Assembly (NCBI GenBank): GCA_020027345.1
Contig: JAHRAH010000151.1
Location: forward strand, 1 to 46,026
DNA: 46,026 nucleotides
Direction: 5' to 3'
Source: Gammaproteobacteria bacterium
GTDB taxonomy: Bacteria > Pseudomonadota > Gammaproteobacteria > Tethybacterales > Persebacteraceae
Part shown: positions 1-46,026 of the stretch, one piece after another
Position numbering within the stretch: position 1 is the first letter of the stretch
Layout: each line of letters opens with the position of its first letter
Program-made: the position numbers and the translations under genes
Notes under the pieces: model-generated
What the model was told of the DNA's origin: nothing
Seen by the model: only the letters and a program-made list of their open reading frames with translations
Databases searched by the model: none

Positions 1-75
1 GGGGGGGTTGGGGGGGGGTAAATCGCCATCCCCAAATTATACCCCGCAAAGTCCCCCGCCCCCATCTCACATTAA

Positions 76-110
76 CCCCCCCCCATCTCCGATGGGGGGG
101 GGCTGGGGGG
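76..110. repeat. C-tract/G-tract palindrome, family A copy
   Basis: A run of C, the core CATCTCCGATGG, a run of G, then CTGGGGGG. The C and G runs can pair around a TCC loop. The same unit recurs at 5802, 6991, 35617 (GTCGGAGATG variant) and 43533. Positions 1-75 are also G/C-tract-rich and look like part of the same repeat cluster. No gene is seen in 1-113. Confidence 0.8.
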
Positions 111-113
111 AAA

Positions 114-506
114 TCAACCCAACGGCGCAATATGCAAATCCAACCACCCCGCAAAGTCCCCCGCGCTTAATTCATCCGCCGCAAGCCGCATCAGAACAGC
201 AAACATTTCATCGTTGTCCGCCGTCAACTCCGCCCCGTTGACTTTAAAAAACAGCGCGCAAACAGTAAGCGCCGTCCGCTTGTTGCCGTCAACAAACGGA
301 TGATTCTTGACAATGCCAAAAGCGTATTCCGCCGCGAGGACGGACAAAGGCGGCGGCGTCTCCGAATAATAAAAAAGATTCTTCGGACGGCTCAGCGCCG
401 AGTCCAGCATCCCCGCGTCGCGCAAGCCGTCCGCGCCGCCGCTTTCGGCGATGCGTTTGCCGTGAAGGGCCAAAACGGCTTCGCCCTCTATCCATTCCGG
501 CTCCAC
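114..506 (-). CDS. doc: Doc/Fic family toxin (death-on-curing type)
   Basis: The 130-residue protein carries the Fic/Doc signature HPFVDGNKRT at residues 69-78, with catalytic His69 and the phosphate-binding DGNKR loop. Length and an all-helical composition fit single-domain Doc toxins. Members of the Doc family phosphorylate EF-Tu and block translation, and are normally neutralised by an antitoxin encoded just upstream. The start is GTG at 506, preceded by an AAGGGAG ribosome binding site on the minus strand. The last gene of a three-gene unit: two small related genes lie directly upstream (537-776 and 773-964), with a gap of only 30 nt. The upstream partner is not recognisable as Phd, the classical Doc antitoxin. 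Family assignment is firm; toxicity and target are inference. Confidence 0.85.
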   Translation of the reverse strand: MEPEWIEGEAVLALHGKRIAESGGADGLRDAGMLDSALSRPKNLFYYSETPPPLSVLAAEYAFGIVKNHPFVDGNKRTALTVCALFFKVNGAELTADNDEMFAVLMRLAADELSAGDFAGWLDLHIAPLG

Positions 507-536
507 CGCCGGCGCTCCCTTTTCCGCTGCGGCGGC

Positions 537-776
537 TTAGCCGCCGTTCTTGCCGTTTTGCGTGACGGGTTTGCCCGCGCGGTCTATCAACCCGCGGTCG
601 TAATCGGCGAGCATTTGCAACGCGCCGCGAAACCGGCGCGCGACTTCTTCCCCCGCCTGAATCTGCCGCGCCACTTTTTCCCCGCGCGTCTCCCCGCGCA
701 AATCCGCGCGGCGCGCAACCCGCACTTTGGCGGAAGCGGCGGCGGCGGTTTTGGCTTTGACGGAGCGCACAGTCAT
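537..776 (-). CDS. Small putative antitoxin, second copy of tandem pair
   Basis: A 79-residue, Ala/Arg/Lys-rich protein starting MTVRSVKA. Its C-terminal part has the motif RGAL-x-MLADYDRGLIDR, which is nearly identical to the same segment of the preceding gene, so the two arose by tandem duplication. The middle is longer and more basic than in the other copy. A GAGGAA ribosome binding site almost touches the ATG. The start overlaps the last codons of the upstream copy by 4 nt (ATGA). Position immediately upstream of doc suggests an antitoxin, but no known antitoxin family (Phd, AbrB, ParD) could be recognised, so the role rests on context only. Confidence 0.6.
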   Translation of the reverse strand: MTVRSVKAKTAAAASAKVRVARRADLRGETRGEKVARQIQAGEEVARRFRGALQMLADYDRGLIDRAGKPVTQNGKNGG

Positions 777-964
777 TTCCTCGCGCCGTCATTATAACAC
801 GGATTCCCGTCGCGGTCTATCAACCCGCGGTCGTAATCGGCGAGCATTTTCAGCGCGCCCCTGTTTTCGCGGATGACTTCGCCAATCATTTTGTCCATCC
901 GCGCTTTCCTTTCGGCGGGGGTTTCCCTGCGCGAAGCGGCGGCTTTAACAGAACGAACAGTCAT
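773..964 (-). CDS. Small putative antitoxin, first copy of tandem pair
   Basis: A 63-residue protein beginning MTVRSVKA and containing RGALKMLADYDRGLIDR near its C-terminus, shared with the next gene. I chose the ATG at 964 because it matches the start of the duplicate and has a GAGGAAA ribosome binding site; a longer frame to 1003 runs over the promoter. Its last codons (NPCYNDGARK) are encoded by sequence that resembles its own upstream region (ATTATAACAC recurs at 791-800 and 981-990). The duplication therefore included the promoter/leader, and the copied -10 box is now read as codons. Function unknown; putative antitoxin by context. Confidence 0.6.
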   Translation of the reverse strand: MTVRSVKAAASRRETPAERKARMDKMIGEVIRENRGALKMLADYDRGLIDRDGNPCYNDGARK

Positions 965-980
965 CAGTTTCCTCGCTCCC

Positions 981-1010
981 ATTATAACACACCCCGCCCT
1001 CAATTAACAA
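981..1010 (-). promoter_or_regulatory. Predicted sigma-70 promoter for the antitoxin-doc unit
   Basis: On the minus strand TTGTTA (1005-1010) is followed by an 18-nt spacer and a perfect TATAAT (981-986), 16 nt before the ATG at 964. The -35 box lies in the final codons of the upstream gene. A decayed copy of the same -10 region lies between the two antitoxin-like genes. Confidence 0.55.
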
Positions 1011-2814
1011 CAACCGACTCTTCCGCCGAAAAAACCAACTGCTGCGTAAACGGCCGCCCCCCGGTAAAATACCGCGGAATGTTCGCAATAAAAACATCGC
1101 TTTCCTCCCGCGTCGCATACACCCCGAATGTCACCACAAACCGGTCCCGCTCGCCGATGCGCGCCGGATAAGCCATCACATTCCGAATCGGATAAAAATC
1201 CGCAAAGCGCCGCAAAAACTTTTCCAAAAACACCCCGCGCTCCTGCGAGACCGTGATAATCCGCGCCGTAAAACCGCGCCGCCCTTCCTCGCGCGAGAGC
1301 CATGTTTGCGTCGCATTCAGCCGCCCGCGCAAATAACTTTCCGCCGGCATCCACTGCCAGTCCGGATTGTCGGCGAGGTCCGGCGGCGGCGCGGCGGCGA
1401 TGCCCCAATCCTCCGAAGAAACCGCCGCATTCCCCCCGCTTTTTTGCGGAACGCTGTGCTCTTCCGCCGCCGCCGCAATTTCTTCCGCAAGCGATTCGCC
1501 GCTTACAGAATCCGATTCCGTTTGCATTGCAAGAATCGCCGCGCGCATTTTTTCCCCGGAATTAACATCAACATCAACAACCGGCGATGCAGCCGTAACA
1601 GTCGCCGCAACAGTCAGCGTCGCAACCGCAACAACCGGCGCAACAATCTCTTCCGCTTCCGCAAACTGCGCAAACGAATTCTCCGCAAGCGAAGAAGGCG
1701 AAGGCAATTCCGGCGAAGAAAGTCCCCCCGCGTTTTCCTCCCGCGGCTTTTCCAATTCGGCAACAGCCGAATCCGCAACAGCCCCCTCTTCCGCTTGTTG
1801 TATTTCCGTTTGCGATTCCGGTTGCGTTTGCGTTTGTATTTCCGACTCCGCTTGCGGCGCGTTCGCAACAGTCGTCGCCGCCGGCGAATTTTCCCCGCCC
1901 CAATGCGCGAAAGCCGCCAGCAATATCAAAGCGGCCGAAGCGGTGGAAAGCGCGACAGTAAGCTGCCGCGAAAACCTTTTACTCTGCTCCGAACGGTAGC
2001 GCAATTTGCCAAAGCGCACATCCTGCGCCGCCCGTTTCGCGTCGCCGTAGTCCACCGAAAAACTCCGCCGCGTAAAAGCCGACAGCATGGATTTGTCCGC
2101 CAAAACATTAATCCGCCGCGAAAGCCCCTGCGATATCGCCGCAATCAATTTAAGCGCGTCGTCCGCAAACAACTGTCCCCCGTTGTATCCCGCCGCCCGC
2201 AGCCGCGTGGAAATATACTCGCGAATGTCGCGGTGGCTGAACGGTTCCAATGTAAGCGAAACAGTAATCCGCTCGCGCAGCTGCCGCATATTTTGCCGCC
2301 GCAGTTTGTCGTCCAGTTCCGGCTGCCCGAACATTACAATCTGCAGCAACTTGTTCCGCGATGTTTCCAAATTGGAAAGCAGCCGAATCTCCTCCAGCGA
2401 CTCGTCCGGCATCGCCTGCGCCTCGTCAATAAACGCCACAACCCGCCGCCCCTGCGCGCTGCGCTCTATCAAATAATTCTGCAGCATCCGAACAGTGTCC
2501 GGGCGGTTCTGGTCAATCTGCAACTCCAACTCCTCGCAGATGTGATACAAAATCTCCCGCCCCGACAAACTCGGATTCGGAATGTAGACAATGTCCGTCT
2601 CCTCCGGCAGTTTCTCCAGCAGCGTGCGCAGCAGCATCGTCTTGCCGGAGCCCACCTCGCCGCTCACCATCATAATCCCCTCGCCGGAACTAATCGCATA
2701 CTGCAGCGCGTGCAGTATCTCCCCCCGCCGCCCGCCGGCGTAAAAAAACTCCGTCGTCGGCGTGATCTTAAAAGGCGCCTCGCGCAAGCCGAAATGCCGC
2801 AAATACAGCGTCAC
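1000..2814 (-). CDS. ExeA/MshM-like AAA ATPase with transmembrane segment and C-terminal SPOR-like region
   Basis: The 604-residue protein opens with the typical ExeA/XrtA-locus ATPase start (YLRHFGLREAPFKITPTTEF). Walker A GEVGSGKT is at residues 52-59 and Walker B VVAFIDEAQ at 125-133. A single membrane helix lies at about 285-304, followed by a long low-complexity Ala/Glu/Thr linker to about residue 480. The C-terminal 110 residues resemble SPOR-type peptidoglycan-binding domains. ExeA relatives assemble secretion or surface machinery by coupling cytoplasmic ATPase activity to the cell wall. The gene starts 3 nt after a PrsR-like regulator, which recalls PEP-CTERM/exopolysaccharide loci, but no exosortase or glycosyltransferase cluster is present here. 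Secretion ATPase role is family knowledge; substrate unknown. Confidence 0.8.
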   Translation of the reverse strand: MTLYLRHFGLREAPFKITPTTEFFYAGGRRGEILHALQYAISSGEGIMMVSGEVGSGKTMLLRTLLEKLPEETDIVYIPNPSLSGREILYHICEELELQIDQNRPDTVRMLQNYLIERSAQGRRVVAFIDEAQAMPDESLEEIRLLSNLETSRNKLLQIVMFGQPELDDKLRRQNMRQLRERITVSLTLEPFSHRDIREYISTRLRAAGYNGGQLFADDALKLIAAISQGLSRRINVLADKSMLSAFTRRSFSVDYGDAKRAAQDVRFGKLRYRSEQSKRFSRQLTVALSTASAALILLAAFAHWGGENSPAATTVANAPQAESEIQTQTQPESQTEIQQAEEGAVADSAVAELEKPREENAGGLSSPELPSPSSLAENSFAQFAEAEEIVAPVVAVATLTVAATVTAASPVVDVDVNSGEKMRAAILAMQTESDSVSGESLAEEIAAAAEEHSVPQKSGGNAAVSSEDWGIAAAPPPDLADNPDWQWMPAESYLRGRLNATQTWLSREEGRRGFTARIITVSQERGVFLEKFLRRFADFYPIRNVMAYPARIGERDRFVVTFGVYATREESDVFIANIPRYFTGGRPFTQQLVFSAEESVVVN

Positions 2815-2817
2815 CGT

Positions 2818-4221
2818 TTATTCCCCTTTTTCGTTTTCGTTTTCGTTTTCCACAGCGGAAAGCGCCGCCCGCAGTTCCCGCAAATTAACCCCCAAAAAAG
2901 CCGCCGCTTTCGTTTCCGAACCGCATTTCGCAATCGCCGCACGCGCAAAGGCCGCCCCCGTCTCCCGCATCAACTCCGGCAAAGTCCGCGCGCAAGAATC
3001 CCCCGCAAGCCGCGCCCGCGCAAACTCTCCGAACGCCGCCGATTCCAAACCCGCAACCGGCGCCTCCTCGCACATCTCCCCCTGCAACTGTTGCGCGCCA
3101 ACTTCGCACCCCGGATATTTAACCTGCAACCGCGCGACTATATTCCGCAGTTCGCGAACATTCCCGGCAAAAGAATAACGCCGCCACAAACCCTTCGCCG
3201 CCCGCGAAAGCGAAAACGGCGCCGTCTTCCGGTCCGCCGATATCCGACCGGCAAAATGCAATAGCAATAAAAAACGATCGTCCCCCATCTCCCGCACCGG
3301 CGGAACCGCGACCGTAAAAACGCTAATCCGATGATATAAATCCTCCCGCATTTTTCCCCGCAACGGTTTGTTGGATGCGGCGACAATCCGCGCCGGAGAT
3401 TGCCGCGCCGAAGTTTCGCCAACGCGCCGGTATTCCCCCGTTTCCAAAACGCGCAATAAATTCGCCTGCGCGCTTTTCGGCAAATCCCCTATCTCGTCCA
3501 AAAACAAAGTGCCGTCCGCCACATCCCCCAGCATACCCTTGTTTTCCGCCGCACCGGTAAACGCATTCTTCGCATTGCCAAACAATGTCGGCTCCATCAA
3601 ATCCTGCGGAATGGACGCGCAATTCAAAGCCCAAAACGGCTTCCCCGGCCGCGAACCCGAATGCAATGCCCGCGCAACCAGTTCCTTCCCCGAACCCGTC
3701 TCCCCCGTTATCAAAACCGGATACGGAGTTTCCGCAATCAATTTAATCTGCTCGCGCAATCGTTCTATCGCCGGCGAATCCCCCACCAACCCCATATCCC
3801 GCCGCGCCGCCAAAAGCGCAGTCCGCGAAGTCAACAATGTCTCCCGCAACTGCGACGGTTGACACGGTTTCTCCACATAATCATGCGCCCCCAAAAGCCG
3901 CGCCTGGTCCGCGTGCCGCCGAGCGTTCTGCCCGGAGACGACAACTATCGCGCATTCCGGCGCGATGGATTGTATGCTCCGAATAACAGCAAAGCCCCCG
4001 TCCGGACGATGCGGCGCCGGCGGCAATCCCAAATCCACCAAAGCATACGCCGGCGGCGGGCGCATCTGCGCCAGCGCGCTTTTAACTTCCGCAAGATTCT
4101 GCGCGCCCACCACCGCAAACTCCCCGTCAAAAAAATCGCAAAGCAAATTGCGAATGATAGGGTCGTCGTCAACTATCAGCAGCGGCGCCTTGCAGCCCGA
4201 ATCCGAAACCGCGTCAACCAT
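2818..4221 (-). CDS. Sigma-54-dependent response regulator, PrsR-like
   Basis: The 467-residue protein has a receiver domain (acidic pocket at 18-20, phospho-acceptor Asp63 in VDLGLPP, Lys118), a central AAA+ sigma-54 activator domain (Walker A GETGSGKE 173-180, Walker B TLFLDEIGD 238-246) and a C-terminal Fis-type helix-turn-helix at about 430-455. The receiver segment DLGLPP followed by an extended loop resembles PrsR, the regulator found in PEP-CTERM/exosortase loci. The sigma-54 contact loop reads NAFTGA (219-224) instead of GAFTGA, an unusual change of its first residue. Its start overlaps the Rieske gene by 8 nt and it is followed 3 nt later by the ExeA-like ATPase, so the two are probably co-expressed. 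No partner sensor kinase is in the window. Confidence 0.85.
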   Translation of the reverse strand: MVDAVSDSGCKAPLLIVDDDPIIRNLLCDFFDGEFAVVGAQNLAEVKSALAQMRPPPAYALVDLGLPPAPHRPDGGFAVIRSIQSIAPECAIVVVSGQNARRHADQARLLGAHDYVEKPCQPSQLRETLLTSRTALLAARRDMGLVGDSPAIERLREQIKLIAETPYPVLITGETGSGKELVARALHSGSRPGKPFWALNCASIPQDLMEPTLFGNAKNAFTGAAENKGMLGDVADGTLFLDEIGDLPKSAQANLLRVLETGEYRRVGETSARQSPARIVAASNKPLRGKMREDLYHRISVFTVAVPPVREMGDDRFLLLLHFAGRISADRKTAPFSLSRAAKGLWRRYSFAGNVRELRNIVARLQVKYPGCEVGAQQLQGEMCEEAPVAGLESAAFGEFARARLAGDSCARTLPELMRETGAAFARAAIAKCGSETKAAAFLGVNLRELRAALSAVENENENEKGE

Positions 4222-4534
4222 CGGAAACCATATACAAAGTCCCCCCCTCTTCCCGCACCGGAAAAACCCGCAGCGACTCCTCGGCGTCCTCCAAAGGCGC
4301 GCCGTCCGCCAGCCGCCAGCTCCAAAAATGCAAACAGCAAGTCAGCGTCGGCTCCCCGTTTTCGTCAACACCCGCTTCCCCGTCCGCAAGCGGCGCGCCC
4401 TGATGCGGGCAAACCCCCTCCGCCGCAAAAAAACGACCGTCGCTGCGCACAACAACAACCGCCTCCCCCCCCGGGCCCTCGCATTCCAGCGGCGCGTCCT
4501 CGCCCAGCTCCGATACTTTGCAAAGCGGATGCAT
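4214..4534 (-). CDS. Rieske [2Fe-2S] ferredoxin-like protein
   Basis: A 106-residue single-domain Rieske protein. The cluster ligands are Cys42/His44 in CPHQGAPL and Cys66/His69 in CCLHF, matching the CxH...CxxH pattern. There is no signal peptide or membrane helix, so it is a soluble cytoplasmic electron carrier or oxygenase-type ferredoxin subunit. I chose ATG 4534 (protein begins MHPLCKVSEL, as in relatives), preceded by AAGGGA. A TTG at 4576 overlaps the tolC stop as TTGA and would add 14 residues. The 3' end overlaps the next gene by 8 nt. No oxygenase is nearby, so its partner is unknown. Confidence 0.8.
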   Translation of the reverse strand: MHPLCKVSELGEDAPLECEGPGGEAVVVVRSDGRFFAAEGVCPHQGAPLADGEAGVDENGEPTLTCCLHFWSWRLADGAPLEDAEESLRVFPVREEGGTLYMVSDG

Positions 4535-4572
4535 CTCCAATTCCCTTTTCCAAAAACAAAAAACCGCAACCG

Positions 4573-6132
4573 TCAACCGTCCCCGCCCGGCGCAAAAAAC
4601 GATTCCACGCGAACGACAAAACCGTCGTCAACGCCCCCCGCAAGTTCCCGCAGCAGCGTCAGGTTTTCCAGGTAATTATATTGCGCCCGGCGCAATTGCA
4701 GACGCGAATCAAACAATTCCTCCTCCGCCGACAAAACATCCGCCGTCGTCCGCGTCCCCTGACGGTGTCCGAAATCCACCGCCCCCAGCGCCTCCGCCGA
4801 AGCCGCAACCGCCGCCGACAGCGCCCGCATCCGCGCCCGCGCCGATTCCATCGCCCCGTGCCGTTGCCGCGCCTGCTGCCCGACTTCCCGCCGCGCCGCC
4901 AGCAAACGCGCATCCTGCAGCCGCGCGTTCGCCATCAGCCGCCGCTTTTCCGCGCCGATGCGTCCCCCCGTGTAAAGCGGCTGCCGCAACGAAAACTGCA
5001 GCCGCTCGTCAAACCGCCGCAAACGGTTGTCGCTCGCCGCGCCCAGCGAAACATCCAACTCCGGATACGCCGACTTCTCCGCCGCCGCCAGCGAAAACCG
5101 CGCCGCCTCGCTCGCCAGCGCCGCCGCCTTCAAGCGCGGACTGTTCGCCGCAATCCGCTCCCGCCATTCCGCAAGCGGCTGCGGCTTCGCAAACTCGGCG
5201 TCCCCCGCAATCTTCGCCAACTGCGGCACCGCCCCCGTCAACCGTTCCAATTCCGCCCGCGCGTCCGCAAGTTCGTTCCGCGCCTGCGCCCGCTGCGCCT
5301 CCACATCAAAAACCCGCGCCCGCGCCCGCAAAGCGTCCGCCCGCAAAGCGCTCCCGGCGGCGAGCAACTTCTCCGCCAACTTCAACCGTTCCCCCAAAGT
5401 TTTCTTCCGCGCCGAAAGCAAAAGCAAAGTGTCCGACGCCAGCTGCGCCCGCAGCCACCCCCGCACCACCCGCGCCCGCAGCGACTGCAACTGTCCCCGA
5501 AACTCCGCAGCAGCAGCAGCAGCCGTCTTCTCCGCCGCCCGCAAACTCTCCCGCCGCGGCAAACTGAATGTCTGCACCAACTCCGCCCCCGCCCGCTTTG
5601 CATCGGGAGTCCCCCCCCCGGCAAAACTCCGGCTAGCCGAAGCGCTCGCCTGCGGCAGCAACCGCGAGCGCGCAATCCCCACCCCCTCCCGCTCGCCTTC
5701 CAAAACCGCCCGAGCCCCCCGCAACCCCGCATCAAACCCCTCCGCCCCCAAAACCAACTCCGCCAACCCCTTCCCATTGGACAAGGAGGACTCCCCAACA
5801 ACCCCCCCCCCATCTCCGATGGGGGGGGCTGGGGGGGGGAAATCCGCAGAGAAAGAGGAAGAAGAACCCCCCGCCGCTCGCAGGGAATCTATACCCCCCG
5901 CCGCTTGCGGGGGGGGTTCGGAGTTTGCCGTCCGCATCGGAGATGAGGACGGCAAACTCCGGGGGGGTGGAAAACCATCAAAACCCCCGGTCTCGTTACA
6001 CCTCTCCAGAGGTGTAACGCACCCAAAATCAGCGGCGTCCCCGCCGCTCAAATCCCCCCCCCCAGCCGAGGAAACAAGCAAAACAGCAAAAAAAACCGAG
6101 AAGACCCCCCCCCGGCCACACCCCCCCCTCAA
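4573..6132 (-). CDS. tolC: TolC family outer-membrane efflux protein with repeat-derived N-terminal insert
   Basis: The C-terminal 420 residues are a typical TolC fold: long Ala/Arg/Glu-rich helices, the motif LxxARxxxExxR, and the strand segment LRQPLYTGGRIG. Such proteins form trimeric channels for type I secretion or RND efflux. The start is probably the TTG at 6132, which overlaps the methyltransferase stop as TTGA, the same 4-nt coupling seen at many junctions here. It gives a signal peptide (VFSVFFAVLLVSSAG). Between that and the first conserved TolC residues (from about LAELVLGAEGFDAGLRGAR) lie roughly 95 residues encoded by palindromic repeat DNA (about 5790-6060). The first eight codons contain tracts of eight and nine G. 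Adjacency of methyltransferase and tolC is common in related bacteria. The exact start is uncertain. Confidence 0.8.
   Translation of the reverse strand: MRGGCGRGGVFSVFFAVLLVSSAGGGDLSGGDAADFGCVTPLERCNETGGFDGFPPPRSLPSSSPMRTANSEPPPQAAGGIDSLRAAGGSSSSFSADFPPPAPPIGDGGGVVGESSLSNGKGLAELVLGAEGFDAGLRGARAVLEGEREGVGIARSRLLPQASASASRSFAGGGTPDAKRAGAELVQTFSLPRRESLRAAEKTAAAAAAEFRGQLQSLRARVVRGWLRAQLASDTLLLLSARKKTLGERLKLAEKLLAAGSALRADALRARARVFDVEAQRAQARNELADARAELERLTGAVPQLAKIAGDAEFAKPQPLAEWRERIAANSPRLKAAALASEAARFSLAAAEKSAYPELDVSLGAASDNRLRRFDERLQFSLRQPLYTGGRIGAEKRRLMANARLQDARLLAARREVGQQARQRHGAMESARARMRALSAAVAASAEALGAVDFGHRQGTRTTADVLSAEEELFDSRLQLRRAQYNYLENLTLLRELAGGVDDGFVVRVESFFAPGGDG
5802..6060. repeat. Cluster of palindromic repeats inside tolC (families A, B and C)
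   Basis: Three units in a row. Family A: C-tract, CATCTCCGATGG, G-tract at 5802-5839. Family B: TATACCCCCCGCCGCTTGCG at 5890-5909 followed by a hairpin whose arms start GGAGTTTGCCGTCC and end GGACGGCAAACTCC, up to 5960. Family C: CTCGTTACACCTC-TCCA-GAGGTGTAACGC (two arms around a 4-nt loop) at 5992-6020, plus the hairpin AGCGGCG-TCCC-CGCCGCT at 6031-6048. The whole stretch stays open in the tolC frame. Confidence 0.85.
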
Positions 6133-6791
6133 AACCGAAACCGCTCCGGCTGCGGCGCCCCCACAAGCGGCTCCACGCATGTCTCCAAAATATCCCGCAC
6201 GATGCGAACATCCCCTCCGCGCGTTTCTATCAACCGCAGCGTCATCGCCGGCGCGTCCCCCACTATCGCCAGAATCCGCCCGCCGTTGCGAACCTGATGC
6301 CACAGCGAAGGCGGAATCATCGGCGCCGACGCCGTCAAAACAATCGCGTCAAACGGCGCTTCTTCCGGCAACCCCCCGCAGCCGTCGGCGCAGCGCACCG
6401 AGACATTGCGCGCCCCCGCCTTTTCCAACCGCTCCCGCGCCGCCCCGGCGAGCGCGGGCGAAATCTCCACGCTCACAACATCCCCCGCCAGCAACCCCAG
6501 CAAAGCGGCGAAGTAACCGCTGCCCGTCCCGATATGCAAAATCTTTTCCTCCCGCGTCGGCGCAAGCGCTTGCAGCATTCGCGCTTCCAACTTCGGTTCC
6601 AGCATTCGCCCGCCGCCGTCGCCCAGCGGCAGGGCGGCGTCGGCGTAGGCAAGCGGGCGATGCGCCGCCAAGGCGACAAAATCCTCGCGCCGCAGTTCCC
6701 GGCAAGCGGCCAAAACGCGCTCGTCCAGCACATCCCATGTGCGGATTTGCTGCTCAATCATGTTGGCTTGCCGTTGTTGTTCGTGCGCCAT
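6129..6791 (-). CDS. Protein-L-isoaspartate O-methyltransferase family protein
   Basis: A 220-residue SAM-dependent methyltransferase starting MAHEQQRQANMIEQQIRTWD. The SAM-binding loop LHIGTGSGYFAALL and the following acidic strand end (VVSVEIS) are present. It matches the PCMT-like proteins found just upstream of tolC in many Beta/Gammaproteobacteria. The classical enzyme methylates isoaspartyl residues to start repair of aged proteins; whether this subfamily does so is less certain. I placed the start at ATG 6791, with AGGA nearby, because the longer open frame to 6920 reads through tRNA-Leu. The gene lies only 22 nt beyond the tRNA 3' end, so it may be transcribed from the tRNA promoter. 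tolC follows with a 4-nt overlap. Confidence 0.85.
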   Translation of the reverse strand: MAHEQQRQANMIEQQIRTWDVLDERVLAACRELRREDFVALAAHRPLAYADAALPLGDGGGRMLEPKLEARMLQALAPTREEKILHIGTGSGYFAALLGLLAGDVVSVEISPALAGAARERLEKAGARNVSVRCADGCGGLPEEAPFDAIVLTASAPMIPPSLWHQVRNGGRILAIVGDAPAMTLRLIETRGGDVRIVRDILETCVEPLVGAPQPERFRF

Positions 6792-6813
6792 CGTCCTGCG
6801 CGGCTGCCGCCGG

Positions 6814-6899
6814 TGCCGAGAAGAGGACTCGAACCTCCACAGGGTTTGCACCCCACCAGGGCCTGAACCTGGCGCGTCTGCCAATTCCGCCACCTCGGC
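6814..6899 (-). tRNA. tRNA-Leu (anticodon CAG)
   Basis: An 86-nt class II tRNA. The acceptor arms GCCGAGG and TCTCGGC pair fully (one G-T). The anticodon stem CCAGG/CCTGG encloses TTCAGGC, giving anticodon CAG. A variable arm (GGGTGCAAACCC) and the T-loop TTCGAGT are present. The discriminator is A and the next bases are CCG, so CCA is not fully encoded. Confidence 0.95.
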
Positions 6900-6920
6900 C
6901 GGTCCGCTTGCCGCCCGCAT

Positions 6921-6949
6921 ATTCTATAATATCCCCCCCCCAATGACAA
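6921..6949 (-). promoter_or_regulatory. Predicted promoter of tRNA-Leu and downstream operon
   Basis: On the minus strand TTGTCA (6944-6949), a 17-nt spacer that contains nine G in a row, then TAGAAT (6921-6926). The expected start lies about 15 nt before the tRNA. No other promoter is evident before the methyltransferase gene. Confidence 0.5.
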
Positions 6950-6990
6950 ACCCCCCAAAACCCCAACAACAACAACAACCCCCCAAATTA

Positions 6991-7028
6991 ACCCCCCCCC
7001 CATCTCCGATGGGGGGGGCTGGGGGGGG
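6991..7028. repeat. Family A palindrome at the hisI start
   Basis: Nine C, CATCTCCGAT, eight G, CT, eight G. The ATG inside the core (7009) is one base out of frame with the conserved beginning of hisI. Confidence 0.8.
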
Positions 7029-7121
7029 AAACCCTTCAAGGGGGGGAACCCCTTCAAAAACATCCACTTCAACAAAGAAGGACTAATCCCCGTCATCACC
7101 CAATGCGCCAAAAGCGGAAGG

Positions 7122-7364
7122 GTGCTGATGATGGCGTGGATGAACAAAGAAACCCTCGCCGAAACCCTCGCCAGCGGCAAGATGACCTACTACTCCCGCT
7201 CCCGCAAAAAGCGCTGGCAAAAAGGCGAAGAATCCGGCAACCGCCAGCAATGCATAAGCATAACCGCCGACTGCGACGGCGACACCCTCCTCGCCACAGT
7301 CCAACAAACCGGCCCCGCCTGCCACACCGGCAACCCCACCTGCTTCTTCACCCCCCTAAAATAA
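7122..7364 (+). CDS. hisI: Phosphoribosyl-AMP cyclohydrolase, start uncertain
   Basis: HisI opens the adenine ring of PR-AMP in histidine synthesis and is a zinc enzyme. The zinc and substrate motifs are clear: SRSRKKRWQKGEESG, DCDGD, and ACHTGNPTCFF. The only usable start codon in frame is GTG at 7122, giving 80 residues, but family homology begins about 20 codons earlier: from 7062 the frame reads IHFNKEGLIPVITQCAKSGR, which matches the usual HisI N-terminus. No ATG/GTG/TTG exists in that extension. The ATG of the adjoining repeat (7009) would be in frame if its G-tracts were one base longer. So the gene is either phase-variable, started at a rare codon, or affected by a homopolymer error. 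It stands alone, away from other his genes. Confidence 0.8.
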   Translation: MLMMAWMNKETLAETLASGKMTYYSRSRKKRWQKGEESGNRQQCISITADCDGDTLLATVQQTGPACHTGNPTCFFTPLK

Positions 7365-7387
7365 CCCCCCATCCCCGCATAATTTGT

Positions 7388-7552
7388 CATTCCCGCATTC
7401 TCCCAAAAAGCGGAAATCCAGCAAATTAAAAACCCCCACCCGCGTCATCCCCGCACTCCCCCCTCCGCGTCATTCCCGCTTTTCCCCAGAGGCGGGAATC
7501 CAGCAAATTAAAAACCCCCAGGCCTCGTTACACCCCTCCGGAGATGTAACGC
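7388..7552. repeat. Short dispersed repeats (family D fragments and one family C unit)
   Basis: GTCATTCCCGC...GCGGGAATCCAGC units occur at 7388 and 7468, each followed by AAATTAAAAACCCCC, so they are direct repeats. A family C hairpin (CTCGTTACACCCC ... GATGTAACGC) follows at 7524-7552. They fill the gap between hisI and the carnitine operon; no gene is seen. Confidence 0.75.
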
Positions 7553-7555
7553 CCC

Positions 7556-7583
7556 AAAAAAAAAGCGGGCGTCCCCGCCCGCT
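7556..7583 (-). terminator. Rho-independent terminator of the carnitine operon
   Basis: On the minus strand AGCGGGCG-GGGA-CGCCCGCT forms an 8-bp stem with a 4-nt loop, followed directly by a run of nine T (counting the last stem base). It lies 50 nt after the stop of the caiD-like gene. The hairpin is also the second half of the family C repeat. Confidence 0.8.
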
Positions 7584-7632
7584 CAAATTAATGCGTCATT
7601 CCCGCGCTTTTGTTAAAAAGCGAAAATGACGG

Positions 7633-8421
7633 TCATCGTCCCTTCCACTTCGGCGGGCGTTTTTCGGCGAAGGCGCGGGCGCCTTCTTGTATGTCTTCGG
7701 AGCCGTAGAGTTTGTCCACGGTCTCCAATTGGCGGCGCGTTATTTTGTTCATCGCGTCCTGAAACTTTTCGTTTTCGGCGCAGCGCAGCACTTCTTTTAT
7801 CGCGGCGAAAACCAAAGGCGGCCCCGCGGCGAGTTCGCCTGCAATCTCCCGCGCGCGCCGCAGCAAAGAATCGCCGTCGGGCAAAACTTCGCAAACCAAT
7901 CCCCACCGCAGCGCTTCTTCGGCGCACATTTTCCGCCCGGTAAAAAGCATTTCCAGCGCGATGTGATAAGGCAGGCGCTTCGGCAGTTTGCAAGTCGCGG
8001 CGTCGGCGAGCGTGCCGGCGCGTATTTCTGGCAGCGAAAAGGATGCGTTCTCCGCCGCGTAAATCAAATCCGCCGAAAGCGCGAGTTCCACCCCGCCGCC
8101 GACCGCCATTCCTTCCACTGCGGCTATCACCGGCTTGTTCAGTCCGCGCAATTCCTGCAGTCCGCCGAAACCGCCGACGCCGTAATCGCCGTCCACCGCG
8201 TCGCCGCCCGCCGCCGCTTTCAGATCCCAGCCGGCGCAAAAAAACTTTTCGCCGGCGCTGCAAACAATCGCCGCGCGCAAGGAATCGTCGTCGCGAAAAC
8301 GCGCGAAGCATTCGCCCATTTTACGCGAAGTCGCGAGGTCAATCGCGTTCGCCGGCGGGCGGTTGAGTGTCAGTTCCAAAACGCCGTTTTCGGCGCGGAC
8401 GGTTACGGCTTCTTCGCTCAT
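7633..8421 (-). CDS. caiD: Crotonobetainyl-CoA hydratase (carnitinyl-CoA dehydratase), CaiD-like
   Basis: A 262-residue crotonase-fold protein very close in layout to E. coli CaiD. Shared landmarks are GEKFF-x-AGWDLKAAA (57-71), NKPVIAAV (95-102), GGG-x-ELAL with catalytic Glu112, LPE with Glu132, EEALRWG, and the C-terminal SED-x-x-EG-x-x-AFAEKR ending PPKWKGR. CaiD interconverts crotonobetainyl-CoA and L-carnitinyl-CoA; both catalytic glutamates are kept. The last gene of a five-gene unit; its ATG at 8421 overlaps the upstream stop (ATGA) and a terminator follows. The neighbours (CaiA-like dehydrogenase, carnitine dehydrogenase, BKACE) support a carnitine role rather than general beta-oxidation. 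Confidence 0.85.
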   Translation of the reverse strand: MSEEAVTVRAENGVLELTLNRPPANAIDLATSRKMGECFARFRDDDSLRAAIVCSAGEKFFCAGWDLKAAAGGDAVDGDYGVGGFGGLQELRGLNKPVIAAVEGMAVGGGVELALSADLIYAAENASFSLPEIRAGTLADAATCKLPKRLPYHIALEMLFTGRKMCAEEALRWGLVCEVLPDGDSLLRRAREIAGELAAGPPLVFAAIKEVLRCAENEKFQDAMNKITRRQLETVDKLYGSEDIQEGARAFAEKRPPKWKGR

Positions 8422-10478
8422 CGTTTTTTTTCCTTTCGCATTTTTATCAAAGCGTCCGCGGCGACTGCGCCGCCCTTTTTTGGCATCACCAGCAGCGGGT
8501 TGATTTCCGCTTCGGCGATGTTTTTTTCCGTTTCCAAAAGATTCGCAAGCATAAACGCGGCCTTTGCGGCGGCGAAAACATCGGCGGGCGCAAGTCCCCG
8601 CCAGCCGCGCAGGATTTTCCAATAATGCAGGCGCCGCATCGCCGCCAATATTTCTTTTTCGTCCGCGGGCAAAACAATCGTCGCAGCGTCTTTCAAAAAT
8701 TCCGCGGCAATCCCGCCGGCGGCGACGGTGAGCGTTATTCCATAAACCGCGTCGCGCCGCGCGCAAACAAGCATTTCCGCGGCGGCGCCCCCGACCATTT
8801 CCTCCACAAGAAAACCCTTCGCCGATTGCATTCGCCCGCCCGCGCGGGCGGCGGCGTTTCCCGATTCCAGATTCAACGCCAGCAAACCCTTTTCGGTTTT
8901 GTGCGCGCAGCCCAAACCTTTAAGCGCGATTCGTCCGCCGCATTTTTTAATTAAACTGTCCGCAATCTTTCCGGCTTCCGCCGCGTTTTTCGCGCGCATT
9001 CCGCGGGGGACATCAATCCCCGCGCGCGACAAAACATCTTTCGCTTCGGCTTCGTCAACGGCGAAAAGCGCGCCGCCGCAAAAAGGCGGATGCGGCCGCC
9101 ATCCTTTCGCCGCGGCGTTTTCGCATTCGCTTGCGCGGACGGTCGCCGCAATCGCTTCCAATGCGTCGTCCATTCCGGCGAAGGGAACGACCCCGTTGCG
9201 CAGCAGTTTTTGCGATTCCTTTTCGCTCATATTTTCCGGCAGCGTCGACAAAACCGCGCAGGGCGATTTAATCTTTTTCGCCGCGCGGCAAAAAGCGTCC
9301 GCGGCAATTTTCCATCCCCTGCCGGGGGAATGCGCGGCGCTCGGATAATCCAAAGTCAGAATATTCATATCGCAATCGTCGGAAACCGCCAGCGAAAAAA
9401 CCCTTTCCGATTCCGCTTCGTCGCCCCATACAAAAGTGTGGTAGTCCAGCGGATTGGCGATGCGCACGAGCGGCCCCAGGCATTTCGCCAACTCGCGCGC
9501 CCGCGCGGGCTTGGGCTGCGGCGTTTGCAGTCCCGCCCTTGCGGCGGAGTCGGCGAAGAGCCCGGCTTCGCCGCCGGAGCATGCCATCGCGAATATTTTT
9601 CGCCCGCGCGGGGCGGCGCGCAAATGAAACATTTTTAATATTTCCATCAATTGCGGCAGCGATTGCGCTTCGGTTATCCCGCATTTTTGCAAAAAAGCCG
9701 AGGACGCTTCCGCTTCGCCGGAAAGAGACGCGGTGTGCGCCGCCGCCGCCCGCCGCGATTGAACGCTGCGGCCGGTTTTTATCGCGGCGATTCGCGTCCC
9801 CGTTTCTTCCGCTTTTGCGGCGAATGCGGCAAACTCGCCGGGGCGCGCTATTCCTTCCAGATACATTCCGATTGCGCTCACTCTTTTGTCGGCGAGCAAT
9901 GCTTCGCCGATTTCGGCGATTCCGGTTTGCGCCTGATTGCCGGCGCAAACGACATAACTCAGCGGCAGCCCGCGCAGATGCATCGCCACATTCACGGCGA
10001 TGTTTGAAGATTGGCTGAGAAAAGCCGCGCCGCTTTTTGCCCGCCGCCCGGAATGCGCGTCGGGCCAAAGCAATGCGCCGTCCAGATAATTAATAAAGCC
10101 GTAACAGTTCGGGCCCAAAAAAGGCATATCCCCCGCCGCGCGCGTTAATTCGTTTTGCAGTTTAATCCCGCCCGCTTCGCCGAAACCGGATGCGAAACAC
10201 ACCGCGCCGCCGCAGCCCGCTTCGGCAAGTTCGCGCGCCACCGCAACCGTCGCCCCGCGGTTGACGCCGACAAAAGCGGCGTCGGGCGGCGAAGGCAAAT
10301 CGCAAACGCGGCGAAAGCATTTTACGCCGCCCATCTTTTTGCGCGAAGGATGCACGGGAAAAAGCGCGCCGCCGTACCGCATTTTCAAACTGCTGCGCAC
10401 CGCCGCTTCCGCCCATCTCCCGCCAAAAAAAGCGACGGACGCCGGGCGCAGCAACCGCGACAATGACGGCGGCGGCAT
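8418..10478 (-). CDS. ADP-forming acyl-CoA synthetase family protein (putative betaine-type acyl-CoA ligase)
   Basis: A 686-residue protein starting MPPPSLSRLLRPASVAFFGG, the usual opening of the CoA-binding domain of ADP-forming acyl-CoA synthetases. The ligase region contains AAAAHTASLSG, where the His is the expected phosphorylated residue. The C-terminal third is an ATP-grasp domain (ALKGLGCAHKTEKGLLALNL) ending AEINPLLVMP. These enzymes make acyl-CoA from acid, CoA and ATP through a phosphohistidine. In this operon the likely substrates are gamma-butyrobetaine, crotonobetaine or carnitine, replacing the AMP-forming CaiC or the CoA transferase CaiB; this is inference. The start codon shares one base with the upstream stop (TGATG). 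Confidence 0.75.
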   Translation of the reverse strand: MPPPSLSRLLRPASVAFFGGRWAEAAVRSSLKMRYGGALFPVHPSRKKMGGVKCFRRVCDLPSPPDAAFVGVNRGATVAVARELAEAGCGGAVCFASGFGEAGGIKLQNELTRAAGDMPFLGPNCYGFINYLDGALLWPDAHSGRRAKSGAAFLSQSSNIAVNVAMHLRGLPLSYVVCAGNQAQTGIAEIGEALLADKRVSAIGMYLEGIARPGEFAAFAAKAEETGTRIAAIKTGRSVQSRRAAAAHTASLSGEAEASSAFLQKCGITEAQSLPQLMEILKMFHLRAAPRGRKIFAMACSGGEAGLFADSAARAGLQTPQPKPARARELAKCLGPLVRIANPLDYHTFVWGDEAESERVFSLAVSDDCDMNILTLDYPSAAHSPGRGWKIAADAFCRAAKKIKSPCAVLSTLPENMSEKESQKLLRNGVVPFAGMDDALEAIAATVRASECENAAAKGWRPHPPFCGGALFAVDEAEAKDVLSRAGIDVPRGMRAKNAAEAGKIADSLIKKCGGRIALKGLGCAHKTEKGLLALNLESGNAAARAGGRMQSAKGFLVEEMVGGAAAEMLVCARRDAVYGITLTVAAGGIAAEFLKDAATIVLPADEKEILAAMRRLHYWKILRGWRGLAPADVFAAAKAAFMLANLLETEKNIAEAEINPLLVMPKKGGAVAADALIKMRKEKKR

Positions 10479-11641
10479 CACCGCGATTCCAGCGGGCGCA
10501 GCATTTCGCGGCTGATAATGTGCCGTTGTATTTCGGAAGTCCCCTCCCATATTCTTTCCACGCGCGCGTCGCGCCAGATTCTTTCCAGCGGCAAATCGCG
10601 CATCAATCCCATTCCGCCGAATATTTGCAGCGCGTTGTCGGCGACGCGCGCGAGATTTTCCGACGCGAACAATTTCGCCGACGCTATTTCGCGATTTGCC
10701 GGCAAACCTTTTTGCGCGCGCCACGCGGCGGAAAGCGTCAACATATCGGCGGCGTCCGTTTCCGTCAACATATCCGCGAGTTTAAAAGACACTCCCTGAA
10801 ACTTGCCGATGGTTTTTCCGAACTGTTCGCGCCGCGCCGCGTATTCCAAAGCCAAATCCAAAGCGCGGCGCGCGCGCCCCACGCACATCGCGGCGACCGT
10901 CAGCCGAGTCGCAAAAAGCCATTCGTTCGCCAGCGCAAAACCTTCGCCCACTTCGCCCAGCACCTGCGACTGCGGCAGGCGACAGTCGTCAAAAGCCAAA
11001 ACGCAATTATTGTAGCCGCGGTGCGAGACCGATTGATACCCGGGCAAAACGGAAAAGCCGGGCGCATCGCGGTCGGCGAGAAAGCTTGTTATTTCTTTTT
11101 GTATTCCGCGCGCCGTTTGTTTTTCCCCGCTCGCGGCGAAAACAATTACAAAATCGGCGATGTCGGCGTGCGATATAAAATGCTTGCTGCCGTTGAGAAT
11201 CCAGTCGCCGCCGGCTTTGCGCGCGGCGCAGCGCATACCGCGCACATCGGAGCCGGCGCCGGGCTCGCTCATCGCGAGCGCGTCCAGTTTTTCGCCGCGG
11301 ACGGCGGGCAATAAATATTTTTCGCGCTGTTCGCCGTTGCAGGCCATCAATATCCCCGAAGGGCGCGCGAAATGCACGGTCAACGCCATGGAAGCGCGCC
11401 CGAGTTCGCGCTCCAAAAGAGTCAACTCCAAACAATCCAGCCCGCCGCCGCCGACTTCCGCCGGCAAATTTGCCGCGTAAAAACCCGCCGCCTTGCATTT
11501 CTCGCGAATCTCCGCCGCGGTTTCGGGCGCGACTGTTCCGGTTTTTTCCGTTTCGTCTTCCAGCGGATACAATTCTTTTTCCACAAAGGCGCGCACGGTT
11601 TCCGCTATCAAACGCTGCTCTTCGCTGAGCGCAAAATCCAT
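10478..11641 (-). CDS. Acyl-CoA dehydrogenase, CaiA-like
   Basis: A 387-residue flavoprotein beginning [20 protein letters not shown]. The FAD/substrate signature ALAMSEPGAGSDVRGM, WILNGSKHFISHA, and the region RREQFGKTIGKFQGVSFKLADM are typical. RIWEGTSEIQR near the C-terminus contains the Glu that acts as catalytic base. Length and motifs fit CaiA (crotonobetainyl-CoA reductase) and gamma-butyrobetainyl-CoA dehydrogenase. In an aerobe it would oxidise gamma-butyrobetainyl-CoA to crotonobetainyl-CoA, feeding the CaiD-like hydratase two genes on. Electron acceptor would be ETF, not encoded here. Coupled by 1-nt overlaps (TGATG) on both sides. General acyl-CoA dehydrogenase identity is firm; the substrate is inferred from context. 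Confidence 0.8.
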   Translation of the reverse strand: MDFALSEEQRLIAETVRAFVEKELYPLEDETEKTGTVAPETAAEIREKCKAAGFYAANLPAEVGGGGLDCLELTLLERELGRASMALTVHFARPSGILMACNGEQREKYLLPAVRGEKLDALAMSEPGAGSDVRGMRCAARKAGGDWILNGSKHFISHADIADFVIVFAASGEKQTARGIQKEITSFLADRDAPGFSVLPGYQSVSHRGYNNCVLAFDDCRLPQSQVLGEVGEGFALANEWLFATRLTVAAMCVGRARRALDLALEYAARREQFGKTIGKFQGVSFKLADMLTETDAADMLTLSAAWRAQKGLPANREIASAKLFASENLARVADNALQIFGGMGLMRDLPLERIWRDARVERIWEGTSEIQRHIISREMLRPLESR

Positions 11642-13179
11642 CAGTCCCCCCGGTTGTTTTTGTTTTTGCTTTCGCTTGTTTTCTTTTTTTCCGGCTTGTC
11701 GCCGACTTTGCGCCCCGACTCCGCCGGACGCGGCAAGCGCGCATGACCGTCCGCAAGCGCCGTTCCTTTTTGCAAAACTTCCGCCGAAGGTTCGCAAGCG
11801 CGGCGCGTTTGCATATCCACATGCAAAAGCAAGTGTTCGCCCGTCGCCAGCGGGCGCGCGGGCTTTCCGTTTTCTTCCGAATATAAACGGTGAAAGAGAT
11901 GCAGTTTCTTCCCCGCGGAAAGCACTTGCGTGTTCGCGCAAACGCGCTCGCCCGCGCGCGCTTCGTCCGAATGGCAAATGTGCGTTTCCGCGGTGAAATA
12001 AGAATGCCCGCCGCGAATGTAGCAAAAATCCGCGCCGATTAACCGCATCAGTTCGTCGCTCGCCTCGCTGAAACATTCCAAATAACGGCTTTCGTTCATG
12101 TGCCCGTTGTGGTCGGTCCATTCCTCCAAAACCGTCCGCGAAAGAGTCGGCACAAGCGCGTTTGCGCCCGGAGTTTGCGCCGGCGCGGAATAATGCAAAC
12201 GCTTTTCGTATTCCGCCAGTGTTTTCCCCGCCGCGCAGTCGCGCGCGCGCAAAGCGCGCAACACCGCCGCGAGGTTGCCGTCGCGGATTCGCTCCAATTC
12301 GCGCGCGGACATCCCCCCGGATTGTTCGTCCGATTGTTTTGCGATTCGTTCTATTAATTCGCCGTCCATTTCCGGCGTGTTTGTCAGTTTGCTCCAATCC
12401 CATTTTAATGCCGGCGCAAACTGCGCGAGGAACTGCCGCATTCCGCCTTCGCCGCCGCCGGCGCGGTAGGTTTCAAACATTCCCATTTGCGCCCAGCGGA
12501 TTCCAAAGCCGTAACGAATCGCGTCGTCTATTTCCGCCGTCGTCGCCGCGCCCTCCTTCACCAGCCAAAGCGCCTCGCGCCAGGCCGATTCCAAAATGCG
12601 GTCGGCGATAAACGCCGGCGTTTCCCCGCGCACAAGCAGCGGACGCATTCCCAGAAAGCGGCAGTATTCCGCCGCGCGCTCCGCTTCTTTCGCGTCCGTT
12701 TTTTCGCCGCAAACGATTTCCACCAGCGGCAGCAAATACACCGGATTAAAAGGATGCGCGACCAGCATCCTCCCCGGAAAACGCATTTCCTTTTGCAATT
12801 GCGAAGGCAAAATGCCGGAAGTGGAGGACGATATAAGCGCGCCTTCTTCCGCCGTTTTTTCCATTTCGGAATACGCGCTTTGTTTGCGCGCAAGATTTTC
12901 CGGCACGCTTTCTATAATCCATTCCGCGCCGGCGGCGGCTTCGGCGGCGGTTTTTGCGAACGACAATGCGCCGCGCTTCGGCGCCGGGGCCGATGTCAGT
13001 TTTTCCATCGCAATGTCGGCGGCGGCGCAAACCTCGCGCGTTTTACGCGCGGCGTCCGGTGCGGGGTCAAAAACGGTTACGGCGACGCCGTTCCAAAGCA
13101 GGCGCGCGGCCCAGCCGGCGCCGATGACTCCGGCGCCGACGACCGCCGCTTTTTGCAGGGGTTTTGTTTTTGCGCTCAT
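11641..13179 (-). CDS. lcdH: L-carnitine 3-dehydrogenase fused to a betainyl-CoA thioesterase domain
   Basis: The 512-residue protein has two domains. Residues 1-320 are a 3-hydroxyacyl-CoA-dehydrogenase-type NAD enzyme: GAGVIG (15-20), SSSTSGI, and [14 protein letters not shown] with catalytic His142 and Glu154. Residues about 345-475 form a hotdog thioesterase with the 4HBT signature [16 protein letters not shown]. The tail (476-512) is charged and disordered. This fusion is known from rhizobial carnitine dehydrogenases: the first domain oxidises L-carnitine to 3-dehydrocarnitine, and the second hydrolyses betainyl-CoA to glycine betaine. The intervening step is done by BKACE, encoded directly upstream with a 4-nt overlap. 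Start ATG 13179. The fusion and neighbour together make the assignment strong. Confidence 0.88.
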
Positions 13180-14090
13180 TTTTGCGGCGCGCGTTTTTGC
13201 AGCGAAAGTTTCTCCCGCACTTCGGCGGGGGTCAATATGCGCGCGCCCATTTTTTCCGCGATGTCCGCGGCGCGCGCGACGAGTTCGGCGTTGCTCGCAA
13301 AAACCCCGCGGCCGAGATATAAATTGTCCTCCAAGCCGACGCGCACATTTCCCCCGGCGAGAACGGCGGCGGCGGGATAGGCCTGCGCGTTTTTGCCGAT
13401 GGAAAAAGCGGAAAACACCGAACGCGGCGGGAGGTTGTTTACCATCGCCAGCAGCGTGTTCAAATCGTCGGGCGCGCCCCAGGGAATGCCCATGCATAAT
13501 TGCCAAAGCGCCGGCTCGGCAATCGCGCCTTCGGCGAGCAGTTGTTTGCCAAACCACAAATGCCCGGTGTCAAACGCTTCTATTTCCGGGCGCACGCCGA
13601 GTTCGCCGATTTGCTTTGCCATCGCGCGCAGCGTCGCCGGCGTGTTTGTCATCACATAATCGCCGTGCCCGAAGTTCATCGTCCCGCAGTCCAGTGTGCA
13701 AATTTCCGGCAGGCATTCGCCGATGTGCGCGAGGCGCTCGCTTGCGCCGGCGAGGTCGGTGCCGCTTTCGCGCGGCGGCAACGGCTTTTCCGCGCCGCCC
13801 AAAACCAAGTCGCCGCCCATTCCGGCGGTCAGATTCAAAACCGCGTCCGTTTGCGAATCGCGCACGCGCTCCGTTACTTCCCGAAAAAGCGCGGGCGCGC
13901 GCGAGGGCGCGCCGCTTTGCGGGTCGCGCACATGGCAATGCACAATCGCCGCCCCGGCGCGCGCGGCTTCCAGCGCGGATTCGGCAATCTGCTTCGGCGT
14001 TACCGGGACTTTCGCCGATTTGCCGACGGTGTCGCCCGAGCCGGTGACGGCGCAGGTTATAAAAACTTCGCGATTGATTTCCAGCGGCAT
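13176..14090 (-). CDS. BKACE family enzyme, putative 3-dehydrocarnitine:acetyl-CoA cleavage enzyme
   Basis: A 304-residue beta-keto acid cleavage enzyme. Family marks are [39 protein letters not shown] (shown in two parts: [12 protein letters not shown], then [11 protein letters not shown] with zinc ligands His51 and His53), and [12 protein letters not shown] near the C-terminus. BKACE enzymes split a beta-keto acid with acetyl-CoA. In carnitine catabolism this converts 3-dehydrocarnitine and acetyl-CoA into betainyl-CoA and acetoacetate. It is the first protein gene of the operon, directly followed by the carnitine dehydrogenase-thioesterase. Start ATG 14090; a TTG at 14099 is possible, and no strong ribosome binding site is seen. 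The tRNA-Met gene ends 49 nt upstream. Confidence 0.85.
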
Positions 14091-14139
14091 AAACGGCAAC
14101 GGTGAACGGTAAAGAAACGACGGCGGTGAACGATGAAAG

Positions 14140-14212
14140 TAGCGGCGGAGGGACTTGAACCCCCGACCCGCGGATTATGATTCCGCTGCTCTACCGTCTG
14201 AGCTACGCCGCC
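14140..14212 (-). tRNA. tRNA-Met (anticodon CAT, elongator-like)
   Basis: A 73-nt tRNA with acceptor arms GGCGGCG and CGCCGCT (one G-T at the end), D-arm GCTCAGACGGTAGAGC, anticodon stem GCGGA/TCCGC with loop ATCATAA (anticodon CAT), and T-loop TTCAAGT. The TCATAAT context matches elongator tRNA-Met. CCA is not encoded. Confidence 0.93.
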
Positions 14213-14291
14213 GCGCCCGCCATTTTAACACGCCCGCCGCCGCGCCGCCCAAATTTGTCCCCATTTGTCTCCGATGATGCGGCGGCAACGG

Positions 14292-16391
14292 TTAGCGCGC
14301 GCGGTTTAACGCTTCGCCGTGACGGGCGTATAGTTTTGCGGCTTCTTCGTCCATTCCTTCTTGCAAATAAAAGCGGAGTGCGGCGTGGACGGCGGGGTTG
14401 TTTGCGGCGGGGAACAAAGCGGCGGCGCGGGCGTGGAATTGCTTTGCCGCCGCCATGGATTCCGCGTCGCGCGGGCTTGCCGCCGCGAATAATTTTGCGG
14501 CCGCCGAAAGCGCGCGCGAGCGTTCGCGGCGCGGCAGTTGCGGCAGGTGTTTTTGCGTCTTTTGCGCGTATTCGTTTGCGCGCCGTTTGCTGAGCAGCAG
14601 CCCCGGGCGGGCGGCGAGAAATTCGGTTTTTGCCAGATGCCCTTCGGGGGTTTGTTCGGCGCGCGCGAGCAGTTCGCGCCATTCTTCGGGCAGCGCATAG
14701 GACGCTTGCAAAACAAGCATCGCGCGGGTCGCGTCGGCGAGAATCCTCCCCGCGGTTTTTCGCGCGTAATAATCATTGCGGTCGTATTCGCCGGAAACAA
14801 TGCGGTTAATTAACGCCGTCGCCTGCGGCAAAACGACGGCGCGCGCGTTTTCTTTTTCACCTTCGCTTTCTTTTTCGCTTTCGCTTTCATTTTCTTTTTT
14901 CCCGCCGTGGTTTATGCAGGAAAACAAAAGATATTCGCGCGGCGGGCGCGGCGATTGCAGTCCCGGAATAAAAGTGTTGTAGCAAAAAGGATTTGCATTC
15001 GCGTATTCGCGCACGGCGCGAACTTCTTCGGCGGCGGAAAGCGCATTCGGCGGATACAGCGCAAAACCGGCAAAGCGCATTTCGTAGGCGAAGGGATTCG
15101 GCGCGGCAATGACGGAAACTTGCGCGCCGGCGTTTTCCGTCAACTGCAAATATTTCGCGTGCTTTCTCAGCGAGGGAAACGGCGTCCAGCCGCCGGGCGG
15201 CAATGTTTGCAAATATGCGCGCGCGATGTCCCCCGCCAATGTCTGCCCGCGCCGGTCGGCCTTTTCAAAGTTTTGCGCGAGCGCGAGCGCCGCCGCAATT
15301 GCGAGCGCGCCCGCGCCCCATTTTTTTGGCAGGCGCGCCGCCGCAACCGCCGCCCAAAAACAAACGACGGCGAAAGAAAGCAGCGGGTAGGCGGAAAAAT
15401 CCTGCGCGGTTGCGCCGTCGTAAACGCGCCGCAACAAAAGCGGCAAAACAATTCCGGCCGCGGAAAATGTCGCGCACAATGCGAGCGATGCGGAGATTCC
15501 CAAAACCTTCCACTGCAAAACAAAACCGGCGAGCGCGAGCATTCCGGCGACTATCCCCATCTCCCGCCAAAATGCGCCGGCAAAAAAATCGGCGACAAAC
15601 TTCGCGGAATCCGCAATCGTCGCCCCCGGCTGATAGTCGTCGGCAAAATGCAGCCGCCGCGAAACGGCGTCCCAAAATGTTTGCCAGTCGTCCGGCGCGA
15701 AAGGCAAACCGGAAAACAACCCCGGATTCCGCGCGCGCCATATTAAATAAAGATACGGCAAAAGCCCGACAACAACCGCCGCAAAAATCGCCGCGACCGT
15801 GCGCGGGCGAAAAACTTCCGCCGCAACCGCGCGGCGCGCGCGCCAAAGCCAAAAAGGAAAACCCGCCGCGGCCAAAACAAAAAGCGGCCAGTGATTGGAA
15901 AGCCCGAGCGCGCAAACAAAAGCGAGAACAGTCGCGACAGCCGCAATCGGTTTTTCTTCTTCCGCGCGCGTTCGTATTTCCAAAACCAGCCGCCACGAAA
16001 CCATAAACAAAAACGCGTTAAACGCGTACGCTTCCTGAAAGTTCGCCTGCTGCCAGAAACTCGCCGAAACCCCAAAAAGCGCGGCGGCAAAAAAAGCGCA
16101 GCCGCCGCGCCCGCCGCCGAGCAGCAGGCGCGCGATGTCGGCGAAGAGCGCGCAGGCGAAGGCGGCGCACAAAGCCGAAAAAGCCGCCGCGCCGGTCGCC
16201 GCCGAAACGCCCGGAATGTGCGCGAAGGGAAAGCACGCCAGCGCATACAGCGGATAGCCGGGCGCGTGCGCGATGTCCCCGCCGAGGCAGGCCAGCGTGA
16301 AGAAAACCGAATCGCCAAAGCCCGCGTCCGCCGCGGCGGTGAAAAGATACAGGGCGAACAAGCCCGGCACAAGCGGCAGCGCCTTCGCCAT
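14292..16391 (-). CDS. DUF2723 multi-pass membrane protein (predicted glycosyltransferase, GT-C type)
   Basis: The 699-residue protein has roughly ten membrane helices in residues 1-375 and a soluble C-terminal part. The N-terminal region contains DSVFFTLACLGGDIAHAPGY, which is the DUF2723 pattern of an acidic residue and a HxPGYPLY loop, seen in lipid-linked sugar transferases. A charged run of Lys/Glu/Ser lies at about 480-500. The C-terminal 200 residues are helical and TPR-like. Likely it transfers a sugar in the periplasm onto protein or surface polymer, but the acceptor is unknown. A TATAAT box ends only 6 nt before the ATG, so the mRNA is probably leaderless. It is divergent from guaA and followed by tRNA-Met. 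Confidence 0.75.
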   Translation of the reverse strand: MAKALPLVPGLFALYLFTAAADAGFGDSVFFTLACLGGDIAHAPGYPLYALACFPFAHIPGVSAATGAAAFSALCAAFACALFADIARLLLGGGRGGCAFFAAALFGVSASFWQQANFQEAYAFNAFLFMVSWRLVLEIRTRAEEEKPIAAVATVLAFVCALGLSNHWPLFVLAAAGFPFWLWRARRAVAAEVFRPRTVAAIFAAVVVGLLPYLYLIWRARNPGLFSGLPFAPDDWQTFWDAVSRRLHFADDYQPGATIADSAKFVADFFAGAFWREMGIVAGMLALAGFVLQWKVLGISASLALCATFSAAGIVLPLLLRRVYDGATAQDFSAYPLLSFAVVCFWAAVAAARLPKKWGAGALAIAAALALAQNFEKADRRGQTLAGDIARAYLQTLPPGGWTPFPSLRKHAKYLQLTENAGAQVSVIAAPNPFAYEMRFAGFALYPPNALSAAEEVRAVREYANANPFCYNTFIPGLQSPRPPREYLLFSCINHGGKKENESESEKESEGEKENARAVVLPQATALINRIVSGEYDRNDYYARKTAGRILADATRAMLVLQASYALPEEWRELLARAEQTPEGHLAKTEFLAARPGLLLSKRRANEYAQKTQKHLPQLPRRERSRALSAAAKLFAAASPRDAESMAAAKQFHARAAALFPAANNPAVHAALRFYLQEGMDEEAAKLYARHGEALNRAR

Positions 16392-16397
16392 CGGCGA

Positions 16398-16403
16398 ATT
16401 ATA
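16398..16403 (-). promoter_or_regulatory. TATAAT -10 box, leaderless start of the DUF2723 gene
   Basis: Minus-strand TATAAT, then TCGCCG, then ATG. The expected transcription start falls on the A of the start codon. No clear -35 box. Confidence 0.5.
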
Positions 16404-16490
16404 AAACCGCCGCCGCCCGCAAAAAAAACGCGGCGCAAACGGCGCGGGCGGGTAGAATGCAACCGCGCGCCCACCCGCGCGCCCTCCGCG

Positions 16491-18035
16491 ATGGAAAAGA
16501 TTTTAATCCTTGATTACGGCTCGCAATACACGCAACTGATTGCGCGCGCCGTGCGCGAACTGCGCGTGTATTGCGAAATACGCCCCGGCGACATTCCGGC
16601 GGCGGAAATCCGCGCATTCGGCGCCGACGGCGTTGTTCTTTCCGGCGGTCCGATGTCGGCGGCGAAAAAAAACGCGCCGCGCATAAACGACGCCGTTTTC
16701 GCGCTGGGCAAGCCCGTGCTCGGCGTTTGTTACGGAATGCAGGCGATGGCGCGCAAATTCGGCGGCGACATATCCGCCGCTTCCGGCGGGCGCGAATACG
16801 GGCGCGCGACAGTCAAAGCGGCGGCGAAAAGCGATTTGCTGCGCGGCGCGTTTAATAAAAAAGGCGAACTGCAAACATGGATGAGCCACGGCGACAAAAT
16901 AAGCAAGCCGCCGCCGGGTTTTGCCGTCGCCGCAAAAAGCGAAACCTCGCCGGTCGCGGCGATCGCCGACGATTCGCGGCGGCTGTACGGACTGCTTTTT
17001 CATCCGGAAGTCGCGCACACAAAAGACGGCGGGAGAATACTCGCGAACTTCGCGCGCAAAATATGCAAACTGCGCGGCGAATGGACGATGCCGAATTTTA
17101 TAGAACGGCAATGCGAACTTGTCCGCGAAAAAACAAACGGCGAGGGGGTTTTGCTCGCGCTTTCCGGGGGCGTGGATTCCGCCGTCGTCGCCGCGCTTTT
17201 GCACCGCGCAATCGGCAAGCGGCTAACATGCGTTTTGGTGGACAACGGACTCTTGCGCGAGGGCGAAACGGAGGAAGTGCGCGCCGCATTCGCCGGAAAA
17301 TTCGGCGGGCGTTTGATTGTCGCGCGCGCCGAAAAAGAATTCTTTTCCGCGCTCGCCGGCGCGTCGCATCCGGAAGAAAAACGCCGCCGCATCGGGCGCG
17401 TTTTCGCCGAAGTTTTTGAAAAGCGCGCGAAAAAAATAAAGGGCGCGAAATGGCTCGCGCAGGGGACGATATACCCCGATGTTGTGGAATCGGCGCGCGC
17501 CGGCGCCGGAAAAGCGGTGATAAAAACGCACCACAATGTCGGCGGGCTGCCGGCGCGTTTGCATTTGAAACTGCTGGAACCGCTGCGCGAATTGTTTAAG
17601 GACGAAGTGCGCGAACTCGGCGCGCAACTCGGCCTGCCGCAATCGCTTTTGCAGCGGCATCCCTTTCCCGGCCCCGGTTTGGCGGTGCGCGTTTTGGGCG
17701 AAGTAACGCGCGCGCGCGCCGCAATCGCCCGCCGCGCCGACGCCATTTTTATGGAAGAACTGCGCGCCGCCGGGCTTTACGAAAAAACCGCGCAGGCATT
17801 CGCCGTTTTGCTTCCCGTTAATACCGTCGGCGTGATGGGCGACGCCCGAACTTTTGAAAATGCGGCGGCCTTGCGCGCCGTTACCACCGGCGATTTTATG
17901 ACCGCCGACTGGGCGCGCTTGCCGTCCGAGTTTCTGGCAAAAGTGAGCGCGCGAATCATAAACGAAGTGCCGGGAATCAACCGCGTCGTCTACGACATTT
18001 CCTCCAAGCCGCCGGCGACGGTGGAATGGGAATGA
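16491..18035 (+). CDS. guaA: GMP synthase (glutamine-hydrolysing)
   Basis: The 514-residue enzyme converts XMP to GMP with glutamine and ATP. The N-terminal class I glutaminase domain has MEKILILDYGSQYTQLIAR, nucleophile Cys in GVCYGMQ and HPEVAHT. The ATP-pyrophosphatase domain has the P-loop LSGGVDSAVVAALLH. The C-terminal dimerisation domain ends INRVVYDISSKPPATVEWE, as in most bacterial GuaA. Start ATG 16491 matches the family N-terminus; a TAGAAT at 16453-16458 could be the -10 box. guaB, the usual neighbour, is absent; glf follows after 30 nt. Confidence 0.97.
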   Translation: MEKILILDYGSQYTQLIARAVRELRVYCEIRPGDIPAAEIRAFGADGVVLSGGPMSAAKKNAPRINDAVFALGKPVLGVCYGMQAMARKFGGDISAASGGREYGRATVKAAAKSDLLRGAFNKKGELQTWMSHGDKISKPPPGFAVAAKSETSPVAAIADDSRRLYGLLFHPEVAHTKDGGRILANFARKICKLRGEWTMPNFIERQCELVREKTNGEGVLLALSGGVDSAVVAALLHRAIGKRLTCVLVDNGLLREGETEEVRAAFAGKFGGRLIVARAEKEFFSALAGASHPEEKRRRIGRVFAEVFEKRAKKIKGAKWLAQGTIYPDVVESARAGAGKAVIKTHHNVGGLPARLHLKLLEPLRELFKDEVRELGAQLGLPQSLLQRHPFPGPGLAVRVLGEVTRARAAIARRADAIFMEELRAAGLYEKTAQAFAVLLPVNTVGVMGDARTFENAAALRAVTTGDFMTADWARLPSEFLAKVSARIINEVPGINRVVYDISSKPPATVEWE

Positions 18036-18065
18036 AAAAGCATTTGCCAAAAAACCGCGGCGACT

Positions 18066-19094
18066 GTGGCGGCGGTGCCGGATAAAAAAAGAATCCTCGT
18101 CGTCGGCGCGGGGTTTACCGGCGCCGTCATCGCCCGGGTTCTCGCCGAAAGCGGATGCGAAGTGCGCGTTGTGGAAAAGCGCAAACACATCGCCGGCAAC
18201 GCTTACGATTATGTCAACGAACACGGCGTGCGCGTTCACCGTTACGGGCCGCATCTTTTTCACACAAACAACGCGCGGGTTTTTTGCTGGCTTTCGCGCT
18301 TTACCGGATGGCTTCCCTACCGTCACAAAGCGCGGGCGCTGCTGCCCGGCGGGGGATATGTCCCCTTTCCGCCCAACCGCGAAACGCTGCGCGCCGTCGG
18401 CGAAAGCGAAATCGTCAACATCCTCTACCGCCCCTACACGCGCAAAATGTGGGGGATGGAATTGGAGGAAATGAATTCCGCCGTGCTTCAGCGCGTTCCC
18501 GCGCGCGACGATTTTTGCGAGGATTATTTTCCCGCCGACAAATATCAAGCGCTGCCCGAAAAGGGTTATGCGGCGATGGCGCAAAACATTCTCGCGCATC
18601 CGAATATTGTCGTGGAACTTTCCGCGCCGTTTGAGAAAACAATGGAAAAGGGTTTTGCGCATGTTTTTAACTGCATGCCGCCGGACGAATATTATGATTT
18701 CCGCTTCGGCGAACTGCCCTGGCGCAGCATCCGTTTTATCCACGAACACCGCGACGGCGGACTCGTTCAGCCGGCGGCGGTCGTTAATTTCACAAGCGAT
18801 GACGGTCCCACCCGGCGCACGGAATGGAAACACCTGCCGGGTCACGGCGAAGGCGCGAAAAAAACGACGCTGACATCGGAATACCCCTGCGGACACGAGG
18901 AAAACAACCGCGAACGGTATTATCCGGTCAAGGACGCCACCGGAAAAAACCGCCGCCTCTATATTCGCTACGCAAAAATTCGCAATCCCAAAACGACATT
19001 CACCGGCAGATGCGGGACCTACGCCTACATAGACATGCATCAGGCGGTAAATATGGCGCTGCTGCAAGCAACGCGCTTCGCAAAAACGCTTTAA
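18066..19094 (+). CDS. glf: UDP-galactopyranose mutase
   Basis: A 342-residue FAD enzyme that interconverts UDP-galactopyranose and UDP-galactofuranose, used for galactofuranose in surface glycans. The dinucleotide fold ILVVGAGFTGAVIARVLAE is followed by NAYDYVNEHGVRVHRYGPHL, YRPYTRKMWG, and the C-terminal TFTGRCGTYAYIDMHQAV, all diagnostic. Start is GTG at 18066. It is slightly shorter than the usual 365-390 residues. It lies 30 nt after guaA and is followed by an inverted repeat that may end transcription. No other galactofuranose genes are here, although the nearby DUF2723 protein could be part of the same surface-sugar pathway. Confidence 0.92.
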   Translation: MAAVPDKKRILVVGAGFTGAVIARVLAESGCEVRVVEKRKHIAGNAYDYVNEHGVRVHRYGPHLFHTNNARVFCWLSRFTGWLPYRHKARALLPGGGYVPFPPNRETLRAVGESEIVNILYRPYTRKMWGMELEEMNSAVLQRVPARDDFCEDYFPADKYQALPEKGYAAMAQNILAHPNIVVELSAPFEKTMEKGFAHVFNCMPPDEYYDFRFGELPWRSIRFIHEHRDGGLVQPAAVVNFTSDDGPTRRTEWKHLPGHGEGAKKTTLTSEYPCGHEENNRERYYPVKDATGKNRRLYIRYAKIRNPKTTFTGRCGTYAYIDMHQAVNMALLQATRFAKTL

Positions 19095-19106
19095 TAACCA
19101 CCCCCT

Positions 19107-19172
19107 GTCATTCCCGCGAAAGCGGGAATCCAGCCCGGGCGGACTCTGGATTCCCGCTTTCGGGGGAATGAC
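19107..19172. repeat. Family D inverted repeat
   Basis: GTCATTCCCGCGAAAGCGGG...CCAG and, inverted, CTGGATTCCCGCTTTCGGGGG...GAC. Each arm is itself a small palindrome, giving a cruciform-like unit of 66 bp. It could act as a terminator after glf. Confidence 0.85.
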
Positions 19173-19246
19173 AATATTTTTGTAAATTAATGGATAATAC
19201 CCCCCGCATCGGCGCCGAAAAACCAAAAACAAAAAAAGGAAAAACG

Positions 19247-19480
19247 ATGAACCGCGCAAAAAAACTGAAATGGCTGGAATGGTGCGGCGCCGCTTCGGCG
19301 GTGGTTTACGCGCAGTTAATCGCCTACAACATCGGCGCGGAAGTCGCCGGTTTTCTTTTGCTTTTTCTCTCCGCCGCCCTGCTCGGAATCTGGGCGCACC
19401 TCGGCAAACACCGCGGCTTGTTCATCCTCCAACTCTTCTACGCCGCCACCGCCCTCATAGGCATAGCCCGCTGGCTTTGA
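19247..19480 (+). CDS. Small membrane protein of unknown function
   Basis: A 77-residue protein starting MNRAKKLKWLEWCG, with a positively charged N-terminus and two or three predicted membrane helices (about 13-30, 33-50 and 57-76), ending GIARWL. I chose the ATG at 19247 because AAAGGA lies 6 nt upstream; an earlier ATG at 19190 has none and would add 19 polar residues. I do not recognise a family. It stands alone between a family D repeat and a nuclease-like gene. Confidence 0.6.
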   Translation: MNRAKKLKWLEWCGAASAVVYAQLIAYNIGAEVAGFLLLFLSAALLGIWAHLGKHRGLFILQLFYAATALIGIARWL

Positions 19481-19643
19481 CCGCGGCAAAACCGCAATGC
19501 GCGCCGCCGCCCCGCCCGGGAAGGGAAACGGAAAAAATGCCTTACAATAAGCAAACGATGCCCGGCTTGCCCGCCTCCCGCCGCAACCCCGCCGCCCCCC
19601 GCCCGGCAACCCCGCGCCCGCCCGCCGCCCGCGGAGGGCAAAA

Positions 19644-20615
19644 GTGAGTAAATTGACGGAAAGCGACCGTTCCACAAAAGACGCCCGCAAGCGGGTCGTG
19701 GAGCGCTTGGAGGAAGTGCAGAATACGCGGCTGACGCCGGTGCAGGGACGGCGGCTTTTCCGCGACGAGGCGGGGAAGCATTACCTTGTTTTTTGCGGCG
19801 GGGGGACATGGCACGGGATTTCCCAATCCTCTTTGCCGACGGTGCGCGAAGCCGGCGACGGCGCTTTGGTCGTCGCAAAAAAATACAAAACGCGCATTGA
19901 TGTTTGCATCGGCGCGCTGGGCGAGTTCGTCAAAAACCTCGGCCGCCTGCCGCAAAAGAAAGACGGCGCGGCGACTTTTCATATCACGGTTGAAGAAGAC
20001 GGGCTCAGCGTGGACGAAATCCCCGGCTATTTTCTCAACACCGCTTTTCATATTCCGCTGGGCGGCGCGAATTCGCACGAGGAGCGGCTGCGCAAAATAG
20101 GGCGGATTATCAACATCAAAGTGCAGGAGCCGGAGACCGTCAGCCACGCCGACGCCCAGGCCAAATTGATATTGGTCGGAAGTTATCTCGGCTACCGCAC
20201 ATTTACCCCCGACCGTTCGCAGGCAAGCGCCTACGGCGCGCTCGGCGAGTTGTGCTCGGAGAGCAGCGTTCCCGACGATTATTTGGGAAAGAAAAAAATA
20301 GAGGAAATCAAACACATTGATGTGATATGGTTTAACGGCGACGGACTGCCGACGCACGGCTTTGAGGTGGAGCATTCCACCGATGTCACCAAGGGGCTTT
20401 TGCGCCTTTACCAGGCCTCCGGCATTTCCATAAAAATGTTTGTCATCGCGCAGGAGGAAACGCGCGGGCGGTTTGAGCGGGAACGGCAAAAAGCGCCGTT
20501 CCGGCAAATCCGCGACAAGTACATTTTTAAGAATTACCGCGAACTGGACGAGTTTTTTGAGTCGGTTAAACAGTCCAGCAATTTGCGCAAGAAATTTATG
20601 AACGAGGACGGTTAA
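19644..20615 (+). CDS. Putative PD-(D/E)XK-like nuclease, uncharacterised
   Basis: A 323-residue soluble protein with GTG start and an excellent GGAGGG ribosome binding site (19632-19637). Residues 221-270 read IDVIWFNGD...HGFEVEHSTDVTKGLLRLYQ...MFVIAQEE, which resembles the core of restriction-endonuclease-fold proteins (Asp226 followed by Glu241-x-Glu243 on the next strand, then helix and strand). The usual Lys of the ExK motif is replaced by Glu, so activity is uncertain. The N-terminal 200 residues are not recognised. A small unknown gene follows. It may be an orphan nuclease or a defence component; I cannot be more specific. Confidence 0.5.
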   Translation: MSKLTESDRSTKDARKRVVERLEEVQNTRLTPVQGRRLFRDEAGKHYLVFCGGGTWHGISQSSLPTVREAGDGALVVAKKYKTRIDVCIGALGEFVKNLGRLPQKKDGAATFHITVEEDGLSVDEIPGYFLNTAFHIPLGGANSHEERLRKIGRIINIKVQEPETVSHADAQAKLILVGSYLGYRTFTPDRSQASAYGALGELCSESSVPDDYLGKKKIEEIKHIDVIWFNGDGLPTHGFEVEHSTDVTKGLLRLYQASGISIKMFVIAQEETRGRFERERQKAPFRQIRDKYIFKNYRELDEFFESVKQSSNLRKKFMNEDG

Positions 20616-20769
20616 CCGCGCGCCGGCGTTGCCCGGCTCCGGTTAATTCCTTGGCTTTTTAACCAAGGCGCAATAAAAAATTCGCGTTTTCCGCCCCGGA
20701 GCGGCGGGGGCGGGATATATTCCCCGGAAGCGCCGCCGACGGTGTGCGGCGGAAAAAACACGGGAGAGA

Positions 20770-21006
20770 ATGATGAAATCCAAAAAACCGAAAATCCGCA
20801 TTCCGGCGGAGGAAATGTTTACCGGTGGCGCGTTTGTCCGCCCGGAATGCGTGGAGAAAGACGGGCGCAAAATGTGGTGCTGGGTGGTCAGCGAATTTAT
20901 GGACGATTCCTACTGGAACGGCATGTATATTGAGCCGCGCGAATTGGCGAAAACGCGCGACGGGCTGATTGATGTTGAGTGGACGCTTAGCATCTGGAAC
21001 AACTAG
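20770..21006 (+). CDS. Small hypothetical protein
   Basis: A 78-residue soluble, Trp- and Met-rich protein (KMWCWVVSEFMDDSYWNGMY) starting with two Met codons after a GGGAGAG ribosome binding site. No family recognised. The 155 nt upstream hold two small hairpins (CCTTGG...CCAAGG at about 20651) and no other gene. It is followed by the ileS promoter. Confidence 0.6.
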   Translation: MMKSKKPKIRIPAEEMFTGGAFVRPECVEKDGRKMWCWVVSEFMDDSYWNGMYIEPRELAKTRDGLIDVEWTLSIWNN

Positions 21007-21067
21007 TAACCGTTGAGGAGCCGGCACCCTTGCTCTTTTCCGCGCAGCGGGGCGGGCTTTGACAAAT

Positions 21068-21096
21068 TTGCCTTTGGGGGCGAATTGGGGGATAAT
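21068..21096 (+). promoter_or_regulatory. Predicted ileS promoter
   Basis: TTGCCT (21068-21073), 17-nt spacer, GATAAT (21091-21096); start codon 25 nt later. A TTGACA at 21058-21063 lies too far from the GATAAT (27 nt) to pair with it. Confidence 0.45.
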
Positions 21097-21121
21097 GGCG
21101 GCTTTTTTGCGGGATTGACTT

Positions 21122-23947
21122 ATGGCGAAGGACAAGACGCTTAATCTTTTGGACACTCCGTTTCCGATGCGGGGGGACCTGGCGCGGCGGGAGCCGGGGA
21201 TGCTGGCGCATTGGCGGGAGACGCGGCTTTATGAGCGCGTGCGCGCGGCGGCGAAGGGGCGGCCGGGGTTTGTTTTGCACGACGGGCCGCCTTACGCCAA
21301 CGGCGATTTGCATATCGGGCACGCCGTGAACAAAATACTCAAAGACATCGTCGTGCGCAGCAAGACGCTCGCCGGTTTTGACGCGCCGTATCTGCCCGGC
21401 TGGGACTGCCACGGTTTGCCGATTGAGCATCAGGTGGAAAAAGCCGGCGGCGACCGCAAAAACGCGGACGCTTTCCGGCGGCAATGCCGCGCCTTCGCCG
21501 AATCGCAAATCCGTTTGCAGCGCGAGGGTTTTATGCGCATGGGCGTGACGGGCGAATGGGACGCGCCCTACAAAACGATGGCGCCGCAAACCGAAGCGGG
21601 CATTTTGCGCGCGCTCGCGCAAATATACGCGCGCGAATTAATTGCGCGGCGGCTGAAACCCGTGCTTTGGTGCATTGACTGCGAATCGGCGCTCGCCGAA
21701 GCCGAAGTGGAATACGAAGACCGCGTTTCCGACGCCGTTGATGTTTGGTTTCCCGCCGAAGATTCCGCGGCGGTCGCAAAAGCGTTTTCCATCGGCGGCG
21801 GCGACCGTGCGACCGGCGCGGTGATATGGACGACGACGGCTTGGACTTTGCCGGCCAACCGCGCGATTTGCGCGCATCCGCAAATGGAATACGCGCTGAT
21901 GGAAAACAACGAAGGAAAGCGCGCGATTGTCGCTTGCGAATTGGCGGATGCGTCTGTCTTGCGCTGGGGCGGAGAATGGCGCGAACTCGCGCGCGCGCGC
22001 GGCGAAGAATTGCACGGGCTTGTTTTTCGCCATCCTTTTTACGAACGCGAATCGCCTTTGCTTTGCGCCGAGCATGTTACCGCCGAAGCCGGGACGGGGC
22101 TTGTGCATACCGCGCCCTCGCACGGCGAGGAGGATTTTAAATTCGGCGCGGCGCACGGAATGCCGGCGGAATCGCCGGTGGACGGTCGCGGCTTTTTTGC
22201 CGATGACATTCCGCTTTTCGGCGGCGCGCAAATTTGGAAAGCCGTGGAAAACATTCTCGCCGAATTAAAAAAGCGCGGGGTTTTGCTCGCGGCGGAAAAA
22301 TACCGCCACAGTTATCCGGTGTGCTGGCGGCACAAATCGCCGGTGCTTTTTCGCGCGACGCGGCAGTGGTTTGTGACGATGGATTCCCCGCGCAAAGAAA
22401 ACCCCGGCGATGACGGCAACGACACCGTTGCCGAAACCGAAACGCAAACGCGCGGAAAAACCTTGCGCGAACTCGCATTGGCGGCGGTGGAGGAAACCGA
22501 GTTTTTTCCGCATTGGGGAAAGAACCGTTTGCGCGCGATGATTGCGGCGCGCCCGGATTGGTGCCTTTCGCGCCAGCGGTTTTGGAATGTGCCGGCGGCG
22601 TTTTTCGTTCACAAAAAAACCGGCGAGCCGCATCCGCGCACGGTGGAACTTTTATATGCCGTTGCCGATTTGGTGGAAAAGGGCGGCATTGAAGCGTGGT
22701 ATGCCGCAAGCGCGGAGGATTTTTTGCAAAGCGAAGCGCGCGAATACGACAAAGCCGAAGACGCGCTGGATGTGTGGTTTGATTCGGGCGTAACGCACCG
22801 CGCGGTGATGGGCTGGGACGGCGGCGATGCAAACCGCCCCGATATGTATTTGGAAGGTTCCGACCAGCACCGCGGCTGGTTTCATTCTTCGCTTTTGACC
22901 GGCGCGGCGATATTCGGGCGCGCGCCGTACCGTCAGATACTCACGCACGGCTTTGTCGTCGCCGGCGACGGGCGCAAAATGTCCAAGTCGCTCGGCAATG
23001 TCGTTTTGCCGCGCGAGGTGATAGACCGTTACGGCGCGGACATTTTGCGCTTGTGGGTCGCGTCCTCCGATTATTCCGGCGAGATAGCGGTTTCGGAGGA
23101 AATCATCGGCCGCGTCGTGGAGACCTACCGCCGCCTGCGCAACAGCGCGCGTTTTTTGCTGGCGAACCTTTCGGATTTTGACGCGCAAAAAGATTCGCTC
23201 GCGCCCGCGGATATGCTGGAACTGGACCGTTACGCGCTGACGATGGCGGAGGAGTTTCGCGCGCAAACCGCGGACGCTTACGCGGGATACGATTTTCATT
23301 CGGCGGTTAAACTGCTGCAGCGTTTTTGTTCGCTGCGGCTGGGGAGTTTTTATTTGGACATTCTCAAAGACCGTTTGTATACCTGCCCGGCGCGAAGCCG
23401 CGCGCGGCGTTCGGCGCAAAGCGCGCTTTATCCGATTGCGCGCGCATTAATTAAAGCGATGGCGCCGGCGCTTTGTTTTACCGCCGACGAAGCGTGGCGC
23501 GCGCTCACCGGCGACGAAAACGAAAGCCCGATGCTGCATACTTTTTGCGAGCCGCTGCCGCAGCCGCCGGACGCGAAAGAACTGAAAGCGAAATGGCGGC
23601 TGATACTTTCCGCGCGCGAACGCGCATTGCAGGAACTGGAACGCGCGCGGGAAGCGGGGACTATCCGCTCGCCGCTGGAAGCGTCGCTGCAACTCTCCGC
23701 GGAAGGCGAGGAATACGAGGCGCTTAATTCCCTCGGCGAAGAATTGCGTTATGTTTTTATCGTTTCCGAAGCGCGGCTGGAAAAAGCGAAAGCGTCCGCG
23801 GCGGTTTCGGCGAGCCCGCATAAAAAATGCGGACGGTGCTGGCACCGCGAACCGTCAACGGGCGCGGACAAAGAAAACCCCGAATGGTGCGCGCGCTGCG
23901 TTTTGGCGGCGACGGGCGGCGACGACGGCGGGCGAAGTTTTGTCTGA
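21122..23947 (+). CDS. ileS: Isoleucyl-tRNA synthetase
   Basis: The 941-residue class Ia enzyme charges tRNA-Ile. HIGH motif is in [13 protein letters not shown], the adenylate loop KMSKSLGN is present, and the editing domain lies between. The C-terminal zinc finger is CGRCWH...CARC, typical of the IleS type of most Gram-negative bacteria. Length is standard. lspA follows directly, as in ribF-ileS-lspA clusters, but ribF is missing upstream. Confidence 0.97.
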
Positions 23948-23960
23948 ACGCGCGCGGCGC

Positions 23961-24413
23961 ATGCTTTTGTTTTGCGCGATCGCCGCGCTTGTTTTTGCCT
24001 GCGACAGATGGGGCAAAAACATCGCCCTGAATTCGGACTGGCAAAACGCGCCGCTTGTCGTCGGGGAGTTTTTGCGCTTTGTGCATGTGCGCAACACCGG
24101 AATCGCCTTCGGCTTGTTTGCCGGCGGCGGCGCGGCGGGCGTTTGGATTCTGACGGCGATTGCGCTTTTGCTGAGCGCCGGTTTTGCTTTTTATGTCTGG
24201 CGGGCGGGCTCCTTCGCTTCCGCCGCCGCCGCGGCGCTGATGGCGGGCGGCGCATTGGGAAACGCGCACGACCGCCTGCGCTACGGTTATGTCGTGGATT
24301 TTGTGGACGCGCACTGGGGGGATTATCATTGGCCCGCCTTCAACGCCGCCGACGCCGCAATCAGCGTTGGCGCTTTTTGGCTTGCTTTTTTGCTCGCGCG
24401 CGGCGGGAAGTGA
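23961..24413 (+). CDS. lspA: Lipoprotein signal peptidase II
   Basis: A 150-residue inner-membrane aspartic protease with four membrane helices that cleaves prolipoproteins. The conserved segments are [45 protein letters not shown] (catalytic Asp) and FNAADAAIS (second Asp). I chose ATG 23961, 14 nt after ileS; a TTG at 23939 inside ileS would add seven residues. fkpB and ispH, which often follow, are absent; an ndk promoter overlaps its stop. Confidence 0.9.
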
Positions 24414-24419
24414 TATAAT
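24411..24419 (+). promoter_or_regulatory. Extended -10 promoter of ndk
   Basis: TGATATAAT is a perfect extended -10 element (TGnTATAAT). It overlaps the lspA stop codon. TTGCTC lies 18 nt upstream. The ATG of ndk begins 13 nt after the box, so the leader is very short. Confidence 0.6.
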
Positions 24420-24432
24420 CCGAAGCGGGAAA

Positions 24433-24846
24433 ATGAGCGAGCGCACGCTGTCATTGATAAAGCCGGACGCCGTCGGCAAAAACAAAATCGGCGCAATCCT
24501 CTCGCGCTTTGAGGGCGCGGGCTTGCGCGTGGTCGCGGCGCAAATGCTTTTGCTTTCGCCGCAGCGGGCGCGCGAGTTTTACGCCGTGCATAAGGAGCGC
24601 CCGTTTTACGAAAGTTTGGTCGCGTTTATGACTTCGGGGCCGGTGATGGCGCAGGTTTTGGAGGGCGCAAACGCCGTGGAAAAAAACCGCGAACTGATGG
24701 GCGCGACCGACCCGGCGCAAGCGGCGCCCGGCACAATCCGCGCCGACTTCGCCGAAAATGTGGAAGCCAACGCCGTGCACGGTTCCGATTCGCCGGAGAC
24801 GGCGCGCGCGGAAATCCGCTTTTTCTTTCCCGATTTGGCGGAATAA
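24433..24846 (+). CDS. ndk: Nucleoside diphosphate kinase
   Basis: A 137-residue enzyme that transfers the gamma phosphate from ATP to other NDPs via a phosphohistidine. It has the N-terminal [11 protein letters not shown], the RPFY segment, and NAVHGSDS containing the catalytic His. Standard length. Order ndk-rlmN-ispG follows the common ndk-rlmN-pilF-rodZ-ispG-hisS cluster, with the middle genes missing. Confidence 0.96.
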
Positions 24847-24856
24847 CCCCGGCGCA

Positions 24857-25933
24857 ATGCGCGCGCCGCCGCCGGTGAATTTGCTGGGGCTGGACCGCCC
24901 GGCGCTCGCGCTTTTTATGCGCGAACTCGGCGAAAAAGAATACCGCGCCGCGCAGGTGTTTCGCCGTTTGCACCGCGGCGACGAAGACCCTTTTGCCGAT
25001 TTGCCCGAACGGCTGCGGTCACAGTTGCGCGGGGAGACCGTGTTTTCCGAACCGCCGCTCGCCGCCGATTTGCTCGCGCGCGACGGCACGCGCAAACTTC
25101 TTTTTTCCGCGGGCGAAGACAAAATAGATTCGGTTTTGATTCCGCAGGGGAAGCGGCTGACGCTTTGCGTTTCCACGCAGGCCGGCTGCCCGCTCGCATG
25201 CCGGTTTTGCCTGACCGGAAAACAGGGTTTTTCGCAAAACCTGAGCGCGGCGCAAATTGTCGGGCAGTTGAGGGTTGCGTCGCGGCTTGCTTTTCCCCGG
25301 CGCGTTACCAATGTTGTGATGATGGGAATGGGCGAGCCGCTTTTGAATTTGCCGGCGCTTTTGCCGGCGCTGCGCGTGATGACCGACTCTATTGGTTTTG
25401 CATTGCCGCCGCGGCGCGTAACCGTTTCCACCGCCGGCGTCGTCCCCGCGATGAAGATTCTGCGCGAAGGGGCGAAATGCGCGCTCGCCGTTTCGCTGCA
25501 CGCGGCGAGCGATTCGCTGCGCGACGAATTAATGCCGATTAACCGCAAATATCCGCTGGCGCAATTGATGGAGGAATGCCGCGAACACATCAGGGATAGC
25601 CGCCGCGATTTTGTTACGATGGAATATGTGATGCTGAAAGGAATCAACGACGGCGCCGCTTGCGCGCGCGACCTCGCCCGGCTTGTGCGCGGCTTGCGCT
25701 GCAAAATCAATTTGATTCCGTTTAATGTTTTTTCCGGCGCGGAGTTTTTGCCCTCGCCGCCGGAGAACATTTTGCAGTTTCGCGATTCTCTTATGAAGTC
25801 AGGGTTGACGGTGACGATACGGCAAACGCGCGGCGAAGACATTCTCGCCGCCTGCGGGCAGTTGGCGGGCGAAGTGCGCGAGGGAAGAAAAGTTTTTCCC
25901 ATGCAAAAAGAAACGCGCGAAGAAGCGCGATGA
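24857..25933 (+). CDS. rlmN: Dual-specificity RNA methyltransferase RlmN
   Basis: A 358-residue radical SAM enzyme that methylates C2 of A2503 in 23S rRNA and A37 of some tRNAs. The iron-sulfur cysteines are in CPLACRFC (111-118). Further landmarks are [21 protein letters not shown]-type [16 protein letters not shown], and a C-terminal [13 protein letters not shown] with the Cys that forms the covalent intermediate. Starts 10 nt after ndk; its stop overlaps the ispG start (ATGA). Confidence 0.96.
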
Positions 25934-27222
25934 CCGTTAACGAAAACGAACTTTCGCCGCGCCCGCCGGAATACGCGCCGCGCCGAAAAAGCGCCGCCGC
26001 AAATGTCGGCGGCGTTATCGTCGGCGGCGGCGCGCCCGTTGTCGTTCAGGCGATGACCGACACCGACACCGCCGACGATTTGGCGACGGCGATTCAATGC
26101 GCCGACCTTTTTCGCGCCGGGGCGGAAATAGTGCGCGTTACCGTCAACACCCCGCGCGCCGCCGCCGCCGTTTCCAAAGTGCGCGCGCGTTTGGACGATA
26201 TGGGAATCGGCGCGCCGCTGGTCGGCGATTTTCATTACAACGGTCACAAACTTCTGGCGCAATATCCGGAATGCGCGCGCGCGCTGGCGAAATACCGCAT
26301 AAACCCCGGCAACATCGGCAAAGGCGAAAAACGCGACCCGCAGTTTCGCGCGATTGTCGGCGCCGCTTTGGAAAACGAAAAGCCGGTGCGCATCGGAGTT
26401 AATTGGGGGAGCGCCGACCGGGATTTGCTTTCGCAAATGATGGACGCAAACGCGCGCAAAAAAAACCCGGAAGATTCGCAAACGGTTTTGCGCGCCGCGC
26501 TTGTTCAATCGGCTTTGCTTTCGGCGCGCGCGGCGGAGGAATGGGGGCTTGCGCCGGAGCGCATTATTGTTTCGTGCAAAACCAGCCGCGTTCCGGATTT
26601 GCTTGCGGTATATCGGAAGTTGGCGCGCGAATGTTCCTATCCGCTGCATTTGGGTTTGACCGAAGCGGGAATGGGATTGGGCGGCGCCGCTTCTTCCAGC
26701 GCGGCGATGGCGATTTTGCTCGCCGAAGGAATAGGCGACACCGTGCGCGCTTCGCTCACTCCCGCGCCGGGCGCGTCGCGCGCCGACGAAGTCCGGCTTT
26801 GCTGTTCGCTTTTGCAGTCGCTGGGATTGCGCGCTTTTTCCCCGCAGGTTACGGCCTGCCCCGGCTGCGGGCGGACAAGCGGGGATTTCTTTCGGAGATT
26901 GGCGGAAAAAATAGAATCGCACATCGCGCGCCGTTTGCCCGAATGGAAAAGCGAACATCCCGGCGTGGAAAATCTTAATATCGCGGTGATGGGCTGCGTC
27001 GTAAACGGCCCCGGCGAATCGCGGCGCGCCGACATCGGCATATCCCTCCCCGGCGGCGGCGAAAACCCCTCCGCGCCGGTGTATGTGGACGGAAAAAAAA
27101 CCGCGGCGCTGAAAGGCGAAAACATTCCCGAAGAATTCATCGCCATTTTGGAGAAATACATTCGCAACCGTTACCCCTCCGCCGGCGAAAAACAAAACGC
27201 GAAAGCGGAAAAGCGGAATTAA
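25930..27222 (+). CDS. ispG: 4-hydroxy-3-methylbut-2-enyl diphosphate synthase (HMBPP synthase)
   Basis: A 430-residue iron-sulfur enzyme of the MEP isoprenoid pathway. The N-terminal barrel has [13 protein letters not shown] and [23 protein letters not shown]. The cluster-binding domain has [10 protein letters not shown] and [12 protein letters not shown]. Length fits the longer proteobacterial form. Coupled to rlmN by a 4-nt overlap. The last 15 residues are a charged extension. Confidence 0.96.
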
Positions 27223-27229
27223 AAACGGT

Positions 27230-27235
27230 TACAAT
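27230..27235 (+). promoter_or_regulatory. Possible -10 box of proS
   Basis: TACAAT, 12 nt before the proS ATG. No convincing -35 box. Fits the pattern of -10 boxes close to start codons in this window. Confidence 0.35.
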
Positions 27236-27247
27236 ATCCGGGACACA

Positions 27248-29029
27248 ATGCGCGCGAGCAGGTTTTTTATTCACACCGCCAAGGAAGCGCCGGCGGAGGC
27301 GGAGTTGGTCAGCCACCGGCTGATGCTGCGCGCGGGGTTTGTGCGCAAAGCCGCCGCCGGAATATATTCGTGGCTGCCCTGCGGCTGGCGCGTCGCGCGC
27401 AAGATCGCCGAAATCGTGCGCGAAGAAATGGACGCCGCCGGCTGCGCCGAAATATTTATGCCCGCCGTGCAGCCCGCCGAACTCTGGCGCGAATCCGGAA
27501 GGTGGTCGGTCTACGGCGCCGAACTGCTGCGCTTTTCCGACCGGCACGGGCGCGAGTTTTGCATGGGGCCGACGCACGAGGAAATCGTCTCCGACATTTT
27601 GCGCGCCGCCGTCTCCGGGCACCGGCAACTGCCCGTCAACCTTTACCAGATACAAACAAAATTCCGCGACGAAATACGCCCGCGCTTCGGCGTTATGCGC
27701 TCGCGCGAATTTATTATGAAGGACGCATACTCCTTTGACATCTGCGAAAAAGGAATGCGCGAAAGTTACGAAACAATGCGCCGCGCGTACTGCCGCATCT
27801 TTGACCGCGTCGGTTTGAAATACCGGATGGTCGCCGCGGATTCCGGCGCAATCGGCGGCGACACCTCGCACGAATTTGTCGTCCTCGCCGATTCCGGCGA
27901 AGAAGAAATACTTTACGACAAAAACGGCAACTACGCCGCAAACGCCGAACATGTCCCCTGCGCGGCGAACGATAACGGCGGCGACGGTAACAGCCGTCCC
28001 GAACCGCGCGAGGAAATGAAAAAAATACAAACGCCCGGAATAACGACCATCGCCGCGCTGCACGAATTCCTCGGCGGAAAAACGCCGCCCGCCCGCAGCA
28101 TAAAAACAATGATAGCGCGCGGCAGCAACGGCGCTTGCGCGCTTTTGCTCGCCGGCGACCGTTCTTTAAACATCGCCAAAGCCGCGCGCCAGCCGGAAAT
28201 AGGCGCGGGCGCCGAACTCGCAAGCGCGGAAGAAGCGCGCGAATTAATAGGCGCGGGGTTTGGCTCGCTCGGCCCCGTCAATATGCAATTGCCGGTCGTC
28301 GCCGATTATTCTTTGCAAAAAAGCGCCGATATGGTTTGCGGCGCAAACGAGGACGGCTACCATTATGTCGGCGTCAACTTCGGGCGCGATTGCCCGATGC
28401 CGCGCTTTGCCGATTTGCGCGCGGCGCAGTCCGGCGACGCCGTTCCGGGCGGCGAAGGAAAACTGTCGTCGTGCCGCGGAATTGAAGTCGGGCATATTTT
28501 CCAACTCGGCGACAAATATTCCAAAGCGATGAATGTTTGCGCCGAAATGCCCGAAGGCGGCGCCCGCCCGGTTTTGATGGGATGCTACGGAATAGGCGTA
28601 ACAAGAATCGTCGCCGCCGCGATAGAGCAGGCGCACGACGAACGCGGCATGATTTTCCCCGACGCCATCGCCCCCTTCGCCGCAGTCGTGATTCCGATAG
28701 CGCCGAAAAAAAGCGGCGAAGAAACCCGCGCCGCCGCCGAAAAAACATACGGCGAACTGCGCGCCGCCGGAATTGATGTTTTGCTGGACGACCGCGAACT
28801 CCGCCCCGGCGTAATGTTCGCCGAAGCCGACCTCCTCGGAATCCCCCACCGCATAGTAATATCCCCCCGCGGACTGCAAAACAACGAAGCCGAATACAAA
28901 CACCGCGCCGCCGACTCCCCCGAAAACATCCCCGCAAAAACCGCCGCCGAAACCATAACAAAAAAAATCCGCTCCAACCTCGCCGCCGGCGCCGGCGGAC
29001 AAATCAGCCGCGCTTGTCAAACATCGTAA
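27248..29029 (+). CDS. proS: Prolyl-tRNA synthetase (bacterial type with editing insertion)
   Basis: A 593-residue class II synthetase. Motif 1 region VRKAAAGIYSWLPCGWRV, motif 2 FRDEIRPRFGVMRSREFIMKDAYSF (quoted in two pieces: FRDEIRPRFGVM and RSREFIMKDAYSF), and motif 3 GCYGIGVTR are present. The YbaK-type editing domain occupies about 230-400, with the K-containing segment ARSIKTMI. The C-terminal anticodon domain is standard. The final residues overlap the 3' end of the convergent restriction gene by 26 nt. Confidence 0.96.
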   Translation: MRASRFFIHTAKEAPAEAELVSHRLMLRAGFVRKAAAGIYSWLPCGWRVARKIAEIVREEMDAAGCAEIFMPAVQPAELWRESGRWSVYGAELLRFSDRHGREFCMGPTHEEIVSDILRAAVSGHRQLPVNLYQIQTKFRDEIRPRFGVMRSREFIMKDAYSFDICEKGMRESYETMRRAYCRIFDRVGLKYRMVAADSGAIGGDTSHEFVVLADSGEEEILYDKNGNYAANAEHVPCAANDNGGDGNSRPEPREEMKKIQTPGITTIAALHEFLGGKTPPARSIKTMIARGSNGACALLLAGDRSLNIAKAARQPEIGAGAELASAEEARELIGAGFGSLGPVNMQLPVVADYSLQKSADMVCGANEDGYHYVGVNFGRDCPMPRFADLRAAQSGDAVPGGEGKLSSCRGIEVGHIFQLGDKYSKAMNVCAEMPEGGARPVLMGCYGIGVTRIVAAAIEQAHDERGMIFPDAIAPFAAVVIPIAPKKSGEETRAAAEKTYGELRAAGIDVLLDDRELRPGVMFAEADLLGIPHRIVISPRGLQNNEAEYKHRAADSPENIPAKTAAETITKKIRSNLAAGAGGQISRACQTS

Positions 29030-31685
29030 CCAAATCGGCGAATGTCAGGGGGCGGTGTTTTTTGTACGGTTCCTCTTCCACAAGCAGCGGGCGAACAACC
29101 GGATCCTGCGTCAGTTTGCGCGCGTCGGCGCACCACTGCCGCAGCCGCGCTTCTTTGCGAATGTCGTTTTCGTCCCTGCGACCTTTTGTTTCCACTATCC
29201 ACACCGCGCCCTTTTCGTCGCGAACGAGAAAATCGGGAAAGTAGTTGGCGACGCCGCCGTCGGTTCGGACATAATCCAAACGGAAGTTGACGGCGAAATA
29301 GTTTTTGGCGAAGGCGGAAACATCGGCGGCGGAATCCAGCCATTTGGCAAAACCATCCTCCAGCGAGAAGTTGCCGACAATCAGGTTTTGCGCGCATTTG
29401 CGCGGCGCGTATTCGTATTTTTGCGGCTTGGCGGGAAAGGGGCGCATGTCGCTCACTTTCAGCATTCCCCGTATTTCCGCCCGCGCCGTTTCCGCCGTCA
29501 GCAGGGCGGAAAAAGCCCCGCCGAAGCCGTCCATAATCGCCATGCCCGCGACGGGCTCGGCGAGATTGCGGACGGTGTCGGCGGCGTCCAAATCCACGGT
29601 TTTGCCGAACAAACGGCCGCGAATAAAATCGCGCACGGTTTCATAAAACAAATCGTAATGGCTGAAAAAACGGTGCGTTTCCATTATGCGGCGCGCGAAA
29701 TAACCGATGACGCGGCTGTGGTCGCCGACGGCGCCGTCCGGCAGTTTCGTGGTGTGGCTGATTTCGCCGGTGAGAACATCGCGAAAAACAATCTCGCGCG
29801 GCGCGTCCGCGGGGTATGTTTTGTATTCCTGCACGGCGCAAGGTATGTTTTCCGCGCGCAATTCCGCCAGCCGCGAAAAATCCAGCGAAAACCGCCGCGA
29901 CAAAATCGGAACGGCGATGTCCAGCGCCGCAATGTCCTTTTCCGCATTTTCCCGGTCAATGAAAACGACAAGCGGCGCCTGCGGCGGAGTGGCTTCGCCC
30001 ATTTCCTTGCGCTCCAACTTCACGCCTTCCTTTTCTATTTCCTTGACAAAATCAATAAAGGCGCGGGAGCCGATGACGCTGACTTTTTCGCCGGCGTCGT
30101 TTTGCTCCGGATACATCAGCCGCAAGCCGCGCCCGAGCGTTTGCTCCGGCAGAATGTTGCTTTTGGCGGCGAACGCGCGCAAACCGACGACGGTCGTAAC
30201 ATTGCGCACATCCCACCCTTCGCGCAAAACCAGCACCGAAACGATGGCGCTGTATTTGTTTTCAATGCCGTCAATGTCCGCCGCCGCTTCGCGCAGCGCG
30301 TTCAATTCCGCATCCGCTTTGCCGGTCGTCGTTTTTTCGGTTATTTCCCCGTTCTTTTGCGTGTGAATTACCAGCACTTTGCCCCGCAGGTCGTCGTAAG
30401 TGCGTTCCAAATGCGCGCCCATTGCGTCGCAGTTTTTTGTGTCGTCGGTCATCACAAACAAAACCGCTTTTTTGCCGGCCTGCTTGTGCGCGTCGCGCGC
30501 CTTGCGCCATTCCTTTACGCCGAGGTCTATGTAATCGGCGTAACGCTCGCCGTATTCCGAACTGGGGCGCTCCTTCATTTTTTGCTCGCTCGCGTCGTCG
30601 GGAATCACCGGACGCTTGACGATGTTTTGATGGATTGCCTCCACCAAAGGATAATCGGCGACGGTCTGAACGAAAATCGCGCCGTTGTTGTGCTTCGGCG
30701 TCGCCGTCATATCCACTTGCAGCGAAAGCGCGCGGTCTTTTTGCACAAGCGCGTTGTGCATTCCCTCTATCGCCTTGGACCACGCCATCTTTTCGTCGTG
30801 AATGTGATGCGCCTCGTCGTTGATAATCAACAGTTCGTCCAAATCGCGCACAATATCGCCAAGGTCAATGCGGTTGTCGGTCAGCGCGCCGCGCGGCTCG
30901 GGGCCCAAAAAATACTCGCTCGCGTCTTCGTCCCCCGCGGAAGGCGGAGCGGCTTCACGCACATACACGCGGTGAATGTTTGTTAAAAACAAATTGCCGG
31001 TTTCGCAACGGTCGCGCACTTCGTTCTGCCGGTGCAGGCGCATCTGAAAATCGCTTTGCCAGTCGCGCCCCTCGCAACCGTCGTCGGGCAAAACGCGGTC
31101 TTCGTGGAAAATCCGCAATCCCTCAAAATCGCGGTAGAGCCGGTCCAAAACGATAATGTTCGGCGCGACGAGAAGAATGTTGCGCGAAAGCGGCGAGTTT
31201 TTCTCGTAGCGTTTGTGAAAATACGACCACGCAATCAGCAGGGAAATCACTTTGGTTTTGCCGCTCCCCGTCGCCATTTTGACAACGAACCGCCGCCATG
31301 TTTCCAACATCATTTCCGGCGCGACGCCGCCGGAAGAAAACCGCAGCAAATCATATTTGTCCCGCACGCCGCGCCCGCCGTCAAACGCCTCGTAAAGATA
31401 AATGACGGATTCCACCGCCTCGCGCTGCGAGAAATAATAACGGAGTTTGGACTCCTCCCCGCCGTCGCGCTCAAACCACCAGAAAAGCAGCGCGCGGGTC
31501 GTCCCGCTGACATTCGGATACCCCGCGTCGCGCCATTCCTTGACTGCGCGCCGCACCCCGTCCACTAGCGGCGGCATCAGATGCCCGATTTGCATCTGCC
31601 GCAAATTTTCCTCCCCCGGATACCAGCGCCCGCCGGGCTCCAAAACCGCGTAGGGGTCGGTCGGGAGATTTTTGGGAATGGTCAT
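29004..31685 (-). CDS. res: Type III restriction enzyme Res subunit (helicase-nuclease)
   Basis: An 893-residue superfamily 2 helicase-nuclease. Walker A MATGSGKT is at about 137-144, the DEAH box is INDEAHH, and the C-terminal RecA lobe contains LREGWDVRNVTTVVGLRAF. Near residue 825-845, FPDFLVRDEKGAVWIVETKG matches the PD-(D/E)xK nuclease core. Res subunits translocate along DNA and cut when two unmethylated sites face each other, working with Mod. I chose ATG 31685, which overlaps the DUF4276 stop as ATGA. It is the last gene of a four-gene operon (mod, ATPase, DUF4276, res). The 3' end collides with proS. Confidence 0.85.
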   Translation of the reverse strand: MTIPKNLPTDPYAVLEPGGRWYPGEENLRQMQIGHLMPPLVDGVRRAVKEWRDAGYPNVSGTTRALLFWWFERDGGEESKLRYYFSQREAVESVIYLYEAFDGGRGVRDKYDLLRFSSGGVAPEMMLETWRRFVVKMATGSGKTKVISLLIAWSYFHKRYEKNSPLSRNILLVAPNIIVLDRLYRDFEGLRIFHEDRVLPDDGCEGRDWQSDFQMRLHRQNEVRDRCETGNLFLTNIHRVYVREAAPPSAGDEDASEYFLGPEPRGALTDNRIDLGDIVRDLDELLIINDEAHHIHDEKMAWSKAIEGMHNALVQKDRALSLQVDMTATPKHNNGAIFVQTVADYPLVEAIHQNIVKRPVIPDDASEQKMKERPSSEYGERYADYIDLGVKEWRKARDAHKQAGKKAVLFVMTDDTKNCDAMGAHLERTYDDLRGKVLVIHTQKNGEITEKTTTGKADAELNALREAAADIDGIENKYSAIVSVLVLREGWDVRNVTTVVGLRAFAAKSNILPEQTLGRGLRLMYPEQNDAGEKVSVIGSRAFIDFVKEIEKEGVKLERKEMGEATPPQAPLVVFIDRENAEKDIAALDIAVPILSRRFSLDFSRLAELRAENIPCAVQEYKTYPADAPREIVFRDVLTGEISHTTKLPDGAVGDHSRVIGYFARRIMETHRFFSHYDLFYETVRDFIRGRLFGKTVDLDAADTVRNLAEPVAGMAIMDGFGGAFSALLTAETARAEIRGMLKVSDMRPFPAKPQKYEYAPRKCAQNLIVGNFSLEDGFAKWLDSAADVSAFAKNYFAVNFRLDYVRTDGGVANYFPDFLVRDEKGAVWIVETKGRRDENDIRKEARLRQWCADARKLTQDPVVRPLLVEEEPYKKHRPLTFADLVTMFDKRG

Positions 31686-32281
31686 GATTTTGCAATCTCC
31701 CTCAATTTTGCGAGCCAGTTGGCGAATTTCGGACATTGCCCCTCAATCTTCGCCAGCCCGATTTTACGGACAATTTCAATGCCGTCTATCCGTTTGTGAT
31801 AACGGCGATGAATTTGCAGAATCTGCTTGGACGGCGGCGCATCGTGATTTATGTCTTCCGGGCAGCCCTTTATCTTGTTCAGTTGCCCGCGTTGCGCGCC
31901 GGTCAGCCGCAAATGCTCCGCCATCGCTTCCTTGTCGGAAAAAAGCAGCGCTTCAAATTCATGCTTTTGCACATAAGGCAAAAACTGCGTTCCGTAACGC
32001 AGAAAAGGATTTATCTCGCCGCGCATTTTTTTTTCGAGCGCCTCGGCGCTGTCGCTCGCATCCGGGTCCTTGAATCCGTAAAAATCAATCAAAGTCGTGA
32101 CGCAGGCAAACCCGCTTGACAGCAAAGGTTTAATGCTGCCAATCAGACGGTCCAGGGCAATCCTGCGACCGCGCAGATTGACGACGGAAAAATGAAGACC
32201 CGCCAATTCGCTTTGGAGAACGCCGGACACAAAATCCTGTTCCGTTTCCCCCTCCACCACGCAAGCGACGCGCTTCGTCAC
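31682..32281 (-). CDS. DUF4276 family protein, TOPRIM-like, partner of upstream ATPase
   Basis: A 199-residue protein matching DUF4276. The N-terminal strand VACVVEGETEQDFV carries the Glu expected for TOPRIM-like metal binding, and TTLIDFYGFKDPDASDS supplies Asp residues (66, 72, 74) for a DxD-like site; HEFEALLFSD follows. TOPRIM proteins paired with AAA ATPases (OLD, PARIS AriB, RloB) act as DNA or RNA nucleases in phage defence. Here the ATPase gene is directly upstream with a GTGA overlap, and the restriction gene directly downstream with an ATGA overlap. Start GTG 32281 chosen for that overlap; ATG 32311 is possible. The nuclease role is inference. Confidence 0.75.
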   Translation of the reverse strand: MTKRVACVVEGETEQDFVSGVLQSELAGLHFSVVNLRGRRIALDRLIGSIKPLLSSGFACVTTLIDFYGFKDPDASDSAEALEKKMRGEINPFLRYGTQFLPYVQKHEFEALLFSDKEAMAEHLRLTGAQRGQLNKIKGCPEDINHDAPPSKQILQIHRRYHKRIDGIEIVRKIGLAKIEGQCPKFANWLAKLREIAKS

Positions 32282-33456
32282 GGATTGCCCCCGATGACAT
32301 TCTTTTCCCACAACTCGCCGAGCCGGAATTCATCCAGCCATTGAACAAGCGCTTTCGTTTCCAGCCGCTTGAACGAAGTCGCTCCGCCTTGGTCCATTTC
32401 GGCGACGATGACATCCTCAGGGGAAAAATCATTTAACAACAGCGGCGATTGGGTGGCAACGACAATTTGTTTGTCGGCGCTCAGCCGCCGTATAAGGGCG
32501 CCGAGCATTGAAATGGCGTAAGGGTGAAGCCCCAGTTCCGGCTCGTCAAGCAGTAGAACATCCGAAACCCGCTCCAAGGGCATGTTCAAAAGCGTCACCA
32601 GCGCCATCAGGCGCAAAGTGCCGTCGGAAGTGAGGTGAGGCCCGAAAGATTTGCCTTTGGCTTCGTGATGCCAGCGCAAAGTAACTCTGCCATACCTGAC
32701 ATGCAAATCAAAACCGGAGAACACCGGAAAAACTTCCCGGATAATCCTCTCAATCTCGTCGTAGATGCGACGGTGATTCTCCCGCAAATCCAGCAGCACC
32801 GGCGCCAAGTTGGCGCCGTCGTTGCGCAGAAAAACATTCTCATCCGCATCCCACACCCTTTTCAGAGGGCTTTCCGGCGAAGTGTCATGGAGATGATAGG
32901 CGGTGCACCGACTCAAAATTTTTCGGATAACCTGAGCCCCCACTTCGTTTTCCGGAGCGGTTATTTTCGCCTCGCTGTGTCCAATGCCAAGGTCGTTCCA
33001 CGGCGGCTCGCCTTCGTAATCGTCAAAGCAATAACGGTACTCCTCCTGCGCGAACACCAATTTGTCGTCCTCCGCATGCCGCAGAGTAAATTGATAGTCA
33101 TTCCGCCCCCTGGGGCCGCCGAAAACAAGTTTCGCTTCAATGGCGCGAGTGCGTTTCGCCCCGTTGAACAGCAAGTCATTACCGCCGCCCTTGCGGGCGA
33201 CATATTCCTGCAGATTCTTCCCCCGAATCATCCACCCCAGCATTTCAAAGAACGCCAAAAAATTGGATTTCCCCGCCCCATTGGCCCCCACCAGCACATT
33301 AAGAGGCGAAAATTTGAGGTCAATAATCTCTTTCAGGGATTTGAACCCCCGAATGGTAATGGATTCAATATGGCTGCGCGGACGCTCCTCGCCGCCTTCC
33401 TCGTTGATTGCGGCCCCGCGCTTGCGCGGTTGCGTATGCTGTTGCTCGGCCCTCAC
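32278..33456 (-). CDS. AAA15/OLD-like ATPase (RecF/SMC type), putative defence sensor
   Basis: A 392-residue ABC-type ATPase. Walker [11 protein letters not shown] is at 56-65, the signature region is [16 protein letters not shown], Walker [14 protein letters not shown] is at about 305-317, and [11 protein letters not shown] is the H-loop. The core starts [14 protein letters not shown] at residue 31, so about 28 residues are an extra charged N-terminus. Start GTG 33456 overlaps the mod stop (GTGA). Proteins of this type pair with TOPRIM-like partners in OLD, PARIS and RloA/RloB systems. Here it sits between mod and res, so it would be made together with the methyltransferase. Base composition is less GC-rich than housekeeping genes around it, suggesting transfer. 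Confidence 0.8.
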
Positions 33457-35537
33457 TCCCCCGCCTCCACGACCCGCATTGTATCATTTCCGAAGATGTC
33501 CACCACTTTTACGGCGATTTTTTGCCTTGGCGAGGCGATCTCCCGTTCGGCGCTGACGAATTCCAAATCGCGGCTTTTGCGCGTGCGGAAACTCTGCCAT
33601 TCGTTTTCAAAGACAAAATCGCCGGTCGCGCGTTCCACATCCTTTCCGCCGCCGGGCGCGGCTTCGCGCACGGTTTCGCGCCGGCTTTCGTAGTCAAAAT
33701 CCACCGCCCAGTAATCCACCCAGTCCCGCCAGTCCTTTGTCAGCGTCTTGCGCGAGACCTTCCCCGCCTTGTCCTTGCTGACGCGAAAGACCGTGCCGTC
33801 GTCCACAATCACTCCGCTTTTGCCGGGTTTGATTCCTGCGGCGGCGGCGTCCTGCGAGTAGTGCGCGGAATAGCCGCTAAGTTCCGCGGCGGCGAATAGT
33901 TTTCCCCCGCGCCGGCGCCGCCGGATTTTCACATCAATGTGCGAGACATCGTGAAAGACGACTTCCCCTTTTTCCACGGCGCGCTTTTCAAAAACATCCC
34001 GCGGAATGTATTTCAGCGCCAAATCCACCCCCCCTTCTTTGGCTTCCTCCTGTATGCCGGGGTAGAGGCCCATCTCAAACTCAAAGGCGAGAATGTCGGC
34101 GCGCGTGATTTTCCGCGCACGGCATTCGGCGGTAATTGTTTCCGCAAAAAGCCGCGACACCGGCAAATTAATCGGGCCGATGGCGACCATCCGCCCGGCT
34201 TTTTTGCCCTGAAAGGGGTCGGCGTTGGCGGCAGATTCCGCGCGGTAGGCGCGGAGAATTAATTCCACATACTCCCGCTCCTTTTGCCGCAACTGCACGC
34301 GCTGCTCCATCGGAGTCAGATTCGGATTCACCCCGATGTAATGCTGCCGCTCGTATTTGCCGAGATTCAGCAACTCAAAAGCGCGGTAGTTTTTCCCTTC
34401 CGCTTTTAATTGACGCTGCGCACCTATCATCCGCTTGCGCGTCGTGTGAACCGCGAACTTGCCGAGGTCGGACGCTATCCACTTCCGCCCCAGTTTTTCC
34501 GCCACGGCCGCAACCGTCCCGCTGCCGCAGAAAAAATCCGCGACAATATCGCCCTCATTGGAGGACGCTTTGATGACGCGCTCCAAAAGCGCTTCGGGCT
34601 TTTGGGTGGGATATCCAAGATTTTGGTTTCCCCTCGCAGCAATTGCGATACCCGGCCACCATGTTTCTGGAATCTTTCCCCGTTCTCTGTATTTTTCTAT
34701 CTCTTTTTTCCCAATTCCCTTTCCGGAATCAAACGCCCTCCTCAGCGTCTGATTAGGATCCTTATAAGGAACCCTTATTTCGTCGCCGTTAAAAATCCAC
34801 TTGCCGATTTTTGCATACCAAAAGATGGTATCGTGTTTGCGATTAAATTGACGCATTTCGGGCGAGCCAGGCCCCGTATAACACCACTGAATCTCATTAA
34901 CAAAATTATCCTTTCCAAACACCTCGTCCAGCACCAGCCGGATGTATGCGTTCACCCGCCAGTCGCAATGCACATAAATGCTGCCGTCGTCGGCGAGCAA
35001 ATCGCGCATCAGCCGCAGCCGTTCGTAGATCATCGCGATGAAGGAATCCGCGCCCTTTCCCCAGGTGTCGCGGTAGGCGATGGCTTCCAAAACGCCGGGC
35101 TCCTTGACGAGGGCGTCGCCGCCGATTTCAATGTTCATGGAAAAGTCGGCGCCGACATCAAAGGGCGGGTCTATGTATATCAGTTTCAATCCGCCCTCGC
35201 TTTCAATCTCCCGCCGCATCGGCCCGCGCAACAGCGAGGACAAAATGAGTTTGTTGTCGCCCCAGATGAGTTTGTTCGCCCAGCCCTTGCGCTGCCGCCC
35301 GCCGGAATCCAAAAGCCCGGGGGCGATTTGCGCGGCTTTTTCCTCGCGCGGTTCGTCCACCTGCTCTATCGTCTGAAAGGGCAGCGCGACATCGCACACG
35401 GCGCCGGTTTTTCCGTTCCAGAGCAGTTCCACCTGCCGCGTCTCGCCGAAAAGCAAAAAGCGGTATTTTTCCGGCAACGGCCTGCCCGCTTCCAGACAGC
35501 GCAAAACCTCCTGCTTCTGTTCCGGCGTCAGCGCCAT
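33453..35537 (-). CDS. mod: Type III DNA methyltransferase Mod subunit
   Basis: A 694-residue beta-class amino methyltransferase. The catalytic motif IV is [13 protein letters not shown] (DPPF 123-126) and the SAM-binding motif I is [20 protein letters not shown] (FxGxG at 336-340), in the order expected for Mod. The region between them (about 206-310) is the target-recognition zone and is markedly AT-richer (34610-34920) than the rest of the gene. ATG 35537 has an AAAGGAG ribosome binding site 9-10 nt upstream. It leads the operon mod-ATPase-DUF4276-res. Methylates one strand of an asymmetric site; the sequence recognised cannot be deduced. Confidence 0.88.
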
Positions 35538-35594
35538 TGTTTTCTTTCTCCTTTTTCCTTTCTCCGCCGCCCAATCCTGCGGCGGGAATCGGAT

Positions 35595-35600
35595 AATACC
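35595..35600 (-). promoter_or_regulatory. Possible extended -10 box of the mod operon
   Basis: Minus-strand TGGTATTAT (TGn plus TATTAT), about 57 nt before the mod start. No clear -35. The family A palindrome at 35617 lies directly upstream. Confidence 0.4.
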
Positions 35601-35616
35601 ATACTCCCACCATCGT

Positions 35617-35829
35617 CCCCCCGTCGGAGATGGGGGGGGACATAAGATCTCGTTCCCACGCTCCGGCGTGGGAACGCAGCCAATAGAGCGGGCGTCCGCG
35701 CCCGCTCAAACTAATTCGCTGGATTCCCGCCTTTTAACAGGAGTGCGGGAATGACGCAATTGGATTCGCTGGATTCCCGCCTTTTAATTCGCTGGATTCC
35801 CGCCTTTAACAGGAGTGCGGGAATGACGC
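35617..35829. repeat. Repeat cluster between mod and mutS (families A, C and D)
   Basis: Family A variant CCCCCC-GTCGGAGATG-G-tract at 35617-35639. Family C unit CTCGTTCCCACGC-TCCG-GCGTGGGAACGC at 35649-35677 with hairpin AGCGGGCG-TCCG-CGCCCGCT at 35687-35706. Two near-identical copies of ATTCGCTGGATTCCCGCC...GAGTGCGGGAATGACGCAAT at 35714-35760 and about 35788-35832, plus a half copy between them. These fill the 295-nt gap; no gene is seen. Confidence 0.8.
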
Positions 35830-35832
35830 AAT

Positions 35833-38538
35833 TTATCTGAGGCGGGATTTTAGGTCGTAGAGGAAGGTTTGGGCTTCTTGGGGGGTGAGGCGGTCGGGGT
35901 TGGAGGATCGGAGGAGGTTTATTACGGCTTGGACGGTGTGGTTGGCCTTTTCTTCGGCGTTGTCCTTTTTTTTGGCGCTGTCTTTTTTGGCGTTGCCGGG
36001 TTCGGGGGTGTTGCCGTTGTTGTCGGCGTTGGTTTCGGGTTTGGTTTGTTCAAAGAGGGGGAGCGGCGGGGGGACTTCGGGGGAGGTTGCGGGGTTTTCC
36101 AATTGGGACAGGCGGGACTGGGCGCCGGCGAGGACGGGCTCGGGGACGCCGGCCAGGCGGGCGACTTGCAGTCCGTAACTCTTGCTTGCGGCGCCTTCTT
36201 CGGCGCGGTGCAAAAAAACGATTTCGTCGCCGTGTTCGCGCGCGGACATGTGGCAGTTTGCGGCGCGTTCGCGGGCATCGGCGAGCGCCGTCAACTGGTA
36301 GTAATGCGTCGCGAACAAAACCAGCGAACGGTTTCGCGCGAGGAGATGTTCAAAAACCGCCCACGCGAGGGCGAGGCCGTCGTAGGTGGAAGTCCCGCGC
36401 CCGATTTCGTCCAGCAGCACCAAACTGTTGGCGTCGGCGTTGCGCAGTATCGCGGCGGTCTCGGTCATTTCCGCCATAAATGTGGAACGCCCGCCGCTGA
36501 GGTCGTCGGCCGCGCCGATGCGGGTGAAGATGGCGCGGACATCGCCGATGGTCGCCGCTTCCGCCGGCACAAAAGAACCGCAGGCGGCGAGGATGACGAT
36601 AATCGCGGCCTGCCGCAGGTATGTGGATTTTCCGCCCATATTCGCGCCGGTGACCGCGAGCAGCAGCCGTTCGGAATGCAGCGACAAATCGTTTGCGACA
36701 AAATGCGAAACCTGCGCCTTGACGACGGGATGCCATCCGCCGCGTATTTGCATTTCGGGTTTTTCGGAAAAGGAGGGTTCGCGCCAGCCCAGTGTTTGCG
36801 CGCGTTCGGCAAAGCATGCGGCGACATCCAGTTCGGCGAGCGCTTGCGCCAGTTCGCGCAGGGGGACTATTGCCGGCTGCAGTTCGCGCAGTATGTCGTC
36901 AAAAATGCGGCGTTCCAAATGCATCGCGCGTTCGCCGGCGGAAAGGACTTTGTCTTCGTGGCGTTTGAGCGCGGGAGTGATAAACCGCTCGGCGTGTTTG
37001 AGCGTCTGCCTTCTTTGCCACTCTTCGGGGGCGTTGCGGGCGGCGGCTTTGGGGACTTCAATAAAGAAACCGTGCACTTTATTAAATTCCACGCGCAGGT
37101 TTTGGATTCCGCTTTGCGCGCGCGCTTCTTCGGCGGCGTCTTGCAGCATATCTTTTGCGCCATCGCGGAGGGCGCGGCATTCGTCCAGCGTTTGGGAATA
37201 ACCGGCGGCGATGACTCCCCCTGCGCGCATTGTCGGCGGGGTGTCGGGGGCGATTGCGCGGACGAGTAGACGGTTTGCGGCGGAGAGTTCGTCGCTGCGG
37301 GCGATGTCCATTTGCTGCGCGACCGTTCTTAGGAGCTCGCCCTGCGGACGGGCGGCGGCGGCGATGGCGGGCAACCGTTCCAAACTCCCGCGCAGCCCGG
37401 ACAAATCGCGCGGCCTCGCGGAAAAGAGGGCGACGCGCGCGGCGATTCTTTCCAAATCGGATATTTCGCGCAGGAGCGTTTGCAGTTTTGCTGCGGCTTC
37501 GGCTTCGTTTTCGGCGAGGCGGCGCACGGCTTCCAAACGCGCGGCTGCGGCGGAACGGTCGCGCGGCGGGCGGGATAGCAACCGGGCGAGAAAGCGCGCG
37601 CCCATTCCCGTCTGGCAGGTGTCGGCGACGAAAAGCAGGGTGGCGTCCTCGCGCCCGGTGGGGGAGTCGGTGATTTCCAAACTTTTTCGGGCGGCGGCGC
37701 TGAGGGTGATGTTTTCTTCGTCGCTGTCCAGCGCGAGGGCGGCGAGGGTTTCGGGCGCGCGCTTGTTTGCGCTTTCGGCGTAACGGAGCAGGGCGGCGGC
37801 GGCGGCGGCGGCGCGGGGTTTTTCTTCCAGTCCGAAGGATGCGAGCTCGCGCGCGCCGAAGTGTTCGCAGAGTTGACGGGGGGCGTCGGCTTCGGCAAAA
37901 CGCCAGTCGGGGAGGACTTTGGTTTTTGCGCCGGCGGAGAGGGTTGCGTTTGCGCTTGCGGCGGCGGCGCTTTCGGGGACGAGTATCTCCGCCGGGCGCA
38001 AACGGGCGAGGACTTCGGGGATTTTTTCCGGCGCGCATTCGTTTGCGCGAAAGACGGCGCGGGAGATGTCCAGCCACGCATAACCGCAGGATTCGCCGCG
38101 CTGCTTCGGCGGCAGGAGGGCGAGGGCGACGCATTCGCGCCGTTCGTCCACGAGCGATTCGTCAATGAGGGTGCCGGGGGTGATGACGCGGGTTACGCGC
38201 CTTTCCATCGGTCCCTTGTGGGAGTCGCCGGCTTCGCCGAGTTGCTCGCAAATGGCGGCGGATTCGCCGAGGCGGACGAGTTTCGCGAGATAGTTTTCCA
38301 GCGCGTGATGGGGGACGCCCGCCATCGGAATGGGCGCGCCGTCGGAGATTCCGCGGCGGGTGAGAGTGATGTCCAGCAGGCGGGCGGCGCGTTCGGCGTC
38401 GTCAAAAAACATTTCGTAAAAATCGCCGACGCGGAAAAGCAGCAGCATATCGGGGTAGTCCTTCTTGACGCCGAGGTACTGGCGCATCAGCGGCGTGTGC
38501 GCGGCGTGTTCTTCGTTGACCAGGGGTTTGAGTTTCAC
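35833..38538 (-). CDS. mutS: DNA mismatch repair protein MutS
   Basis: The 901-residue ATPase recognises mismatches. The mismatch-contacting Phe-x-Glu is in [14 protein letters not shown] (Phe40, Glu42). Walker [11 protein letters not shown] is at about 625-634 and Walker [17 protein letters not shown] follows, with the conserved [10 protein letters not shown] polar Asn/Lys/Glu-rich linker separates the ATPase from a short C-terminal helical domain ending LKSRLR. The start is GTG at 38538, which overlaps the inositol-monophosphatase stop (GTGA); the open frame upstream is antisense noise. mutL is not in the window. Confidence 0.95.
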
Positions 38539-39335
38539 GGTTTTTCGGATTTGCAGGTTTGCAGTTCGGCGAGAAACCGGGGGAACATCTTCGCCCCGGC
38601 GGCGGCAAAAGGCGGCGGCGCTTCGGCGAATGCGAATTCGGGTTTGCCGTGTATGTCGGCTATCAGCCCGCCGGCCTCGCGCAGGAGCAGCCAGCCGGCG
38701 GCGACATCCCAAAAGCGGACGGGGCCGGAAATGAGAGCGTCGGCTTTGCCGGCGGCGACATACGCCATATCCAAAGCGGTGGAACCGGTGCGGCGGACTC
38801 CGCGCAACTGCGGGGCAATGCGGGTGACAAGGGGCCAAAGATTGTAGCCGCCGGAATCCATCTGCCCGCCGGCGATGACGAGGGATTCGGGAAAGGACGC
38901 GCGCGCGGAAACGCGTATTCTGCGCTCGTCGCAAAAGGCGCCCTGCCCTTCTTCGGCGGAATAAAATGCGTCGGCGAAAACATCGCAAATGACGGCAACG
39001 ACGGGCGCGCCGCCGCGGCAAAAAGCAATGGAGACCGCGCAACTGCCGTAGCCGTGGACGAAGTTTGTGGTGCCGTCCAGGGGATCTACGACCCAGCATG
39101 CGTCGGCGTCGCCGCGCATTCCGCTTTCCTCGCCGAGAAAGCCGTGTTCGGGAAAGGTTTCGGCGAGAGTTTCGCGAATGATTTCCTCGGCTTCGGGGTC
39201 GGTCGCGGTAACAAGCTCGCCGCCGCTCTTGTGCCGGGCGCCGGCGCGGGAGTTTTGCGACCGCCGTCGTATCAGCCCCGCGGCCCTGCGCGCCGCGCCA
39301 AGAGCGGCCGTAAGCATCGGCGATGTAGGCGGCAT
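38535..39335 (-). CDS. suhB: Inositol monophosphatase family protein, SuhB-like
   Basis: A 266-residue magnesium-dependent phosphatase. Metal ligands are Glu70 in GEESG, Asp84 and Asp87 in [12 protein letters not shown], and the later Asp in [16 protein letters not shown]. Length and the N-terminal [17 protein letters not shown] match SuhB, which also acts in rRNA antitermination. HisN or CysQ-type activity cannot be excluded. I chose ATG 39335, because the earlier ATG at 39344 overlaps a perfect TATAAT; with this start the mRNA is probably leaderless. mutS follows with a 4-nt overlap. A decayed copy of its 5' part lies at 41490-41578. Confidence 0.85.
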
Positions 39336-39342
39336 CGCCGGC

Positions 39343-39348
39343 ATTATA
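39343..39348 (-). promoter_or_regulatory. TATAAT -10 box, leaderless start of suhB
   Basis: Minus-strand TATAAT ends 7 nt before the ATG at 39335, so transcription would start at or next to the start codon. Confidence 0.5.
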
Positions 39349-39430
39349 TCCCCCACGCGCAATATTCGCGCCGCGCCCTCCGCGTCATTCCCGCATTTGT
39401 CCCAAAGGCGGGCCCGGCAAATTATTTTTT

Positions 39431-39552
39431 CTCGATCCCAAACGCCTGTTTAGGAACGCCCCGCCGTGAACCGCTTTTTCGCTTTTTCGCTCTTAATTAG
39501 GCGAAACAGTATTTCGCATAACTGCGTTCCCAAACAGGCGTTTGAGAACGAG
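39431..39552. repeat. Inverted pair of family C-like arms, small element
   Basis: CTCGATCCCAAACGCC...AGGAACGC (39431-39459) and its inverted partner GCGTTCCCAAACAGGCG...GAACGAG (39524-39552) match with three differences. They enclose 64 bp (39460-39523) with no coding sense. Each arm is also a hairpin in itself. Confidence 0.75.
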
Positions 39553-39580
39553 GAAAAACGAGGCGCTCTGCTCTCTTTGC

Positions 39581-39668
39581 GTCATTCCCGCGAAGGCGGA
39601 TTTTCGGGCGGCGTTGGATTTGGCATTTTTCGCGGGATTGTATGGGTTCCCGCTTTCGCGGGAATGAC
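39581..39668. repeat. Family D inverted repeat
   Basis: GTCATTCCCGCGAAGGCGG at one end and GGTTCCCGCTTTCGCGGG...TGAC at the other, about 88 bp. With 39431-39552 it fills the 340-nt gap upstream of suhB and downstream of the protease. Confidence 0.8.
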
Positions 39669-39675
39669 GGCCGGA

Positions 39676-40602
39676 TTAAATGATTTTGTCAACCGCCTTC
39701 ACTTGCTTCGTCTTAATTGCGGCAAGGGCTTCTTTGACGGGAATGAAGAAATTAATCCCGCCTTCTTGATGCTTGCTGACGGTAACGGCCACGACATTCC
39801 CGTGCGTGTCCAGCATAGGTCCCCCGCTGTTGCCGGGATGGACGCTGGCATCGCTTTGTATGAGCGCGCCGTCTTTGTCCGTTTCCCGGATGGCGCTCAC
39901 CACGCCCTTGGTCACGGTGTCGCGATATTCTTCGTCCAGCGGCGTGCCGATGACAAAAATATCATCGCCCTCTTCGGGCAATTCAAAATTCAGCCGCAAC
40001 GGTTTGCCTTCGGCAATGTCAATTTTAACAATCGCAATGTCCGGCTTTTCATAAGTAATCAGCCGCTTGCCCGCGCGAACCGTTTCTTTTCCGTTTTTGG
40101 TGAAAGTCGCCTCAAAATATTCGTCGTTCTCCACAACATGGCGATTAGTCAGCGCCCAGCCGTCCACGGTTATTAAGAATCCCGAACCGTGCCCGAGCGC
40201 GGTGTTTATCGTAAAACACGATTCCTTTGCCGCCTTGATGTTCGCCATAGAATTAAAATCAGGCGAAAGGACGGTCAACGCCGGGGGTTTTTTCACGCCG
40301 CCCAGCGCCTTTTTCCCTTTTTCGGCTTTTTCCTCGCGCTGCAATTCTGTGTTGAAAGCGAAGAGAAAGAAAATTCCCACCATGACCCAAAGCGCCACAT
40401 GCCACCAGCCATTTTCCGGCGGGATTTTGCTGGAGAAATTCCATAAAACGACGCCCAAAACAGTCCAGGCCAAGAAGCGTCCGATAACCAACCTCACCAC
40501 CCAAGCGACGGTCGCCAATAAGGCAAGGGGTATTATCAACTCCAAATGGAGCACGGCCGAGATGCCGAGCAAAAGGTTCTTTATGGCGTCAATGCGCCAC
40601 AT
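39676..40602 (-). CDS. Membrane-anchored trypsin-like serine protease
   Basis: The 308-residue protein has three membrane helices in residues 18-84, then a trypsin-like domain with catalytic His155 (TNRHVVE), Asp188 (PDIAIVKID) and Ser259 (HPGNSGGPM). It resembles the protease part of DegP/HtrA proteins, but there is no PDZ domain. Start ATG 40602 has GGAAGGCGGA upstream. A small secreted Cys-rich protein gene lies 30 nt upstream in the same direction, probably co-expressed. Composition is less GC-rich than the housekeeping genes. Substrate unknown; regulated processing at the membrane is inference. Confidence 0.82.
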   Translation of the reverse strand: MWRIDAIKNLLLGISAVLHLELIIPLALLATVAWVVRLVIGRFLAWTVLGVVLWNFSSKIPPENGWWHVALWVMVGIFFLFAFNTELQREEKAEKGKKALGGVKKPPALTVLSPDFNSMANIKAAKESCFTINTALGHGSGFLITVDGWALTNRHVVENDEYFEATFTKNGKETVRAGKRLITYEKPDIAIVKIDIAEGKPLRLNFELPEEGDDIFVIGTPLDEEYRDTVTKGVVSAIRETDKDGALIQSDASVHPGNSGGPMLDTHGNVVAVTVSKHQEGGINFFIPVKEALAAIKTKQVKAVDKII

Positions 40603-40632
40603 CGGTTCCGCCTTCCGCGTAGCAGGGAAAAA

Positions 40633-41034
40633 TCATTTCCAGCCGTCCATGTCACAGTCCCTGAATTCTTCGGACACGAAAGGAATGTTGTCGAAAGGAG
40701 AAAGTCGTTGGTTCATTTTTTTCTCGGCCTCGCGGTACAAAATTTGCAGTTGCGCCAATTCCTCGCCCCGACCGCACACAAGAGAAGCTTTCACCTGCTT
40801 TGCGGTTTTTTTGCCGTCGCAGTAGACGACAAACCGCCACGACACTGAATCGCCCCCCTCGGTGAGGCAAGCCCGACAAAACCTTGCGTCGCTTATTTTG
40901 CGGTCGTTGCCGTCGTAGCACACTCCGGTGCGCTCCACTTGCTCCACGGTGTAGTCGGCGGCGAGAGTCGGCAAGGAAAACAAAACCGCCACGGCTATTG
41001 CAAGCCATTTGATGGACAACACGATTTTCATCAT
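40633..41034 (-). CDS. Small secreted Cys-rich protein, unknown
   Basis: A 133-residue protein with a clear signal peptide (IKWLAIAVAVLFSLPTLAAD, cleavage after ALA or LAA). The mature part has six cysteines (GVCYDG, FCRACL, VVYCDG, SLVCGRG, FRDCDMD), enough for three disulfides. The rest is charged and helical near the C-terminus. ACGGAGAC is the ribosome binding site; two Met codons start the frame. No family recognised. The membrane serine protease follows 30 nt later, so the two may act together. Confidence 0.65.
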   Translation of the reverse strand: MMKIVLSIKWLAIAVAVLFSLPTLAADYTVEQVERTGVCYDGNDRKISDARFCRACLTEGGDSVSWRFVVYCDGKKTAKQVKASLVCGRGEELAQLQILYREAEKKMNQRLSPFDNIPFVSEEFRDCDMDGWK

Positions 41035-41211
41035 TGTCTCCGTTTACTCTGTTTGCGGGAAACCGTCAGCCACAGGCGTCCGCCGCAAACGGGCGCCGGG
41101 TTGATTCCACAAAATAATGGAATGACCCGCATTATACGCAAAAAACCGCGCTTTGCGCTTTATTCGCAATAGCGCGGGGACGACGCTGTCGGCGTGGACG
41201 CCGGAGGGCAT

Positions 41212-41289
41212 GCGCTCCCACGCCGGAGCGCGGGAACGAGGTTGGGGTATCCCGTCCGGAGCGCGGGAACGAGGTTGGGGTATCCCGTC
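41212..41289. repeat. Family C hairpin with 33-bp tandem duplication
   Basis: GCGCTCCCACGC-CGGA-GCGCGGGAACGAG (41212-41240) is a family C unit. A 33-bp segment starting CGGAGCGCGGGAACGAGG is then repeated exactly (41224-41256 and 41257-41289). Confidence 0.85.
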
Positions 41290-41404
41290 ATTCCGGCGAA
41301 AGCCGGAATCCATAGGGACATTGGTTTTTCGCTAAGTTCCGGAGCGGGCGGGGATTGTGCTTTTTCGCCAGGGTTGTATGGATTCCGGCTTTCGCCGGAA
41401 TGAC
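41287..41404. repeat. Family D inverted repeat, CCGG variant
   Basis: GTCATTCCGGCGAAAGCCGG at one end and, inverted, GGATTCCGGCTTTCGCCGG...TGAC at the other. Compared with other copies the stem carries CCGGC/GCCGG instead of CCCGC/GCGGG, so both arms changed together. Positions 41035-41611 contain only such repeats and the suhB fragment. Confidence 0.85.
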
Positions 41405-41489
41405 GGTTATTGGTTTTTTGCTGAGTGTGGCGGTGTTTGATTCGCTGGGTTCCCGCTTTTTTGGGGGAGTGCGGGAACGACGGGGGGAG

Positions 41490-41578
41490 TTCGCGGATGA
41501 TCTCCTCGGCTTCGGGGTCGGTCGCGGTAACGAGTTCGCCGCCGCTTTTGTGGCGGGCTCCGGCGGGAGAGTTTTGCG
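41490..41578 (-). pseudogene. Degenerate fragment of suhB
   Basis: About 89 nt matching positions 39171-39259 of suhB with roughly nine differences. In the matching frame the minus strand reads [20 protein letters not shown], identical to residues 31-50 of SuhB. The flanks do not continue the gene. It is a relic of a duplication or recombination, now sitting in front of the zinc-ribbon gene. Confidence 0.85.
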
Positions 41579-41596
41579 CGCGGCGGCGTTATGGCG

Positions 41597-41605
41597 TGAT
41601 ACAAT
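41597..41605 (+). promoter_or_regulatory. Extended -10 box, leaderless start of the zinc-ribbon gene
   Basis: TGATACAAT (TGn plus TACAAT) ends 6 nt before the GTG start at 41612. Confidence 0.5.
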
Positions 41606-41611
41606 CCCCGC

Positions 41612-42085
41612 GTGGCTTTGGAAAAATGCAAGGAATGCGGCGAGTTGGTCAGCACGAAGGCAAAAGCATGCCCCAAATGCGGAGCGCCGCGCAAACGGTT
41701 TCGCTTTATAAAATGGACGCTCGCGATTTTTGCCGGATTGCTTCTGCTCGGCGCTTTCGCCGAGCATCAGCAACAGGGCGGAAAGCAAGTCGCGCTTAGC
41801 GCCGGCGAAGGCGTCGCGCTGGATTTTTCCATCGTACAGGCGCGCCCTTTTCTTGTGATGGATTTCACGGTGCAAAACAACAACCCGCATCCGATTAAGG
41901 ATGTGCGGATTGTCTGCGAGCACCGGGCAAAAAGCGGCACGGTGATTGAAAGCAACAAGCGCGTGATTTACGATATCGTTCCCGCCCAAGCCGGCAAGTT
42001 TTTTCCCAATTTTGAAATGGGGGTATTGTTGCAAAGACAGGCGCACACGACAAGCTGCCGAGTTGCCGATGCCGTCAAAGCATAA
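41612..42085 (+). CDS. Zinc-ribbon membrane protein of unknown function
   Basis: A 157-residue protein. The N-terminus has a zinc ribbon, KCKECGELVSTKAKACPKCG (two CxxC pairs), then a basic stretch and one membrane helix (about 34-50, WTLAIFAGLLLLGAF). The remaining part is beta-rich and extracytoplasmic, with a Cys pair late in the sequence (IVCEH, TSCRV), resembling FxLYD-type domains. GTG start with an extended -10 box just upstream. Faces the di-heme gene tail to tail. No specific function can be assigned. Confidence 0.75.
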   Translation: MALEKCKECGELVSTKAKACPKCGAPRKRFRFIKWTLAIFAGLLLLGAFAEHQQQGGKQVALSAGEGVALDFSIVQARPFLVMDFTVQNNNPHPIKDVRIVCEHRAKSGTVIESNKRVIYDIVPAQAGKFFPNFEMGVLLQRQAHTTSCRVADAVKA

Positions 42086-42122
42086 TCATTTTTGTTAGAC
42101 GCCGTCGTTCGTTTGTTTGCTT

Positions 42123-43550
42123 TTACAGGGAACGCAAAAAGGCGAGGAGATTTTTTCGGTCGGGTTTTTGTAAATGACGGTAGGACTCTTGCGCTTTTTT
42201 TGCTTCGCCGGCGTGCCACAGAATTGCTTCTTCCAAACCGCGCGCGCGGCCGTCGTGGAGATATAGATTATGTCCGTTTACCATCGGCGTCAATCCCAAA
42301 CTCCAGAGCGGCGCGGTTCTCCATTCCTTGCCGTTTGCCGCGCCTTCGGGGCGGTTGTCCGCCAGTCCCGCGCCCATATCGTGCAGCAGCAAATCGGTGT
42401 AGGGATGAAAAACCTGCCCGCGCAACTCCGGCAAAATGTCCCCGCCCTTGCCCGTTCGCATTGTCGGCGAATGGCAGCCGCCGCAGCCGATGCGCGCGAA
42501 AACTTCCGCCCCGCGCAACGCCGCCGCCGTTTTTGCGCCGCGCCGCGCGGGAACGGCGAGCAGGCGCGCGTATTTTGTCAGTTTTTCCAAAAACTCCCCG
42601 CTCACTTCCGGCTCACCGCCGCCGGGCGCCGCAGCGCACAAAGTTTGCGCCGCCGGACAGTTGTTTTCCGGCAACAGCGGCGTCGTCAAACCGATGTCGT
42701 GCAAGGCGGCGCGCGCGTTTTGCACGAGCAACGACGGCGCCGCCGCCTTCCAGCCAAAACGCCCGAGCGCGCCGTCCCCCGTTCGCGCCGCCCGCCCGGA
42801 GATGCCGTCGCCGTCCGCATCTTCGGCGTCTGCGCGCGCGAGTATCGCCGCTTCCGGCACCGCTTCCAACAGTCCCATTCCGACCAGTGCCGGAGCGACC
42901 CGCGGCGAAAGCATCGTCCCCTCCGGCAAGGGCGCGAGCAACGACACAACGGAAACGACGGGACGGCGCAAAAAATATTCCTCCCCGTCGGCAAACGCGC
43001 TGCGCACCGTCGCCCAACGCAACGAAAGCAACCCCTCGGCGGGAACACCAGCAAGCGCGCGCTCCTGCACCTGCGAACCCAAAACCGGATGCGGTCGCGC
43101 GCCGCCTTCGCCGTCGGGGACACTGATGCGCACAAGCATTGAATTGTTCGCTTCGCCCGCAGTCGGCGGTCTGCCGCGTCCGTCGCGCAAATGACAGCCG
43201 GAACAGGAAACGCGGTTGAAAGTCGGTCCCAAACCGTCAAACTTTTTCGCCGAGGCGGGGGCGGCCGTCCAGTTTGTGTTAAACAACCGGTTGCCGAAAA
43301 AGAAAACCGGCAAGTGTTCGCCGCGAATGTTCGCCGCCGGCAGCGAAAAAGAATTCCGCCCGGAAACCTCCCGCGTCGTCCCCCCTCCCGCCGGCGAATC
43401 CGGCGAAGGCATAGTCACAGTCCCCCCCGCCCAAACCGCGCCGACAGTGATGACGGTTGCGACAGTCGCGACGATGACGGTGATGTCGGCGATGACAGTC
43501 GCGACGCTTGCACATACCCGCCGCCGTTTTCCCCCCCCTCTCCCCCCCAT
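42123..43550 (-). CDS. Di-heme oxidoreductase (DUF1111/thiol oxidoreductase family)
   Basis: The 475-residue c-type cytochrome has two heme-binding sites, CSGCH (116-120) and CGGCH (356-360), and the family segments FFGNRLFNTNW, GRFGWKA and PLWSLGLTPMVNGHNLYLHDG. It is a periplasmic protein encoded together with imelysins in iron-regulated operons. The only start in frame that gives a signal peptide is ATG 43550, which lies in the core of a family A palindrome; the first seven residues (MGGRGGG) are repeat-derived, followed by KRRR and a hydrophobic stretch (about 12-41). Imelysin is upstream, separated by a 204-bp palindromic element. Confidence 0.85.
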   Translation of the reverse strand: MGGRGGGKRRRVCASVATVIADITVIVATVATVITVGAVWAGGTVTMPSPDSPAGGGTTREVSGRNSFSLPAANIRGEHLPVFFFGNRLFNTNWTAAPASAKKFDGLGPTFNRVSCSGCHLRDGRGRPPTAGEANNSMLVRISVPDGEGGARPHPVLGSQVQERALAGVPAEGLLSLRWATVRSAFADGEEYFLRRPVVSVVSLLAPLPEGTMLSPRVAPALVGMGLLEAVPEAAILARADAEDADGDGISGRAARTGDGALGRFGWKAAAPSLLVQNARAALHDIGLTTPLLPENNCPAAQTLCAAAPGGGEPEVSGEFLEKLTKYARLLAVPARRGAKTAAALRGAEVFARIGCGGCHSPTMRTGKGGDILPELRGQVFHPYTDLLLHDMGAGLADNRPEGAANGKEWRTAPLWSLGLTPMVNGHNLYLHDGRARGLEEAILWHAGEAKKAQESYRHLQKPDRKNLLAFLRSL

Positions 43551-43570
43551 CGGAGATGGGGGGGGAGTGA
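43533..43570. repeat. Family A palindrome carrying the di-heme gene start codon
   Basis: C-tract, CATCGGAGATG, G-tract. On the minus strand the ATG of CCGATGGG begins the di-heme oxidoreductase. Confidence 0.8.
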
Positions 43571-43578
43571 TTTGTGCA

Positions 43579-43782
43579 TATACCCCCCGCCGCTTGCGGG
43601 GGGGGGTCGGAGTTTTCCTTTTCCATCGGAGATGGGAAAGGAAAACTCCGGGGGGGTGGTCGTCCGTTACTGTTAGGGATAAACGATGTTTTGCGGACGC
43701 TCTCCACCCCCCCGGAGAATTCCCCGCCGACTTCGTCGTCGGGGAATGCTCCGACCCCCCCCCGCAAGCGGCGGGGGGTATA
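43579..43782. mobile_element. 204-bp composite palindromic element with terminal inverted repeats (MITE-like)
   Basis: It begins TATACCCCCCGCCGCTTGCG and ends with the exact inverse. Each terminal repeat is followed inward by its own long hairpin: arms GGAGTTTTCCTTT/AAAGGAAAACTCC on the left and GGAG-ATTCCCCG/CGGGGAAT-CTCC on the right. The unique centre is about 45 bp. No coding capacity, so any movement would need a transposase elsewhere. A half element with a third hairpin sequence is in tolC at 5890. Confidence 0.7.
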
Positions 43783-43798
43783 GTTAACGCGCGCGCGT

Positions 43799-45085
43799 TC
43801 ACTCGCCGAGTATTACTCGCGCGCCGAGCGCCCTGCCGAGCGATTGAAACCTGCGCCCCTGTTCGCGCAAGGCGGCGACGGCTGCTTTTGCCGCTTTTCT
43901 TGCCGCTTTGTTTTTTGGGTGCAGCGCGGCGTCAAAGGGCGAATGCAGCCGCGAGACGGCGTCCGATGCGGCGAAGACGGCGGCGCCCGCGCGGCGCGCT
44001 TCGGCGGGGGCGGCGAAGGCGGCGAGCGCGTCCAACCCCGCCCCGCGAAAATCGCCGTATGCACCGAACCACAGCGCCGCGATGCCGCTCTGGTTGCCGA
44101 GAAAATCCGCCCGCGTGTTGTCGGAAAAACACGACTGCTCGTCTTCCTGCTCGCCGCTTTCCATCGCCACGGCAAGCCGTTCCAGCCCCATTTCAAAAGA
44201 GGAAAGCATCGCCATTCCCGTGAGCATCCGCCCCAGCGCCTCGCGCTGCGGCATCGCCAAAAACGCCGCGCGGTAGTTGTCCGGGTCGTCCGCCGCCCAA
44301 TCCGCCGCCAGCCCGGCGAGGTCGGCAACGAGCGCTTCGGCGGCGGCGTTCAGATAGTCGGCGCGGCGTTTTGCGTTCGCCGCCGGCGGCAGATAGTCGG
44401 CGTGAGTGCGCGCGCCGGGACCGTGCGGATTAAAATCCTGCCCCCAGAGCAAAAACTCAATCGCGTGCCAGCCGAGCGTAACATCGTTTTCGTCCGCCGC
44501 CTGATTGCGCTGCGCCAGCGCGGCGGGAGTGATGGCGAAACCGTCCTCGTTGACTATGCCGGCATCGGCGTCCCCCCGCACCGAATCAATCCCCGCTTCG
44601 TTGACGGGCCAGCCGTTGAGCCGTCCCTCCGGTCCGTCCTCGGCGTCTATCGGCCCCTCGTAAAAGCGAAACGCTTCCGTGCGCGAATACGGCAGCCGCG
44701 CGTTCACCCACGCCCGCCGCGCGCGCGCAAGAGTCCCCTCGGAGGGCGCGGCGGTGAAGTCGGCGACCGCCCGCCGCAGCCGCAAAGCCGCCGCCAGCGC
44801 ATCGGCGTAGGAGCGGTAGACGATTTCCGCATAAGTGCGAATCTGCGGCGCGGCGTCGTATTCCGCCACATACCCGCCGCCGTCCGCCCCCCCGGAATCC
44901 AACGCAAAACTCTCCACCCCCCGCACCGCTTCCACCGACGAAGCCAACGCCGCCTGCGAAAAAGCCAACGCCAAAGCCAATCCCCCCGCCCAAATCCGCA
45001 CCGACACCACCGACAACCCCGCCGCCGAAACTGTCGCCGAAACCGTTGCCAAAAACCGCCGCCAAAAACCGTTCCCGTTCTCCAT
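43799..45085 (-). CDS. Imelysin family iron-regulated protein
   Basis: The 428-residue protein has an N-terminal signal peptide (hydrophobic 31-46, cleavage near ALA-SS) and the imelysin signature GWHAIEF (GxHxxE, His207 and Glu210). Other family segments are RAWVNARLPYSRTEAFRFYEGPID and NGWPVNEAGID. Imelysins are periplasmic or outer-membrane proteins linked to iron uptake or storage, and normally Fur-repressed. A consensus Fur box lies 20 nt upstream of the start, with an AAGGAGG ribosome binding site between. It leads a unit with the di-heme oxidoreductase. Binding of iron is inferred. Confidence 0.9.
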   Translation of the reverse strand: MENGNGFWRRFLATVSATVSAAGLSVVSVRIWAGGLALALAFSQAALASSVEAVRGVESFALDSGGADGGGYVAEYDAAPQIRTYAEIVYRSYADALAAALRLRRAVADFTAAPSEGTLARARRAWVNARLPYSRTEAFRFYEGPIDAEDGPEGRLNGWPVNEAGIDSVRGDADAGIVNEDGFAITPAALAQRNQAADENDVTLGWHAIEFLLWGQDFNPHGPGARTHADYLPPAANAKRRADYLNAAAEALVADLAGLAADWAADDPDNYRAAFLAMPQREALGRMLTGMAMLSSFEMGLERLAVAMESGEQEDEQSCFSDNTRADFLGNQSGIAALWFGAYGDFRGAGLDALAAFAAPAEARRAGAAVFAASDAVSRLHSPFDAALHPKNKAARKAAKAAVAALREQGRRFQSLGRALGARVILGE

Positions 45086-45105
45086 AACTCGCCCTCCTTC
45101 CGCGC

Positions 45106-45124
45106 GATAATGATAATCATTATC
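45106..45124 (-). promoter_or_regulatory. Fur box upstream of imelysin
   Basis: GATAATGATAATCATTATC, identical to the classical 19-bp Fur consensus, 20 nt before the start codon of the imelysin gene. Predicts repression by Fur-Fe(II) when iron is plentiful. Confidence 0.92.
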
Positions 45125-45146
45125 ATATCACAAAATCAAACCAACC

Positions 45147-45264
45147 GTCATTCCCGCGAAAGCGGGAATCCATATGGAGCCGGGAGAAAAGAGGAATCTT
45201 CCCTCGTCCGCAAATAACGGCGAAGAGGAAAAATCGTATGGATTCCCGCTTTCGCGGGAATGAC
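45147..45264. repeat. Family D inverted repeat, full-length copy
   Basis: Outer arms GTCATTCCCGCGAAAGCGGG (start) and the exact inverse at the end, extending through CCATA/TATGG. The 118-bp element separates the imelysin promoter from the next gene and has no coding sense. Confidence 0.88.
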
Positions 45265-45286
45265 AGTTGTTAAAGAATGACGGCGG

Positions 45287-46026
45287 TTAAAAAGCCAGCC
45301 AGTTGATGCCGGTTGTTTGGTCGGCGACCTTTATTTTTTTTGCGGATTGTTTTCCGACTGCGGCGGACAATGCGCGAAGGGCGGCGGCGGGGGTGTTGTT
45401 TTGTTCGCTGAGATGCGCGGCGACTATATGCCGCATTCCTTTGTGGTGCGTCGCCGCGAGCAAAGCGGCGGCTTCGGAGTTTTCCAAATGCCCCATTCCG
45501 CCGCTGATGCGGTCTTTTATTTTTTGCGGATAGTTGCGGTTTGCCGCAAGCATTTTCGCGTCGTAGTTGCATTCCAAAACAATCGCCGAAAGCCCCCGCA
45601 AAACTTCCAACAACGACGGCGGAACAAAACCCAAATCCGTGACAAACGCCGCGCGCCGCGCGCCGTCGCCGACGACAAACTGCACCGGCTCCGCCGCGTC
45701 GTGCGGAACGGCGAAAGGAAAAACATGCATTTCCCCGACGCCAAATTCCTTTCCCGCAAAAATCTCCCGCCAGCCGGGCGGATGCTCGAGCGCCGCGGCA
45801 GTCCCCGCCGTCATATACGCCGGCGCCCCTGTCTCCCGCAAAAAACGCCGCAGCCCTTTGCAGTGGTCGGCATGTTCGTGCCCGACAATCACCGCGTCTA
45901 TTTCGCAAGGATTCACTGTGCGCCGCGCCAGCCGCCGCTTGATGTCCGGCAGGGTAAAACCGCAATCCAAAAGCAAAGTTGTTCCGCGGTGTTCAACGAC
46001 GGCGGCGTTGCCCCGGGAGCCGCTGC
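45287..46026 (-). CDS. Metallo-beta-lactamase-fold hydrolase, YycJ/WalJ-like (5' end cut by window)
   Basis: The frame stays open to the window edge, where the minus strand reads SGSRGNAAVVEHRGTTLLLD, the usual start region of YycJ-type proteins, so only a few codons are missing. Metal ligands are in VIVGHEHADHCKG (HxHxDH). The later His in HLSEQNN and the region AFVTDLGFVP are typical. Members are cytoplasmic metal-dependent nucleases or phosphoesterases. The only partner visible is the repeat downstream of its stop. Confidence 0.88.
   Translation of the reverse strand, partial: SGSRGNAAVVEHRGTTLLLDCGFTLPDIKRRLARRTVNPCEIDAVIVGHEHADHCKGLRRFLRETGAPAYMTAGTAAALEHPPGWREIFAGKEFGVGEMHVFPFAVPHDAAEPVQFVVGDGARRAAFVTDLGFVPPSLLEVLRGLSAIVLECNYDAKMLAANRNYPQKIKDRISGGMGHLENSEAAALLAATHHKGMRHIVAAHLSEQNNTPAAALRALSAAVGKQSAKKIKVADQTTGINWLAF

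Follow-up and report, generated by a model that had tools for sequence, protein, structure and literature searches.

Palindromic repeats of several families lie in frame within tolC and other conserved genes of a gammaproteobacterial genome

The stretch of DNA analysed here (the window, 46,026 nucleotides, from an uncultivated bacterium) contains a tolC gene in which a block of palindromic repeats lies between a signal-peptide-like N-terminus and the TolC domain. This raises the question of whether the repeats are translated as part of TolC, or form a spacer ahead of it. The gene is on the minus strand (4573-6132), where the open frame, domain match and structure matches define a product of 519 residues, from a TTG at 6132 to a stop at 4573-4575. 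No stop occurs in this frame from above 6303 down to 4573, and the stop-to-stop frame is 591 codons long.

The product matches the Pfam family OEP (E 3e-44), with the TolC domain beginning at about residue 119 of 519, and its sequence matches solved TolC structures. The predicted model has the TolC fold and matches Klebsiella TolC in Foldseek (E 2e-24). The score against TIGR01844 is 177.9 bits, which is under the curated cut-off of 225 bits. The two features by which membership was judged, an OEP domain and a TolC fold, are both present, and at E 1e-3 this is the single TolC homologue in the genome. The part corresponding to the mature channel (4576-5784, minus strand) is delimited by the domain match, structures, homologue alignment and predicted model. 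The upstream gene, also on the minus strand, is pcm, encoding protein-L-isoaspartate methyltransferase (6129-6920; PCMT, E 3.2e-36), and the downstream gene encodes a Rieske-type ferredoxin (4214-4576, minus strand, identified by a domain match). The order pcm-tolC is kept in two genomes of the same family, L002 and L003, and L002 also has the Rieske gene in the same order; neither has the insert.

An insert of repeat families between signal peptide and TolC domain, uninterrupted by a stop, was described in the initial annotation as about 95 codons long. This is confirmed, the insert being 93 codons (279 nt, 5785-6063, minus strand) of palindromic repeats and short joints. It contains at least four elements, which in the 5′ to 3′ direction of tolC are D, B plus C, a partial B, and A, with the joints between them. 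Repeat D (5990-6053, plus-strand coordinates here and for the other elements) was found by repeat search and is a double hairpin, CGTTACACCTCT..AGAGGTGTAACG plus GCGGCGTCCCCGCCGC. It is read as GGDAADFGCVTPLERCNETGG, and its reading frame in an inverse autotransporter gene (L199) is the same as in tolC (GGDAAQICSVTPLERCNEAGL). Hairpin C (5919-5961, repeat search) has arms of 20 nt and the apex ATCGGAGAT, and B plus C together (5890-5970) form the left 81 bp of an element of about 209 bp with terminal inverted repeats. A partial second copy of B (5866-5885, repeat search) is followed by repeat A (5802-5839), which is a standard 38-nt unit, C10-ATCTCCGAT-G8-CT-G9, read as PPPAPPIGDGGG. The RNA of the insert is predicted to fold at -180.8 kcal/mol, compared to -135.0 kcal/mol for shuffled sequences (z -8.8). 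Some of the hairpins are terminator-like, with poor U-tracts. A search of the whole window against Rfam at the gathering score returned two tRNAs only, and no known structured RNA at the insert.

The frame is open, but this carries little weight as a sign of translation: the insert is free of stops in two of six frames, one on each strand, and comparable non-coding repeat windows lack stops in a given frame in 18% of cases, so that stop-freeness is weak evidence and cannot be taken as proof of translation. The chance of an open frame is high because A, B and C carry few stops in any frame; the mean number of stop-free frames out of six is 5.5 for A (202 copies), 6.0 for B, 5.8 for C and 3.4 for D.

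In 21 homologues, including two from the same family, the leader directly joins the TolC domain and the insert is absent, and in L002 tolC starts 9 nt past the pcm stop. Since the leader of the relatives abuts the domain, the leader in the window (6064-6132, minus strand, MRGGCGRGGVFSVFFAVLLVSSA) would occupy the site where relatives begin tolC, with the repeats splitting it from the domain. In this frame, the start nearest to the end of pcm is TTG 6132; it overlaps with the stop of pcm (TTGA), and neither ATG nor GTG occurs in frame immediately ahead of the signal-peptide stretch. The proposal of a signal peptide upstream of the insert holds in that a leader-like stretch is present in frame; its hydrophobicity, however, is not specific to the frame. 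The stretch is T-rich DNA, with a mean Kyte-Doolittle value of 2.78 in the tolC frame and 1.87 and 2.62 in the other two, and a signal peptide called from hydrophobicity alone would be weakly founded. The leader cannot be aligned, and therefore its link to tolC depends on position and frame. The shortness of the leader, its unspecific hydrophobicity and the TTG start all count against the in-frame reading. The leader also holds a run of nine G or C of its own (6105-6113).

These points bear on the foremost alternative, which is that the repeats only separate pcm from tolC without being translated, that TolC starts downstream of them (for example at TTG 5784), and that the open frame upstream is due to chance in GC-rich DNA. 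The open-frame frequencies just given are compatible with this, as is the finding that the repeat clusters of this genome are mostly intergenic. TTG 5784 is preceded by a GGGGAG, and Di Nocera and colleagues caution that many N-terminal intragenic REPs reflect misannotated starts (PMC3733652). Against this, TolC needs a signal peptide to reach the outer membrane, and the domain is well conserved and in single copy; the sole leader-like stretch is upstream of the repeats, in frame, at the place where relatives start tolC. A spacer at tolC would also leave unexplained the copies inside LpxK, formate dehydrogenase, CinA and other proteins, described below. We therefore regard it as unlikely.

Stronger evidence comes from the rest of the genome, where the same repeats are found in frame within at least nine further conserved genes. 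In LpxK, a copy of A is in frame, the match (E 8.8e-84) spans the insert, and about 44 residues are absent from all relatives found. ApbE also has A in frame, and both ApbE and LpxK are about 42 residues longer than solved structures at the site of the insert. In the alpha subunit of formate dehydrogenase, the segment with A in frame has 58 residues compared to 17 in 7e5z, with long matches on both sides, and in CinA the repeat splits TGIAGP/KPVG. Further in-frame copies of A occur in hydantoinase B, where hydantoinase A and B domains join, in a two-domain sugar ABC ATPase and in a UvrD-type helicase. As in tolC, the repeats in two inverse autotransporters (L199 and L227) separate a hydrophobic leader from the domain, here a beta domain. 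Less certain are five in-frame cases in which the presence of the domain on both sides is unchecked (L056, L123, L127, L181 and L219), and end extensions of Dxr, Dus and an LptB-like ATPase. In-frame copies are thus present in conserved genes whose relatives lack them. One of the autotransporter genes, L199:608-11911, is open over 11.3 kb and has its inverse-autotransporter beta domain close to the beginning; the encoded surface protein would be very large.

The repeats, the open frame, their absence from relatives and the parallel in-frame copies in conserved genes are the observations behind the explanation that we prefer. This is that the repeats are probably protein-coding palindromes, of the kind known as RPE or intragenic REPs, and that they give TolC a disordered periplasmic N-terminus rich in Gly, Pro and Ser. 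Because the repeats are in frame in tolC and in at least nine other conserved genes, a process of the Rickettsia type appears to be active here. The initial annotation had put forward such an insertion, and it gains support both from the relatives, which lack the segment at the syntenic place, and from the occurrence of the same families in frame elsewhere. We propose that mobile palindromic repeats were inserted serially just after the signal-peptide codons of tolC, and were retained because the frame was kept. As A, B and C consist mostly of G/C runs and are nearly stop-free in all frames, an insertion of length 3n would simply be translated. The 519-residue precursor would then consist of a signal peptide, about 93 disordered residues rich in Gly, Pro and Ser, and an ordinary TolC channel. 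Once the signal peptide had been cleaved off, the mature N-terminus in the periplasm would bear this tail, which may do little harm there.

Structure prediction agrees with the suggestion of an unstructured mature N-terminus. In the TolC model, residues 1-117 are below pLDDT 50 save a few, while the channel is mostly above 90. The model of LpxK is similar, with most of residues 204-251 below 50 and the remainder confident, mostly above 90. Low confidence is expected where there are no related sequences, and the values are therefore consistent with disorder but do not prove it. On this basis the inserts in TolC and LpxK are predicted to be disordered excursions.

Whether the frame is kept more often than by chance was addressed by several scans. 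A strict scan for coding flanks was too insensitive, giving just three in-frame clusters, and the others came from relaxed and ORF-based scans. Because ORF-based scans are biased to open frames, a frame-blind scan was made. It gave 22 clusters with coding-like flanks on one strand, of which 16 were judged by inspection to lie within a single gene; here the two clusters of the helicase were counted once, an AroE-like case was excluded as uncertain, and L218, L221, L233, L190, L130, L173, L193 and L236 were excluded as being between genes or at gene ends. The frame is kept in 10 of the 16, compared to one third expected by chance (p=0.016). The six that are out of frame are a third site in hydantoinase B (L122:4811-4852), cytidylate kinase (Cmk, L184:7596-7711), Ham1 (L215:4937-4979), an RsmD-like gene (L196:3476-3569), a ThrB-like gene (L197:7108-7146) and an MFS gene. 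Cmk, Ham1 and the RsmD-like and ThrB-like genes match the same Pfam family on both sides of the repeat; the MFS case is weaker, with two different models.

Frame and run length go together. The standard A unit is 38 nt long, with G/C runs of 10, 8 and 9 or similar. It accounts for 11 of 13 in-frame intragenic copies and none of five out-of-frame copies (Fisher p=0.0025), with small numbers and classes that were assigned after the data had been seen; among intergenic or unassigned copies it accounts for 66 of 111. In the interrupted genes that are out of frame, run lengths are non-standard where measured. As six of 16 clusters are out of frame, some of them in genes that are usually needed (cytidylate kinase, Ham1), the genome carries copies that are either broken or misassembled. 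The off-length, out-of-frame copies could be explained either by cellular slippage or by runs miscounted during assembly. The assembly is a fragmented draft of 194 contigs, 86.5% complete, in which long G/C runs may be miscounted.

Under the protein-coding reading, repeats capable of moving or being copied would insert at numerous sites, the length of the G/C runs would determine whether the frame survives, and stop-free units of length 3n would persist within genes, best at linkers, in loops and behind signal peptides. A further step is more speculative. The repeats introduce G or C runs of 8-10 into the genes that they enter, and slippage in these runs might switch the host genes, among them tolC, cmk and lpxK, between an on and an off state. 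In this way a selfish repeat could spread phase variation over essential and surface functions. The frame is kept in copies of standard length and lost in those of other lengths, as such switching would produce, but miscounted runs in a draft would look alike, and we consider phase variation rather doubtful.

The out-of-frame copies in hydantoinase B, Cmk, Ham1 and the RsmD-like, ThrB-like and MFS genes could also mean, especially in a 194-contig draft, that tolC itself is decaying or its region mis-assembled, and that its intact frame is a coincidence. This is very improbable. The TolC domain is without a stop and has about 35% identity to the family relatives along its full length, tolC holds the standard 38-nt A unit like the other in-frame copies, and LpxK and formate dehydrogenase are well conserved outside their inserts. 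Least credible of all is that the palindromes are removed from the RNA or skipped by the ribosome as in Magnusiomyces mitochondria: untranslated palindromes bypassed by the ribosome are known in that yeast mitochondrion, as mentioned in PMC6649704, and some copies here are out of frame in cytidylate kinase and other genes that are usually needed, but frame would then be irrelevant, which does not fit the excess of frame-keeping clusters, and the difference in run length between the two classes points to slippage or miscounting.

Across the genome, 1.49 of 2.36 Mb were searched, giving 218 places for A, 150 for B, 70 for C and 100 for D. Together with related hairpins, A-D form 330 clusters, which occupy 2.2% of the 1.49 Mb searched. 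Allowing one mismatch, the A hairpin occurs 300 times in the whole genome, but is absent from four relatives of the family or order and from four other genomes. The apex pattern occurs 79+89 times in this genome and not at all in G001 or G002, and its reversed control has no occurrence. The repeats thus make up a palindromic family of many copies. In the window, another copy of A lies between tRNA-Leu and hisI (6992-7029, plus) and a copy of D downstream of hisI (7512-7588, plus). A full-length B/C element of about 209 bp is at 43579-43787 (plus); it is MITE-like, with inverted termini TATACCCCCCGCCGC, and has no match to plasmids. Between copies of B/C, the stems of the internal hairpins vary, and the apex ATCGGAGAT is constant.

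Several features of the families were noted in passing. The A apex occurs in two classes, TCC/GGA and TTT/AAA, the latter being favoured in intragenic copies (13 vs 6; elsewhere 57 vs 88; p=0.025). Six of eight inverted pairs of A (L130, L133, L170, L171, L173, L193, L195 and L236), intergenic ones included, have a total length divisible by three, which is too few for a conclusion. Runs of at least 8 G or C number 221 per 100 kb outside coding-like sequence and 11 inside, and are thus about 20 times denser outside. The genome is larger than those of two family relatives (2.36 Mb vs 1.5-1.6 Mb), and the measured repeats account for only about 2%.

Bacterial palindromic repeats of related kinds have defined hallmarks. 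RPEs are elements of Rickettsia of about 100-150 bp, in sequence families RPE-1 to -10. REPs have a GTAG or CGTC tag at one end of the hairpin, and the GTAG type is associated with a Y1 transposase gene. MITEs are 70-300 bp long and have terminal inverted repeats but no coding gene, together with a target-site duplication and a related autonomous transposon. Read by eye, neither the aligned copies of A and D nor the B/C element has a GTAG or CGTC tag. The sole Y1_Tnp (REP-type) gene of the genome, at L178 (C83):918-1259, is flanked by palindromes of its own, AAGCCCTGTA... and AAGCCCTGTAAGGGCGGCCGA, which are unrelated to A-D. The association seen for GTAG REPs is therefore missing here, and the idea that this transposase drives A-D is unsupported. 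We describe the elements as protein-coding palindromic repeats, rather than as RPE or REP.

Palindromes in frame are known in Rickettsia (RPE; Ogata 2000, 2002, as cited in PMC10969869 and PMC3767692). Like the repeats described here, RPEs are many-copy palindromes in frame in unrelated conserved genes, and add tens of residues that look unstructured or are solvent-exposed. They differ in lineage, and the present elements are 38-nt G/C-run hairpins or composites of about 209 bp, most of them intergenic, a distinction made by description and not by sequence. The Wolbachia palindromic elements are likewise protein-coding repeats within one bacterial lineage (Ogata 2005, as cited in PMC3767692); the host lineage is different, and the likeness is again one of description rather than sequence. 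Intragenic REPs of the GTAG/CGTC type occur in Opitutus, Thauera and Thioalkalivibrio, among others (PMC3733652). They too are short palindromes that are mainly intergenic, with a minority in frame in genes; their hosts include recBCD-type helicases, and in some species clusters code for 43-82 residues. The 209-bp B/C element resembles MITE or Correia-type elements in its terminal inverted repeats, its lack of a gene and its size, which is within the MITE range, a likeness drawn from these features. In the mitochondria of Nematomorpha (PMC6649704), inverted repeats also lie within protein-coding sequence, but there both arms code for conserved residues, whereas here the palindromes are extra and missing in relatives.

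The phenomenon is of a kind already known from Rickettsia, Wolbachia and Opitutus, while the repeat family and the lineage appear to be new. Protein-coding palindromes were once called unique to Rickettsia; later they were reported from Wolbachia as well and, in the form of REPs, from some other bacteria. The present genome appears to be a further, independent instance: it brings new repeat families and some ten host genes that are well supported, several of them with the repeat in the middle of a conserved enzyme. It bears on what makes selfish repeats tolerable in proteins, the candidate features being stop-free G/C-run hairpins, lengths of 3n and disordered Pro/Gly peptides. That run length and frame are linked offers a testable idea of how such repeats break or switch genes.

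The window contains other repeats as well. A further family, GTCATTCCCGCGAAAGCGGGAATCCA, occurs in both orientations at 19100-19172, 39637, 41280-41404 and 45140-45264. A direct repeat of 100 bp, with copies 87% alike and 2.3 kb apart, is at 39171-39270 and 41490-41589, and an exact 33-bp tandem repeat is at 41223-41288.
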